From: Byssochlamys sp. IMV 00236
Lineage: Eukaryota; Ascomycota; Eurotiomycetes; Eurotiales; Thermoascaceae
Assembly (NCBI GenBank): GCA_001931875.2
Contig: MSJH02000655.1
Coordinates: forward strand, 1-64,000
Reading direction: 5' to 3'
Length of the DNA stretch: 64,000 nucleotides
Positions 1 through 64,000 of the stretch are shown one piece after another. Position numbers and translations under genes: made by a program. The notes under the pieces are model-generated. The model saw nothing but the letters and a program-made list of their open reading frames with translations. It was not told where the DNA came from and did not search any database. Position 1 is the first letter of the stretch. Each line of letters opens with the position of its first letter.

Positions 1-227
1 ATAGCTGTGGAGACGAAGGGATAGATAGTTTCGAATGAGACCATCAGGATCGAGCGAGGATAGTATTCGAGCGGTATGGTATAGGGGAGCATAACGACCG
101 CGGAGTTCGACTAGCGCATGGAATCGGCGGATAGGACGTACCGTTCGAATTCGTAGGCAAGATCGCGAGCTCGAGTGCCGTGGCCGAAGCCAGTGACGTA
201 AAGAGTGGTGCCACTGGACCGAGACAT
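1..227 (-). CDS. RRM-domain SR-type pre-mRNA splicing factor, 5' end only
   Basis: Only the first exons are in the window: complement(1..4, 142..227). Translation starts at the ATG at 227 and runs through TLYVTGFG, the first beta strand (RNP2-like) of an RNA recognition motif, then DLAYEFER. The donor GTACGT lies at 141 and the acceptor CACAG at 5-7, giving a 137-nt intron. The split codon CG|C then reads Arg-Tyr, as expected for FERYG in this family. Fungal orthologues are small RRM plus RS/RG-rich nuclear splicing regulators; the RS part would lie beyond position 1. An open frame continues upstream of 227 but shows no family similarity and is taken as leader. The family is recognised from memory of the N-terminal peptide, so the call is good but not certain. 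Confidence 0.75.
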
Positions 228-1515
228 GGTAAACGATCGAAGTTGAAAAGCAGTATTGGCGAGAACAAGCTGTCTTGTACGGGTGATGATGATGAAGAGT
301 TTGAGTGATAATAGAGTGGAGGTTGACGAGACAACTGGAGAATCGAAAAAGCGAGAACGGTCAATGTAGAGAGACCAACGGCAACCCAGAAGCACACAAA
401 GCGCAACTTTTATGCCTGAGGCACTAATATTGGATGAGTCAGCGTTTCAGATGCACTCGCATTGTGGTTTGGGTTATTATTACCCGACTCGTGCACTGTG
501 GGATGCGCAAAGCACCTCTCAGTCACCTATCTATTAATTAATATTATTATTGTGCAGGAATAATTCAATATCTGTATGCCACTAGAGTACTACTAGTAGA
601 GATGTAAAATTAAATATGACTCTGGAAGTCCTAGAACTAAGCGGCTCTACTCTAAGCTACTGTTAATTATAGTATCTAGCCTCAATTGCTATTACTGACT
701 GGAGACAATTATCCCAATATAGGCCAATCATGTATAGGCAGTTTCATCAAGCAATCGTGTGACTGGCAGGTGGTGCAAAGTAGGTAAGACGCGCAGGGGG
801 AAATCTCGGGCCCCTATTTTATGCCTGAGGCAGAAATACATCGGGCGCGACGTACAGGTGGAGATAGAGTGGGCGAGAAAGCCAACGCAGGGAATTGGTA
901 TTACTGTCTGTTTGACCAACAAGCTTGTTTATCTCGATCTACCCACTCATTTTAGATCTCTCGTATCCATTCGGAAGACTCTTTCGGTCTTTACTGAAAA
1001 GAACGGAACCAAAGAGAGAAGGGGTCATATGCAAGTCGAGGAAGACCTTGGTGGATCCCTACGACCTCCTCCGTCGATTCCTCTGGGGCGCCAAATAATC
1101 TCTCCTGGAACAGATACTCGTCGCTTCGTCTTTGTTTGCGAATATCCTGTGGGATCCAATCCATAATACTCCTGGTTTATTTGCGAAGTTATGGTCAGGG
1201 GCTGAATCCCTACGGCTCTCAAGCAATGGTCTACTAGGATTTGGACTCCCTTGGTCACCAATGCTCCCTTATGGCCGACACGGAATCGTCGGACGAAGCT
1301 CAGACAAGTTTCCTTCTATACCATTATCGTCTGCCCTTGAGTGCTGAGTTACATTGTTGCCTTCGTTTACGATCCTCTTAACTGCGATACGTGTCGAATG
1401 CTGAGCGAGAGCGAAGTGCGCGGGTCTCTTGCGATTATCTAGGGACCGACGGCATCTACCTCCAGGTCTCACACCTCGAAGCGGTCCTTTCGCCCATCCT
1501 TCAATCCACATCAAG
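228..1515. other. Intergenic, divergent promoter region
   Basis: This gene-free stretch separates the splicing-factor gene (leftward) from the mitochondrial carrier (rightward). It holds an exact 16-bp direct repeat at 408-423 and 817-832 and a TGAGTCA at 435-441. Open frames here, such as 759-1166, begin with non-ATG codons and show no recognisable protein. Confidence 0.8.
408..832. repeat. Pair of 16-bp direct repeats containing a palindrome
   Basis: TTTTATGCCTGAGGCA occurs at 408-423 and again, exactly, at 817-832, in the same orientation and 409 bp apart. The last 11 bases, TGCCTGAGGCA, are palindromic around a central G. A partial copy, GCCTGAGGCA, is at 22119-22128 upstream of the antizyme gene. 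Inference: a binding site for a dimeric or paired zinc-finger factor. Confidence 0.6.
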
Positions 1516-2896
1516 ATGAGTTTGGACCGTCAAGAGCCTCCGAGGTCCGGAGCTCCAATCAATGAGCTCTCACCCGTCTCATCAACACCATCTGGTCCAG
1601 GGGAGGTAAGTCTCTTAGAAACGCTCTTCCAGCTCATAAACTTTTAGAATCGACATCACCTGCTCACCCGCCTCAGGAAACCCTGCCTAGGAACAATTCT
1701 TCCTTGGAGGCAATTAGAAACGGGCTTGCTGAGCCTGTTACTGCCGCCTTCATAGGTGGTGGAGTGGCCGGTGCCGTATCGAGAACAATCGTTTCCCCTC
1801 TAGAGCGCCTAAAGATATTGTACCAGGTACAAAGTGCCGGAAGGGAGGAATACAAATTGTCCGTATGGAGAGCCCTGGTCAAGATGGGTCGCGAGGAGGG
1901 ATGGAGGGGATTTATGCGAGGTAATGGGACCAACTGCATCCGTATAATCCCCTATTCTGCGGTGCAGTTTGGCAGCTACAACTTCTACAAGAAGGTAAGT
2001 AGGGACCCTCAGTCTCTATATGAATAACCGTCCATTTGGGGACAACGATCCTCGCCGATCTTGCCCGCATGGCAGTAACTGGATTCCGATTTGGTGAGAT
2101 GTACGTTGCGTCCATATGATACTGATTTTCCCCTTAGTTTTTTGAACCGTCCCCTGGAGCCGAACTGACACCAATCCGTCGTCTCGTCTGCGGGGGTATT
2201 GCCGGGATCACGTCAGTAACGTTTACTTATCCACTGGATATAGTCCGAACAAGACTTTCGATTCAATCAGCTTCTTTCGCTGCTCTTGGTAAGCGGTCTG
2301 GCGAGAAGTTACCTGGTATGTTCGAAACTATGGTTCGGATGTATAAAATGGAGGGCGGATTTCTTGCTTTGTATAGAGGTATCATTCCGACAGTTGCTGG
2401 AGTTGCCCCATATGTGAGTGAAATCCCTATCACAGAATAAAAGAGCGCGCGTGTGTTTGTGCAGCTAACGCTTTCTCAGGTGGGCCTCAATTTTATGACG
2501 TACGAGTCAGTGCGAGAATACCTGACTCCCGAAGGCGACAAGAACCCCAGTCCGTACCGTAAACTCCTAGCTGGTGCAATTTCAGGAGCAGTTGCTCAGA
2601 CTTGCACGTATCCATTGTAGGTATTTTGTCATCTTACTTCCTTGGCTCCCTGTCTGATTCATGAGTACAGTGATGTTTTGCGGCGCCGTTTCCAGATAAA
2701 TACCATGTCTGGGATGGGTTATCAGTACTCATCCATCTGGGACGCGGTGAGGCTCATAGTGGCTGAAGAAGGCCTCCGAGGTCTATATAAGGGCATTGTC
2801 CCTAATCTGCTCAAAGTAGCACCCAGCATGGCAAGTAGTTGGCTGAGCTTCGAGCTGACACGAGATTTCCTCGTCAGCCTCGGGGACAATAATTGA
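1516..2896 (+). CDS. Mitochondrial carrier, APS/PAPS transporter (YPR011C) type
   Basis: Exons 1516..1605, 1677..1994, 2138..2413, 2480..2616 and 2671..2896 join to 348 residues. Three mitochondrial-carrier repeats are visible, each with its PX[D/E]XX[K/R] signature: SPLERLK, YPLDIVRTR and YPFDVLRRR. The stretches GGVAGAVSRT, RGNGTNCIRI and PYSAVQF closely match yeast YPR011C, an inner-membrane carrier for adenosine 5'-phosphosulfate and PAPS. By that homology it should link mitochondria with sulfate activation in the cytosol. All introns are GT-AG, 54-143 nt. The N-terminal 45 residues are Ser/Pro-rich and not conserved. The alternative is a CoA/adenine-nucleotide carrier (SLC25A42/Leu5 class); family membership is certain, substrate is inferred. 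Confidence 0.9.
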
Positions 2897-3756
2897 TGCC
2901 CTCACAAAGGACCATCTGTTCTAGCCATATATTTTCAGTGTTGATACCTGTGTCCCTTTGACTCTTCAGGTTTTCTTTTGCCAAAGCTTGTTTTTTCCAG
3001 TCTTGTATAGATATGCGGGTCGCCGTCTAGTTCCCGTTCAGAAGAGGGCATTTATGTTACATGACTACATAGACCACTTTCGCTTCAGAATAATTCAATC
3101 TGTATGATTAGCTGCGTACAGGATCGGAGGACAGACATCCCGCTAGGCTCCCTATTATTAGAAGGACGGCATCTTGTCAATGAACCACGCCGAGAAAGAC
3201 AAGTGGAACCAATCCCCCGGCTTTGGACTGTGACAACCGAGGCCCTCAATCGAAGCACACCCTGCTTAAACGCCTACAAGACGCTCGCAGTAAGATCTCG
3301 GTGCTGTTTTAGTCGACAAATCCTCTCTGTTTTTGAAGAGATTAATCCCCCAAGGATGGCTGGGTTTGCACACGGGGATATCAAGATTTATTGTCGATGC
3401 CATACACATAACACTCTTGCACTGGACAGTAACTACGCCGAGAAAATGTATAGATGCTTATTCCAATTGCAATTCTAGTATAGCAAAACGTCGAGAATTT
3501 CGAGATGCGACGGAACCTAAAATAGGACGAGGACGAGGGCTGCCCTAGAGCAGGTGATACCTCATTAGCTGATAGCCGGAGGTGTTCAACCCGCTCTGCA
3601 GACAGGACCCACACCCGGCATATTCGTACTAGCGTAGGGCTAAACCCACACAACACCGTCTATCTGAAAATCGTAGACCGAAATCTTCAACAGCTTCGTT
3701 CCGCATACGGTCGATAGGTAGGCAACTTCGAGGTCACCGAGTCAGAAGCAGCAGCC
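2897..3756. other. Intergenic between carrier and RPL18
   Basis: This stretch holds the carrier 3' UTR and the RPL18 promoter and leader. Small open frames at 3104-3478 and on the reverse strand lack family features and are overlapped by other frames. I see no RNA gene or repeat here. Confidence 0.7.
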
Positions 3757-4559
3757 ATGGGTGAGTGATACGCAGCGTTGAAAACCGTCTCATTTGATGG
3801 GATCCTTGATCTATGATATTTTGAATGGCGACTGACAGACGTATTCTCCTTGTATAGGTATCGACTTGGACCGTCACCATGTGCGCAGCACCCACCGCAA
3901 GGCACCCAAGAGCGACAATGTCTACCTCCAGCTCTTGGTGAAGCTGTACCGCTTCCTTGCCCGTATGCCGTCTCTTGCGATTGTCGTTCAGAAATAATCG
4001 GTGAAAATTACAGAAAATGCTGATAAAAAGCGCTGGATTAGGTCGTACCGACGCCAACTTCAACAAGGTCGTGCTCCGCCGCCTTTTCATGTCCCGGATC
4101 AACCGTCCCCCTGTCTCTCTTTCGCGTCTGGTTTCCAACATTACCGAGCCGCACAAGGGCAAGACTGTTGTTGTGATCGGAACCGTCACTGACGACAACC
4201 GTCTCCTTACCGTTCCCAAGCTGTCGGTTGCTGCTCTCCGTTTCACTGCCACCGCTCGCGCCAGAATCGAGAAGGCTGGTGGTGAGACTTTGACTCTGGA
4301 CCAGCTTGCTCTCCGTGCTCCCACTGGTGCCAACACTCTGCTCCTCCGTGGACCCAAGAACGCCCGTGAGGCTGTTAAGCACTTCGGCTTCGGTCCCCAC
4401 AGTGGCAAGGTAAGCGATTCGAAAACTATTAGTACAGCGAGATGTTGGTTATGGTTGCTGACCCTTCTGTCCTTTTTGCAGAAGCCGTACGTTGAGAGCA
4501 AGGGCCGCAAGTTCGAGCGGGCTCGTGGTCGCAGAAGGTCTCGTGGTTTCAAGGTCTAG
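3757..4559 (+). CDS. RPL18: 60S ribosomal protein L18 (eL18)
   Basis: Exons 3757..3760, 3858..3962, 4042..4409 and 4482..4559 give 184 residues, the usual eL18 length. The first coding exon is only ATGG, so the glycine codon is split across a 97-nt intron. The protein begins [12 protein letters not shown] and contains [26 protein letters not shown] and the basic tail [11 protein letters not shown], all characteristic of eL18, a structural protein of the large cytosolic subunit. Codon use is strongly biased to C-ending codons, as expected for a highly expressed ribosomal gene. Introns after the start codon are common in fungal ribosomal protein genes. It converges on PRO2, with 326 bp between the stop codons. 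Confidence 0.95.
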
Positions 4560-4885
4560 ATGGGGTTGTTCGTATGAATGTGTTATCATTGGCCTTGAGG
4601 CTTTCGGTACGGATGGATTGCTAGACTTAAACGAACGAAATGTGATCTCAGGACGGACAAAGCTTTGTGCCTTTTTATTTCCAGAGCCTGATGCGTTAAA
4701 ACCCGCAGCCAGCGCCGTGAACGACTAGGTTCTCAACCAAAAAAGAAAGAAATTTATCTGATTGCATCTACGATTTTCCATTGAAGCTGGGAAGGAGATT
4801 CTATTGCTACCGAAATTGAGTATCGCAAATAGTATTCGGGATTGTCTATGGTTTGAGTACACGAGGACGGCTTTATTGGCCATCA
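4560..4885. other. Convergent 3' intergenic region, RPL18 / PRO2
   Basis: 326 bp between two converging stop codons. It must hold both 3' UTRs and polyadenylation sites. No coding or structural signal was seen. Confidence 0.75.
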
Positions 4886-6400
4886 CTAAACGGGAAGACT
4901 CTGATGCTTCCATTTTTTGCCCCCTTCCCCCTCAAAATAGTCGCCAGCGACATGACCATCTCCCCTTAGCAGATATTTGTAGATAGTGAGGCCGTCTAAT
5001 CCAACGGGACCCCTGCTGTGGATTTTGTTCGTACTTATGCCGACTTCAGTTCCGAAGCCGTACCTCATGCCATCCGCAAAGCGAGTGGATGCGTTCCAGT
5101 AAACTCCTGCGCTATCCACCTCTCTGAGAAACAACTCGGCCAGCTCTCTCGATCTTGTGAGGATAGCCTCTGTGTGCTTCGATGAGTGCGTATTGATATG
5201 CGAAACGGCCGCCTGCACGGCCGCAACTGGAGAAGGTGTCGGGGGTAGTGTCTTGACAGCAAGTATGAGGTCTAAGAATTCCGTGTCATAATCGCTGTCT
5301 GTAGACGCTTTGAGTGACTGTGCCTGAGTTGACGATAGCTTTTTCTCCAATGCAGCTTTGGATTGCTCGTCGCAACGAAGAGATACGCCCTTGGCGATGA
5401 GGCTTTCCGCAACAGCTGGAAGAATAGTCTCCAATGCTTCCGGGTGTACAAGCAGAGTCTCCACGGCATTACAAGCAGCAGGATAGTCCGTCTTTGCGTC
5501 GACAATGACCTTGACAGCGGTAGCTAAATCGGCGTCTGCGTGGAGGTATATCGAGCAGAGACCATCTGCATGGCCCAGCACAGGAATCTTGGTGTTTTCC
5601 TTCACGTGGCGCACAAGGTCGTTGGATCCTCGGGGTACAACGAGATCGATGAACGAATCTTGCGCTAACAACGAAGAGACTGCATCCCGTGTCTTCACTA
5701 GTTGAATTGAAGAATTTGGGACTTCCGTCTTGGATATAGCTTCGGAAATGATATTCGAAATAGCAACGAACGACTCGGTGGACTCTTTGCCGCCTATAGT
5801 CCTGTTAATGAGTGTAACAGCGAGACAAGTTTGATAGTGTGTAGCACTAGGCACAACCTTTTAGAATCGCAGCATTTCCTGATTTTATAGCAAGCGCAGC
5901 TATGTTGGCAATGACCTCCGGACGGGCTTCGAAGATGATCAACAGGACTCCTATGGGGCAGCTGACCTTCTCCAGAGTAAGACCGTCATCTAAGAGAGTC
6001 CGCATCGAGACCTTGCCCACTTGAGATGAGTTTTAGTAAAAGGTCGAGAAATATTGTCTTGAATGGAGCCACAGTCGCATGGGGACATCTTGCGCGCACC
6101 TGGATCAGGGAGATCTCGTACATTGAGAATACCAGCAAGCATATCTTCATATTTGCCTGGTCTTCTCAGATCAAGTCTCTTCAACACACTGTGGCTAAGG
6201 TCGCCATTTTCTACCGCACGAGTCGCTATTTCCATGTCTTTCGCATTCGCTTGAAGAACTGCATCTTTATTGTCACTGAGAGCGGCGTGTATTGTGGTTA
6301 ATGCTTCATTGCGCGAAGCATTCGACAACGTAGCCAGGCCGCGTGCAGCGACTGAGGCGGTCTTGGCGACCTCAATTGCTGAGGCCTCAGTCAATGACAT
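4886..6400 (-). CDS. PRO2: Gamma-glutamyl phosphate reductase (proline biosynthesis)
   Basis: Reverse-strand exons 6400..6100, 6019..5858 and 5793..4886 give 456 residues, the same length as yeast Pro2. The enzyme reduces gamma-glutamyl phosphate to glutamate semialdehyde with NADPH, the second step of proline synthesis, in the cytosol. Visible landmarks are [16 protein letters not shown], the LKGGKES loop, the catalytic cysteine at about residue 262 in [15 protein letters not shown], and [10 protein letters not shown] near the C terminus. Introns are 80 and 64 nt; the second uses the acceptor CTATAG, because the nearer upstream AACAG would give an in-frame stop. A TGAGTCA element lies about 100 bp upstream of the start. 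Confidence 0.95.
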
Positions 6401-7267
6401 TTTATCCCGCGAGTTAACTGAAAGACGTATTGAGCTGGTTGTTAGCGGAGTCTCGTTGTATAAGAGGGGTAGAAAAATCTTTACTAACGCTGGGTACGGT
6501 GAGTCAATAGAAGAGGGGCAAGTAAGTCCCGCAATTCAGAGCCAAGAGGAGGAACACCGGAAAGAAAGTCTTCCTGGACACAATTCGAAGAATGGAAACA
6601 GTATCACGACAGCACTGCTGTTTAGGACTAGTATATTTCTTGATATGAATAGCAGTCGCGGGGGCGGAGTCCACTGGCGGTAGGAGTTCTAAAGCCTGGC
6701 GCTAAAGTCGCGTCGTCTCCATTTGAATTCTTCCCAGTAGGTATCCGGGTAGACATGTTGTCGTACCAAACAATCGAGGCCAGTAATAAATCTCTGGAAT
6801 TTATTGATTCTATCTTGCAATGCTATTATTGTACATTCTCACCATCTTCTTTGTAGGTTGAAAAAATACTTGGCTATTTAGTGGTAGGTATTTGCCTAAA
6901 GCGGTGAGAGCTCTCTAAGTACCTCCGAGTCGCATCTCCAACGGTTCCCCGCTCCGCTGGCAGATCATATCTATGACAAGCTGTGATTCTGGATTACTTG
7001 AATCGAGAACCCATCGACGACATATAACTTGATTATATCAGACGTCAGGCACTGCAGCAAATTTATCGATTCGGCTGTACTGTATGTCCCTTTACTGTTT
7101 CCTCCGTGCACCTCTTTGTTAGTCCGTCACAGGCAGCTACCGGGGCAGCCACACACGAGCTACTCGCCTCACCTCTCAAGCTCTCGAAATTTCCGATCTG
7201 CTTCTCGCATAAGGCCATAAGGAAGCCGAACTAGATATCATCTTGTTCCCCTCGACCTACAACCGAT
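6401..7267. other. Divergent promoter region, PRO2 / csnC
   Basis: 867 bp between two divergent starts. It contains a TGAGTCA at 6500-6506 on the PRO2 side. No convincing ORF was seen; 6270-6683 is a shadow of the PRO2 first exon running into the leader. Confidence 0.75.
6500..6506. promoter_or_regulatory. Candidate CpcA/Gcn4 site (TGAGTCA) upstream of PRO2
   Basis: TGAGTCA matches the general amino-acid-control element bound by Gcn4 in yeast and CpcA in Aspergillus. It lies about 100 bp upstream of the PRO2 start. About eight such heptamers are expected by chance in a window of this size, so only its position before an amino-acid gene supports function. Confidence 0.45.
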
Positions 7268-9071
7268 ATGGCAGATCTTCTGCCCCGTATCCTCTCATTC
7301 TCCCCGCAGCCGCAAACGACGCAAGGCATCACCGACGAATATGACAAGCAAATTCGTGACCTCATTGCGTATCTGAAACAATCATTACTCAATAAAGGAC
7401 TTTCTGATCCTGAAGTTGGTGGTTTATTAGATGTGAGTATCTCCCTTTTTGGCGACAATAAGGAGAGCCTTGTGGCATGATTATCTACCCTTGCAGCTGC
7501 AATAGTTTGTGTGCGCGATGCTAATGTCATTTACAGGCCCTAGATCCTTCTGTACACTCAATCTCGTTCCTACTCATATTCCACTTTCAAGTTCACGCTG
7601 CTCAGAGCACAACGAAGGAATCCGTCCCACAGGATGTACGGCCCGGTGGAATCTTGTGGCTCAAAGCGTTGCAATTCTTGAGGGTTTTTGACCCGGTTCA
7701 GGTCAGATATACTGGCCAGGAATGGAGGAGACTACTCGAACTCGTGGTAAAAGCTGCAGAGGCAGTTTCTAAGGTGAGACATAAGTATTAATGCAAATCC
7801 TCCGCGTCTAGAAGTGGAATCTAACCCCCTCCAAGCCTGTTTTAGCAATTGTTCCTATCAGGGATGCCATCCTTCGCTTGGATCCATCAGGTTCGACGTT
7901 CACCTCCAATCACGTAATTCTGAGCCGGTTATGTCTCCGAGGAAAAGCGTATGCTGCGGCTCGCCCCGTTATCGACAAAGATATATGCCATTTTCCAGCT
8001 CCCTCGCACCCAGCATTTAAAAGAGTCTACCAGCAGGCCTTGTCTGCCGAGTTGCAAGATCAGGACTCTTTGGCGACGTACATCACTTACGCTTCAGGTC
8101 TCACCGCAAAGCTCACATACAGGGATTACCTGGAGTACTTCTTGTACTGCAGCATGATATATATCGGATTGAAGAAATGGGGGAGGGCTCTCCACTTTCT
8201 GAATCTGGTAATATCTGCGCCTAGTGTTGGCACAGTTAGCATGGTAATGGTGGAAGCGTACAAAAAATGGGTCATAGTGAGCCTGCTAGAGAAGGGAACG
8301 GTTCGTTTAGATCTTTGCCTATCTCTGTTAAATGTTGTAACTAACAACAATTATCAGGCCATTTCTCTGCCCTCTGTTACTGCTCCCCATGCTGCAAAGA
8401 CATATAGAGCACTGGCTCGACCTTATGACGCCCTCGCTGATGCCTTTAAAAGTGGCGATCTTAACCGATTGAAAGGAGAGATCGATATTGGCCAGACCGT
8501 ATGGCATATGGTGAGTTTCTATATTCTTGATTCTCTTATCTTCTGTCGTATATAGATATCTAACTCCATGGCTGAACAGGACAATAACACAGGTCTTGTT
8601 CTTCAACTAGTGCCTGCTTTACGCAAGTTTTCTATCCTCAAGCTTGGGACCACTTTTGCTGCGTTGACGATTGGCGATGTAGCACGCCGCACTTCACCAG
8701 AGCCAAGCGATATCAGAGAGACAGAAGCCTTCGTAGCGTCTCTCATTATGTCACGAACTCTCAGTGCTACTTTACTCCATTCAAGCGACCCCTCAGATCC
8801 CACGATGCTCCGTTTCAGCACCGATGCGCACAACTCGGACACTTCTTCAGAGGCAAAGATCAGTGAACAGCTAAGTCTGGAACGGAAACGGCTTAAGGCC
8901 CTGGTGACCCAGATCGACGAGACAGAGAGTCGGCTCGAATTGAGCAGGGAGTACTTGGATAATTTACGGAGAAACCTGCGAAGGAAGGAGGATTCGGCTA
9001 AGGAAGGACCGACTCTCATCTCGCGAGGGGGCGGCGATATTGACGAAGACATCATGGATGATCTGCATTGA
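7268..9071 (+). CDS. csnC: COP9 signalosome subunit 3
   Basis: Exons 7268..7432, 7537..7773, 7836..8300, 8358..8510 and 8580..9071 give 503 residues. Subunit 3 is a PCI-domain scaffold of the COP9 signalosome, the nuclear complex that removes Nedd8 from cullins and links light and development in Aspergillus. Recognisable parts are an alpha-helical N-terminal repeat region, FLYCSMIYIGLKKWGRAL in the middle, VWHMDNNTGLVLQL at the exon 4/5 junction preceding the PCI winged helix, and a charged C-terminal coiled coil ending DEDIMDDLH. The 57-nt intron at 8301-8357 is a multiple of three without stops, so unspliced message would add 19 residues. It was removed because its ends and length fit an intron and the inserted sequence breaks the PCI region. 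Confidence 0.88.
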
Positions 9072-9504
9072 ACGACCCATTCTGATTATCATAATGCCAC
9101 TGTTTCCCGGAGTTCACGGACATTTAGATTATGTATAGAGGCTCGGTGTTCTTCAGTCAAATCATCCCGGAAGAAAATGCAGCGTCTACTTGTATGCTAC
9201 CTAAAAACGAAAAGGAAAAGAAAAGGGCCGCACTAGGTATGATAAAACAAGGGCAATATGACAGACTCAAACTGCATAGAATCCGATCTCGAGTAATAAT
9301 AGTGCCATTGGGTGGGGAGCGAACGTGTTTTTGTAGCGGCACTTCTTGTTCACCGCCCGCTTCTATGCTGTTCCCTATTGGTGATAATCTAAAAGACCGA
9401 GCTTCAGTCCTGGTCAATCCATCGGATGTGCTTAGTACTTAGCTACTGCATATCAATTATTGCATTGTTCAAATTTCAAGGCATTTTCCTATTAGCTGCT
9501 GAAT
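9072..9504. other. Intergenic, csnC / MRM2
   Basis: 433 bp between tandem genes, holding the csnC 3' UTR and the MRM2 promoter. Nothing else was seen. The open frame 9131-9442 has no family signal. Confidence 0.7.
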
Positions 9505-10783
9505 ATGTCAATTATTTTGTGCCCATTGAGGGCCATCCCCGTTGTCTCTACATCATGCTTCGCGATATTTTCAAGACGCCATTCATCTTCAAAAAGATGG
9601 CAGGCTCGCCAGTTAAAGGACCGTTTCACGCGTGAAGCTGCTGTTCAAGGACTCAAAAGTCGAGCGGCCTTCAAGCTTTTACAGGTACGTCAACCGTCAT
9701 TCTTGACAGTCCGAAAAAATGGGAATAATAATAGCAAGTTACAGATAGACGATAAATATCGCATTTTCCGAAGCGGCCAGACTGTGGTCGATTTGGTATG
9801 AACTCTCTACTGAAAGTAATGTAGTAGTATCACATGTGGTCTAATAAAGATAATCAAGGGCTATGCTCCTGGCTCCTGGTCTCAGGTTAGTTCTTGTATT
9901 CCGACTGCTTGACATTACTTTCTAACACCTGTACCCTTATCTAGGTCGCTGTGAGCCGCACTCAGCCGAACGGTCGAGTTCTCGGTGTCGACATAATCCC
10001 CGCGCAACCCCCGAAGGGTGTCTCTACTGTGCAAGGCAATTTTCTATCTCCGGCAATACAGTCATATATCCGAGACTTTTTACGTGATCCGAACCGAGGC
10101 CGACCATACTCACCGACTACAAATATCGATACTGAGGTTTCCTGCGATTCAGGTCCAGTGGCAGATGGATATATCGACCGTGGGAGGAAAGTCCTGTCAC
10201 AGAGCAGCGGTGAGAGTACCGATGCTGTTGGTGGTGGGTCTGATAAAACTGTGGATGTGGTTTTAAGCGACATGTGTGCTCCCTGGGATCAAACTACTGG
10301 TTTTTGGAAAAGAAGTCTAAGTGAACCTTATCGCAGGATGATGAATACAACTGGTGTGGCTTTCAGGGACCATGCTGGAAGTATGGTAAGCACTCATTAC
10401 ACATAAAGAGCTATGGTGAGATTGGTAACCATGCGCGAATAGGACCTTTGTCGAGCCGCATTACAATTCAGTTTCAACGTGCTCAAAAGCGGCGGTCATT
10501 TTGTATGCAAGTTCTACCAAGGAGCTGAAGACAAGGCCTTGGAAAAACAATTGCGAGCCCTGTTCGAGAAGGTCCACAGGCTGAAACCAGAATCTTCCCG
10601 CAGTGTACGTCTCCAAAAAGGGCCAGCCACTGGCTTTCTGAGATTGTGGACAACATGGCTTACATATGTCGTTCTCAGGAATCAAAGGAGGCCTATCTAA
10701 TTGGGCTCGGGAGAAAGAATGACGCTTTGCAGACATCGGTATTTCCTCATGGCGCTGGTGATGACCAAGCCTCTTCATTTTAG
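9505..10783 (+). CDS. MRM2: Mitochondrial 21S rRNA 2'-O-methyltransferase (FtsJ/RrmJ family)
   Basis: Exons 9505..9684, 9745..9795, 9859..9885, 9945..10385, 10443..10604 and 10679..10783 give 321 residues. The N terminus, MSIILCPLRAIPV followed by SRRHSSSKRWQARQ, looks like a mitochondrial presequence. The FtsJ Lys-Asp-Lys-Glu tetrad is visible as SRAAFKLL, VLSDMCAPWD, HFVCKFYQG and RSESKEAYL. The SAM-binding motif GYAPGSWSQ is encoded by a separate 27-nt exon. A Ser/Gly/Asp-rich insert of about 50 residues (SPTTNIDTEV to GGGSDKTVD) precedes the catalytic Asp, longer than in bacterial RrmJ. By homology it methylates a uridine in the peptidyl-transferase centre of the mitochondrial large rRNA. 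Its stop lies 59 bp from that of ATG7. Confidence 0.9.
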
Positions 10784-10842
10784 GGCCGTCACGGCATTCA
10801 AGACGAGATCTAGTCCCTATTGAACTAGTTCGCGTCTATAAT

Positions 10843-13328
10843 TCAGACGATCTCTAACTCCTCGCCATCATCGTCCCATTCGACGTCGTCCGCGGCCGCT
10901 TCAGCCTGCCGCTGAACCTTGCGACTTGTCAGTACCAGAAGTGAGCAAAAAGGGGGGGGCGTCTCGAACCTCCTTTAAACCGCTTATCTCGTCCACATAT
11001 CCTTTCTCGTTCAAAGCCCGCTTAACAAACTCCCAACCGTTTGCATTGTATGCTTCGACTATATTATCTGAACATGCACTGCAACAGTCGTAATTCCTGC
11101 CCACAACGGAAATGTTCGAGAAATTTGACAAGAAACCCCTGATTTGGTGGGGAACCAGACCAAGAGGATGTTCGCTTTCCTTTTCTTCTTGAGCAGCCGG
11201 GGCAGCTGCACCTTTCGGATGTTGGAGGATGGAGACCAGTAGCTCGACCGCTAGAGCAGACGCTATAGCTGCTACTCCGGGACGAGTTACAGTGCACTGT
11301 TGGTCGAGTGTCTGATCTCTGACAGACTACAATAGTAGCTATAGTAAGTACAAGATGCTGAGAATTCTTTGTCCAATTCACTTACATCTGCAGGCGCGAC
11401 CACGTCGTTACAGAAATAACAACCGAGCCCTGGGCTCGAATCTGAGTCTGTCTTAACGCCATGTCGCATAACCACATACGTATCGAAGCCCAAGGCTGCG
11501 TTCATCACAATCTTGCCTGCTGCCTTCCCCATTACCGTGGGCAGCCAGCGAGATTCGCGAGTGTCCATAAGTAGGAATATGGCGTCATGTTCATCGAAGA
11601 GTTTTTGAAGCAGCTCAAAATCGCTGCGGGATTTGGGACTATCAGTTATCGGATGGCCAGCCATGGGGACTGTGAGTGCATATCCGGTCGAATCGACACC
11701 TGGGTATATCTCCGACAACGCCTGAGACGCACGAAGGGCCTTCTGGACTCCACCTCCTATACAGTCTTGGAAATTGAAAAGGGGTTGTCGGACCGGATTG
11801 GAGAAGGAAACAGTTCCGCTATCCACGAATGTGATCTTTCGTACACCCCATCCCTGTTAAAAGAACATAATCAGCACTCCTAAGGCATCGAAACATCAAC
11901 AACCGCCACCTACCAGCAGATTACGGGCGACGTAGCTCCCCAATGTACCCGCTCCAAGTAGGAGACACTTTGTGTGTTTTATCCTCTCAAGGTCAAGATT
12001 AGGGGATATGCGCCATTTCATCAGCTTCAGGTTGAGATCAACCGACTGATCAGCCAGTCTATTTTGAGGTCCATCGTTAGCTCCGGCGACGAGGATGTTT
12101 GAGGCTTCAAGTTACCTATGGGGATCCATATATTCCGTCAAATTTACAACACGCCCCATTAGTTTCCCGGAAGGGTTGCGTTCCCAACCAGTCACTTTTG
12201 GAAGGGCATCCTCGGGGATAGGATCAATGTTTGCTGTTGGTGTTGACTCCAACGCCAACTTCATTATAATACTGCGGCCCTGATCACGCTTTGACTGAAC
12301 ATCACGGTACCTTAGGATCTGGACTCTAGCCAGCCCCCATCGTTGCCTCACGAGAATCAGGAGATTTCTCAACATCCAGCCAGGAGCGGTGTCATAATTG
12401 GAAGGGTCCGCAAAGCAAACATAGCAGTCGTCGGGGTTGGTGTCCTTGAAAAATCCTTTTTCGAAGGTCGCGAGTGAGGCGATTTCCCAAGAAAATCCGA
12501 CGTTATCCGCAGATGTACCGGCTGTTTCCGGTGGCAGCTCACTGTTTTCATTGTCTTCACCCTTCGCCTCGACTTGTTGAGAAGGATTCCTGTTCTTCTT
12601 AGCCAGGAAGAATCCATGCTGGCGAGTATCGACTCCGTAACGCCAAGTCTGCACAGCATCGACTAGAGCCGAGCTTTCAAGACCTGTCAAGCTTGTGGCT
12701 TCCCTGGTTCCCGCATTGTTTCCTGTCGTCGTGGGGGTATCACTCGCTACAGGGACCCAAGGAGGAGACGAATGTATTGCGGGAAATGCGAACCAGTAAT
12801 GGAACTTGTATTTCTTGAGGTCCGCAAATGACAGAACCGCAAATGAGGATAGCAAAGAAGGACAGGAATAAATGGTGCCATCATTGATCGCATCCCAGAT
12901 CTAGAGAGAGTTAGCTCTTCTCTATCGAAGATAATCTGGCGACTGACCGTCCTTGCAGCTTGCTGAAGAATCGACGCTTTATCCGAATTTCTGTACTCTT
13001 CGATTGTGTTGACGTTCTTGATCATACCCTCGGCTCTATAGTAACCTACTGGGGCACTGAGGCGTCATATCAGTCAGCACCCGTAATGAATTCTGCCTTG
13101 CTTTACTTGTAGAGAGGTTTATTTAAAAGTCACATACTGATCGCTAGTAAGGGCGTTTCCGTGGATCTGCATGCGACAGGAAGTGTCTGGAGTATCCGTG
13201 GAGCGGATCTCATAAAGGCCCAGCAACTTGCGCGGGGAATCATCGAGTTTGTCATGGTTGATTTTGAGAGTCGCTAACGAAGTGTAGAAGGGAAGCTCTA
13301 TGTCCGATGCGAACGGAGTGTACTGCAT
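10843..13328 (-). CDS. ATG7: Autophagy E1-like activating enzyme Atg7
   Basis: Reverse-strand exons 13328..13138, 13056..12948, 12900..12116, 12058..11914, 11853..11386, 11326..10970 and 10917..10843 give 709 residues. Atg7 activates the ubiquitin-like proteins Atg8 and Atg12 and passes them to Atg3 and Atg10. The N-terminal Atg7-specific domain includes [17 protein letters not shown]. The adenylation domain has the nucleotide loop [17 protein letters not shown], and the active-site cysteine is about Cys577 in [11 protein letters not shown]. The final 52-nt intron has a weak donor (GTTCGA) but a good TACTGAC branch site; it restores the acidic tail [17 protein letters not shown]. Without it the protein would end in an unrelated 22-residue tail. 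The gene is divergent from DCD1. Confidence 0.92.
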
Positions 13329-13870
13329 CTTGCCTAGGTCTATGCGGACGTACTTTGGGTTCGCATAGTATCAAGGGCGCAGGAAGTGAGTGAACTTAGG
13401 TCTCCGTGAGATGGGCGGAACTTTAGCAAAGTATCTCCCTTATTACACAATTTGAATTAGTTTCCTTTGACACACTTGGCCACATGATTCAGGGCGTATT
13501 AGCAGTTCTGCTGACTCTGATGGGGAATAACAATCGTCAGATGACAATTGATAGCGGGAGACAGGTGATAGAGAGATAAGCAGATGATACATACCTAGCA
13601 GTACGGATGAGATGTAGAAAGCGGATTTCTTCACCTGCACTAGACAACTGGAAGGTTATATTTAGGGAGAGATACTTGCGCCTGCATTTGATGACCGCCA
13701 AGGAGAGGAGAGAGGTAGTTAGCAAGGTTGCTTATCTTCCTGCGGTCCGCTTAGATACTCAAGACGGCATCATGCTTAGCTTTGGAGGGGTCTCCCCGCC
13801 CGTGCCTTACTGTAACTTGCCAAGTCTCCAATCATTATTAAGCTTTGCTAACTTGGGTTATTGGGACCTC

Positions 13871-13871
<1 letters not shown>

Positions 13872-13901
<30 letters not shown>
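13872..13901. repeat. (ATT)10 microsatellite
   Basis: Ten perfect ATT units in the ATG7/DCD1 intergenic region. Probably length-polymorphic between strains. Confidence 0.95.
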
Positions 13902-14024
13902 GAGCTCTGAGTCTAGCAATCCTTTATAGGGCTACTAGGACATGCATAAGCTCCATTAGCAGTCGCAAACCACCTTTTGCTGTGGTATTATTAATGCAAG
14001 CTTCTCCAGATTCGCTGGCTACTG

Positions 14025-14032
14025 TCACGTGA
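14025..14032. promoter_or_regulatory. TCACGTGA E-box palindrome
   Basis: An exact TCACGTGA octamer in the ATG7/DCD1 divergent promoter. CACGTG is the core recognised by fungal bHLH factors such as Cbf1 homologues. Function is inferred. Confidence 0.4.
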
Positions 14033-14173
14033 CTAGACAGCACACTCTAAGTATCTACCTAGGTCCGAGTGAAAGTGGTTCCCGCAACGCGTCGCATCTT
14101 CTTCGGTTCCCTTTGATACTCGAGCGGATTCGACCTTTGAAGGCCGCCAATTCCTCCTTCGTCAACGCCAACT

Positions 14174-15624
14174 ATGCTTGTCGGAATATGTGGAGGTTTG
14201 TGTTTATGATCCTTGCAAGAATTATACGGGTGCACGATTGAGACGACATTTGCAGTTGCTGATGAAGATGAAGGGATATGTGCTGGCAAGCACTCTGTTG
14301 CGGAATATTTAATTCGTGAACACAATTTCCAGTTGGTCAGGCTTGTTGGCAAGGATTACAGCTGGATTGCAGATGAAAAAGATGATGGGCCGTGTCTACA
14401 AGGATCTGAGGTAGCAGATGAGAAACAGTCGCCAGAGCTCGTTTTCGAAACTGTTGACGCTGTATTGGAATTCGTTACCAGACGATGGCGTGAGCGCTGG
14501 GTCACAACGGACATAAGGGATATCTCTGTGCTGGATCGCTTCCTACAGCGCCCTTTCTTCCTCCTTGTAACAGTGGATGCGCCAGTAAGTTTACGGTGGA
14601 AGAGATTCACGGAGAGGTTAGACTATTTCTCTTTCTCCTGTAATATAGGCAGTGGTATGTGCGTGATTTTTAATTCATTTTCCTGGTATAGGTGTCAGAA
14701 ACGCGGAATCCATCCTCCGGATCTCGAAAAGTTTGTCCTTTGGAACGATCGACATGTATATGACAGGAAAATGGGGCCAGCTTTCTTGACTGACAGAGCA
14801 CAACTGAGGTTGTTCAATTCTTCGTCATCATTGCAGGACCTGTATGATTCTTTGAGGAACCTCGACCTGACCAACGAGGAGCGACTGAGGCCTAGCTGGG
14901 ACCAGTACTTCATGCAGCTGGCATCACTTGCTGCCCAAAGAAGTAATTGCATGAAAAGACGAGTCGGCTGTGTCTTGGTTCGCGATCGTCGTGTCATAAG
15001 TACGGGGTATAATGGTACTCCCAGGCATCTGAAGAACTGCAACGAAGGAGGATGTAGGTTATTTCCGTCCTAAGTACCGCCCTCTTGCGGATCTTTCATC
15101 GAATGATGCTGAGACAGAGCGTAGGTCCTCGTTGTAATCGTGGCGACGGTGGAGGCACGGGGCTTTCGACATGTCTCTGCCTCCACGCCGAGGAGAACGC
15201 GCTGTTGGAAGCGGGCAGGGAGCGTATAAGGGAAGGCACAATACTCTACTGTGACACGTACGCCTCTCATATTTCCATAACCCCCCGGCCCCCAGTCTTG
15301 AAGAAAACTAAGGACGAAATTAGCTGCCCCTGTCTGACTTGCACCGTGAAAATCACCCAAGTGGGCATCTCTGAGGTTGTGTACTCTCAGAGCTATAACA
15401 TGGACCAAGAGGTATGGCACCGTATTTTCTGTCTGTAAATGGCAAGTTTTCTCATCTGCTTTCAGAGCGCAGCAATTTTGGAAAGCGCAGGCATACGCCT
15501 GAGAAAGTTCTCACCGGTAAGTGAAACATAGATGCATCTGATGTGACTGATACTAAGCGATTGGCAGCCTCGGAATGGACTCATTTATCTTCAGCCATCG
15601 GAACCGCATAGCTCAGTCGTCTGA
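14174..15624 (+). CDS. DCD1: Deoxycytidylate (dCMP) deaminase with N-terminal P-loop domain
   Basis: Exons 14174..14195, 14274..14616, 14692..15053, 15125..15411, 15466..15516 and 15568..15624 give 373 residues. The C-terminal half is a zinc-dependent dCMP deaminase that makes dUMP for dTMP synthesis. Its landmarks are NCNEGGCPRCN, the catalytic LCLHAEENA and the zinc ligands in CPCLTC. The N-terminal half (about 1-190) begins MLVGICGGICAGKHSVAEYL, a Walker A-like loop of a nucleotide-kinase fold, with VTVDAPVSLRWKRF further on. The first coding exon is 22 nt, so the P-loop is split by an intron. The 75-nt intron at 14617-14691 has no stop and is a multiple of three; removing it restores ERCQKRGIHPP. 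Family certain, boundaries good. Confidence 0.9.
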
Positions 15625-16457
15625 GTTATTTGTGGATGGGATGTCCCGAATTTGAATTATCCAGGCTATGCTGGCTAGTATCTTAACACCTCGCGTCTGT
15701 GGTTATAATCGTGTCAGCAATCCAAATCGGGACGTAGCAGCAGTCAAAATTGTTTGGCTTTCACGCCTGTGCTTCCTGGGCCCAACAGTTCAATTAGTCT
15801 AAAATATTCTCATACCCATGAAATGTGTACCGGGTAGATACTCGACAGACTTCTGCGTGGGAAGCTTACGATAAGCAACCCATCTGGAATGCGATCTGTT
15901 ACCACCATATAGCTCAAGCAGCAGACCATATTCACCCAAGCTTCAGTTGAGCAGTCGAAAGGAAATCGAAAATATGACTTGGATAAAAGCTTATCTGCAG
16001 TGGAGATTGCTTCTGAAGACCGCCGGATGCAGGTACCGGACCCTAATAGACGAAGAGCATCAAATTGCATGAAGACTGACTACATGTGTTTAGCGTAGCC
16101 GTTGCGCATTTTGGACTATATTCTGAGAACTAGTAATAATAGTGTTAGTTACGTCTTGTGTATTTATGATAGAGCTAGGTCCACCTAATGGAAAGCTAGA
16201 GGCGGGGAACCGAAGTTTATCAAGATCCTTGGAGGGGTCGGGAAGGGGAAAAAAATTGTCGGCCATGACTCAACATTGCTTTCGCTATATCAACCCATTC
16301 TGCCATTGCTAGCGATACCACCGAAATTTTGAACAGAGTCTCATTTATCTGCCCTCCTAGAATCACCTAGTCTCTTTCTGGATCTGTTCGCCGCACGAAT
16401 CCGTTCCGGATCCTGTGTGAAACAACGCTCCGTGTTTCCCAGGCACAATCGTTCACT
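15625..16457. other. Intergenic, DCD1 / HIS7
   Basis: 833 bp between tandem genes. It contains a TGACTCA at 16266-16272 upstream of HIS7. No supported ORF was seen. Confidence 0.75.
16266..16272. promoter_or_regulatory. Candidate CpcA/Gcn4 site (TGACTCA) upstream of HIS7
   Basis: An exact TGACTCA 186 bp upstream of the HIS7 start. Histidine genes are classic targets of the general amino-acid control in fungi, so position and target agree. The match alone is not statistically rare in 64 kb. Confidence 0.5.
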
Positions 16458-18246
16458 ATGCCTAAAGTTCACCTGCTCGACTACGTCGCGGGGAATGTCC
16501 GCTCTTTGGTGAATGCGATCGAAAAAGTCGGTTACCAAGTGGAATGGATAAAGTCACCCAGTGAGGTTGAAAATGCAGAGGTATTCACACAAATTATCGC
16601 CATTCCCCTCGAGGGATGTGACTTCTAGGGGGCTAATGCGACGATACTGATGTGTACTATAGAAACTCATTTTGCCAGGGGTAGGCCATTTCGGACACTG
16701 TCTGTCCCAACTCTCTGAGGGTGGCTACCTGGCACCGATTCAGCGGCATATTGAGTCGGGCAAACCTTTCATGGGTATCTGCGTGGGTCTGCAGGCGCTT
16801 TTTGCCGGATCAGAGGAAGACCCAAGCGTCCCCGGCCTAGGGTTGATACCGATGCGGATGCAGAAGTTCGACGACCGCGACAAGAGTGTCCCACATATTG
16901 GTTGGAATTCGGCGAAAAACACGAGCCCTGCGGAGTCGACGCCCCAGAGCTTTTACGGCTTGAAGCCCAGCAGCAAGTACTATTATGTACACTCCTATGC
17001 AGCACCCTATCAGCGCGGTGTTCTGGAAAGTCAAGGGTGGACGGTGGCTACAGCTACATACGGGGACGAGGAATTTATCGGTGCTATAGGGCGTGGGAAC
17101 ATCTTCGCCACGCAGTTCCATCCCGAAAAAAGTGGTCAGGCAGGCCTTCGCACAATCAAAGCCTTTTTAGACGGCCAGCAGTTCCAGCCTCTGGGGGAAG
17201 AAGAGACCAAGAATGTGGACGGATTGACGCGCCGGGTGATTGCTTGCCTCGACGTCCGCGCAAATGATGCTGGTGATCTTGTGGTCACAAAGGGCGACCA
17301 GTACGACGTACGAGAGAAGAGTGGAGTCGATGCCGGTGGACAGGTACGAAACCTGGGAAAGCCGGTTGACATGGCCAAAAAGTATTACGAGCAGGGTGCC
17401 GACGAAGTCACATTTCTAAACATCACCTCATTCAGAAACTGTCCACTTGCAGATACTCCCATGCTGGAAATCCTAAGACGCACTTCTGAATCGGTCTTTG
17501 TTCCGCTAACAATCGGTGGCGGAATCAGAGATACAGTCGATACGGATGGGACAACAGTTTCCGCATTAGATGTTGCGAAAATGTACTTTAAGTCTGGCGC
17601 TGACAAGGTTAGCATTGGCTCTGAAGCCGTGATTGCGGCAGAGGAGTACTATGCTGCTGGGGAGAAGTTGTCCGGAAAGACTGCTATAGAGACAATTTCA
17701 GGAGCCTACGGTAAGCAGGCCGTGGTGGTGAGTGTCGATCCCAAGCGCGTTTACGTGAGCAAACCGGAGGATACACCACACCACACCATCAAAACGGCGT
17801 ATCCGAATGCTGCCGGTCAGGAGTATTGCTGGTACCAGTGTACTATTAAGGGCGGTCGAGAAACACGCGATATGGATGTTTGGCAGCTGGTGAAGGCTGT
17901 CGAAGCTATGGGTGCGGGCGAAATCCTCCTCAATAGCATCGACAAGGATGGAAGCAAAAGTGGCTTTGACCTGGAATTGATCAACGATGTTAAAGCGGCT
18001 ATAAAGATTCCAGTCATCGCTTCCAGTGGCGCTGGAAAACCCGCGGATTTCGCAGATGTTTTCGAGAACACTGCCACAGATGCCGCACTCGGAGCAGGAA
18101 TGGTAAGCATGAAATATCCATTTTATGGTCAAGCTATTCTGACTAGATACAACTAGTTCCACCGCGGTGAGTATACGGTAGCTGAAGTTAAGGACTACCT
18201 CGAGGAAAAAGGGTTCCTTGTTCGCCATTTCGAGTCAGCGATCTGA
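16458..18246 (+). CDS. HIS7: Imidazole glycerol phosphate synthase (glutaminase-cyclase fusion)
   Basis: Exons 16458..16580, 16663..18102 and 18157..18246 give 550 residues, close to yeast His7. The enzyme uses glutamine-derived ammonia to convert PRFAR into imidazole glycerol phosphate and AICAR, joining histidine and purine synthesis. The N-terminal glutaminase (about 1-210) has the nucleophile Cys81 in GICVGLQ and His194/Glu196 in FHPEK. The C-terminal HisF-like barrel (about 230-550) has the catalytic aspartates at about 238 (ACLDVR) and about 400 (VSVDPKRV), plus [13 protein letters not shown]. The last 54-nt intron precedes FHRGEYTV; reading through it meets a stop. A candidate amino-acid-control site lies upstream. 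Confidence 0.95.
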
Positions 18247-18658
18247 ACGTCGGAATACTCTCGACATAGCCTTTCCAATAGCGCGCCAACGGGTTCTTCT
18301 AATAGGCGTTGGAAACCCGATTCTTCAGCTTATTTCTGGGCAGATTGTACCCCCGGGGCTCAATCCTAGACGAAATTACGAAGCACAAAATCTATTAGAC
18401 GTTGGAGATACTGTTAATATTCTTAGAAAACAGTTGTAAATAGAAAGACACATGATGAAACCGGCACATGGTTTAATTTCTCGAATACTAGAGAATCTAA
18501 GCATATAGCACAAACTGACGATTTGAGCCCTTACTTCAAACTATCAATACACTAGTACTAAATGATTTATACTGATTGATAAAAACCGTCATAATCCATT
18601 CCAGACAATGAGTCTGATCTCTTGTTTTGTACAGCAGACAGTTAAACTAGTTGGTTAC

Positions 18659-18669
18659 CTAGTTAACTA
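18659..18669. repeat. CTAGTTAACTA intergenic element, copy 1
   Basis: One of three exact copies of this 11-mer in the window, the others at 52800-52810 and 58760-58770. All are in gene-free DNA and embedded in looser TAACTA/TTAGTT-rich sequence. Confidence 0.6.
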
Positions 18670-18721
18670 ACTACCTAGGTAGGTAACTCTAGACGATCAG
18701 TGTGATTATGTAATATATATA

Positions 18722-18729
18722 TCACGTGA
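18722..18729. promoter_or_regulatory. TCACGTGA E-box palindrome
   Basis: An exact octamer in the HIS7/MPE1 intergenic region, about 790 bp upstream of the MPE1 start. It is a possible bHLH site; role not shown. Confidence 0.35.
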
Positions 18730-19511
18730 CGATGGACACCAGTATCTGGGCGCCTGTTGCCACCTGCCCATCATTCACAATTATCACAGCTGCAGTGTTA
18801 GCAGCAACTTCTTCTGTCGTCCACTCCTTTCTTTTCTCTACTTTCACCGACTTCTCAAGGTCAAGTCAGACTCTCGCCGTGACCTCTCTGGTCGAGGTCT
18901 ACTAATATTACGATTGCCCGTGCTCACTTCTCTGTCCCCTCATCAGCTGCACTTTCCAGCTTAGCTAGGTGATCTCTGAACAGTCTTTCTACTCTGAGCG
19001 AATCTTCACATCCGTCCAACTTTCCTTGCCCCTTTGATCCGCGACACGGTATTAGAGAAGGTTAGAGATAGGTCCTGTGGTGTTGGACAGGGACATCTTG
19101 AATCGCTGTGGCTGGACTGCAAAATCTGTGAAAGGCCTCTCGTGCCTCACTTCAAAGTTTTCTGCGACAAGCACACCAGTTTATGTACACAAGACCTCAT
19201 TTTTGTACTCAGAGTTCTTGAGGACCTACCGGCCAGCATTTGAAGAATTTCTTTTTCTCAGATTGATGAGTTCGACCACCGTTCCCCATAGAATCTGGAT
19301 TACAGTCTTCTGATATCCATTGTTCCTAAACCCTATAGCGGAGCTGCTGTGCAATAACATCTCCAATCGAGCTATAGCGTTATTCTGTGGTGGTGTTCGC
19401 TTTTCACCGTGTGCTGTGATTTACACTTTTCGTTACTGCTTGTATCTTTGTATTCAACCCGTGTCCCTAGTTGCCCTAGAACCGTCTGCATCTGGCTGCT
19501 AAATTGAAAAC

Positions 19512-21603
19512 ATGTCATCTTCCGTCCACTTCAAGTTCAAGTCCCAGAGAGAGCCCTCGAGGGTAACCTTTGATGGCACCGGTATCTCCGTGTTCGAATT
19601 AAAACGGGAAATCATCAGTCAGAATAGACTAGGTGATGGAACAGATTTCGAATTATCCATTTATAATGAGGATACGGGAGAAGGTAGGTTTTTACAGAAG
19701 CCCTGCTACCCTCTTTTCCCGACAACGATGCTGACCAAGCCGTGAACAGAATACGATGATGACACAACAATCATACCACGTTCTACGTCTGTCATAGCTC
19801 GCAGGTTGCCCGCAGCGAGGCCTGGAAAAGGCGGTGCAGCACGTTATGTTTCCGGGAAAATGCCAGTCAATGCGCGCAGTTCTGCTCGTACTGATATCTC
19901 GTCCTCGAGCCGTACTGCCAGCGGGACTGGTAACATAACCAGCAATGGTGTGTCGGAGCTTGATAACGCCCAGACAGAGGAGGAGAAGATCAAGGCACTT
20001 TTCAACCTTCAAGCAAATCAATGGAAAGAGCAACAACAAGAAATGGCCAAGTAAGTTGCAATAGATAGATACCGATATCCTTGGATAGCCGTGCTGACAT
20101 ATGTCGAATCCTAGTGCCACACCTGTCGCCTTTGGGCGCGGTAGAGGGAAGCCAGTGAATGTTCCCGACCATCCTCCGCCTCCAGGATATCTCTGTTACC
20201 GATGTAGAGAAAAAGGTAGGTTCCTCCATGGGACACTTATCTACTGCTATGACTAACACGCTGTTTCAGGACATTGGATCCAAGCTTGCCCTACAAATAA
20301 TGATCCTAAGTTTGATGGGAGGTATAGGGTCAAACGATCTACTGGTATCCCTCGTTCCCTCCAGACGAAAGTTGAGAAGCCGGATTCTCTCGCTCTGGAT
20401 GGTTCTAATGAGGAGATAAAGAGCTCCGGGGTCATGGTGAACGCTGACGGAGACTTTGTGATTGCTCAGCCTGACAAAGCTGCCTGGGAATTGTATCAGG
20501 AAAAGGCGAAGGCTTCGGCAGCTGCAGCCGCCGAAGCAGCCGCTGCGGAGGGCAGCAGAGAACTGCAGGCTAGGGGTCTGGAATGCCCGATTGATAAGCG
20601 GATGTTCTTAGAACCAACAAAAACCCCGTGTTGCGGGAAGACGTATTGCAATGACTGTATCACAAATGCTTTGATTGAGAGTGACTTTGTGTGTCCTGGA
20701 TGTTCTTCAGAGGGCGTGCTGCTTGATAATCTTTCTGTTGACGAGGATGCCGTCGCAAAGATCAAATCGTACGAAGCCGAAAAGGCAGAGAAAAAAGAGA
20801 AAGAAAAAGAAAAGCAACAATCGGCGCGCGACGCGCAACCGCATGAACAGTCAGAGAAAGAACCCTCTAAGTCTCCTCAGGCGAAACAAACGTCGTCCCC
20901 AAGTTTGTCAAATGGTCCTACATCAGCCCAGGCAAAGAAGAGACCTGCTGAGGATGAACCTGGCAAGCAGGATGGTTCACCGCGCACGGACTCGGTACCC
21001 ATGAAGAAACAGAAATCGGAAGATCCCAAGGCACTGGTTGACAAAACAGAGTCCCAGTCAAATAATCCCATGAATGCCTTCCCTCAGTTGCCATTTGAGC
21101 AGGCCTCTTTCGGTGGTGCTGGGTTTATGCCACCCCAGGGCATGCCGGCAATGCCCTTCGCCCCTGAGAATGGTTTTATGCCAGCAGCTATGGGCTTCAT
21201 GAACCCGATGATGTTCCCAGGTGGAAGCGGCTATATGGGTAACATGGATGCGGGATGGAATCAGATGAACGGCATGAACTTTATGTCTCAACAGAACCGG
21301 ATGTATAACGGCAACATGAATGCTCCTATGCCAAATCACCCTTTTGGGCCGAACATGTACAACGGAATGGGCGGCGGCCCAATGGGTATGGAAGCCATGG
21401 GACAGATGGGAAACCAGATGCCGCCTCAGTCAACTTTCCCACAAGGAATGGGGATGGACGCCTTCACTAATCAGCAGCGAACTGCATTTGGTGCACCCTT
21501 CTCTCGCGAGGAGGATAACGCGTATTTCCGCCAACCCGTCAACCCTCACCGGCACCAGGCAAGGCAGCGAAGAGTGCGACCAAGCGATTATCGAGAGCTG
21601 TGA
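19512..21603 (+). CDS. MPE1: Cleavage and polyadenylation factor subunit Mpe1 (RBBP6 family)
   Basis: Exons 19512..19683, 19750..20050, 20115..20215 and 20270..21603 give 635 residues. Mpe1 is a RING-type subunit of the nuclear cleavage/polyadenylation complex. An N-terminal ubiquitin-like DWNN domain (about 1-75) starts SSSVHFKFKSQREPSRVTFD. A CCHC zinc knuckle, CYRCREKGHWIQAC, lies near 190. A RING/U-box-like domain with CPIDKRMF and CCGKTYCNDC lies near 300. Next come a Lys/Glu-rich helical segment and an unusual tail of roughly 170 residues rich in Met, Gly, Asn and Pro. The tail ends with the basic segment RHQARQRRVRPSDYREL. Introns are 66, 64 and 54 nt. Confidence 0.92.
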
Positions 21604-22391
21604 AGTGATGCCGTTCTTGGAGCGCATATCGGAGTTGGTTTGGTTGCGACCTTTCATTATCCTTCGATCGGTCTCGGCTGCATGATTCTTTTGATTTCGA
21701 GCGTCGGGACGTACATGTACATGATCGCTGTGTGGTTTGCACATTTGTGTCTGTAGATGTCATGGGTGATTTCTGCATAGAGCTCTATCTTGACGGGCTT
21801 CATTGTTTCTTTTGTTTTTTTTTTTTTCAGACGGAATAGGGTTGAGTCGTCTGCATGGTGCAGGATCTGTTATTACGAGCGATAGGAAGAGGTGAAATAT
21901 CATCAATCCATCATGACTTCTCTGTATATTTCCACCGTGTTATTGGTCCTTGGACATTATATTTCCGTAGAATGAAGAAGCTAGTATATCACCGAGGTCA
22001 GCTCTTTCGCTGAAACCCAACTCACGTTGAATTAGTGCAGAAGTCGACTTGCAATGCAATAACTATTATTATTAACTATTAATCTATATCACCTCGGAAT
22101 AACTGGGTGGCGTGCGTGGCCTGAGGCAAAAACGCCAAGCTCTGGGCGGTGAATACTTAATCTGTCAGCCCCATCGACCGACCGCTTCGAAGATTCGAGT
22201 CCTTAAACCGACTAACTTACAACTATCACTCGGATATCGCAATCATCCTCACGGGTTCATCAGAACCTCAGTGTAATTGTCTTCCGAAAAGTCCGTCATC
22301 CAGCCTTCCTGCAACCGACCGCACAAAAATCGTCAACCGAACTCGCGTCCAAGTCAATTGTCTCATCCGTTACATCGTTATCACTACGAAT
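21604..22391. other. Intergenic, MPE1 / antizyme
   Basis: 788 bp holding the MPE1 3' UTR (with a T-run near 21815-21828) and the antizyme promoter and leader. GCCTGAGGCA at 22119-22128 repeats the core of the element at 408 and 817. No supported ORF was seen. Confidence 0.7.
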
Positions 22392-23331
22392 ATGGCTCGA
22401 GAACCCAGTAGTAGTAGTATTAATCAACGACAGCAGCGCTTTGCGGCGACCATGGCCGAAGCCAGTGTTCTTGCCAGCTGCTACACCGTGAATTCTTCGG
22501 CGGTCGTCCGCGGATTCCATTACTGCACTACGAGCGGGGCCGGTAAGGATACGAGAATCCCAGCCAATTTCTTTCAATGGGATGAGACTGATCATGTCAT
22601 TGTTACCGACAGGAGCACAGTGGTATCCCTGAGGTCGCCTCGGGGTCTAAAATGCCTCCAATAAGCCCTCCCCTTAGCTGTCCGGTCGTGTCCGGCACCG
22701 AGAGCTCCTGGTCAAATAACAAATGGCCAGAGCAAAGAGGGGAGGCAGCGCATACTATCTCGGAAGAGTGTGAGAGGCTCTTCTGTGACAAGCTGTCGGC
22801 GATTTTCCTTGGTGAGAGGAGTCGTGCGAGACGAGCGTCACTAGAGATGGATGCGTATGATCGGGTCTCTCGGTCCAACCAGTCCAGAGCGAGCCACAAC
22901 CAAATCCAGAGATGGCTCGAAGTGTGGAACTATGCGTCCGATGATATCTATCGGGGCTTTGTGACACGGAACAATCCAAGAACGCTCTTCGTGTTCTTCG
23001 AAGGCAACGCGCTGGGCTACGGATTGAAATCTGGGTATGTTCTTTCTTTCTCAATATCAACGCTGATCGGTGTCGTCCAATTCACGCAAAACGAGGCTAA
23101 CTGTTCGTGTCTAGATTAATGGCTCTTTTTGAGCTGGCAAGTATGCCTGGCTTTGATTGCAGTCAGATAGTTGCATGCGTTAGTCGCTCAGTGGTTACAG
23201 CTGAGTTCGACACAGTCAGGGACCTGGGCTGGTGCGGGTTCAACCTAACAACTTTGGAGCAGACACTTGCTCTAGACAGCGCAGAACCCTCTGTGAGCAC
23301 TAGGTGGATTTTCTTGGTTGCGGAAGTCTAG
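22392..23331 (+). CDS. OAZ1: Ornithine decarboxylase antizyme, expressed by +1 frameshifting
   Basis: Exons are 22392..22542, 22613..23034 and 23115..23331. ORF0 (56 codons, starting MAREPSSSS and containing VVRGFHYCTTSGAG) ends at TGA 22630-22632. Skipping T22630 continues in the +1 frame as EVASGSKMPPISPPLS and on to the stop at 23329, giving 262 residues in all. The second frame carries the antizyme core: YRGFV, TLFVFFEG, GLMALFELA, RDLGWCGFNLTTLE and a terminal RWIFLVAEV. Antizyme binds ornithine decarboxylase monomers, sends them to the proteasome without ubiquitin and inhibits polyamine uptake; polyamines promote the frameshift. Introns are 70 and 80 nt. The first must be removed for ORF0 to meet the shift site. 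The end reads VAEV rather than the MEV I recall. Confident from motif order. Confidence 0.88.
22627..22632 (+). promoter_or_regulatory. Programmed +1 ribosomal frameshift site CCC-UGA
   Basis: In spliced ORF0 the codons read TGG TAT CCC TGA, then GGT. Decoding GAG at 22631-22633 after CCC enters the conserved antizyme frame. A sense codon followed by UGA is the standard layout of antizyme shift sites (UCC-UGA in animals and fission yeast, GCG-UGA in budding yeast). Confidence 0.85.
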
Positions 23332-23898
23332 AGTTGGCAGCTGCCGATACAGACCGCTGCTTCTTATCCCATCTGGTATTGACGCCATTATAGCATAGCA
23401 CTCGATATGTTCAATCAACACTATCAGTACTTTGTGTTCTTCATTCCTTTTTTTTTTCTAGGTTCTTTTCTTTGTTCATTGCGGGACGTGTATGTAACAA
23501 TACGGATGAATATGTTGCGCATGAGACGGCCTCGTAACCGACTGATCTAGGAGCATGTCTTGAAAGTCACCCGGTGATATTTCCTCCTTGGGCAGCGAGG
23601 ATGAGCTCTGCCTGGACTAAACGAATGCTCTAGCAACCAGCATGTATCATCCTATTGTAACTCGTCTACATCCGGAGAGGCGACGATCGCAGTGATGGCC
23701 GAGTGGCTTGGCATTGGGTACATACATACTTAACTAAGGTGTACTAGGTAACTAGGAACTTCTCATATGACCCCGCGAGATCCCTGGAGGATGGGGAGCC
23801 GACTACTAGATGACTTCTTCTCGGTTCGTCAAGAGCTGTAGTCCTTTTTTATTATTATTTACTGGTCCAGAAATATAACTACTGAGCATATATTACCA
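23332..23898. other. Intergenic, antizyme / Yippee-like
   Basis: 567 bp. It contains the antizyme 3' UTR and TAACTA/CTAGGTAACTAGG-type sequence near 23729-23757. A tRNA A-box look-alike at 23691-23710 has no matching B box. Confidence 0.7.
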
Positions 23899-24669
23899 AT
23901 GCCGCCAGGTAAAAAGAGAAACTCATCATCATCATCATCCATATTTCCTACCTTTCTCCTCCCATCCGCACCTTTTGGTAATAAACAACGACGGCCGAAC
24001 AGCCAAGCGGACAAAATCGAGGGTCCTAATACCAACTACCGGAATAATCATAATCATAACAGCACCAGCACCAGCACCAGGTACCTCGATGGCCATATCT
24101 CATATATCCAATGTGCTCGATGCGCAGCCGATCTCTGCCTCACGTCTCAGATCATCAGTAAAGGCTTCACGGGCCGGCATGGGCGCGCATATCTCGTCTC
24201 TGCTGATTCCGTCACGACGGCTATATCCATGACTTCATCGTCTTCGCCGACAGCATCTCTCCCCAATACGGTCACGCATAAGCCTGTTCCGCGACAGCTG
24301 GTAACCGGTGCTCATACGGTTAGTGATATCAGTTGTCTTCTCTGCGGCAGTATCTTAGGCTGGAAATACGTGGCTGCGGAAGAGGAGAGCCAGAGATATA
24401 AGGTCGGGAAGTTCATTTTAGAGACACAGCGGATTGTTACGACTTCGCGGTGGGATGGATGTGCGAATAACGACCTCGACGTCGACAGTCCGGGAAAGGC
24501 CCGAGACGATGGTGAAGATGATGAGAGTCTGCATGATAATGTGGAATTTGATAGCCAAGACGAAGATGAGTGCGAGGACTTGTTTGCTGGGGTCTGGAGC
24601 CCTGGTTTAGCAACACGCAGAAGAAGCCGCAAGTTTGACAGACGATCTACGATGTATGGCGCTGGCTAA
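23899..24669 (+). CDS. Yippee/Mis18-fold zinc-binding protein
   Basis: A single exon of 256 residues. The paired zinc-binding cysteines are visible as CARCAADLC and CLLCGSILG, with the classic Yippee sequence RQLVTGAHTVSDISC, GWKYV and YKVGKFILE between and after them. The domain spans about residues 70-190. It is interrupted by a low-complexity Ser/Thr/Pro insert of about 30 residues (MTSSSSPTASLPNTVTHK) and flanked by an N-terminal Ser/Asn-rich segment partly encoded by TCA repeats. An acidic stretch (DDGEDDESLHDN) and a basic end follow. Yippee proteins are conserved eukaryotic zinc proteins of poorly known function, related in fold to Mis18 and cereblon. The fungal role is unknown and I do not assign one. 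Confidence 0.85.
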   Translation: MPPGKKRNSSSSSSIFPTFLLPSAPFGNKQRRPNSQADKIEGPNTNYRNNHNHNSTSTSTRYLDGHISYIQCARCAADLCLTSQIISKGFTGRHGRAYLVSADSVTTAISMTSSSSPTASLPNTVTHKPVPRQLVTGAHTVSDISCLLCGSILGWKYVAAEEESQRYKVGKFILETQRIVTTSRWDGCANNDLDVDSPGKARDDGEDDESLHDNVEFDSQDEDECEDLFAGVWSPGLATRRRSRKFDRRSTMYGAG

Positions 24670-24999
24670 GTAGTTTCTTTACCTACTTGGAGAACAAAAT
24701 CTCGTGCATCGGCTGGTGAATTCGGATTTATTGGATTTGGGGTGAGGTGTTTCTTCTTTTGAATTTAAATCCTGCAATTGCAATACCAGGCAGGATCTAA
24801 TCTGGGAATATACTCTGTCAATTAAGCGAAGCAGAAACTGCCTGTCATTCAAGCGCAGTCTAATGATACACATGATGCGAAATCACGATAATGAAAAAAA
24901 GATACCATGCATTTAACTCAGCCTATCCCTTTTCTTTTTTTGTGGGTATCACTGTTCCGTAGGTACGGTCATTTATTTCTTTTCTCTCTCTCTCTGAGA
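24670..24999. other. Convergent 3' intergenic region, Yippee-like / NASP
   Basis: 330 bp between converging stops. It has a CT-rich tract near 24975-24995 beside the NASP stop. Nothing else was seen. Confidence 0.7.
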
Positions 25000-26419
25000 T
25001 TACTCCTCTGTGCTCTCCTCAACCTTCGCTCGCTTCGAAGGTTGCTCACCGTCCGCATCGACGGATCTCTTCTCACCAGTAGTAGCAGGAGCAGGAGCAG
25101 GAACAGAAGCGGGAGCGGGTTGCTTCTTCTTTTTGACAAACGACGAGAGATCGTTGGCGTTCTTCACAGCCTCCTCAAGCTTGGCCTTCTGTTGCTCAGG
25201 CGCCTGTCCAAGGATCTGCCCAAGAAGCCCATTCAAGGGATTTAGATCGTCGTTCTGTGCAGCAGAAACTGGCCCACGCCGGAGATCAAGTAGCTGCCCA
25301 TATCTTAGCAATCAAATCACAGCTATTCGAGAATTGAGAGACCAGTTTTCTGGGTGAACTTACGCGTTGTTCCATATCCGCCACAATCTCCTTCACGTTG
25401 CCTATTTTGCGCTTTGCTGCAGCCACCTTATCCTCATCCGTCACCTCTCCATTGTCGAGTTTGCTTTGTTCCTTTGCCATTCGCACTTTGCAGCTTTCAA
25501 TGGCCTTTTCCATATGCTTGATAGCCTCTTCTCTCTTCTCGGTGTCGGCGCCGGACTGATCTTCACTTACGGTTCCGTCTTCGGCTTTGTGGACGGAATC
25601 AAACTCCAAAGCAAGGGAAAGTTTGTAATGACATTCGGCGACAGTGGGGTCTTCAAATGGGAAAAGTGACTCCTTCAGCTCGAGGGCAGCTCGAAGATCA
25701 GAAACAGCGTCCGCGAATCGTTCCGCCTCGAGGGAGATCTCCGCTTGTAAATCATGTATGTCGCTGAGTCGTTCCTTAAGGGTCTTCACCTCAGGAGGCA
25801 TATCGGCCGCTTTGCCACTGCTGCTGTCCTTATTTTCCACATCTTCGAGCTTTCGCAATACGAGGACACGGGCCAGGTCGAGCACCTCGAAAGCGTTCGC
25901 GAAATCATCTTCCTCTTCATCGGGGCCCTCGTTCTCCGCATCCTCCCCTTCCTCCGAGTCTGAGACATCGAAGTTCTCGTCTCCCGTGAACTGGAAGTAG
26001 GGCCGGTTCTCTTCTGTTTTCTTTTGACCTGTTTCACCAGTAGCGCCCTTCTGTGTAGCTCCCTGGCCAGTGCTCTTCGATCCGGGTTTATTCGACGGTT
26101 GTGCAGGGGCAGGTTCGGAATCTGCTGCTTTGCCGGCGACCTTAGTTCCGAGGACGTCGCTTTTGCTCACGGCGACATTGTACAACGACTTTCCATAAGC
26201 GTAGAGCAGGTCAGCGTTCTCAGGTGACATCTCTCCATTCAGTTGCGCCTGTATCTCCATAGCTTGCGAATACAGTTCAGCTGCTGTATTATAGTCTTTC
26301 AAGGCTTCGCGCGCATTGGCGCGTTCCGTGAGATTTGCCAGCTGCGCTCGTAGCTGTTCGGGCGTCTCCTCTTGCTTTGTCTCCTCCGCAACATGCTCGA
26401 CGTCATTGGTTTCGGCCAT
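25000..26419 (-). CDS. Histone H3-H4 chaperone, NASP/Sim3/Hif1 family (SHNi-TPR)
   Basis: Reverse-strand exons 26419..25364 and 25293..25000 give 449 residues. The TPR helices start near residue 20 (LTERANAREALKDYNTAAELY, a first repeat), followed by ENADLLYAYGKSLYNVA. A long acidic insert (FDVSDSEEGEDAENEGPDEEEDDF, about residues 150-175) interrupts a TPR, as is typical for SHNi-TPR histone chaperones. Later repeats include FADAVSDLRAALELKESLFP and ECHYKLSLALEFD. The C terminus is Lys-rich, with a likely nuclear signal KRAKVEES. By homology to S. pombe Sim3 and human NASP it binds H3 or CENP-A with H4 and supports their supply to chromatin. It shares a 419-bp divergent promoter with DPB2. 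Confidence 0.88.
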
Positions 26420-26838
26420 GGTGGGCAGGTAGGTCAGAGGTATGAAGATGTCGGAGGTATGAAGATCGCGCTTAGCTCAAGGCCAAGTAGCGCGGAGGAT
26501 CTCTGCGATTGAGATGCAGGAGAGTGCAGAAGGTAGTGGCGCTGAGGAGGAAGTGGATGTTGCGCTAAGATAACCATTTATCTTTAATGGAAATGCTTAA
26601 GTCGCGGGCGCGTCTGCCGGACGCGAACTGCCCGCCCTTCTAAGTACGCGTTTGGGCTCTAATGCCATAGTCGACATTATTGTCCGCATACTTGGATGGA
26701 ACAGAACATCATCGTGGCTACTATCTATTTCATCTTCTAGTTACAGGATTGTCTCTATATCCACATGGATCTTCCTACTGTCCCCGCCAAGTACACAGAG
26801 AAACATCTACACTTCCCCGCCTGATCAATCTCGAAGAA
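26420..26838. promoter_or_regulatory. Divergent promoter, NASP-like / DPB2
   Basis: 419 bp between two starts. ACGCGT, the MCB element recognised by MBF-type G1/S factors, lies at 26646-26651, 188 bp before the DPB2 ATG. The DPB2 frame is open upstream to 26680 but has no ATG there, so this part is read as leader. Confidence 0.6.
26646..26651. promoter_or_regulatory. MCB box (ACGCGT)
   Basis: An exact ACGCGT in the promoter shared by a DNA-polymerase-epsilon subunit and a histone chaperone gene, both expected to be S-phase genes. The hexamer also occurs elsewhere in the window, so the support comes from context. Confidence 0.45.
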
Positions 26839-29151
26839 ATGAACGACCGCTCAGAATCAGCTGAAACGCCCAAAATGTCAGTGGCTAAATCGAGATTCAT
26901 ACCTTCCGACCCAATTCCTTCATCATCACCTGCATTTGGGACTCCAGTTCATCCGATCCGCAAAGGGAAGCCGAACAACATTGCTTCTAAGGCCTCAGTG
27001 CTACCAATTCTACTTCCTCCTGCCACTCTAAGACCGGTGGCATTTCGAGCCATTACCAGGAAACATAATTTAACGATATCGTCCTCCGCTCTGCAGGCTC
27101 TGGCTACCTTTATCGGCAAGAACTGTGGGTCAGGATGGCGCGAAGAAGGACTGGCAGAACGGGTCTTGGACGAAGTTGCGAAACAATGGAAGAGAGCTGG
27201 CGGCAGCGTGATTGTCGAAGAGGGCAATGGTGCATCCCTTAAGACCATATTGCAGACGCTCGAAAGCAGTATGAGTGCTGGGAGGATTGTGCACACTAAG
27301 GCTACTGCGCAAGACAGGCACCCTTCAATCCGACGCGATTCTACTGATACTACGAGCGGCGGCGCTATACAAGGAGGGATTCGTACATCCTCAGGCGCAG
27401 CTGATGAAGATATTGATGATGAAAACGAGATGGGCGATACGAGACGGTGGATTAAAGTCATTGGGGCCTTTGACCAACCTCGCTTCACATATAACGTTAG
27501 CAAGAAGCATTTTGAGACGCCCACATGGAAGCCTTCGCTATTCCCGCCGCCGTCACGAAAGACATCCTTGTTTCGCGATCGATACAATCTTATTTACCAA
27601 CGATTACTTCGCAACGAATCCTTCCAGTCATCCCTGCGGGGAGCTTCAGACGATCCATGGCCGCGAGGGTCGTCATCGAGGACGGTTGGCCAGCAATCTT
27701 ACAAGTTAACACTTATTGCGAATCTTCTGGGAAGGAGCGGAACCTCTCATCTGGTGCTGGGTCTTCTTTCTATCTCTCCTTCGGGAGACCTATCTATCAC
27801 CGACTTGACAGGAAGCATTGCGTTGGACTTGACTCATGCACGCACTGTGCCGGAGGATAGTGCGTGGTTTGCACCGGGGATGATCGTCCTGGTAGATGGT
27901 ATCTACGAGGAAGAAGAAAGTGTCCGGGGCTCAACCCTGGGGGGTAATACGGGAGTTGGCGGCGCGATAGGAGGCAAATTTGTCGGCATCTCAATTGGTG
28001 CTCCGCCATGCGAACGAAGGGAACTTACGTTGGGGATGAATCTTCGCAAAGCTCAGAAAGACGTGACTGCTGGGGGATTCGGCTGGGTCGACTTTCTCGG
28101 AGTTGGCAGTGAGCGTGCACAGGGACAGCGCATGAGAAGAATCGAAAGACAATGTCTACGACGCGAAAATGAAGATGGACAACATTCCACTCGACGAATG
28201 ATGGTTGTTATGAGTGAGCTGAACCTGGATAATGTAAAAACATTGGAAGCATTGAGGGAAGCCCTCAATATCTATAACACCTTACCAACCGAAGAGCTTC
28301 CGCTTGTGTTCTTCATGATTGGGAATTTTGTCAAACACGCAGTGATCAATGGGGGCGGACGAGGCGGCAGTATCGAATACAAGGAATATTTCGATTCGCT
28401 TGCTACGGTCTTGTCAGAATTTCCGTCTCTGCTGCGCCATTCGACGTTCGTCTTCGTCCCGGGCGATAATGACCCCTGGGCGTCTGCATTTTCTACTGGC
28501 GCCGCCACCACTATCCCGCGAGATGGGATTCCTGACATGTTTACTACCAGAATAAAGCGTGCATTCGCGACGGCGAATAACGATGCAGATGCATCCCATT
28601 CGAAAGAGCCTCGCGGTGAAGCAGTTTGGACAACTAATCCAGCACGACTGTCCATCTTCGGTCCGGTGCACGAGATTGTTGTATTCCGAGACGACATCAC
28701 CGGACGGTTGAGACGAAGTTCTGTGATTTCCGGAACCTCCCAGCAGCCTGATATCGAGATGACAGATGACTCTGGTGAGAGACAGCCAGAAATCTCTGAG
28801 ACCAACGACAACCCGAATGAGAATTCACGAAAAAGAGACGATGTCCCATCTGCTGCGACGCTGGCTGCCCGAAAACTCGTCAAGACCGTCCTAGATCAAG
28901 GAAACATATCTCCATTCCCACTAACCTCGCGACCTGTCTTGTGGGATTACGGATCATCATTGCATCTATACCCTTTGCCCACAGCATGTATACTCGCAGA
29001 CGCCGAGGCGCCGCCCTTCTCCATCACTTACGAGGGCTGTCATGTTATGAACCCCGGTCCATTAGTCCCCGAAGGTAGCAAGGGCCTCGCCCGATGGATC
29101 GAATATGACCTATCCCGAAACCGAGGAAAAGTCCGAGAGCGTCGCTACTGA
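26839..29151 (+). CDS. DPB2: DNA polymerase epsilon subunit B
   Basis: A single exon; from the ATG at 26839 it encodes 770 residues. Dpb2 is the essential second subunit of the leading-strand polymerase and connects it to CMG/GINS. The N-terminal helical region follows VAFRAITRKHNLTISSSALQ. The OB fold comes next (YKLTLIANLLGRSGTSHLVLGLL and PGMIVLVDGIY). The inactive calcineurin-like phosphoesterase domain includes VVMSELNLDNVKTLEAL, FFMIGNFVKHA and FVFVPGDNDPW. An acidic disordered linker (about 640-690) interrupts the phosphoesterase domain before the C-terminal WDYGSSLHLYPLP. The frame is open for 53 codons upstream without an ATG, so this start is preferred; a start at a second Met 12 codons downstream is possible. 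Confidence 0.92.
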   Translation: MNDRSESAETPKMSVAKSRFIPSDPIPSSSPAFGTPVHPIRKGKPNNIASKASVLPILLPPATLRPVAFRAITRKHNLTISSSALQALATFIGKNCGSGWREEGLAERVLDEVAKQWKRAGGSVIVEEGNGASLKTILQTLESSMSAGRIVHTKATAQDRHPSIRRDSTDTTSGGAIQGGIRTSSGAADEDIDDENEMGDTRRWIKVIGAFDQPRFTYNVSKKHFETPTWKPSLFPPPSRKTSLFRDRYNLIYQRLLRNESFQSSLRGASDDPWPRGSSSRTVGQQSYKLTLIANLLGRSGTSHLVLGLLSISPSGDLSITDLTGSIALDLTHARTVPEDSAWFAPGMIVLVDGIYEEEESVRGSTLGGNTGVGGAIGGKFVGISIGAPPCERRELTLGMNLRKAQKDVTAGGFGWVDFLGVGSERAQGQRMRRIERQCLRRENEDGQHSTRRMMVVMSELNLDNVKTLEALREALNIYNTLPTEELPLVFFMIGNFVKHAVINGGGRGGSIEYKEYFDSLATVLSEFPSLLRHSTFVFVPGDNDPWASAFSTGAATTIPRDGIPDMFTTRIKRAFATANNDADASHSKEPRGEAVWTTNPARLSIFGPVHEIVVFRDDITGRLRRSSVISGTSQQPDIEMTDDSGERQPEISETNDNPNENSRKRDDVPSAATLAARKLVKTVLDQGNISPFPLTSRPVLWDYGSSLHLYPLPTACILADAEAPPFSITYEGCHVMNPGPLVPEGSKGLARWIEYDLSRNRGKVRERRY

Positions 29152-29250
29152 GAATCTCCCCCTCCCCCCCCCCTCACGCATACGTGTATACATACAAATA
29201 TACATACACAGTTAACATATCTTTGGTTATCAATGGCGGCAAGGCAAATT

Positions 29251-29302
29251 ATATGATATTGATATGATATTGATATGATATTGATATGATATGATATGAT
29301 AC
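29251..29302. repeat. Minisatellite of 11-bp unit GATATGATATT
   Basis: About three tandem 11-bp units decaying into GATAT/GATAC pentamers. It is AT-rich and lies in the DPB2 3' region. Confidence 0.85.
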
Positions 29303-29816
29303 GACGATGTTGTGGCGAATTGACCTTTTTTTTTTTTTCTTCCTGAGCGATCTCGTTCCATTCAGTAGCTTAAGTATACAAACGCACATGGGGAGTAGAT
29401 CTTCATTACCAACATGCGGATAACTTCCACCTTGGTCCGCTTGTTAGTTGTATGTAAATATACTGTACATATCATGTGGTCAACCGTCATGTCATGTGCA
29501 AGAAAACGAAAAGGAAGGACGAAAAAAAAAGGTGTACAGGGTATGTATACTACTTTATCCTAGATTAGACTACGATTTGATGATAACTTTTTATTTTTTA
29601 CTTTTTACCACCGGTATAGAATCCTGTAGTAAATGTTAAATTCACTAGTTAGTTACTCCGTTATTTGTCATGTCAGCTAGTAACTAACTATTGCTCAATC
29701 AGTTGATTTTCGATTTTATTTATTTATAGTCAACTAGACTATGCTAGTTATGCTATGTGTACCTAGTTATTTCCGTAACTTGGACCTCCCGGGAAAATAT
29801 AACATCGGGGGGATAA

Positions 29817-29839
29817 TACTAATAATAATAATAATAATA
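29817..29839. repeat. (AAT)n microsatellite
   Basis: A short trinucleotide run between converging genes. Confidence 0.85.
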
Positions 29840-29972
29840 TCGTCTCCCTCCAGCAAGAACGGATAGGATAATACATGGTCGTTAAAAGGAGAAAGAAGGG
29901 GGGGAAAAAAGAGGTTTTGGGGGCGGGGGGGCGGAAATACCACCATGGAATGAATAGATCTAAACTAACTAA

Positions 29973-32900
29973 TCAATCGATCATGATCACATCGTGGTCT
30001 TTCTTCGATTCCGACTTCACTTGGACAGGTTTGCTAGATTCTGCCGTTGGAGCATGTTGGCCATTAGCGGCCTCTCGTTGGTCCGTTCCTGTTTGGGTGG
30101 TGGTCGTTTCTGGTCCTTTGACACCTGCATCGTTCGCGCTACTAGTGAAGCAAGTGTCGAGCTCTGACAGAAGGTTTCCGACCTTCTGAACGTCGGCGAC
30201 TGCGCCGGTGCCGAGACCCTTCCAGCCTTCATCCTGGGAGTTGTATATTCGTTCCCGTAACTTGGATTCAAGTTGCCCAGGATTCGATTTCTCCTGCGCC
30301 GTGCGGGCGTCTCTTAATATCCAGGCGATGCGGTCTCGATGTTGACCAACTGTGATAAGGAATCGATAGCGGTGATGAGGATAGTAGATCTGATAAACCT
30401 TGGCGTCCCGCGCAGTCACGAAGACCTTCGATGGTGGATCTCGTGAAGCCCCGCAGGTGATGCGGTCTAGCGCTTGTAGTAGAGGGATCGTGAGCGTGAG
30501 GAGATTGGCCATGTGATTGACACCGGACACTGCGCCGTTGTCATTGAGGACTGATGAGAGAGAGTGTGAGATACGGCGGTGGGGGTTCGACTGATCGAAG
30601 TTGATCTCCAACTGTAAACGGAGAGGTGCGGTTTTCGGTTGGAGATCGACGGTGCCCTTGTCATATAGCGACTGCGACGATTCTGGGCCCTTGATGCGAA
30701 TGCTGGCATGGAGATCCTGCTGGGCTCCGTAGGTAAAGTCAAGGCGGGAAAGAGACATGGACCGTGTCCGGATGTTTTTACGGTCGAGGGCTTCGAGTAT
30801 CGAGAGAACGCACTCGAGTCTCTGCAGACGATCGAACAAAGGCCCAATCATCGAGTTACCAGCTGTAACGAGGAAGCGCATGGCAAAGCCGCGGCCTTTC
30901 CGCTGGAAAGCCACTGAGTTATCTGAGTTCGAGGCCAGAGCCCATACGGTCCGCATTGGAGCCGTGAATTGTCCGTGAGCTACAATGATCACACGCTTAG
31001 TCTGACTGTCGATTCCTTGGAAGGAGAGACAGACTGTCTCCTTCAAGAAACGGGACTTCTTTAGCCCTGTAGGGCACGATATCTGGACGCCAGCAGGGAG
31101 CCTTGAGGGCTCGAAACGAATAAACAAATCGGGCACCCGCGGTCCATGTTCCAGTTGTAGATTCCGTGCTTGTGGGAATGAGTGCACGCAGTCCAGATCT
31201 TCCAGGTAACGAGCATTCGCATAGAGAGCAAGTAGTCCCGCTAGAGAATGCTCTAGATTCGCGAAAGACGCATAATCCAGCCGATTTTGTCTTTGGCCGA
31301 GCTTTTCAGTCACGTTCTGTACCGATTGCAGGACAGGAAGTCCCGCACCCACAGCTGGTCGCGTAGAGGTCGAAGGGGCAGACTTCAGCTGAAGTATCCA
31401 CCAGTGGTCACCGTCCATGCTACTGGTCGCAGCGGCGATCCAATTTCGCTCCCAGAGAGGGTGTGAGAAGAGAGAAAATCGGAGAACATTGGATGGGAAT
31501 GTTCGCCGGATGTCGAGTTTCACGCTGCGAGGATTGACGGTGTCCCAACCCATCATCCTGGCGTGTGATTCCACCTCCTCCATAGCAGCAATGCAGCGAA
31601 GGCGCGAAACGCGGGTGACTATATCCTCGACCGGAGACTTGTCTCCATTGCGATCGACTTCCTGACGGATCAAGATCGTGGGACTTGTAGAAAGTGTGAT
31701 TGTTCCAGAGATCGGTTCCACCGACACGCGGAGGTACCGAGACTTCGTGAGTTGAACCGTAAGGCAGCAATTACCTGGTTCTTCGTCGGACATATCCACT
31801 TTCAAAGCGAGTGTCCCAGATGAGTACAGATGACCTTCTTCCAGCTTAGAGTAAGCCGATTGAAGCAGGTGAGAAGAATGTAACGCGATGGCACTCCGAA
31901 GGATATTTTCCATGGACAGAACCTCTTTATTGAACTGGATGCGGGAGTGGTCGACCTCCTTCCCATCGCGCATCCAGCGCAAGTCTAGATGTGAAATGCC
32001 AGGGATAGTGGCATTGTTCGAACCGGATTTATGACGCCCAGTTTTGACACCAATCTCAAGCCAGTTTCGAGGACCAGATTTCAGGGCCCAATATTGGACG
32101 ATCAGCGTTCGATGTAGCAATTCGACATGCAGGGCATCCGACCAGCCACCACGCGCTAGATTCAAGGCTTGTCTGAACAGGATATTGATCTGGTTTGTTA
32201 ACACCAAATTGTGAACGAAGTTAAAACAGCCTGTCAAACTGCTTTGCAGAAGAATGTCATTGATTTTGAGGTCCAGCTCGCTGAAAAACCGCCCCTTCGG
32301 GATTGGCGAAGAAGGAGAGTAGAGGAAACGTAGATCGATGAAGAAAAACTGAGACGAATGGTTCTGTTCCGCGATAGACAGATCAATCTCGAATTCCCCT
32401 TTAACGAAGAACGTCACCCTGCCGTCATGAACGTGATAGGTCCGGAAGGCACTTGGTACAGTATCGTGGAGTACCAGCCTCGTGCTAATAGCTCTGTTTA
32501 TTTTCTGCAGTGTCTTAAGCATCTTCTTGGCATTCAGAGGCTTAGGCGGCTTGTATCCCAGCTAAAGAATCAGAATTAGTATGACTGTAGAAGAAAAGCT
32601 CCCACGTAACACTCACATCCGGTAATGCTGCAACCTTCCCCTTTGACAAGACTTCGGCTGCAGTCTTCAGGTCTGGGTTGGCGACTTGAGCTTGCACAAG
32701 ATCCCTTTTCATATCACCCACACGCTGAAGCGCGCCACTGTAAGCCATATGCCGGGTCCTGATAAAGTTCTGAATATCAATCAACTTGCTGACCTCCGCC
32801 GCCCGTCGACCCCATTGCGACAGGACGAGGAGCTTGATGAATTCAGCCCTCTTGGCCTGCGCAAACTCCAACAGGCGCATCTTCTTGTGTACATTCTCCG

Positions 32901-33321
32901 CGCTCTGGTTTCCGGCCGTCTTGCCATTGACGAGAGAAGACTGCGGTTCCAGATTCTGGGAAGGTACTTGCGTCTCGGCGAGCTCATTCATCACATCGAC
33001 CAGGTCGTTCCAGCATTGCTGCACTGCTCGGTTGACCAGCTGCGCATAAGGGAAGAAGCCTTGCGTAATATGTGGTAGTTCCGGAACGCGCATGCTTGCC
33101 GACCCCGATGTTGACTCCCTCTGCGATTTCACGCCATCGTGGTTATTGCTATTGAATACGCCGCCGTCTCTGTCATACGACACATCTTTCGAATCGCCAC
33201 GGTCGCCGCCCTTCACTCCGTTGTCCGTTGATGAGTTCGTGATGCCATTCTGGCGATTCGATGGGTTCAGTCCCAGCCTAGACCCACTAGCATTGGCATC
33301 GTCCATAATGATACCAGGCAT
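29973..33321 (-). CDS. MED14: Mediator complex subunit 14 (tail/scaffold)
   Basis: Reverse-strand exons 33321..32617 and 32561..29973 give 1097 residues. Med14 (Rgr1) is the central scaffold of Mediator, joining head, middle and tail in RNA polymerase II regulation. After a disordered N terminus (MPGIIMDDANASGSRLG) comes the conserved Med14 domain: LPHITQGFFPYAQLVNRAVQ, KLLVLSQWGRRAAEVSKLID, QNFIRTRHMAYSGALQRV and, across the 55-nt intron, LGYKPPKPLNAKKMLKTLQ. A long structured region follows, ending in a low-complexity Thr/Gln/Ser tail, PVQVKSESKKDHDVIMID; its VKSE is a possible sumoylation motif. The intron has a TACTAAT branch site. Length and N-terminal motifs fit Aspergillus Med14. Confidence 0.92.
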
Positions 33322-34724
33322 ATCTGATGCGCAGCAGCACTCGTCATCTCACGCATATGGCCCCTCTAACCACAACCACCTCGCAGATCGTGGACTGTCG
33401 ATCGTTTTGTCGATGACGGGGCGATTGTGTAGGTCGAACCGAGAGGACTCTCTATCGGCATAATAATGCGAAGCGTTCTTCGAGCCTCACGACGCTGCGG
33501 TCGTGGATCGCCGTCGAAGTTTCCAGGGCGGATGGGGATATCGACCGGGCAGTGAAGACGTCCGCTCTCACGTGATGAGCTCCAGACCAGCCACTGCCAA
33601 CGTCAAAAGTCTTAGTTAGACTATCTACTCCGTACTTATCTATGTTAAGTTAATTGAACTATTTTAACTGATTGGTTTAACTAGTTTGCAGTAACTAAAT
33701 AAAGCCTTAGTATTACTTAATCAGCAGTGCTAGCGTGCATAATTAACTAACTAGTTATCTATTTATTAGTTACTTCAGATACCGACGAAGCACTGCATTA
33801 CTGATGGGCACTTCAGCTACCGATTCTACTCATCTTTGGAGGTATTAATCCCATCGAGAAATATCTAGACGATATTAAACAGATCTTAAATCTACGAACG
33901 GATTCCAGAGCAAACCGACAGAAAATTCTGTACAAAAACCCGGCCTATCCGATGATGTCAATATCTCGAAATTCAAGATATAGATAAAAAGAGATGGCAG
34001 TATGTAGGGGTGCTGCCCTTTTATATCCTAGTCTTAACAGGGCCTCTCAATCAAAGGGAAATCTGATAGAATGAAGCCATGCTATACTAATAGCAACGAA
34101 CGTCATCAGCACCTGAACGATCTGATAAACGTGCCATGTATGTCACAGAGGAACGGGAAACTACACACATGTTACGGTACAGGGAGGTTGCGGCTCAGCA
34201 AAGCACATCACTCAGCCCTACAGTTTAACTCCTCCGAGCAAGGCTGCTTAGCTGATTGGGAGTACGGAGTAGTAGACGAGAACCCGATCCCATTTGACGC
34301 CCTGACTATGGTACTTACTGGGGGGAACCGCCACTAGAAGTAGACAGCCCTTGTAAATTACTTCAAAAGGGAAAACTCAGCCACCGCCTTCTTCCCTGGA
34401 GGTGATAGTCAGATCCGATGCTTCCGTGGGGATTGCCGCAAGTGCCATATTACCATATTATTTCCATAGGCATGTTGTCGTGCATGGTGCCGTAACTTTA
34501 AAATTAGTGTCCACGGCACCTCCGCCAGAGGCGCATTGGATCTCGCTCTGCGAGGAATAAACATATAAACATAAGGCTGTTGGTAGTATGATTGTATTTA
34601 GAATGGATTATGAGAGAAGATTGAATCAAAAGAAGTCATACCAAATTCACCCGGGGTATTTCAATGCACAGAGAAAGGAATAGTGACAACAGTGACAATA
34701 ATAGTGACGGGCTCCGGTCTAAGC
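33322..34724. other. Intergenic, MED14 / TFIIIC subunit
   Basis: 1403 bp. TCACGTGA lies at 33568-33575, about 250 bp upstream of MED14. An AT-rich zone dense in TTAACTA/CTAGTTA (about 33605-33780) follows. An 88-residue ATG-started frame at 34071-34337 has no recognisable features and is not called. Confidence 0.7.
33568..33575. promoter_or_regulatory. TCACGTGA E-box palindrome
   Basis: The third exact TCACGTGA in the window, about 250 bp upstream of the MED14 start. It is a possible bHLH site; role inferred only. Confidence 0.4.
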
Positions 34725-35747
34725 CTAAAGTCTCGCATTATTGCTGTCCTCTGCAACGGCATCATTATTACTATTGTCATGATTGTTGTTGTTATTGTTA
34801 CCGTTGTCAATCTGGCTGTAGATCTGCTCCAGAGACATCATCGCATTCATGTCTCCCTGCAGCATGGCACGGTTGAGGTTTTGAATCTCTGCCATCCGCT
34901 CTTCTGTTCTTGCCCAGCCTTGCAACCTGCTATCGAAACTGGGACCTCGTCTTGTGCCGAAGACGGTGCGGACGATGTCCTTTTCATTCTTTGCTTGCTT
35001 GGCATTCATGAGCCGTTCTAGAAAGATTGCCTGGTCCGTTTGTCGGGCTGTCTTCGGGACTATCGTTCTTGGTCGTTGCTGCTGAACTTCAGGTGCCTGT
35101 GTAACCGCAGAGTGGTCTGCGCTCACGCTCTGTGCAGCCTTCATACCACTGCTGGTCACAAGGGTTGCTTTCTGACCAACGAGTTTGACAGAATTTACAG
35201 CGAGAAGATCAAACTCCTTCTCTTGTTTGACGAATGTGAGCTCTGACGGCTCTGTCTGGGGCTCCGGCGCTGTGAAAAGTAGTTCTGTACCAATCATGTC
35301 TGTCCAGGAGCAGCTGAAGACCTGGTTCTGGTAAGATACGATAGGGTTGGTGCCCGCTAAATCGAGTAACTGAAGCCGGTTTTGCGACGACATGTCGTCG
35401 CCTGCGTCCGTAGCAGGGTCATTCTGACTATCTAGGAACGACGAGCCTGCATCAAGAGCGGTCGAGAAGGGCGAGGATGCAGAGGACGCGATAGTGGCAG
35501 CGGCAGTAGCAGGCTCCTGCCTGCGTCTTGGGGGCCGTAACACGCCATTACAGGTGGTGAGATCGAGATTCAGATAGAAGGTCTGGAGTGCGCATTAGTG
35601 ATCGTCCGCTGGAGAAGCGGAGAGAACCAGAAAAAAACCTGCCTCTGTCTCGGACTGGTCATACTCGTACTCATACTCGTCGTCGGAGTCGTGGTCGGGG
35701 CCAGCTAGGGCCGGATCCACCACAAGCTCGCGGGGATCGGCTTGCAT
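34725..35747 (-). CDS. TFIIIC tau55/Sfc7-like subunit (TFIIIC_sub6 domain)
   Basis: Reverse-strand exons 35747..35643 and 35582..34725 give 320 residues. After an acidic start (DSDDEYEYEYDQSETE) the protein reads TFYLNLDL across the intron. Further on, NPIVSYQNQVFSCSWTDMIGTELLF is the pattern I recall for the TFIIIC_sub6 beta-barrel domain of RNA polymerase III factor TFIIIC. The second half is probably helical (IFLERLMNAKQAKNEKDIV) and ends in an Asn-rich run. The 60-nt intron appears to use a GC donor (GAG|GCAGGT) with a normal CTCCAG acceptor. The nearby GT donor would break the frame before TFYLNLDL. Family assignment is moderate and rests on this motif; the symbol is left empty. Confidence 0.68.
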
Positions 35748-36638
35748 TGGCGGTCGAGATGTGTTGGCAGGACCGGTTGGGCTATCACTGCCGGCGCACC
35801 CGGGATGATCCAGGCGATCATTAAAAAGAGAAAGAAAGGGAAGGGCAAGAAAAGAAGAAAAGGGAAAGATAGCGGTCCGTCGGAATTCGGAACGGGGCAG
35901 CCCGTTGGTTGGTTGGTTGGATAGTTGGTGATTTAGTTAGTTAGTCTACCATATCTAGAGTATGATCAGAGTATCGATTAGAGAGTAGTCTACCATAGGG
36001 TTGTGAGAGAGTCTGGGATGATGGACCAGAGTCCGCTGCCGTTGCATCAGCATGATATTATTATTATCAAAGCGAGTCTAGGGCCGATCGGTGGGGTCGA
36101 TGCCGGTCGAAGCCAGAAGATATTTTACCAACAAAAAAAAAAAGGGAAAAAGTCGAGTAATAATACATAATACCATACCTAATGCTGTCAGTCAGTCTGG
36201 TCATAAACCTACCAGTACCAGGTCATAGTTCTATCTTCTATCTATCTACCCGGACTATCCGAATAATACCTTGACGGCGAATTGCAGTTGGTCAGCGGGC
36301 GCATCGTCATGATCATGGGGCTGATGGATGAACGATAATCTGTGAATAACGAGTTACTAGTTGACTTAGTTAATCATCAACTTACCTGAATAATAATAAT
36401 ACTAGATACTCCAGCAACTCTACCATATTCTACTCTACCATTATCCATGATCCATAACACATCAGTGGAGGCCGCCCGCTGCCGTCCCGCGCGCCAACCG
36501 GTTCCCGGTTCCGCCTCGGAGTTGCGGTGGTTGACGTAGTGGAAGAACTCTTTAAGCCTAGAGTAGTTCGAGATAGTTACTACATAATAGGTAGTAAGTA
36601 GGTAGGTTATGACGACTGAATTCATACGGTAGATAGAG

Positions 36639-36672
36639 TATTATTATTATTATTATTATTACTACTACTACT
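36639..36672. repeat. Compound (TTA)n(CTA)n microsatellite
   Basis: A TTA run passes directly into an ACT run. Probably polymorphic. Confidence 0.9.
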
Positions 36673-37060
36673 TACTGGTACATACATCGGACTATACTAC
36701 TACTACTGCCTAACTACTACTCTGTACCCTGTCCTATACTACCACATACGTATGGTACGTATCTATGCCGTAGAATACCATATGGTAGTACACCATAATA
36801 CCATAGACACTACTAGATGGACTAGAGTAGATACTGAAACTCCAGTCCAACTCCCCCGGTTTTACCCCTCTTCTCTCTCGCCGTGCCGGTCCCGGGTCAG
36901 GCCGTCGACCATCTCCAAGTGCCCGAAGAAGCTCGACACTCTCCCACTGGTGACTGATGTATGGACAGTTCTGTATCTGTATCTGTACCATCCTCCGTAT
37001 CTGCATTATTCTGCACCCAGTAAGTCGTGACTGCTCTAGTCCCTTTTTCTCTGTGCATAT

Positions 37061-37113
37061 TGTGTGTCTGTCTATCTGTCTATCTATCTGTATCTGTCTA
37101 TCTGTCTGTCTGC
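37061..37113. repeat. CTGT/CTAT tetranucleotide array
   Basis: Interspersed CTGT and CTAT units with a few CTGTAT hexamers. It is an imperfect microsatellite upstream of the VPS62-family gene. Confidence 0.85.
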
Positions 37114-37817
37114 CCATTCCTCCCGGTGGCAGAGAAAAACGGTAACATCCGTGTTCCCCCCCATCTCATCCGGAACGTTCAACTTCTCCGGCTGCTCGCG
37201 GAAAGCTCTCGATGAGTCAAGCCCAACAGCTTGATAGAAGTTTTAGTTCGAGGATGCATCCGTCTAGGCCGTCAGATGCTTTTGGGTGCTCATCATGATG
37301 CCATCCGCTCCCTCCCGGCCTAACCATCTCACTGGCCCGGATTGTCAGGCTTATCCGCTCTTTTCTCCCCTGTCCTGATCCACCCCACTAAGCCTTGTCG
37401 CCTCTTGTCTTGTATTATCTGCACTGTTGACTTTTTTGCTGCTCACGAGGAGACGTGCTGGATCTGAAGCATGTTCTGGGCCCCCGGCTAACTGGAAACC
37501 TCTCGTCCTTCTTTTTTCTTATAACAGTGTCCCTGCAACTCCGTCATGGCGGCCAGACACCGCTTTTCACTCCGCCGTTCGCGATACATCCCACCACCAC
37601 TGCGTTGCTGCACCACGGCCATCTAGGACCACCCCCAACGGACCAGTCGATCGTTCTCTCGCCTGCGACCGCACCGTCCAATTCCCCCGACGACCTGCCC
37701 GGCCGCACTCGACAAACAGTATATGTCCACCAGCAGACAACCCCGACCGCGCTCTCGTCTGGTCCCAACGATCTTGTCGAGTCGGGGGATCCGCGGGATC
37801 TCTCGCTCTTCCAGCAG

Positions 37818-39415
37818 ATGACGCGCAAGTCCTGGGCTGCCATTGCTGTCTTGTCGTCCCTGATAGCTTACGTATCGATCAACAGTCTCTACAGAGCTGT
37901 CAATCCGTCTGCGTTCATATGGTACGAAGAAGACTACGACGAGCCGCGATGGATCGCGAGCTCCCATTCGTGGGTGGACCGCAAAGCCTGCCGCTGGCTA
38001 GGACTCTGCGGTACAGCGCACCTACGCCCAGTCCGGCCCCGGTTTGGACATAGGAAAGCAGGCCTGCAGGAGCCTGTGGACGATGACAACGCACCCTGGC
38101 GTTCTGCATGGGGTCCAGCTGCCAATTTCTCCGCGCAATGGTCGGACGATGACCGGGTCCTGCGGGAGATCCCCGACTATGTTTTCGAATACGCGCCTCT
38201 GGTGCATTTGTTTTCCAAAGAGCAATTCTGGCCTGGCGACATTGCAGAGCATCTATACCATATCACCCCCATGCTGAACTATACGCCAATTCAGTCCCCG
38301 TGGGACCATTCTACGTTACGCAATCTGGACCAATTGAATCAATTCCAGCAAGGAAGACATGTTTTCTTAACCAGTAACGATAATGTTGAAGATCGACCGG
38401 CCTGGCTGGAAGGAGAGAAGAATATCCCGGATCCGGGTGACTCAGACCCGGAAGAACCCTGGGCCGATTGGGATGGCAGAGTAGATGGCGCTATTCCGGG
38501 GGATACCTATGACGAAAGGACGAAGTGGTATGATTCCGGTGATGAAAGTCCATTGCAAGAAGAGACTGGACCAGTACCGGTAGATACGCCCGAAGGTGAA
38601 GAGTTTCGCGATGAACTGAGAAAACGCTTTGGCGGGAAGAGAATCCGCGATGAAAGCCATAACGGCGGACGAAGTGATGCCCCTGCCGTTCTGATCGTCG
38701 TAGACAAGGGACACGGCATCATCGATGCCTTCTGGTTTTACTTTTACAGTTTCAATCTGGGGAATGTGGTTCTGAACGTGCGCTTCGGTAACCACGTAGG
38801 TGACTGGGAGCATTGTCTCGTGCGGTTTCACAATGGCAAGCCGAAGGCGTTGTTCTTCAGCGCACACTCTGCCGGTGAGGCATACAGCTATGAGGCGGTC
38901 GAGAAGATCGGGAAACGGGTGAGTTGCCATCCTAGCCGGAAGCTTGAATGAACCAAAGCACTGACGGTGCAACCTAGCCTGTGATATACTCTGCCGTTGG
39001 CACCCATGCGATGTATGCCACGCCGGGGATACACGAATATATTCTGCCGTGGGGACTCCTCCATGACGAGACGGATCGGGGCCCACTCTGGGATCCGGTG
39101 CTGAACTCGCACACTTACACGTACGATTATCTGAGCGACACCCTCCGCGCGTCCGTCCAAAACCCCGCTTCTCCAACGGAGTGGTTTTATTTCAACGGCC
39201 ACTGGGGCGACAAGTTCTATCCTCTGGGTGACAAGAGGCAATACCGGTTTGCTGGACAATACCACTACGTCAATGGCCCACTGGGTCCCCGATTCAAGAA
39301 CCTCAACAGACGGAAGGTCTGTCAAGGCACAGTGCACGATCCTTGCGTGATCAAGAATTGGATTGGCGACCGTCCACGGGCCAAACGCTGGACGACCTCG
39401 GGGACGGGCGAGTAA
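37818..39415 (+). CDS. VPS62: VPS62/TDA6 family vacuolar-sorting-related protein
   Basis: Exons 37818..38918 and 38978..39415 give 512 residues. A single N-terminal transmembrane or signal-anchor segment (AAIAVLSSLIAYVSINSLY) is followed by the conserved family core: YAPLVHLFSKEQFWPGDI, HITPMLNYTP, DAFWFYFYSFNLG and GNHVGDWEHCLVRF. Across the 59-nt intron come VGTHAMYATPG, DETDRGPLWDP and WFYFNGHWGDK. An acidic region (about 195-260) separates the two halves. Yeast Vps62/Tda6 proteins are implicated in cytoplasm-to-vacuole transport, but their biochemical role is unknown. The start is the first in-frame ATG. The frame is open for about 120 codons upstream without an ATG, so an unseen upstream exon is possible. 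Confidence 0.85.
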
Positions 39416-39745
39416 CCCACCGGAAACCGAGGCAACACGAATATTCCTTTTTTTTATTTTATGAATTTGCAATTATGGCTGGAATGATTATGGCGTCACA
39501 TAATGGTGCTCACGCGTTGAAGATTCTATGTTTTGCTGTCTCGAGTTATCACTTCTTTATACCCCCTGTTGTTCTTCGTTTTTTATGCATGATGCATATC
39601 TCTTATATAGATGGGTCGCTTACCGGATTGGACGTCTTTGAACGGTGATGACAGGCAATGAAAATTCTATTTTGGAAAGGACACAGATCCCCAAGTCTTT
39701 CTTCGTAAACTGCCATCCACCTCTGGGAAGTGCCTCACGATCGAA

Positions 39746-39765
39746 NNNNNNNNNNNNNNNNNNNN
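39746..39765. other. Assembly gap (20 N)
   Basis: Twenty undetermined bases, immediately followed by 24 consecutive A. The homopolymer probably caused the break, so the true length is unknown. Confidence 0.99.
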
Positions 39766-39789
39766 AAAAAAAAAAAAAAAAAAAAAAAA
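39766..39789. repeat. Poly-A run of at least 24
   Basis: A homopolymer abutting the assembly gap. No retroelement sequence or target-site duplication is visible beside it. Confidence 0.9.
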
Positions 39790-40199
39790 CAGAAAGAGGC
39801 GGCTAGACATACTACCTTACCAGCGTGGGAATATATATCTGTCAACCAGGTGTAGTCACATTAATCTTCTTCTCAAATAGACAAAAAGAAAAGAAAGAAC
39901 TTCTAATCAACATCGCAAATATAGAAATCTAGAATTTATACCTTCTATAATAAAAGGAAAGGATAGTTAGCTTTGAATTCTGCTATAGTTATGCATCTGA
40001 CGGAATCCGGGGAAGGAGGCCGTGATCAGTATCTAAGCATGTAGACAAAATTTGGTAACTGACTAAGTAGGTAATTAACTAACTATCCGGAAAAGAAAAA
40101 AAGGAAGAAGAGAATGGGCTAGTTATTGAGGACCTGGTCATATGACGCTACAGAGATAGAGATATATGGTATGTGTTCAAATCGATAGTTAATCTGGTC

Positions 40200-40222
40200 T
40201 AGACTACGTAGTACGTAGTCTA
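40200..40222. repeat. 23-bp palindrome, 11-bp arms
   Basis: The left arm TAGACTACGTA and right arm TACGTAGTCTA are perfect reverse complements around one central G. By simple counting such a palindrome is expected about 0.015 times in 64 kb. Confidence 0.85.
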
Positions 40223-41653
40223 CTCGAGGATCCTTACCAGCTGTGTTTTTTTTGGGCCTGATTAACCGTATATGTAGTTTTAATCCGCGGGTTTTAGATA
40301 TATTATCTTAAAGACTAGTTTGGATTCCTTTTTTCTTTGCGGGGTTTTTTTCTTCTTCTTCTTTGCAAGAAAGACGAGTTACAAGAATGAGTTATTTCAG
40401 ATAACAAAACGGAGGAATTATTATTAAACCAATTGACACTTCTGACTGTATTCAATTCGATGTAGCCCGGCTCAAGCCGAGCCCCTGTCTATTACTTTGA
40501 CGCTCGGATGTCTTTCTTTCTCTCGTCGTGTGAACAACATAGTGGACCCGCTACGGTAGGTTCCTGAGCATTTATCTAGAAGCGGCTAGAAAGGTCTCTG
40601 ATGTAAGTACCATAGAGCACGATGCATAATAATAATAAATCATACTCTATTCTTATGAGAACATCTGGGATCCTTGAGTCGACCTGTCCTCTACACCGCT
40701 CCCTCCCCAACAGGACCGGAAAGAAATTAGATCTGTTCTCTTGCTGCAGCAACAAAGAAAACGCCCTTTTCTCTCTCTCTGTCTCTCCAAGCGACCTTGT
40801 TGGCCAGCGAGAAGGAAATCGTTGACTCATGGAAACGGGCTCTTACGTTATAAGCAGAAGAGTAAGCGGGGTATATTACTTGAATGGTTTCCCGTCTGGG
40901 GCATTATTTGATACTCCGAATTCTCCAGGATCGAACGGGCCCAGGGCGGGGCACATCCGAGAAGAAGCGCGAATTCTTTCTTGTCATGTCATATGGTCGT
41001 TAGTTAGTTAGTCTAGAGGTGAGAAAGACCAAGGGGGGGGAAAAAAAGACGCAGTTACATATTATAGTACATACTCCGTGATAATGGGTTGGAATGAAAG
41101 AGTAAATTAGCTGCAGTTGTCACTTGACCCTTGTCGGCGAGCGCTAGCGAGGCGATAAATTAGGGTACTTCTTTTTACGTTCCTTTGCCAAGCCCCCTTC
41201 TGATTGGTTCCCCTCAACTTAGCATCACGTGCCTTCTTACCGCCTTCCTTTTTGGTATATTAAAACAACTGGCTAGGGGGGTTAGAGGCGGTATTATTCC
41301 TGTAGTTACATATTGAGTCACGTGCTCCTATTTTGCTTCGTAATGAGCGCTCGGCGTCTTTGCTACGGTCTGGCGCGGGCGCCCCGTAGGATAACTGGTT
41401 AAGTAACCATAGTTAGTATCCATGGATTGCGGGTTTGATATTGTGCCATATTTGCAGCTGGATTCTTCCGGCTATATGCGGTGGTATGTAGTACTTTTAG
41501 ATAGAGATCAGCCAGGAACAACCGTAACTAAAGACAAAAAAACGTGTAGGTGTGCCTCTTCTTGTTCTGCTTGTTCCATTTTTCTGGTTACTGCTAGTAC
41601 CCCGCGATGGGCTTCTCTTCCAGGGTTAGACTAGCGATGAGTAGCTTCCCGCC

Positions 41654-41689
41654 GGCTGGTCACCGATCATTTCAATGATCGATCCAGCC
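41654..41689. repeat. Two-part inverted repeat (possible hairpin or operator)
   Basis: An inner pair CGATCATT/AATGATCG (8 bp, 2-nt spacer, 41664-41681) is nested in an outer pair GGCTGG/CCAGCC (41654-41659 and 41684-41689). The lies about 650 bp upstream of GDH2. Confidence 0.75.
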
Positions 41690-42340
41690 CCGTGCGGACC
41701 GGGTTGGCCGCGCCTGGCCGCTGCTGGCCGGCTGGGGTTGTCTAAAGTGTCTAAAGATAGATAGAGATAGTTAGTTAGTCTAGTAAGTAAGTGTAACTAG
41801 CAGAGGAAGACACGAACAAGACAACAATGCGATTGGAACCAGAATGATCCCGCTGGAGCAGACTGGTTATTATTTTGCCGCTCTTCTGCAGCTCCCAATA
41901 ATAATGAACTTGCAAAATGACGTGCCCTTTTGCCCCTGGCGAACTAGAAAAACGTCAACCCGGTCCGGTCGGCGTAACGTGCAATGGATTAATTAATCCA
42001 ATTTATTATTAGTATTCCAGTCCAACCTGGTTCATATTTAAGCCTTCGTCCTCCCTGTCTGTTGTCTGATTGAGGCACGTATCCCTTGATTGACTATCCT
42101 CGCTAGTTAGCTAGCTCTCGCCTTTTATGGGGAGTGTGCGCTTCTTTGTTGTGTTGTCTTGACATCTCATGCCCCTCGCGCGAGGAGACTCGTTATCCCG
42201 CTGACCGCTTCCAACGAACCCTTGCAGATAACAGAGTGTCTGTTGTTTGTTTGAAAGAAAAGAAAAGAGAGAGAGAAAAGAAAAAGAAACTCTCCTCTCT
42301 ATCTAACGGATCTCACCAAAAACAAAAACAGTGATCCGTC

Positions 42341-45300
42341 ATGTCTTCTCCCACTCGTCCGGCCGGTCGTCTCTCGCAGGATGTCTCTGCGTCTGGAGAC
42401 CTCGCAGACCGGGGCCTCAACGGCAGCAGTCTTTCGAACCCGTCTGGCCCAAAGCTGTTTTCCAATGGTGAGAACGGGGCTTCAGGGACTGGCACGCCTA
42501 TAGGATTCCAGAGATATCCTCAGAACAAGGTCCTCGAAAATGCCGCGCTGCGCTCTCAGCAGCGTCAGCCCTCGCCCCAGCCTACGCATTTGGGGATCCC
42601 TGGAGGCGGCCCTTACAGGATCTTATCAGAGGAGGATCCCGGATATATTGCTGCGAAGTTCGAGGGCAAGCAGAAGCAGATGGAACAAGGTGAGATAGTC
42701 CCAGTTTGCAGCGATCTGTGCAGCTCTTGTTCGACAATGTGATCTGATCATCAAGTGTAGTCATGGACAAGCTGGAAGAGAAGGGATTCTTCCCTAGCGA
42801 TTTCGTCGTATCAGAGACTACCTGGTTCTACAATATGTTAGGCATTGACGACATGTACTTCCAAACGGAGACGGTCGATTCCATCGTCACGCAGATCCTT
42901 TCCCTGTACGCAGCAAAGGTTGCGGCGTACGCTCGCGATGACAAGCAGCTGGAAATTAGATTGGATAAGGAAGCAGAAGACCACGCGGTGTACATCGACA
43001 CCAGCAAGCCTGGTGTTTCGACCTTTGACGGGCCGCAGTATGAAAAGAGGATAGACGAGAAATACATCGATAACTCCACTCATGACAACAGCTACCGTGT
43101 CGAGACTTTCCGCTCCTCGAGCCCGCTTCCGGGCGACAAGGAACAGCAACTGCGCTGCTACTTCGTATACAAGTGCCAGTTTAGCAATCCAAACCCGTCG
43201 CCTGACGAGACTAACATTGAAATCATCGGTGAGAAGCGGTTCCTGCAAAAGGCCACGGCCAACACCAAAGCAGTCTACCAGGAAATCATCAGCAATGCTG
43301 TGAATCGAGCTGGTCCAGTGATTGAAATGTTCGAAATCGAAGGCAGTCGGGAAAAGAGACTGGTCATCGCATACCGTCAGGGCTCTGCCATAGGCATGTT
43401 CAGTGCGCTGTCTGATCTTTACCATTACTACCGCCTGACGAGCTCGAGGAAGTATCTGGAGAACTTCTCCAATGGCATCACGGTGCTATCTCTTTATCTG
43501 CGCCCCCTGGACAACCCTGAGATCTCTCAGAGGTATCCTCCCATCGAGGCTGCTATCCATCAGATCATGAAGGAAATCTCGCTGTTGTACTGTATCCCAC
43601 AGAACAGGTTCCAGGGTCACTTTGCCAGCGGACGTCTCAGCTTGCAGGAGACCATCTACGCTCATTGTAGCTGGGTTTTCGTCCAGCAGTTCTTGAACCG
43701 TCTTGGTTCGGAATACACCTCGCTGACAGCTGTGCTGGACCCGAATAACAGCGTTCACGCTGAACTGCTGGCGAAGATAAAGCGCAGACTTCGCACTGAA
43801 ACTTTCACCTCGGACTATATCTTCGATATTATCAACAAGTATCCCGAGCTCGTCCACAAGCTGTATCTAGACTTTGCCAATACGCATTATGTGCAAACTG
43901 GCGGTCCGGGACATGATGATTTCCTACCAACATTGAGTTACCTCCGTCTTCAGGTTGACGAGGTCTTGGATGACGCGCAACTCAAGGAACTCATCTCGAA
44001 AACTGCATTGAACGAGCATGACGAAATGGTCATGACGGCCTTCCGTGTCTTCAACGCTTCGGTCCTGAAGACGAATTTCTACACTCCTACGAAGGTTGCT
44101 CTTAGTTTCCGACTTAACCCTGATTTCCTTCCTGAGCATGAATACCCGCAACGTCTTTACGGCATGTTCCTCGTCATCAGCTCTGAGTTCCGGGCTTTCC
44201 ACCTTCGATTCCGTGACATAGCTCGCGGAGGTATCCGTATCGTCAAGAGCCGTAACAAGGAAGCCTACAGCATCAATGCTCGCTCTTTGTTCGACGAGAA
44301 TTACAACCTGGCGAACACCCAACAGCGGAAAAACAAGGATATCCCCGAAGGCGGTGCGAAGGGTGTCATCCTGCTTGACGTGAACCATCAGGACAAGGCC
44401 CGGGTCGCTTTCGAGAAGTACATCGACAGTATCATGGACCTCTTGCTTCCACCGACTAGCCCCGGAATCAAGGATCCTATCGTCGATCTGTATGGCAAGG
44501 ATGAGATCCTATTCATGGGCCCTGATGAGAATACGGCTGAGCTGGTGGACTGGGCCACTGAACACGCGAGAAAGAGAGGCGCGTCTTGGTGGAAGTCATT
44601 CTTTACCGGAAAGAGTCCCAAACTCGGTGGTATTCCTCACGACGCTTACGGCATGACTACCTTGTCCGTGCGCCAGTACGTGCTTGGAATCTACCGTAAG
44701 CTGGGCATCGACCCGTCGACGGTGAGGAAACTGCAGACGGGTGGTCCGGACGGCGATCTTGGGTCGAACGAGATCCTCCTTGGAAACGAGAAGTATATTG
44801 CAATCGTCGATGGCTCTGGTGTACTCGTGGACCCCGAGGGAATTGACCATGACGAGCTGGTGAGACTCGCCAAGAAGAGAGTCACAATTTCAGAGTTTGA
44901 TACCTCCAAACTCTCAGCTAACGGCTACCGAGTCCTCGTCGACGAGAGCAATGTCAAGCTGCCCAGTGGTGAGATAGTCAACAACGGCATGGTCTTCCGT
45001 AATACCTTCCATCTGCGCAGGGATCACAAATACGACATGTTTGTTCCTTGTGGTGGAAGACCAGAGTCTATCGATCTTTCATCTGTCGGAAAGCTCATCG
45101 TCGATGGCAAGACATGCATCCCATATATTGTCGAAGGAGCGAACCTTTTCATCACCCAAGACAGCAAGCTCCGGCTCGAAAAGGCGGGCTGCATTGTATT
45201 CAAAGATGCGTCTGCCAACAAGGGAGGTGTTACATCCTCGTCCCTTGAAGTTCTTGCATCTCTCTCCTTTGATGATAAAGGCTTCGTAGAGAACATGTGC

Positions 45301-45871
45301 GTCCGTGAAGATGGCACAATCCCAGAATTCTACAAGGAGTACGTCAAAGAGGTCCAGGAGATCATCAAAAGAAACGCAACCCTTGAATTCGAGGCTATCT
45401 GGCGTGAGCAGGAACAGACCGGTATGCCGCGCAGTGTCCTCAGTGACAAGCTCAGTGTCGCCATTACCACCCTTGACGAAGAGCTTCAGAAGACAAAGCT
45501 CTGGGATGATCTGGAACTGCGTAGATCGGTTCTCAAAGACGCTCTGCCTAGACTCCTCCTCGACAAGATAGGCCTTGACACAATCATGGAGAGGGTAAGT
45601 GTAGCATAGTAATCTTTGTCGCTACAATAACCGATTACGCTAACGTGATGAAATCAAGGTGCCTGATAGCTACCTACGTGCTATTTTCGGCAGTTACATC
45701 GCAAGTCGCTTTGTCTACGAGTACGGCAGCAGCCCTAGCCAGTTCGCTTTCTTCGAATTGTAAGTCGTCGCCCCTTTCTTTCTTTCTACCTATCTATCCA
45801 AGTACACATCAAATATACTAACCGTAATTATTCATAGTATGAGCAAAAGGACCGCCAAAGTCGGAGAGTAA
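42341..45871 (+). CDS. GDH2: NAD-specific glutamate dehydrogenase
   Basis: Exons 42341..42689, 42761..45594, 45659..45759 and 45838..45871 give 1105 residues, typical of the large fungal NAD-GDH. The enzyme oxidises glutamate to 2-oxoglutarate and ammonium for use of amino acids as carbon and nitrogen source. The N-terminal 110 residues are Ser/Pro-rich and variable. A long regulatory region follows, then the catalytic domain (about 590-900) with FRDIARGGIRIVKS, PEGGAKGVILL (catalytic-lysine loop), TGGPDGDLGSNEI (dinucleotide-binding region) and VEGANLFIT. The last exon is 34 nt and encodes only MSKRTAKVGE. Introns are 71, 64 and 78 nt. It is preceded by a purine-rich leader and two short upstream ORFs. 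Confidence 0.95.
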
Positions 45872-46474
45872 TTTAGTTGCATGGCTCCATTATATGAGAT
45901 GAGCTGGTTGATTTCCCTGAGACGTGTTTTTATTTTATGAACCTGTCTGTCTGTTGCTTTGAGAAGGACGCAACAGATATTGTGACTAAGAAAAGAAGAA
46001 AAGGGAAACGAAAGAATGTTCTGTAATCCCATATGCATATTAAACAAATATTCTGTAAGGCACGATAGTTACTTAACTAGCCTGAAGATATAATGTATTC
46101 GGAGAAGAATTACATAACAGCAATAGTAGTAGAAAGGTGCCTTTGAAAACTTAAGACGTAGATGCTTAAAAAAAAAAATAGCTGTCCTATGTACAGTGTT
46201 GTAAGTAGATTAGATCCACAATATGTTAAATGATAAGACAAAACATGATTCTTGAACTAGATAAAATATTTCATAGCATGCCTTTCGTAGTGGCAGGCAC
46301 TGTTTCTGTCTCTGATCCTATATATATATATACATACTAATTACCTAGTAGTAAAATCCATATCCATATCCACATCCATATCCACGTATCAAAGCACATC
46401 ATGATAAATGCATTCCCCCAGATTCCTTTTGATCCCTTTTTTTTTTCTTTCCTTCTTTTAGAACGACAACGCTC
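45872..46474. other. Convergent intergenic region, GDH2 / CIA84
   Basis: 603 bp between converging stops. It has a short TA run (about 46317-46331) and a hexamer repeat of ATCCAT/ATCCAC (46356-46385). No supported gene. Confidence 0.75.
46356..46385. repeat. ATCCAT/ATCCAC hexamer repeat
   Basis: About five imperfect hexamer units in the GDH2/CIA84 3' region. Confidence 0.8.
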
Positions 46475-48953
46475 CTAGAGAGCGATATCGTTTCTGATGG
46501 CGTCGAATTTCGGTCCTTCTTCATGCTCCGTGCGAGGTAGTTCTTCGAGCTGAGACCATAGATCAGGATAAGTTGTTTTTGCCCATTGTTCGACTTGATC
46601 TTTCCAATATTGGTATGGTATGGCGTTGTAGAAGAGGCCGATGCTGGGATTTATGTTAATTCTCTCTCTTCGTCTTTTTTTTTTCTGCTGACACAGAACA
46701 ATGGGGGGGGTAGGTGATAACTTACGTATTGCGAGTGGGAGGATGGCCTATTTGGGATTCCATCTTGTCCACGGCCTGGACTGCATGGTCAAATTCGCAC
46801 TGCGCGGCTAGGGCTTCGATATACGCATGGTACATCCGACGGTCGACGGCTATCTCTAGCAGTTTCGTCTTTTCCATCATTTTGAAAGCTTCCTGAGCTC
46901 CGTTGTGATGGTTCTCGCATGCTTTGAAGAAGATCGTGATGGTCTTGTGGTTGGGTCCTTCGTCTGATTGTAGAATGTCGCGGAATATCTCCATGCTCTT
47001 TTCGGGGTTTCCGCAGGATGCATACGCGAGCATCAATCCATTTAGGATTCTCGTGTTGATATCAACTTCAAGGTCAAGCTTCAACATGTTATGTACCAGC
47101 TCAAGGTTCTCTTTGTCTGCGGCTCGAGACAGGCCTTGGAAGCATCTAGCGTACGTGTCTGGTTTGGGGCGTTGCGATAGCTTGTCTGCTTGACGCATAT
47201 GGCCGAAGACCATACACGCCAGGTCACTGCGATTCCGCTTGAAGAAGGAAGTCATGATGTCGGTTCGAGTAGCGACGCCTGTCTCTGGGAACGCGAGCTT
47301 CAGGATGCCATACGCTTCCCATGCGTCCTCGCTCTTGAGATTGGGGTCCAAGATGAACGTAGTGAAAGATTTCCTGATCGTGCTCCTTTCCTCCGTATCA
47401 TAGGAACCAAGACGCGGGCGGAGAAGTTCAGAAAGTGCGTTCCAATCACGTCGGAGGAGCAACATGTGAGATAAGGCAGCGACAGTCGCCGCTTCAAAGC
47501 GAATATTATTCTCCACGAGAGGGTCGAGGAGAGATAGAATCTGGTCGAACAAGGTATCCGAGGGCTGAGACAAGCAAAGAGCAGTGACCACTCTGTTTAT
47601 CAATGGCACGTAGGACAACGCTACAGATTGGATGTCTTCGATCTTATCCAAGCATCCTAGAATCCCATCCACGTCACCGGCTTGGACTCGTGACTCTAGA
47701 TGTAGCATATGTGTCTGCGTATTTGGCTGGAGGCCCCATTGGGATGCCAGCGAAAGAAAGTCAAGTGCCAACGCGGGATCCTCTTTGCCATTAGCGAGCT
47801 CGACTAGATCATTGACAGTCGAGATAGTGAGCGATGTCTGTAGTTCGGGGTTCTCCGCGGCAATGACCTTCATTTTCGCTGACAATTCAGCCGCCTTCCC
47901 CCCTTTCGCAGCCTCCCAAAGCAAGATGATATCTCGTGTCTCAGGAGTAAGCTCTTGAGGAAGAGATTGGAAAACGTGTGTAGCCCACTCAGACTCTGAC
48001 CTAAGGATTGCATACTTGATCACAGCTTTCTTTGTAGCAATTGTGGGCTCAAGGTTTCCAGAAATTGGGTAGTCATAGATCGACTTGACTGCATTGAGAA
48101 GGTCTTGCTCAATGAGAACCAAGGTCAGATGCTCATGGGATTCCCGGTCGAACTTGGTGCCCTGCTTCTCAAGCTCCTCTGTAATCCTCCGAAGTTGGCG
48201 TCTGTCGCCCTTCATTGCAAATCCCCTCATCACTGTGAGCCATGGAGAAGGCTTACATTCTCGGAGTTGGTTCCAGAATTTCTCTACCACATGCCGCGCT
48301 TCCTCAGGATTCCCATAGGAGCACAAGAGATTTATATACGCAAGTAGTGGTTGCTGGTTGACGTTGTTGGGACCAAAACCTCGATCGGAACAAAGCTCTA
48401 GGAAAGCAAAGCGTGCTACTTTCTGCACTGCATCCCGGGACTCCTCAAGGCATTGTGCCTCGGAGAGGACAAATAGAACATTTTCGAGATTTTCCGTGGA
48501 AAAGACTGCCCCATACTCGTCCGGCTCTAGCTCTTCCTGTTGTGCCTTCAGGTGCTTCCACGTAACTATAAGTAGTCTCGCGTGAAAATCGGTGATGACA
48601 CCAGGCGTATCGACGTGAGAAGAGAAAAAATCTCGGAAGGCCTTTGCTAGAATATCGTTTGTCGGAGGTCTGCTTTTGTCTGCCAACGACTTGGAAAGAT
48701 CTCTCATAGCCTTCAAGCCCGTCTCTGGAGATAGAGGCTTTGTCGACGATTGCTGTTCAGTAGGGGGTGGAGGGAAGTTGAAGGCGAAAAGAGTTCGTCG
48801 TTGTAGATAGTGCGGGGAGCGAAGGGCCAGTCTTCTTCCACGCAACGAAGACAAAAGCGGAGGAAGGCCTCTTCGCCCATGGCACTGTGAAAAATGGATA
48901 GGCTCATTATTCAAGATCGCGCGAAATACATTCTTGGTCAGGTGGGACTGCAT
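46475..48953 (-). CDS. CIA84: Mitochondrial PPR protein, complex I intermediate-associated protein 84
   Basis: Reverse-strand exons 48953..46726 and 46643..46475 give 798 residues. The N terminus is basic and Ser/Leu-rich (MQSHLTKNVFRAILNNE ... RRTLFAF), a likely mitochondrial presequence. The rest is helical repeats with pentatricopeptide character, for example AYINLLCSYGNPEEARHVVE, NGLMLAYASCGNPEKSMEIF and MYHAYIEALAAQCEFDHAVQ. Sequence and length fit Neurospora CIA84, which binds the membrane-arm intermediate and is needed for complex I assembly. The 82-nt intron precedes the conserved tail IGLFYNAIPYQYWKDQVEQW. The gene is divergent from RSM18, with 357 bp between the starts. Recognised from memory of the family; other mitochondrial PPR proteins are the alternative. 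Confidence 0.82.
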
Positions 48954-49310
48954 GTTGCGCGCATAGTCTGCGAGGTTGTCGTAAAATTAACGCCCTCAAA
49001 ATGATAATGCTTCTCCGAATCGAAGCACAGCTCGAGTATAGTAATTGTTCGAAGGATCACTGTGTCATCGGCAAACAATTGGCATCAGAGACCACATGAA
49101 GATCGAGGCGAAGAGAGCAGAGGTCGCAGAACTAGGAAGAAGCTTGCATTGCAAGAGTAGTAAACCGGGAGTTCTGGCTCTCCGCGGCTGGAGAAGCGCG
49201 ACCGCTTCTTGGCGCTAAAGTAAAGTACGGAAGTCCGCTGGAAAAGTTGCGGACATCTTCTCGGCAGTTGATGCGCCTTTCTTCAACACAAGCCGCCAAC
49301 TCCATTGAAG
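48954..49310. promoter_or_regulatory. Divergent promoter of two mitochondrial genes, CIA84 / RSM18
   Basis: 357 bp between divergent starts. It contains an inverted CCAAT (ATTGG near 49077). Compact and without ORFs. Confidence 0.6.
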
Positions 49311-50055
49311 ATGTCTCTCAATATCTTTTCATCGCCCTTGTCCCGGGCTGCTCATATGAGCACTAAAGCCTTGTCGGGTTGCCGATGGAACTCGACCTCT
49401 TCCACAGTGTCTACGAGCACTTTCACGTCACAACGCTCCCCGAATGCTCATGGACAGAGTAAGTACTTGTCTGCCTGGTGATCATCAAATCAATGATTTT
49501 TATTGTCTGAAATCCTAGAACAGTGACTGACTTATAGCGTCAGACGTCAGAAACCTCGCGCGCCGTCGACTGCCGAACCGCCAGAAGTTCCTTGAAGACC
49601 AGAAATCTCAGGGAGAAAGCAGAGTTTTGGAGCGATTTCAGACCCGAGAATGGAAGGCTGGTGATATCTATGCGCCTCATGATCTGAGTCCCGTCGAGAT
49701 GAAGAAGTGGAGGAAGCGTTACAGTCCCTCCACAGATGCATTTGATGCTCTGAACATGAACCCTCTCGACCACTACAAGGTGCGTACACTCGCTTCTCGC
49801 CAGAGGAAATCATGACGAGAAAGCTAACTTCATGTTTTTCGGCGATAGAACTTCTCCATCATGTCCGAGTACATGACATCGATGGGCCGTATCAAGCACT
49901 CCAGCCAAACTGGTCTCCGGCCGGTTAACCAACGAAAGATCGCCAAGGCAATTCGCAGATCTATTGGGCTCGGTCTCATGCCCAGTGTTCACAGGCACCC
50001 CGAGATCCTGGCGGCGGAAGCAAAGGCCAGGATGGATTCGGGCAGCATTGCGTGA
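49311..50055 (+). CDS. RSM18: Mitochondrial small-subunit ribosomal protein bS18m
   Basis: Exons 49311..49458, 49538..49779 and 49849..50055 give 198 residues. A Ser/Thr/Arg-rich N terminus (MSLNIFSSPLSRAAHMSTKA) is a likely import sequence. The S18 core is at the C terminus: NFSIMSEYMTSMGRIKHSSQTGL, then RPVNQRKIAKAIRRSIGLGL, matching the bacterial S18 pattern of a RITPRxxTGL-like turn followed by a basic helix. The segment LSPVEMKKWRKR..STDAFDALNMNPLDHYK is the usual fungal extension before S18. It acts in the 37S subunit of the mitochondrial ribosome. Introns are 79 and 69 nt. Confidence 0.88.
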
Positions 50056-50528
50056 GAGACGTTTTACGTTATGGTCGAGTCGGCGTACATGACATGAGCC
50101 AAACTCGTCACGGATGGGCTTCCAGGCGATGTATATTATTACATTTTAAACGGCGTATTCAAACCTGTACCTTAGAGATGGGACGCATGGTTAAGCTCCT
50201 AGCGTAGCTGCAATTGCTCTACTTTCTAAGTCTGCTCTTTTCCCTTTTCATGTTTTCTTTCACCTATTCCTATTGCTTTTCGTCGGATGTGGAACTGTCT
50301 TGTTACCGATCTACTTAGAACAGAGCGTTGTCTTCAAAACACGTCGTTGTTTCGAATGTTGCCTGTGGTAGTGTTGACGATGTCACCGAACCCCACCTCC
50401 GCACGGCAGATAGCTCCACGTAGCTAAGGCAACTGTTTCGATTTACCTCGCATCATCTGAATACTGTTCATATCGTCTCTTTTGAGAGACTCTTCTTCGA
50501 TATCTGATTTCTGCCAGATACTATAGAC
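50056..50528. other. Intergenic, RSM18 / AIP1
   Basis: 473 bp holding the RSM18 3' UTR and AIP1 promoter. No other feature was seen. Confidence 0.7.
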
Positions 50529-52483
50529 ATGTCCATAACGAATGGTATGGTCTCTTCGTGACAGACATGCAACATTAAGGCTGATTGTACCAGAGTCCAT
50601 CTGGGCGGCGAGCCCCTCAACAACGAGGGGTCAGCCCACGCAGCTTGCTTCCGATGCAAAAGGAGAGCGCCTTTCATACGCGGTACGTTTTTTGCTCATA
50701 CTGAAGGCATCATACGACGTAGAAACAATTGTACTAACAACCCTGAAAGTCGGGCAAATCGATCTTCCTCCGCTCCATCGACAACCCCACCGTCGCAAAG
50801 CAGTATACAGACCACAAGGCGCTGACCACAGTCGCACGGTTCTCTCCTTCTGGAGCCTATGTTGCTAGTGGAGACGCTGCAGGTACTGTAAGAGTCTGGG
50901 ACTGCTTGGGTGACGGTCTCACGAAGGGAGAGTACTTCATTACCAGCGGGCGCATCAACGATCTGGCTTGGGACGGAGACTCGCAGCGCATCATCGCAGT
51001 CGGGGACGGCAAGCAGAGATATGGACATTGTATAACAGCCGATAGTGGAAACAGCGTTGGTGAAATTGCCGGTCATACGCAAGCAATCAACTCCGTCTCG
51101 ATTAGACAACAGCGTCCGTTACGAGCAGCCGCAGCAGGAGACGACAAGACGCTTGTTTTCTACCATGGCGCTCCCTTCAAATTCAACACCAGTTTGAAGG
51201 ACAACCATATAAACTATATCTATGGTGTTGGTTTCAGTCCGGATGGCTCTACACTTGTTAGTGTCGGTGGTGACCGGAGAATCTGGCTGTATGATGGCAA
51301 GACCGGAGAAGCCAAGGGCCAGATTGGCGAAGGAGAACACAAGGGCAGCATCTTTGGAGTCTCATGGGCTAGTGACTCCCGGAAATTCGTCACAGCTAGT
51401 GCTGACCGGACCGTCAAGATCTGGGATGTGGAAGCTGGAAAGGCTATCCAAACCTGGTCTATTGGCGAAGAAGGATCCTCGAATGTTCGGGACCAGCAAG
51501 TCGGTGTCGTTTGGCCCCAGGGCCGAAGCGACGGACTCATTATCAGTCTTTCTCTGAGCGGAGATCTCAATTACCTCGTCGAGGGCAGCGAGAAGCCGAG
51601 ACAAGTCCTCCACGGTCACCAGAAGAATATCACATCCTTGACCCATTTCGGCGGTGACAGCGACAAGGAAACTCTCTGGACTGGAAGTTTCGAAGGAAGG
51701 GTTTGCAGCTGGGACGTCGCCACAGGAACTGCGGATGAAGTGGACGGTGCCAGCCATGGAAGCTATGTATGTGGCCTGGCGCCCACTTCAGAGGGAAGTG
51801 GAAGGGTCTACAGTGTCGGCTGGGACGACACAATCAGGTCCATTGATATCTCCGCTAAGACGTACACTGGCAGCTCATCGAAGCTATCAGGCCAGCCGAA
51901 GGGTATTGCCGTTGGAGACTCAACAGTGCTGGTCGCCAACTCTGAAGGAGTCGAGATTTTCCAGGATGGAAAGAAATCAGGCGATTTCGCTTCAAAGTCT
52001 CCTCTGACAGCTGTGGCAGCTCACGGAACTACCGCCGCCCTTGGAACAGAAGATTCTTCGATTCAGATCGCCACCGTTTCCAGCTCTGGTCTCACTCCAA
52101 AGACTGATATTAAGGCGTCACGAAACCCGATATCAGTCCTAGCATTCTCACCTGATGGATCCCTTCTAGCTGTTGGTGATTCTCGTGGTCGCGTGCTTGT
52201 CTTCAAAGTTGCTGATGGTAGTCTGGTGACGGACCGCTGGACGGCTCACACAGCGCGTATCACTTCTCTGGCCTGGAACAAGGCCGGGACTCATATTGCA
52301 AGTGGCGCACTTGATACAAACATCTTTGTCTGGAGCTTAGCAAAGCCCGGAGATTGGCTGCAGGTTTCCAATGCCCATAAGGAAGGAGTTAACGGTGTAT
52401 CCTGGATCGAAGGAGGTCGCAAGATAGCCTCTGCAGGTGCTGACGCAACGGTAAAGGTATGGAATGTGGAGGGCTTGGAGTAA
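50529..52483 (+). CDS. AIP1: Actin-interacting protein 1 (WD40, cofilin cofactor)
   Basis: Exons 50529..50544, 50594..50682 and 50750..52483 give 612 residues. The 16-nt first exon encodes MSITN and joins to ESIWAASPSTTRGQPTQLA, the usual Aip1 N terminus. WD40 repeats fill the protein as two beta-propellers, with clear repeats ending SGDAAGTVRVWD, SVGGDRRIWLYDG, TASADRTVKIWD, SGALDTNIFVWS and ASAGADATVKVWN. Aip1 works with cofilin to sever and cap actin filaments in cortical patches. Introns are 49 and 67 nt; the second has a perfect TACTAAC branch site. Strong family match over the full length. Confidence 0.93.
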
Positions 52484-52930
52484 AGGTGTTTTCTAGGTCT
52501 CACGCTAGAACCATTGTCTCCATATGGGTGCTATCTTCTATGTACGAAATCACTATCTGGGCATGTATGTGCTGCAGCCCCCAAACCTTATGACTCTATT
52601 CAAGACAAATATAGAATTCAATCAGTAAGAACAGAACAGTACAGTTCCTGAAGAACTAACCTGAGTGTTACATAAACTTCATGCGCGTTATCAAGATCCT
52701 CTGTGTCTATAGAGCAGACAGCATAAGCTACATACAATGGCGTGTGCGCAGGGCGGAGGTCGTGGCAACAACCCAGCAAAAAGTGACCGACTCGATTAAC
52801 TAGTTAACTAGCTCCTAAGAAGCTACTCCGCAAGAGCAGAGCTCGCGTGGACGAGAACCACAACATTCACAGCACCAAACACAAACATGCTTTGATATCG
52901 CAGACGAAGACCGGCGATAGCTGTCAAAAC
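52484..52930. other. Intergenic, AIP1 / BRE4-like
   Basis: 447 bp with one CTAGTTAACTA element (52800-52810), about 120 bp before the next start. Otherwise unremarkable. Confidence 0.7.
52800..52810. repeat. CTAGTTAACTA intergenic element, copy 2
   Basis: Exact copy; together with the base before and after it reads ACTAGTTAACTAG-like on both strands, being nearly palindromic. Confidence 0.6.
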
Positions 52931-55900
52931 ATGGCATCGCCGCCGGTGCCCTCGTATCATATTAGTTCCTTCCGACGTAAGGTAAGCAGTTCACCCAGCA
53001 TCTCCGAGCTTGTTACACGATAATAACTGACTATATTGCGGTGTACTGTAGCTGCGGAATGCCACCTTCATATTGCCTCATACAGGTCAACGTCTAAAAG
53101 GGCTCGTTAACCTACGAAAATCTGGTTCCTCGACGGACGATGGCGAAGATGAGCGGACACCGCTCTTGCCCGCCGGCGAAGCGCCTATAGACCGCGGCGG
53201 GACTACATCGAGGATATACGGCAATGCATACCATCTCGGGGAGCGAGCCTATCGGTTTGCCATTTCGGATGCAGGAAAAGGGGTGTTCAAATGCAGTGTG
53301 GCATATTTACTGGGATCTCTGGCAACTTTTATACCAGCGATCGCCGCGTTTCTCGGCCACCAAGATGGGAAACATGTTGTGGCTACGATTACGGTCTACT
53401 TCCATCCTGCGCGGTCAATGGGAAGCATGTTCAAGGCTCTGATATGTGCCTTCCTTGCTTTCCTCTATGCTGCGTTCATTTCTCTCACGAGTATGTGCGT
53501 GGCCATGTTCTTCGAGGACACCCTCGACTTACTTCCTCTTGGTCATGCACTGGTGCTCATCATATTTTGCGGCGGCGGTCTGGGTTTTATCGGTTGGACA
53601 AAACTGAGGCTTGGTGATCCTTTGGTCAATGTTGCCTGTTCGCTGGCATCTCTTGCCATCATCACAGTCTTGACGAAAGAAGGCGCCGTACAGAAAGGTG
53701 ACCTGTCTTTCGCTAAGATATTCCAGGTTCTCAAGATGGTCATTATGGGTGTAATTGCTACTATGACAGTGTCATTCCTTATTTTCCCTATATCTGCACG
53801 TAAGCAGCTCCGTTCAAACCTAGTCACAATGACCGATACGCTTGCCACCATGTTAGGGCTAATTACGGAGAGCTTCCTTCGCGGGTCAGAGGAAGAGCTC
53901 CAAGGAGCAGAGTTTACCAATGCCTCAGGGCGTAATAAGAAGGCCTATGGCATGCTCGACAAACTGGTGAAAGAAGCAAAACTGGAACACTATGTGGTAG
54001 GCACAGAGAAGGAATATCGTCTTGAGAAAAGACTCGTCCGTTGGGTGCAGAATACAACGCAGAATATGGGTGGACTGCGAAGCGCCGCTGCACTGCAATT
54101 CGAGTTGCTCAAGCAGAGTCGAGTTGCCTATGGCGAACATCTTCTCGAAGGGCGATCGTCTCCAAGAATCGGTTCCTCCCCATTCGGGACACCCTACCAT
54201 GAGCATCAGCCGATACTCTCGCCGTCCTTGCATGAGGGATCAGAGGAGCGACAAGCAATCACGACTCCAGATATGGCTTCTCAGGCCATTCTAAAATCAC
54301 CTGAAGATATATTTGAATTATTCATCACACATCTCGGGCCCTCCATGGTATTTGACTTTCCCGCTTGTACATGATGCTAGATTACTGACCTATGTATAGC
54401 GATCTCTTGCTTTCACCTTGAAGGAAATTCTGGAAGAGTTGCCCTTTGGCCCTACTCCTGAACACAGGGTCGTCGTCAACAGTAAATTCAGAATCAGCCT
54501 AGATCGTGCCCTTAGTCTCTATCGAACCTCCAGAGAAGAGGCTCTGAAGTCCGTCTATAAACAGAAAGAAATCATGAGAACTAGATCCCTCGAAGTAGAA
54601 GCGGACATCGAAGAAGTAGCCGCAAGCTGTGGGCACTTCAGTTTTTCGCTTCTTGACTTCGGAGAGCAGCTCAAGGATCTAATGGCAATATTAGATGAGC
54701 TTCAGCTCGAATTTGAAGAGAGACCAAATGGACGGTCTTGGAACTGGCTGAAGTTCTGGCGTTGGAGGACGGGAAATAGCAACGATGCAGACGCTGGTAA
54801 GCGATCACAAATGTACATTCCTGTAGTCGATGACTTTCAACTGATGCCTTTCTCAAGGACTCCGGATCTCTGCGTCGGGAGCAAAGGACATATCCAATAT
54901 GATCTCTATTCACCGTGGAAAGCCGAAGGGAGCCCAGTCCAATTCAAAGGCAGATCGCCTGAAAGAAAGACTCGCCTATCGTATCTGGAGATCGCTTAGC
55001 GCATTCAGGCGCGATGATACTAAATTTGCTATCAAGGTCGGTGCTGGTGCAGCGTTATATGCGCTGCCATCTTTCCTAAGTGCTACACGGCCTTTTTACT
55101 CCCACTGGCGAGGGGAATGGGGCCTGCTATCGTACATGCTTGTTTGTTCGATGACCATCGGTGCATCAAATACCACTGGATATGCTCGATTCCTGGGAAC
55201 TTCTTTGGGAGCAGTTTGTGCAATCGGGTCTTGGTACGTCACTGCCGGGAATGTGTTCTTCCTGGCCTTTCTGGGTTGGATGATGGCTATGTGGACTGCC
55301 TATATAATCCTTGTGAAGGGCCAGGGCCCTATGGGGCGGTTCATCATGCTCACATACAACCTCTGTGTGCTATATGCATACTCACTCTCGCAGGACGACA
55401 GCAAGGGTGACCAGGACGAGGGAGGCGCCCACCCAGTCATCACAGAAATCACGCTTCATCGGGTTGTGGCAGTCTTATCCGGCTGTATCTGGGGTATTAT
55501 ATTTACTCGGTTGCTCTGGCCCATTAGTGCTCGAAAGAAATTGAAAGATGGCTTAAGTCTGCTCTGGCTTCGCATGAGCGTGATCTGGAAACGCGACCCC
55601 TTGTCGACGATGGTTCAAGGGAAAGAGACAGTCGAATACATGAATGACCGAGAGAAGCTTCAAGTTGCACGCTTCATGTCTCATCTCGAAGGTCTCCAGG
55701 CGTCTGCCCGCGCTGAATTTGAGCTCAAGAGCTCATTCAACGATGCTCTCTACACGAGCATTCTCCGCCGCACAAGGAGTATGGTGGATGCATTTCACGC
55801 CATGAATCTGGAGATCGTGAAGAATCGCCAGGCTTCGGAAGGAGAAATTGCCCTTCTTCATTATACTATGGAAGAGAGGTCGCAATTAACCGCCCGCATC

Positions 55901-56297
55901 AGCCATCTATTGTCCGGTAAGTTGTACAAACTATCTATATCTAGCTTGTGAAGTCGAAATGTTGACAAGCCGTAGTTTTGGCGTCGTCCATGAAGCTTGA
56001 ATATCCCTTGAGTGATGTTCTCCCAAATATTGAACACGCCAGAGATCGATTACTGTCGTCCATCTTCCACTATCGCCAGGATAGCCGTGTCTCTCAATTG
56101 ACAACGGATGAAGACTACGCGCTACTCTACGCCTATGGTAGGTTACAACATTAGAGCCCTATAATTTGATCGAGGTGCAAAAGCTAACCTTGATAGCCCT
56201 GGTCACTGGACAGCTTTGTACACAGATTATGGGCATTATGGATGACATTGGGAAGCTGTTCGGCACGTTAGATGAGGATGTAGTTAGGCTTCAGTAG
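52931..56297 (+). CDS. BRE4-like polytopic membrane protein (DUF2422/DUF2421, aromatic-acid-exporter-like)
   Basis: Exons 52931..52981, 53052..54347, 54400..54796, 54858..55916, 55976..56137 and 56197..56297 give 1021 residues. Two similar halves each carry a bundle of about six transmembrane helices. The first includes VAYLLGSLATFIPAIAAFLG and LGHALVLIIFCGGGLGF. The second includes VGAGAALYALPSFL and FLAFLGWMMAMWTAYIIL. Both end in the same ISARK motif (FPISARKQLR, WPISARKKLK) before a long cytosolic helical region. This is the fungal family related to yeast Bre4 and to fusaric-acid-resistance/aromatic-acid exporters. Loss of Bre4 causes brefeldin A sensitivity; the transported substrate is unknown. 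The 61-nt intron at 54797-54857 is essential to join the two reading frames. Confidence 0.87.
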
Positions 56298-56679
56298 TTC
56301 CAAATCGGCCTTGGAAGCACACTGTAAAATATAGCGCTGGAAGTTTGTAATATCAGTTCAACTTGTGAATATTGTAGAGAATTAACACGAGATAATTCGT
56401 TCTGTGTCGTGGTGCTCCCAGGGATCGCTTCCGAAAGCGAGCGAGACGCTGTGAAGGGCGCCCTCGTGCGTCTGCTTTTGGATCGGCGGGAGGACGACGA
56501 CGAACATGAGATGCAACCTCCATCCATCGATGGCTTCGCGACCACGACCATTTCCATCCTCGCGTTTGTCCACTCCGCCCGCGAGACCACTGTTCATCCC
56601 AGCGCGCACTTGATGTGTCCTAGTGATCCTCTTTTCGGCTTCGCGCAGCCCGTCGCGTCATAACGAGTTCGCAACGACC
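56298..56679. other. Intergenic, BRE4-like / ADA1
   Basis: 382 bp. The ADA1 frame is open upstream to 56623 from a GTG, but the first ATG is at 56680. No other feature. Confidence 0.7.
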
Positions 56680-58189
56680 ATGCAGATCGACCCAGCAGCT
56701 TTGAGTCGGACAGACTCTGCGTCGACTTCGACGTCGTCTGCTAAACCGGCAACTGCTACTGGCGCTTCGACGACGCAGAAGTCGACTAAGGCGCTCATCT
56801 CTGTTCCGCGTCTGGATCTGGAACCTGTCTACACTGAGCTGAAGGCCGCTATCGGGGACAGTTGGGCGGAGTACAAGCAGTCGACAGCCCTTTTCCTTCT
56901 AGGTACGTAAGACTGGCTCTCTGATATAGTCCCTATCATAGATGCGATCGCCCTGGAGACTTCAGGTTATTGCTGGCACGTTTCTGACCCTCTGATATCT
57001 AGGTCATCTCAACCAGAGCGAGTTCTCCTCACGTGTCGACCATATAATATGCGCAGATGCGAAGACCGAACACCTCCACAATAGCTTCATATGCACAATT
57101 ATCGGGAACCTTACGAGGGACCTCCCTGACCATGGAGTCGCCAGCTGGGTATCTGCGAATGATAAGCCCACGGTTGTGTCTAAGCCGGCCTCCGGGGATG
57201 CGGCCGAGCAAAGGCTCAAGACCGAGGTCATGCAGCTACCCCCTCGAGACCGTCGGAGAATAAAGGCGATCCAGGAGGTACTTATTCCTGACCCTTGAAG
57301 ACTACTGATTGTGCTGCGACTGAACTGGATGCTAACGGTTCATACCTACCCAGCCCGACCCCAGCGAAGTGGCGCGGAATGAACTTGAAGAATATCGCCA
57401 GGCGAAGCAAATAAAATTGCCGACACAAGTACCAGCGAGTGCAGGTGGATTGAATAAGACTAGTAAGACCTAATAGCTTCTCTCCCAGCTGTACGGCAGC
57501 ATTGCTGACCACATATCTTTCGATCAGATTGGGAACTCGAGATCAGAAAACGATATGCGCAGCCACTGGCATCAGAAATCGGCGAATTCCCCGATGCCGA
57601 ATCGATCCACGCCCGTATGGTTCCCATATGTTATGAGGAGTCTGTCGTTAGCGGTGCTAGCTTCTCTTGTGCCGAATTCATGGCCATTGCGACGGAAACT
57701 TTTGTGAAGGAAGTACTGTCCAGCGTGTTCGCGCGAACGCGGTCAAATGGCCCGTCCGGTACAATTAACGGCATGATGACTAGGAGATATCGACACCAGC
57801 TAGAACGGGAAGAGCTGGCATTCACTCGTGGTGAGATCGCGAAGGATGCCACTACCGGGTTGCTGCCGGTTGAAGCTAAGGAAGCTAGCGCCAGAAGACC
57901 TCTTGGGGTGAAGGACCTTAGGATTGCCCTTGAGCTTGGAGGTGGACTGCTCAGCCATATGCCGTTGATCATCGATCAAATCATGGGAGGATATGTTGAG
58001 GACGAACTGGAAGCAGAAAGACAGGACATCCTGATGGAAACCGCTAATGGTAACAAGGTTGAGTCTCCACCAAGCCCCATAGATGAGATGGACATAGACG
58101 AAGCCGGCTGGGACTGGGAAGGAGGTGCCGCAGATGACAGAGAGCAACTGGGCTCTTTGCTGGACGAGTGCCTTTCCATGGCGGCTTGA
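56680..58189 (+). CDS. HFI1: SAGA complex subunit Ada1/Hfi1
   Basis: Exons 56680..56902, 57003..57277, 57354..57462 and 57528..58189 give 422 residues. The protein opens with a Ser/Thr/Ala-rich segment followed by [23 protein letters not shown] and [18 protein letters not shown], the conserved N-terminal region of Ada1. The core histone-fold region contains [21 protein letters not shown] separate [16 protein letters not shown] and an acidic, Trp-rich segment ([15 protein letters not shown]) precede the C terminus. Ada1 pairs with Taf12 and is required for SAGA coactivator integrity in the nucleus. Introns are 100, 76 and 65 nt. Family recognised by motif order; the sequence is less conserved than its metabolic neighbours. 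Confidence 0.85.
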
Positions 58190-59042
58190 TATCATTACCG
58201 CAATTTCTGCTCTTTCGCTTCTCAATATTCTTTTGCGCCATCTCGACTGACTACAGCTCCTCTGGACATGTCCCTAGAAGATCTCCCGGGCAGAGAACTT
58301 CTCTATTTCACGGACATTCATATTTGCATTGCGTGGAGTTCATTGAGGGTTTTTTTCTTCTTCTCCTTCTTTTTTTTTTCTTTCCTTTTTCTCTTCTTCT
58401 CTTGGCTTGATCCTCTCTTGTGTTACCAAAAAAATCTTGACTACTGTGACGGACCAAGGCGAGGGCGTTGCTATTGACGACCTCCCGCAGGAAGGGGAGC
58501 ATGTATCTTTTGTCCTCGTTGTATCTGGACAGGGGCTACGGTAGATACCCATGTGTTGATATACTGCTCTATTTTGTGTCTTTGTGCTTGCTTTTCCGCA
58601 GAGGAGATTGGCTATAGGTTAATCAATTATGCAGACAGAATAAATAAAAAGCATACTGTTCGATTTAATTAAGAGCTTGAATAAGAGACATTATGTAACT
58701 ATATCAAGAATCAATTACATATATAGCAACTGCTCTTCGGTGGATAAATCATTAGTTTACTAGTTAACTATGAATTTCTGCCGTTATTTATAATCAGTTA
58801 TTTGCAAATCATTTAAGGGGAAATAACAATAAGCGAATCACATCCTTCTATTTATTGATGGAAGGCTATCTCTTGCGTCCACATATAAGTACAAAAGCAA
58901 TATGAATAAACCCCCATAACCTGCTAACAGGCTTTGTCAAACGCCAATGCTAAAAGATACTATACAAGAAAAGGAAAAAGAAAAAAAAAGTAGCATAACC
59001 CAGATGACATTAGAGAATCATGCTTTTTATCTTTTGAAAACG
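58190..59042. other. Convergent intergenic region, ADA1 / PRP1
   Basis: 853 bp between converging stops. It contains a long pyrimidine tract (about 58349-58405), an AT-rich zone and CTAGTTAACTA at 58760-58770. No supported gene. Confidence 0.75.
58760..58770. repeat. CTAGTTAACTA intergenic element, copy 3
   Basis: Third exact copy, in AT-rich DNA between two converging genes. Confidence 0.6.
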
Positions 59043-62000
59043 CTATGCAAGACGCTCCACTACCATTTTCAGCACCTCTTCTACGGTCTTGTAGGCGTTG
59101 GCTGGATCTTTGGCGACGGATTGCCAGACTTCGCCATGTTTGGGTTCCGTGGCGACACACTTGGCTAGCACATCGGCTCGTTTCTCCTGTAGTGGTGGTA
59201 TTAGTCTCAGATTATTCTCTATGTAGAGGACAGTAGTGGAAATGGTTTTTAAAACTTACCTCGGTGCCATGTTGTAGTAGGAATTTGTAATACCATGCCC
59301 ATGCATCTCCGAGGTCGCTGTTTGCGACAATAGCTTTCTCGAACCAGGTCATGGCCTTCTCCAGCCTGCGTTCGCCCCAGAATATACGTGCAACAGTGAC
59401 GAAGAGGATAGGATCGTTTTCGACTTTCTTGATAGCCTCCAAACTACGTGGCTTCCGCTGCGTTCTCGGCTCCAGGTGCCAGATGCTCTCACTCCAGAGT
59501 AAGCCGGAGTCAGGAACCTCTTGCAGCGCTTTAGCCATCAGCACCTTCGCTTGGGTGATGTTGTTGGCTCGTCGTTCGACTCTAACGCTCTCAGTCCAGA
59601 GCTCAGCGTTCTTCGGAACGGCCAGACGAGCTCGGTCGAGGACTGAACGTGCCTTAACCACGAGGCCTGCCTTTTCTTCCAGTCTCGAAGCAAGAAGCCA
59701 CAGAGGAACTGATTTGGGACAGGCTCTGGTACCAGTGCCATACGCTTCACGGGCCTGGGGGTACTTGTTCTGTAACTCGTAGATTTGACCTTTCATCATC
59801 CAGAGCTTATCTGCCTTGGGATAGAGCTGAAGGCCTTGGTTGACCAGGTCGAGTGCCTCATCGGTGTTGCCCAGTTGACGCTCGAATGCCACACTCTTGA
59901 TCCAAACACGATCCGTACCGGCTTCGCGGCGAGCTGTAGCAAGAAGCTCCCTGGCTTGGTCAGTTTGCCTGGCATCCGCTTCAAGTTTCACAGCAGCAAG
60001 CCAGATATCCTCGTTGTTGGGGTTTTGGTTGAATGCTCTTCCAAGGACTCTCCTGGCATTGTCGATCTCTCCAGCTTGCCATTTCTCCTTTGCAAGTTGC
60101 ATCCAGAGCACTTCACTCTGAGGACAAGCTTCCACGGCTTTCTCCAGAACCTGCCAGAGGGCTTCCTTGGTTCCATGATTGCGCTCCAAATCGGCTGCGG
60201 CAAGCCAGATGGACTTCCTGTTCACGAAGACGCGGAGGGCGTAAGCGTATATAGCCCTCGCAGTCTCATATTTACCCCTGGCAATACTGCCTCTCGCATC
60301 TTCCATCCAAATATCCTTCCTGTCGTCATCTTCATCCAATCCCCAACCGAGGGTCTCGCGAATAATGGCACCACAGGTCAGCACCGCACCCTCCTCTTCG
60401 CATTTTTCGGCCTCTGCAATCCACTCCTCTCTCTTCAGCATGGCATTCTCCCTCGCCAGAGACTGCACAGCCCTCTTCATGACATTGACCTTATCAGCCG
60501 TACCCATCTGCTCCTGCAATCTCGCAGCAGCAATCCATACTTCGTGACTTGTCGGGACGGCTTTGCGCGCAGCGTTGAGAACCTTTTGTGCGTTCTCGGG
60601 CGTCTCAAGACGAGCAAGCGCAAGCCAAAGCTCAACTGAAAGAGGAATCATCTCCACCGCTTTCGCAAGTAGAAGACGAGCGTCTGCGGGGTCTTCCTCC
60701 AGATTCACAGCTTCCTTCCATATAGCGACAGACTGTGGGATGTGGAGAATTGCTTGTCTGAGAACGTTCTTCTTCGCTCGAGGTTCAGTCTCAAGCTTCA
60801 TGGCTTCAATCCATAACCTCGTGGAACGGTCATTGTTCTTAATCGCATTGGCGGCTATAACCTTTGCGTTATGGCCTTCGTTGAGTCGAATATTTTCCAA
60901 CCAAGCGTCCTCACTTTTAGGACACAGTTCACATCCTTTCGCGATATAATTCCTGGCTGCGCCAATCCGTCCAGCAAGTTCCTCTAGACGAGCAATAGCA
61001 ATCCAACCCGGCGCATGTTTCGGGTTTGTTCGTGTAACTGACTCCAGCAGCACACGGACACGCTTGATATCCCCGATTTCCACCTCACCAGCTTTCAGTT
61101 CTGACTTTGTCAGACTGGTCAAGTATCCCTTCGGGTCTATATTTGTCGCGCTCCCGGACGCAGTATCGCCAGTCGACCCCTGGGCTGCCTGATCCAGTCT
61201 GACCTGCAGCACTTTGTCTCGGGCCGCTCCAATATCAGCGAAGTTGGTCATGGTTCCATCTGCGCTCTCTCCACCGCGCACATCGGTCTGGGTGCCATCT
61301 TCGGCAATGGTCGTCTCAAACTGTGTGGCATCTCTCGCACTTGCAATGACACTATCCGGAACGGCATAGAAGCGTTGTCTGAGGTTCTGCTTGGCGCGCC
61401 TGTTCTTACCCGTAAGGTCTCCGACCTCAGGGATATTCGCCCAGTCTTCGTCCGAGACAGTGGCCAATGAGCGCTTCAAATCAGCGAACTGTTGTTGAAT
61501 TTTCGGATTATTCCGTTCGTATTCTTCACGTTCTTGACGTTCTCGGGCTTCCCTATAGACGGCGAAAGGATTCAAGTCGGTATTCTGTCCAGATCAACCG
61601 AAAACCGGATGAACAAGAGGCTTTCAATAAAGACAGGGAAGGGGAATGCAATATGCTGGGTCAAAGGATGGGGATGGTACTAACCTTCTTGCTTTTCTCC
61701 GTCTGTCCATCTTCTCATCGACTTCCTTGTATATGCGATCCGCCTCGTCATCTTCCTGGTCATATTGCCCGTAGGCAAATAGTCCAACTTCGTTCTCCGG
61801 ATCTTGGAAACGTTCGTCCTCTTCCTCTTCCTCTACCTTCGCCTCTGCTCGGCCCTTTTCGCGCCCAGCTCCATATGCAGTGGGAGGCGCAGTTCCCAGA
61901 AGCTGCGCTCTCTTCGCAAGAGCCTCCTGGATCTGTTCTGGGGTAGGACCTTCTCGCGCAGGACCAAGATCTGATCTGGTGGTGAAACCGGTCGCACCTC

Positions 62001-62067
62001 TACCCAGACCTGCGACATAATTCTCAGGCGCACGCTGGCTCAGGAAATCATTCCGACCGAACGACAT
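59043..62067 (-). CDS. PRP6: U4/U6.U5 tri-snRNP splicing factor Prp1/Prp6
   Basis: Reverse-strand exons 62067..61685, 61552..59260 and 59186..59043 give 939 residues. The N-terminal PRP1_N domain includes FLSQRAPENYVAGLGRGATGF and, after an acidic stretch, ENEVGLFAYGQYDQEDDEAD. Across the 132-nt intron the basic helix continues as REARERQEREEYERNNPKIQ. The rest is a long array of HAT/TPR-like repeats, e.g. APGWIAIARLEELAGRIGAA, SEVLWMQLAKEKWQAGEIDN and ADKLWMMKGQIYELQNKYP. The protein bridges U5 and U4/U6 in the tri-snRNP of the spliceosome (S. pombe Prp1, yeast Prp6). The last exon encodes KRADVLAKCVATEPKHGEVW. Length matches the fungal family. Confidence 0.93.
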
Positions 62068-63000
62068 GGTCGCTGTATAAAAGGGCGAGGGACAGGAGAG
62101 CTTGACCTCGCGATTATATGCGGGAGAGGATATGTGAAGCTCCTATGAGAGCAGCTAACAAGTCTGTAAATACTAAGTCGGTGGCGTCTCAGTCGTTGTT
62201 CCCAGAACGGGCATCGCAGAAATGTTAGACCGACAGCGCCCCCCGATCTTATCTTATCAGCATAACTATCGATGAGAGCAGGCATAGTGGCAACATCGTC
62301 CAGATATCTTCACGCTACGTCCTTCTAGGCAAATTACGGTGATTAGCAACCTTTGGGAATTGCAATATCTTACGAAGGTAACTGTAACACAAATAATGCT
62401 GGCGTGATAATGGGACGCTACACCCACAAGGACATGTATTTGCTGTAGGGGTATATCAGCTAACTGGAGAAGAGTCTCCGTAGCAAAGGCTGACCAGCAG
62501 TTCCGGCTTCCAGAATATTTACATTGTAAGTACTTCCCGCAGCAGGTATCGGATAGCAAGTAACAGAACTTTGCGACATTATCTAGTTGTGCAATATAAG
62601 CGCGAGCAAGCGCTAATGATCCAATAGATGAAACACAGGCACTGATTCTCGACAGGACCAAAGTGCTTACCTCCCTCCATTTAACCCTGTAACTGCCAAT
62701 ATCAGCGAAGTTTAACTTGAAGGCATAATTATCGCGGTAGGTGATGTTGTATCCTAGATTCCCTTGGTCGATCCGCTTTGACAGGTAATTCCAGGAGCAC
62801 CCTCAGCCGCTAAAAGTAGGACAAAATCGCACAGGCCGTGACAAGATGTACAGAAGTTTCTGATAGCCGACACATGATAGAGATAGAAACCGGAACCGTT
62901 CGAACTCCTTTAGATTTCACCTAGAATTATTTTTATTGTTGTTATTGTTGACTGTTCATGCCCTCAGAGACCGGCTCCTGTGGAACCTCGTTATTCGACT
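62068..63000. other. Intergenic, PRP1 / GYP1
   Basis: 933 bp holding the PRP1 promoter and GYP1 3' UTR. The reverse-strand frame 62266-62661 (131 codons, Cys-rich) starts with TTG and has no recognisable domain, so it is not called. Confidence 0.7.
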
Positions 63001-64000
63001 TCATAGCCCGCCGAAGCTGGAAGAAGATGACTGTTCTCCCGCAGGTCGGAGATGGGCACTCGAGTCCTGAAACAGGCTTTGCCAGATGAACGCCTCACTC
63101 AGCAGAAGCTCAATGTCTTTCTCAGTCCAGTCGCGGGTCGGAAGAGCTTGGAGAAACATCATAATCTCCTATGTAGAGTTTGTCAGTTATTTCGGTGAGT
63201 GACTTTGTAGAGCTGAGTAGACGAATCTAACCTGAAAATCCATTTTTACCAACTGCTCAGACCACTTGACAAGAAAAGCCGCGCAGACATAGAGATGGAA
63301 GCGGGAGAAGCCCTGTTCTTCAGCCTATCACGAAATTAGCCTGCCCTTAAGGATGTTCCTCTGGAGAAGAAAACATACCAGGTACGTGTCCCACATGCGG
63401 ATAGTATTTTTGATGCTCAATTCCCTCATGAGAAGGCAGTTCATCCACCGAAAGCTGAACTGCATGAACTCGACCCCCTCAGTCTCTAAGTGTTTGGCAA
63501 GAGCGGAGTCAATGCGCGTAGTCAAGTCGCGCAGCGCTTTAACTTGCCTGTGGATACCAGGCTGAGCATAAATGTAGTTATCCTGAATTCCATCCAGCAG
63601 TTTAGTCAGACACCAAAATGAGTCCGCCTCCACTGCGTCCAGCACGGATCTGGGCAATTGACCGGGATCCATCCCCTTTTCAACGTCCAGGTCTGTCATA
63701 TACATGCCGAGGAAAACTTGCCAGAAAGGCGTGACAAGATCATTGATTCCTTGCACGTAGCCACTCGCGGGATGTCTAATCGCCCAAACATAAAGGATCC
63801 TCTCGAGGGAACGTTGCGTTGCTTCGAAACCGTAAAGCTCGAGGTGCGGGTTAGTACGTGGGACATCGATGCTGATTTGATGCCATATAGCTTCATCCAA
63901 TCCACGTCCTCGACCCGACATGGAGCCTGTATTCCCAGATGTGGACGAGAGGCCGGCGACAGTACTTCGCTCAAATGCCTGGCGAACACCGTCAAGATAT
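63001..64000 (-). CDS. GYP1: TBC-domain Rab GTPase-activating protein Gyp1, 3' part
   Basis: Reverse-strand exons ..64000-63379, 63324..63232 and 63168..63001; the 5' end lies beyond the window. The frame is open at 64000 and reads YLDGVRQAFER before SGRGRGLDEAIWHQI. The TBC catalytic features are present: the arginine finger in ISIDVPRTNPH (IxxDxxR) and the glutamine finger in GYVQGINDLVTPFW (YxQ). FMQFSFRWMNCLLMRELS and WDTYLAEEQGFSRFHLYVCAAFL follow, the latter spanning a 54-nt intron. The C terminus is short and Ser-rich. Gyp1 accelerates GTP hydrolysis by Ypt1/Rab1-type GTPases at the Golgi. Introns are 54 and 63 nt. Confidence 0.92.

Follow-up and report, generated by a model that had tools for sequence, protein, structure and literature searches.

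The window, the whole 64,000-nt stretch of DNA that was analysed, carries on its forward strand a gene interrupted by two introns, in which a short first open reading frame (ORF0) and a longer second one (ORF1) lie in different frames (Table 1). Removing the 70-nt GT-AG intron leaves an ORF0 of 56 codons that ends GCA CAG TGG TAT CCC TGA, base for base as the original prediction had it. If the T of the TGA is skipped, translation continues with GAG GTC GCC TCG from 22631 in a frame that is open to 23331, and the conceptual shifted product has 262 aa. The predicted course of this second frame, from a +1 shift at the stop across an 80-nt intron and through the antizyme core to the C terminus, was likewise reproduced. 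The UGA-terminated short ORF is overlapped by the +1 antizyme ORF, which is open for 23 codons ahead of the shift. Many relatives are modelled with a start in exon 1 in the +1 frame; this was considered for the window and rejected, as no ATG occurs in that frame from 22492, where it opens, to the shift. The claim that an unspliced ORF0 would end at 22664, where +1 shifting is useless, is borne out: when intron 1 is retained, ORF0 comprises 90 codons to a TAA at 22662-22664, and a +1 shift there adds only KPSP before a stop. We noticed that the ORF0 frame is free of stops throughout intron 1 and that 17 nt separate this intron from the UGA; retaining it therefore leads to a 90-codon dead end.

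Table 1 Features of the antizyme gene in the window (positions count from the first nucleotide of the window).
Feature	Position	Strand	Basis
Exon 1, with the ORF0 start at ATG 22392	22392..22542	+	Agrees with the MA(K/R)... N termini of relatives (alignment A1)
Second in-frame ATG of ORF0	22452	+	Context GCGACCATGG
Intron 1, 70 nt, GTAAGG...GACAG, with branch-like CTGAT	22543..22612	+	29 of the 120 listed relatives' models cross the corresponding junction
Final 17 nt of ORF0 within exon 2, coding ..AQWYP	22613..22629	+	Sequence
Shift site CCC_TGA	22627..22632	+	Sequence; QWYP/EV junction also in P0003 and P0055
ORF0 stop TGA	22630-22632	+	Sequence
ORF1 part in exon 2, +1 frame	22631..23034	+	Sequence, Pfam match, shuffles
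Intron 2, 80 nt, GTATGT...CTAAC...TCTAG, CTAAC branch-like	23035..23114	+	Sequence, GT-AG ends
Exon 3, remainder of ORF1, with stop TAG at 23329-23331	23115..23331	+	Sequence, Pfam match
First +1-frame ATG past the shift	22652..22654	+	Met there in 2 of the 78 relatives' models that have the stretch
GTGGTAT, 7 nt adjoining the shift codon, at the place expected of module A	22620..22626	+	Resemblance only

The identification as an antizyme, made originally from the sequence alone, is upheld by several lines of evidence. The shifted product matched the Pfam family ODC_AZ over the entire profile (positions 1-114 of 114, E = 1.6e-35, 121.8 bits, cut-off 24.2), and when the assembly was searched in six frames, the parts in exons 2 and 3 each matched it on their own (E = 2.4e-9 and 5.9e-17, respectively). 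It has 198 protein homologues at E <= 1e-3, and modelled structures of two of them have the antizyme fold, with human antizyme as their best match. The 134-codon +1 frame of exon 2 was open in only 13 of 2000 dinucleotide shuffles. ORF0 by itself matched no Pfam family; a sequence search of PDB returned no antizyme and three chance Rab-35 rows (E 1.5-1.7), and a profile search of PDB returned nothing at E <= 1. A codon-usage score, derived from 18 long open stretches, favoured the expected frame over the others in exon 1, four post-shift segments and exon 3. We gave this test no weight because its margins were small and because intron 1, read in the ORF0 frame, outscored exon 1 and was not marked as non-coding. 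The top protein match (P0001) is a hypothetical protein of Paecilomyces variotii, 99% identical over the shared residues (A1). Overall, the gene is very probably the ornithine decarboxylase (ODC) antizyme of P. variotii or a very close relative, expressed through a +1 frameshift at CCC_UGA.

Just downstream of the antizyme gene, at 23899-24669, lies a Yippee-family gene (PF03226, E = 6.1e-16). Antizyme and Yippee domains occur together in five of the 120 listed homologue models, which are probably gene-finder fusions of two neighbours. Upstream, at 20434-21603, an ORF of 389 codons contains a cysteine-rich stretch (CPIDK...CCGKTYC...C..C) that is RING- or U-box-like by eye, and matched no Pfam family; the antizyme homologue of A. 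lentulus (P0034) carries a RING-finger name.

The assembly (47.4 Mb in 840 contigs) appears to combine DNA of a Paecilomyces with that of a Rhizopus (contigs C652, C180, C11 and C137). It contains one further ODC_AZ place, on contig C180, whose product is 100% identical to a Rhizopus microsporus protein, and the two antizymes differ in GC content (0.351 in the C180 stretch, 0.491 in the window). The ODC gene is present in the same assembly, at two loci with GC contents of 0.393 and 0.518. The RNA polymerase large-subunit domain occurs at six places on five contigs; three genes for this subunit are expected in one fungus.

The second antizyme gene, that of R. microsporus (L004:3891-4651), has an apparent AUG start in the antizyme frame. 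Stops close the antizyme frame right before this ATG (L004:3891), and of the ATGs in the preceding 563 nt none opens more than 12 codons (12, 11 and 2). When the first 95 residues of each of its 46 homologues were compared, 41 started at a common Met (pattern M[IL][IVL][AVT]), which was internal in one and missing in four. Judging from these sequences, the antizymes of Mucorales seem to be translated from a conserved AUG and to need no frameshift, and it is possible that a Mucorales ORF0 is reached by splicing far upstream. Excerpts of a review name Tetrahymena as having an antizyme gene without frameshifting (PMC5009743). Antizymes are reported from Zygomycota in an excerpt of another paper, and an earlier survey may therefore already treat the Mucorales case; a literature search had no Mucorales antizyme papers among the matches listed. 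This side result may interest specialists more than the main gene does.

Homologue counts given here cover the best 120 of the 198 homologues, with text patterns applied to all 120, and the alignments took in selected homologues (A1, 17 together with the product of the window; A2, 52; A3, 53). The W-Y-P-E junction created by the shift is present in only two of the 120 models and missing from the other 118, indicating that automatic annotation fails on the antizyme gene. The two entries that read through the shift, both with QWYPEV, are Q9HFU6 of Emericella (Aspergillus) nidulans (P0003) and P0055 of Paracoccidioides brasiliensis. An alignment with Aspergillus antizymes, proposed originally as a check, runs straight across the QWYP/EV junction of the A. 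nidulans protein, at 57% identity over 249 columns, although the N terminus of that entry (MQRF...) is shorter than ours. P0055, 46% identical to the product of the window (A1), shares both the junction and the MA... start region. The shift codon of A. nidulans is known from the protein entry only, as a Pro codon, and we infer that it is CCC in both of these relatives too.

The remaining models handle the frame change in various ways. Twenty-nine of the 120 continue from exon 1 to exon 2 in the +1 frame over the junction that matches intron 1. Ten, P0014 included, have GxGK, with Lys where the GTAAG donor would be read through; they are most simply explained as run-on into intron 1, although the Lys of P0014 may stem from a different join. 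Both groups of models lend support to intron 1. The PEVxSG stretch that follows the shift is found in 78. The string xG[IVML]PE, the +1 reading of UGG UAU NCC UGA or a near variant, is found in 75 (I in 66, V in 8 and M in 1), from which the first base of the shift codon mostly cannot be read. We noticed that the single M reading (P0053) and the eight V readings would, judged from the proteins alone, mean a GCC shift codon and a preceding UGU (Cys) codon, respectively. Scans of viral and genome contig collections for the DNA of relatives found none.

The frequency of stop-bypassing joins in these models raises the alternative that intron 1 is spliced in another way, giving an in-frame message as the main or a minor isoform. 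The ORF0 motif occurs in 59 of the listed models, all but two of which are modelled without the W-Y-P-E junction, and within the limits searched 46 single-intron GT-AG choices (GT donors) in the window would join the frames. However, the intron 1 donor at 22543 does so only with the acceptors 22730, 22739 and 22748, each of which would delete the conserved PEVxSG...SPP stretch, and the other 43 choices use other donors. The junctions, moreover, vary among relatives: an EV-like stretch follows the ORF0 motif in 35 of the 59 models, with 28 different intervening strings (at least two of them false pattern matches), which looks like gene-finder repair. None was found by that pattern in 24, a blunt criterion given that the class with the ORF0 motif but no EVSG includes the PEV-bearing models P0045, P0066 and P0074. 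We therefore consider such splicing improbable.

Reinitiation or leaky scanning at the AUG at 22652 might yield ORF1 without any frameshift, as this ATG is in the antizyme frame 20 nt past the ORF0 TGA, has A at -3 and opens 199 codons. Yet a Met at this place occurs in only two relatives' models (P0029 and P0050) of the 78, and the resulting protein would be without the conserved residues of ORF0 that align to the antizyme fold. Each of the two ORF0 ATGs has A at -3 and G at position +4, a context in which leaky scanning should be weak. This route appears decidedly unlikely.

The P. variotii model itself shows how the stop can be removed on paper. The original prediction held that gene finders would invent an intron here, and P0001 (9 member sequences), which reads ...GAGAQCCPVVSG..., is exactly the window minus 22623-22677, a 55-nt extra intron over the TGA. 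Were this intron real, it would join the frames and make a frameshift unnecessary. Its donor, GTATCC, agrees with GTAAGT at three of six positions, against five of six for each of the main introns, and its removal would delete the PEVxSG stretch conserved in relatives and disrupt the QWYPEV junction seen in A. nidulans; a genuine intron is thus very unlikely. An error in the sequence or decay of the gene, either of which would leave a similarly broken frame, is scarcely credible, given that the break falls exactly where two relatives' entries change frame, that both ORFs are intact and that the P. variotii record is nearly identical.

We return to the frameshift at CCC_UGA, our preferred reading. 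CCC is a known antizyme shift codon; according to excerpts of the review, CCC_UGA is natural among antizymes but confined to a tiny minority (two were known when a large survey was made), and in a mammalian cassette its shifting was significantly below that of UCC_UGA (PMC5009743). Module A is described, in the excerpted part of its source, as the six to seven nt adjoining the antizyme shift site (PMC4505036). Here GUGGUAU adjoins the site, and codon -4 has G as its third base, a resemblance seen in a single sequence. Folding of the 121 nt from the UGA (22630-22750) gave z = -2.16, with 5 of 200 shuffles folding as well, and the lowest z among 67 folding windows was -3.15, in the one starting 50 nt downstream. 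Rfam returned no match, and folding z scores revealed no clear 3' structure. A 3' RNA structure stimulator is not found in every antizyme.

Removal of intron 1 would place CCC_UGA at the end of the 56-codon ORF0. A ribosome with UGA in its A site would then either terminate or slip +1 and read GAG, yielding the 262-aa antizyme. On the pattern of the antizymes that have been studied, we infer that the shift occurs in cells, that polyamines drive it by raising the slip rate, and that the product binds ODC; the antizyme would then inactivate ODC and send it to the proteasome.

ORF0 may contribute more than a signal. Models suggest that the antizyme fold may take its first beta hairpin from ORF0, which would put the shift inside the domain. 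The ORF0 peptide VLASCYxV...GFHYCTT would form the first hairpin of a GNAT-like fold, and only a shifting ribosome would make the complete domain, with the conservation of ORF0 arising from folding instead of, or besides, a nascent-peptide signal. Intron 1 would act as a second gate by ending 17 nt before the UGA, since its retention would take ORF0 to the stop at 22664, where a +1 shift is fruitless. We offer tentatively, as a possibility we would not yet favour, that in filamentous ascomycetes the frame change lies inside the folded antizyme domain, with ORF0 as the first beta hairpin and intron 1 as the second gate. Should ORF0 prove to belong to the folded domain, it could no longer be regarded in these fungi as a mere leader.

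The kind of gene described here is already known, and the present one is a better modelled additional member. According to excerpts of another review, the antizyme sequence of E. nidulans had been described before, in its reference 61 (EMBO J 2000), while no experiments had been carried out in this fungus (PMC3432380), which makes our finding less novel. Literature searches for antizyme with Paracoccidioides and with Emericella nidulans found nothing. What is gained is a consistent gene model for the polyamine regulator of a common mould, antizyme being the protein that turns off polyamine synthesis. CCC_UGA is reportedly rare, so these fungi would lend themselves to a study of how shifting at this site becomes efficient enough to be useful.

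Agaricomycete antizymes share, according to excerpts, a conserved peptide encoded upstream of the shift site and the position of module A; they differ in having a UUU_UGA site and a tested peptide signal and 3' structure, neither of which is clearly seen here (PMC4505036). Mammalian antizyme 1 likewise shifts +1 at a sense codon that precedes UGA, although its usual shift codon is UCC rather than CCC, as excerpted (PMC5009743). Its structures (PDB 4zgy, 5bwa and 1zo0) are the best structural matches of the homologue models. The putative hairpin encoded by ORF0 in the window aligns with residues 93-101 of mammalian antizyme 1, which we take to lie after the shift in mammals.
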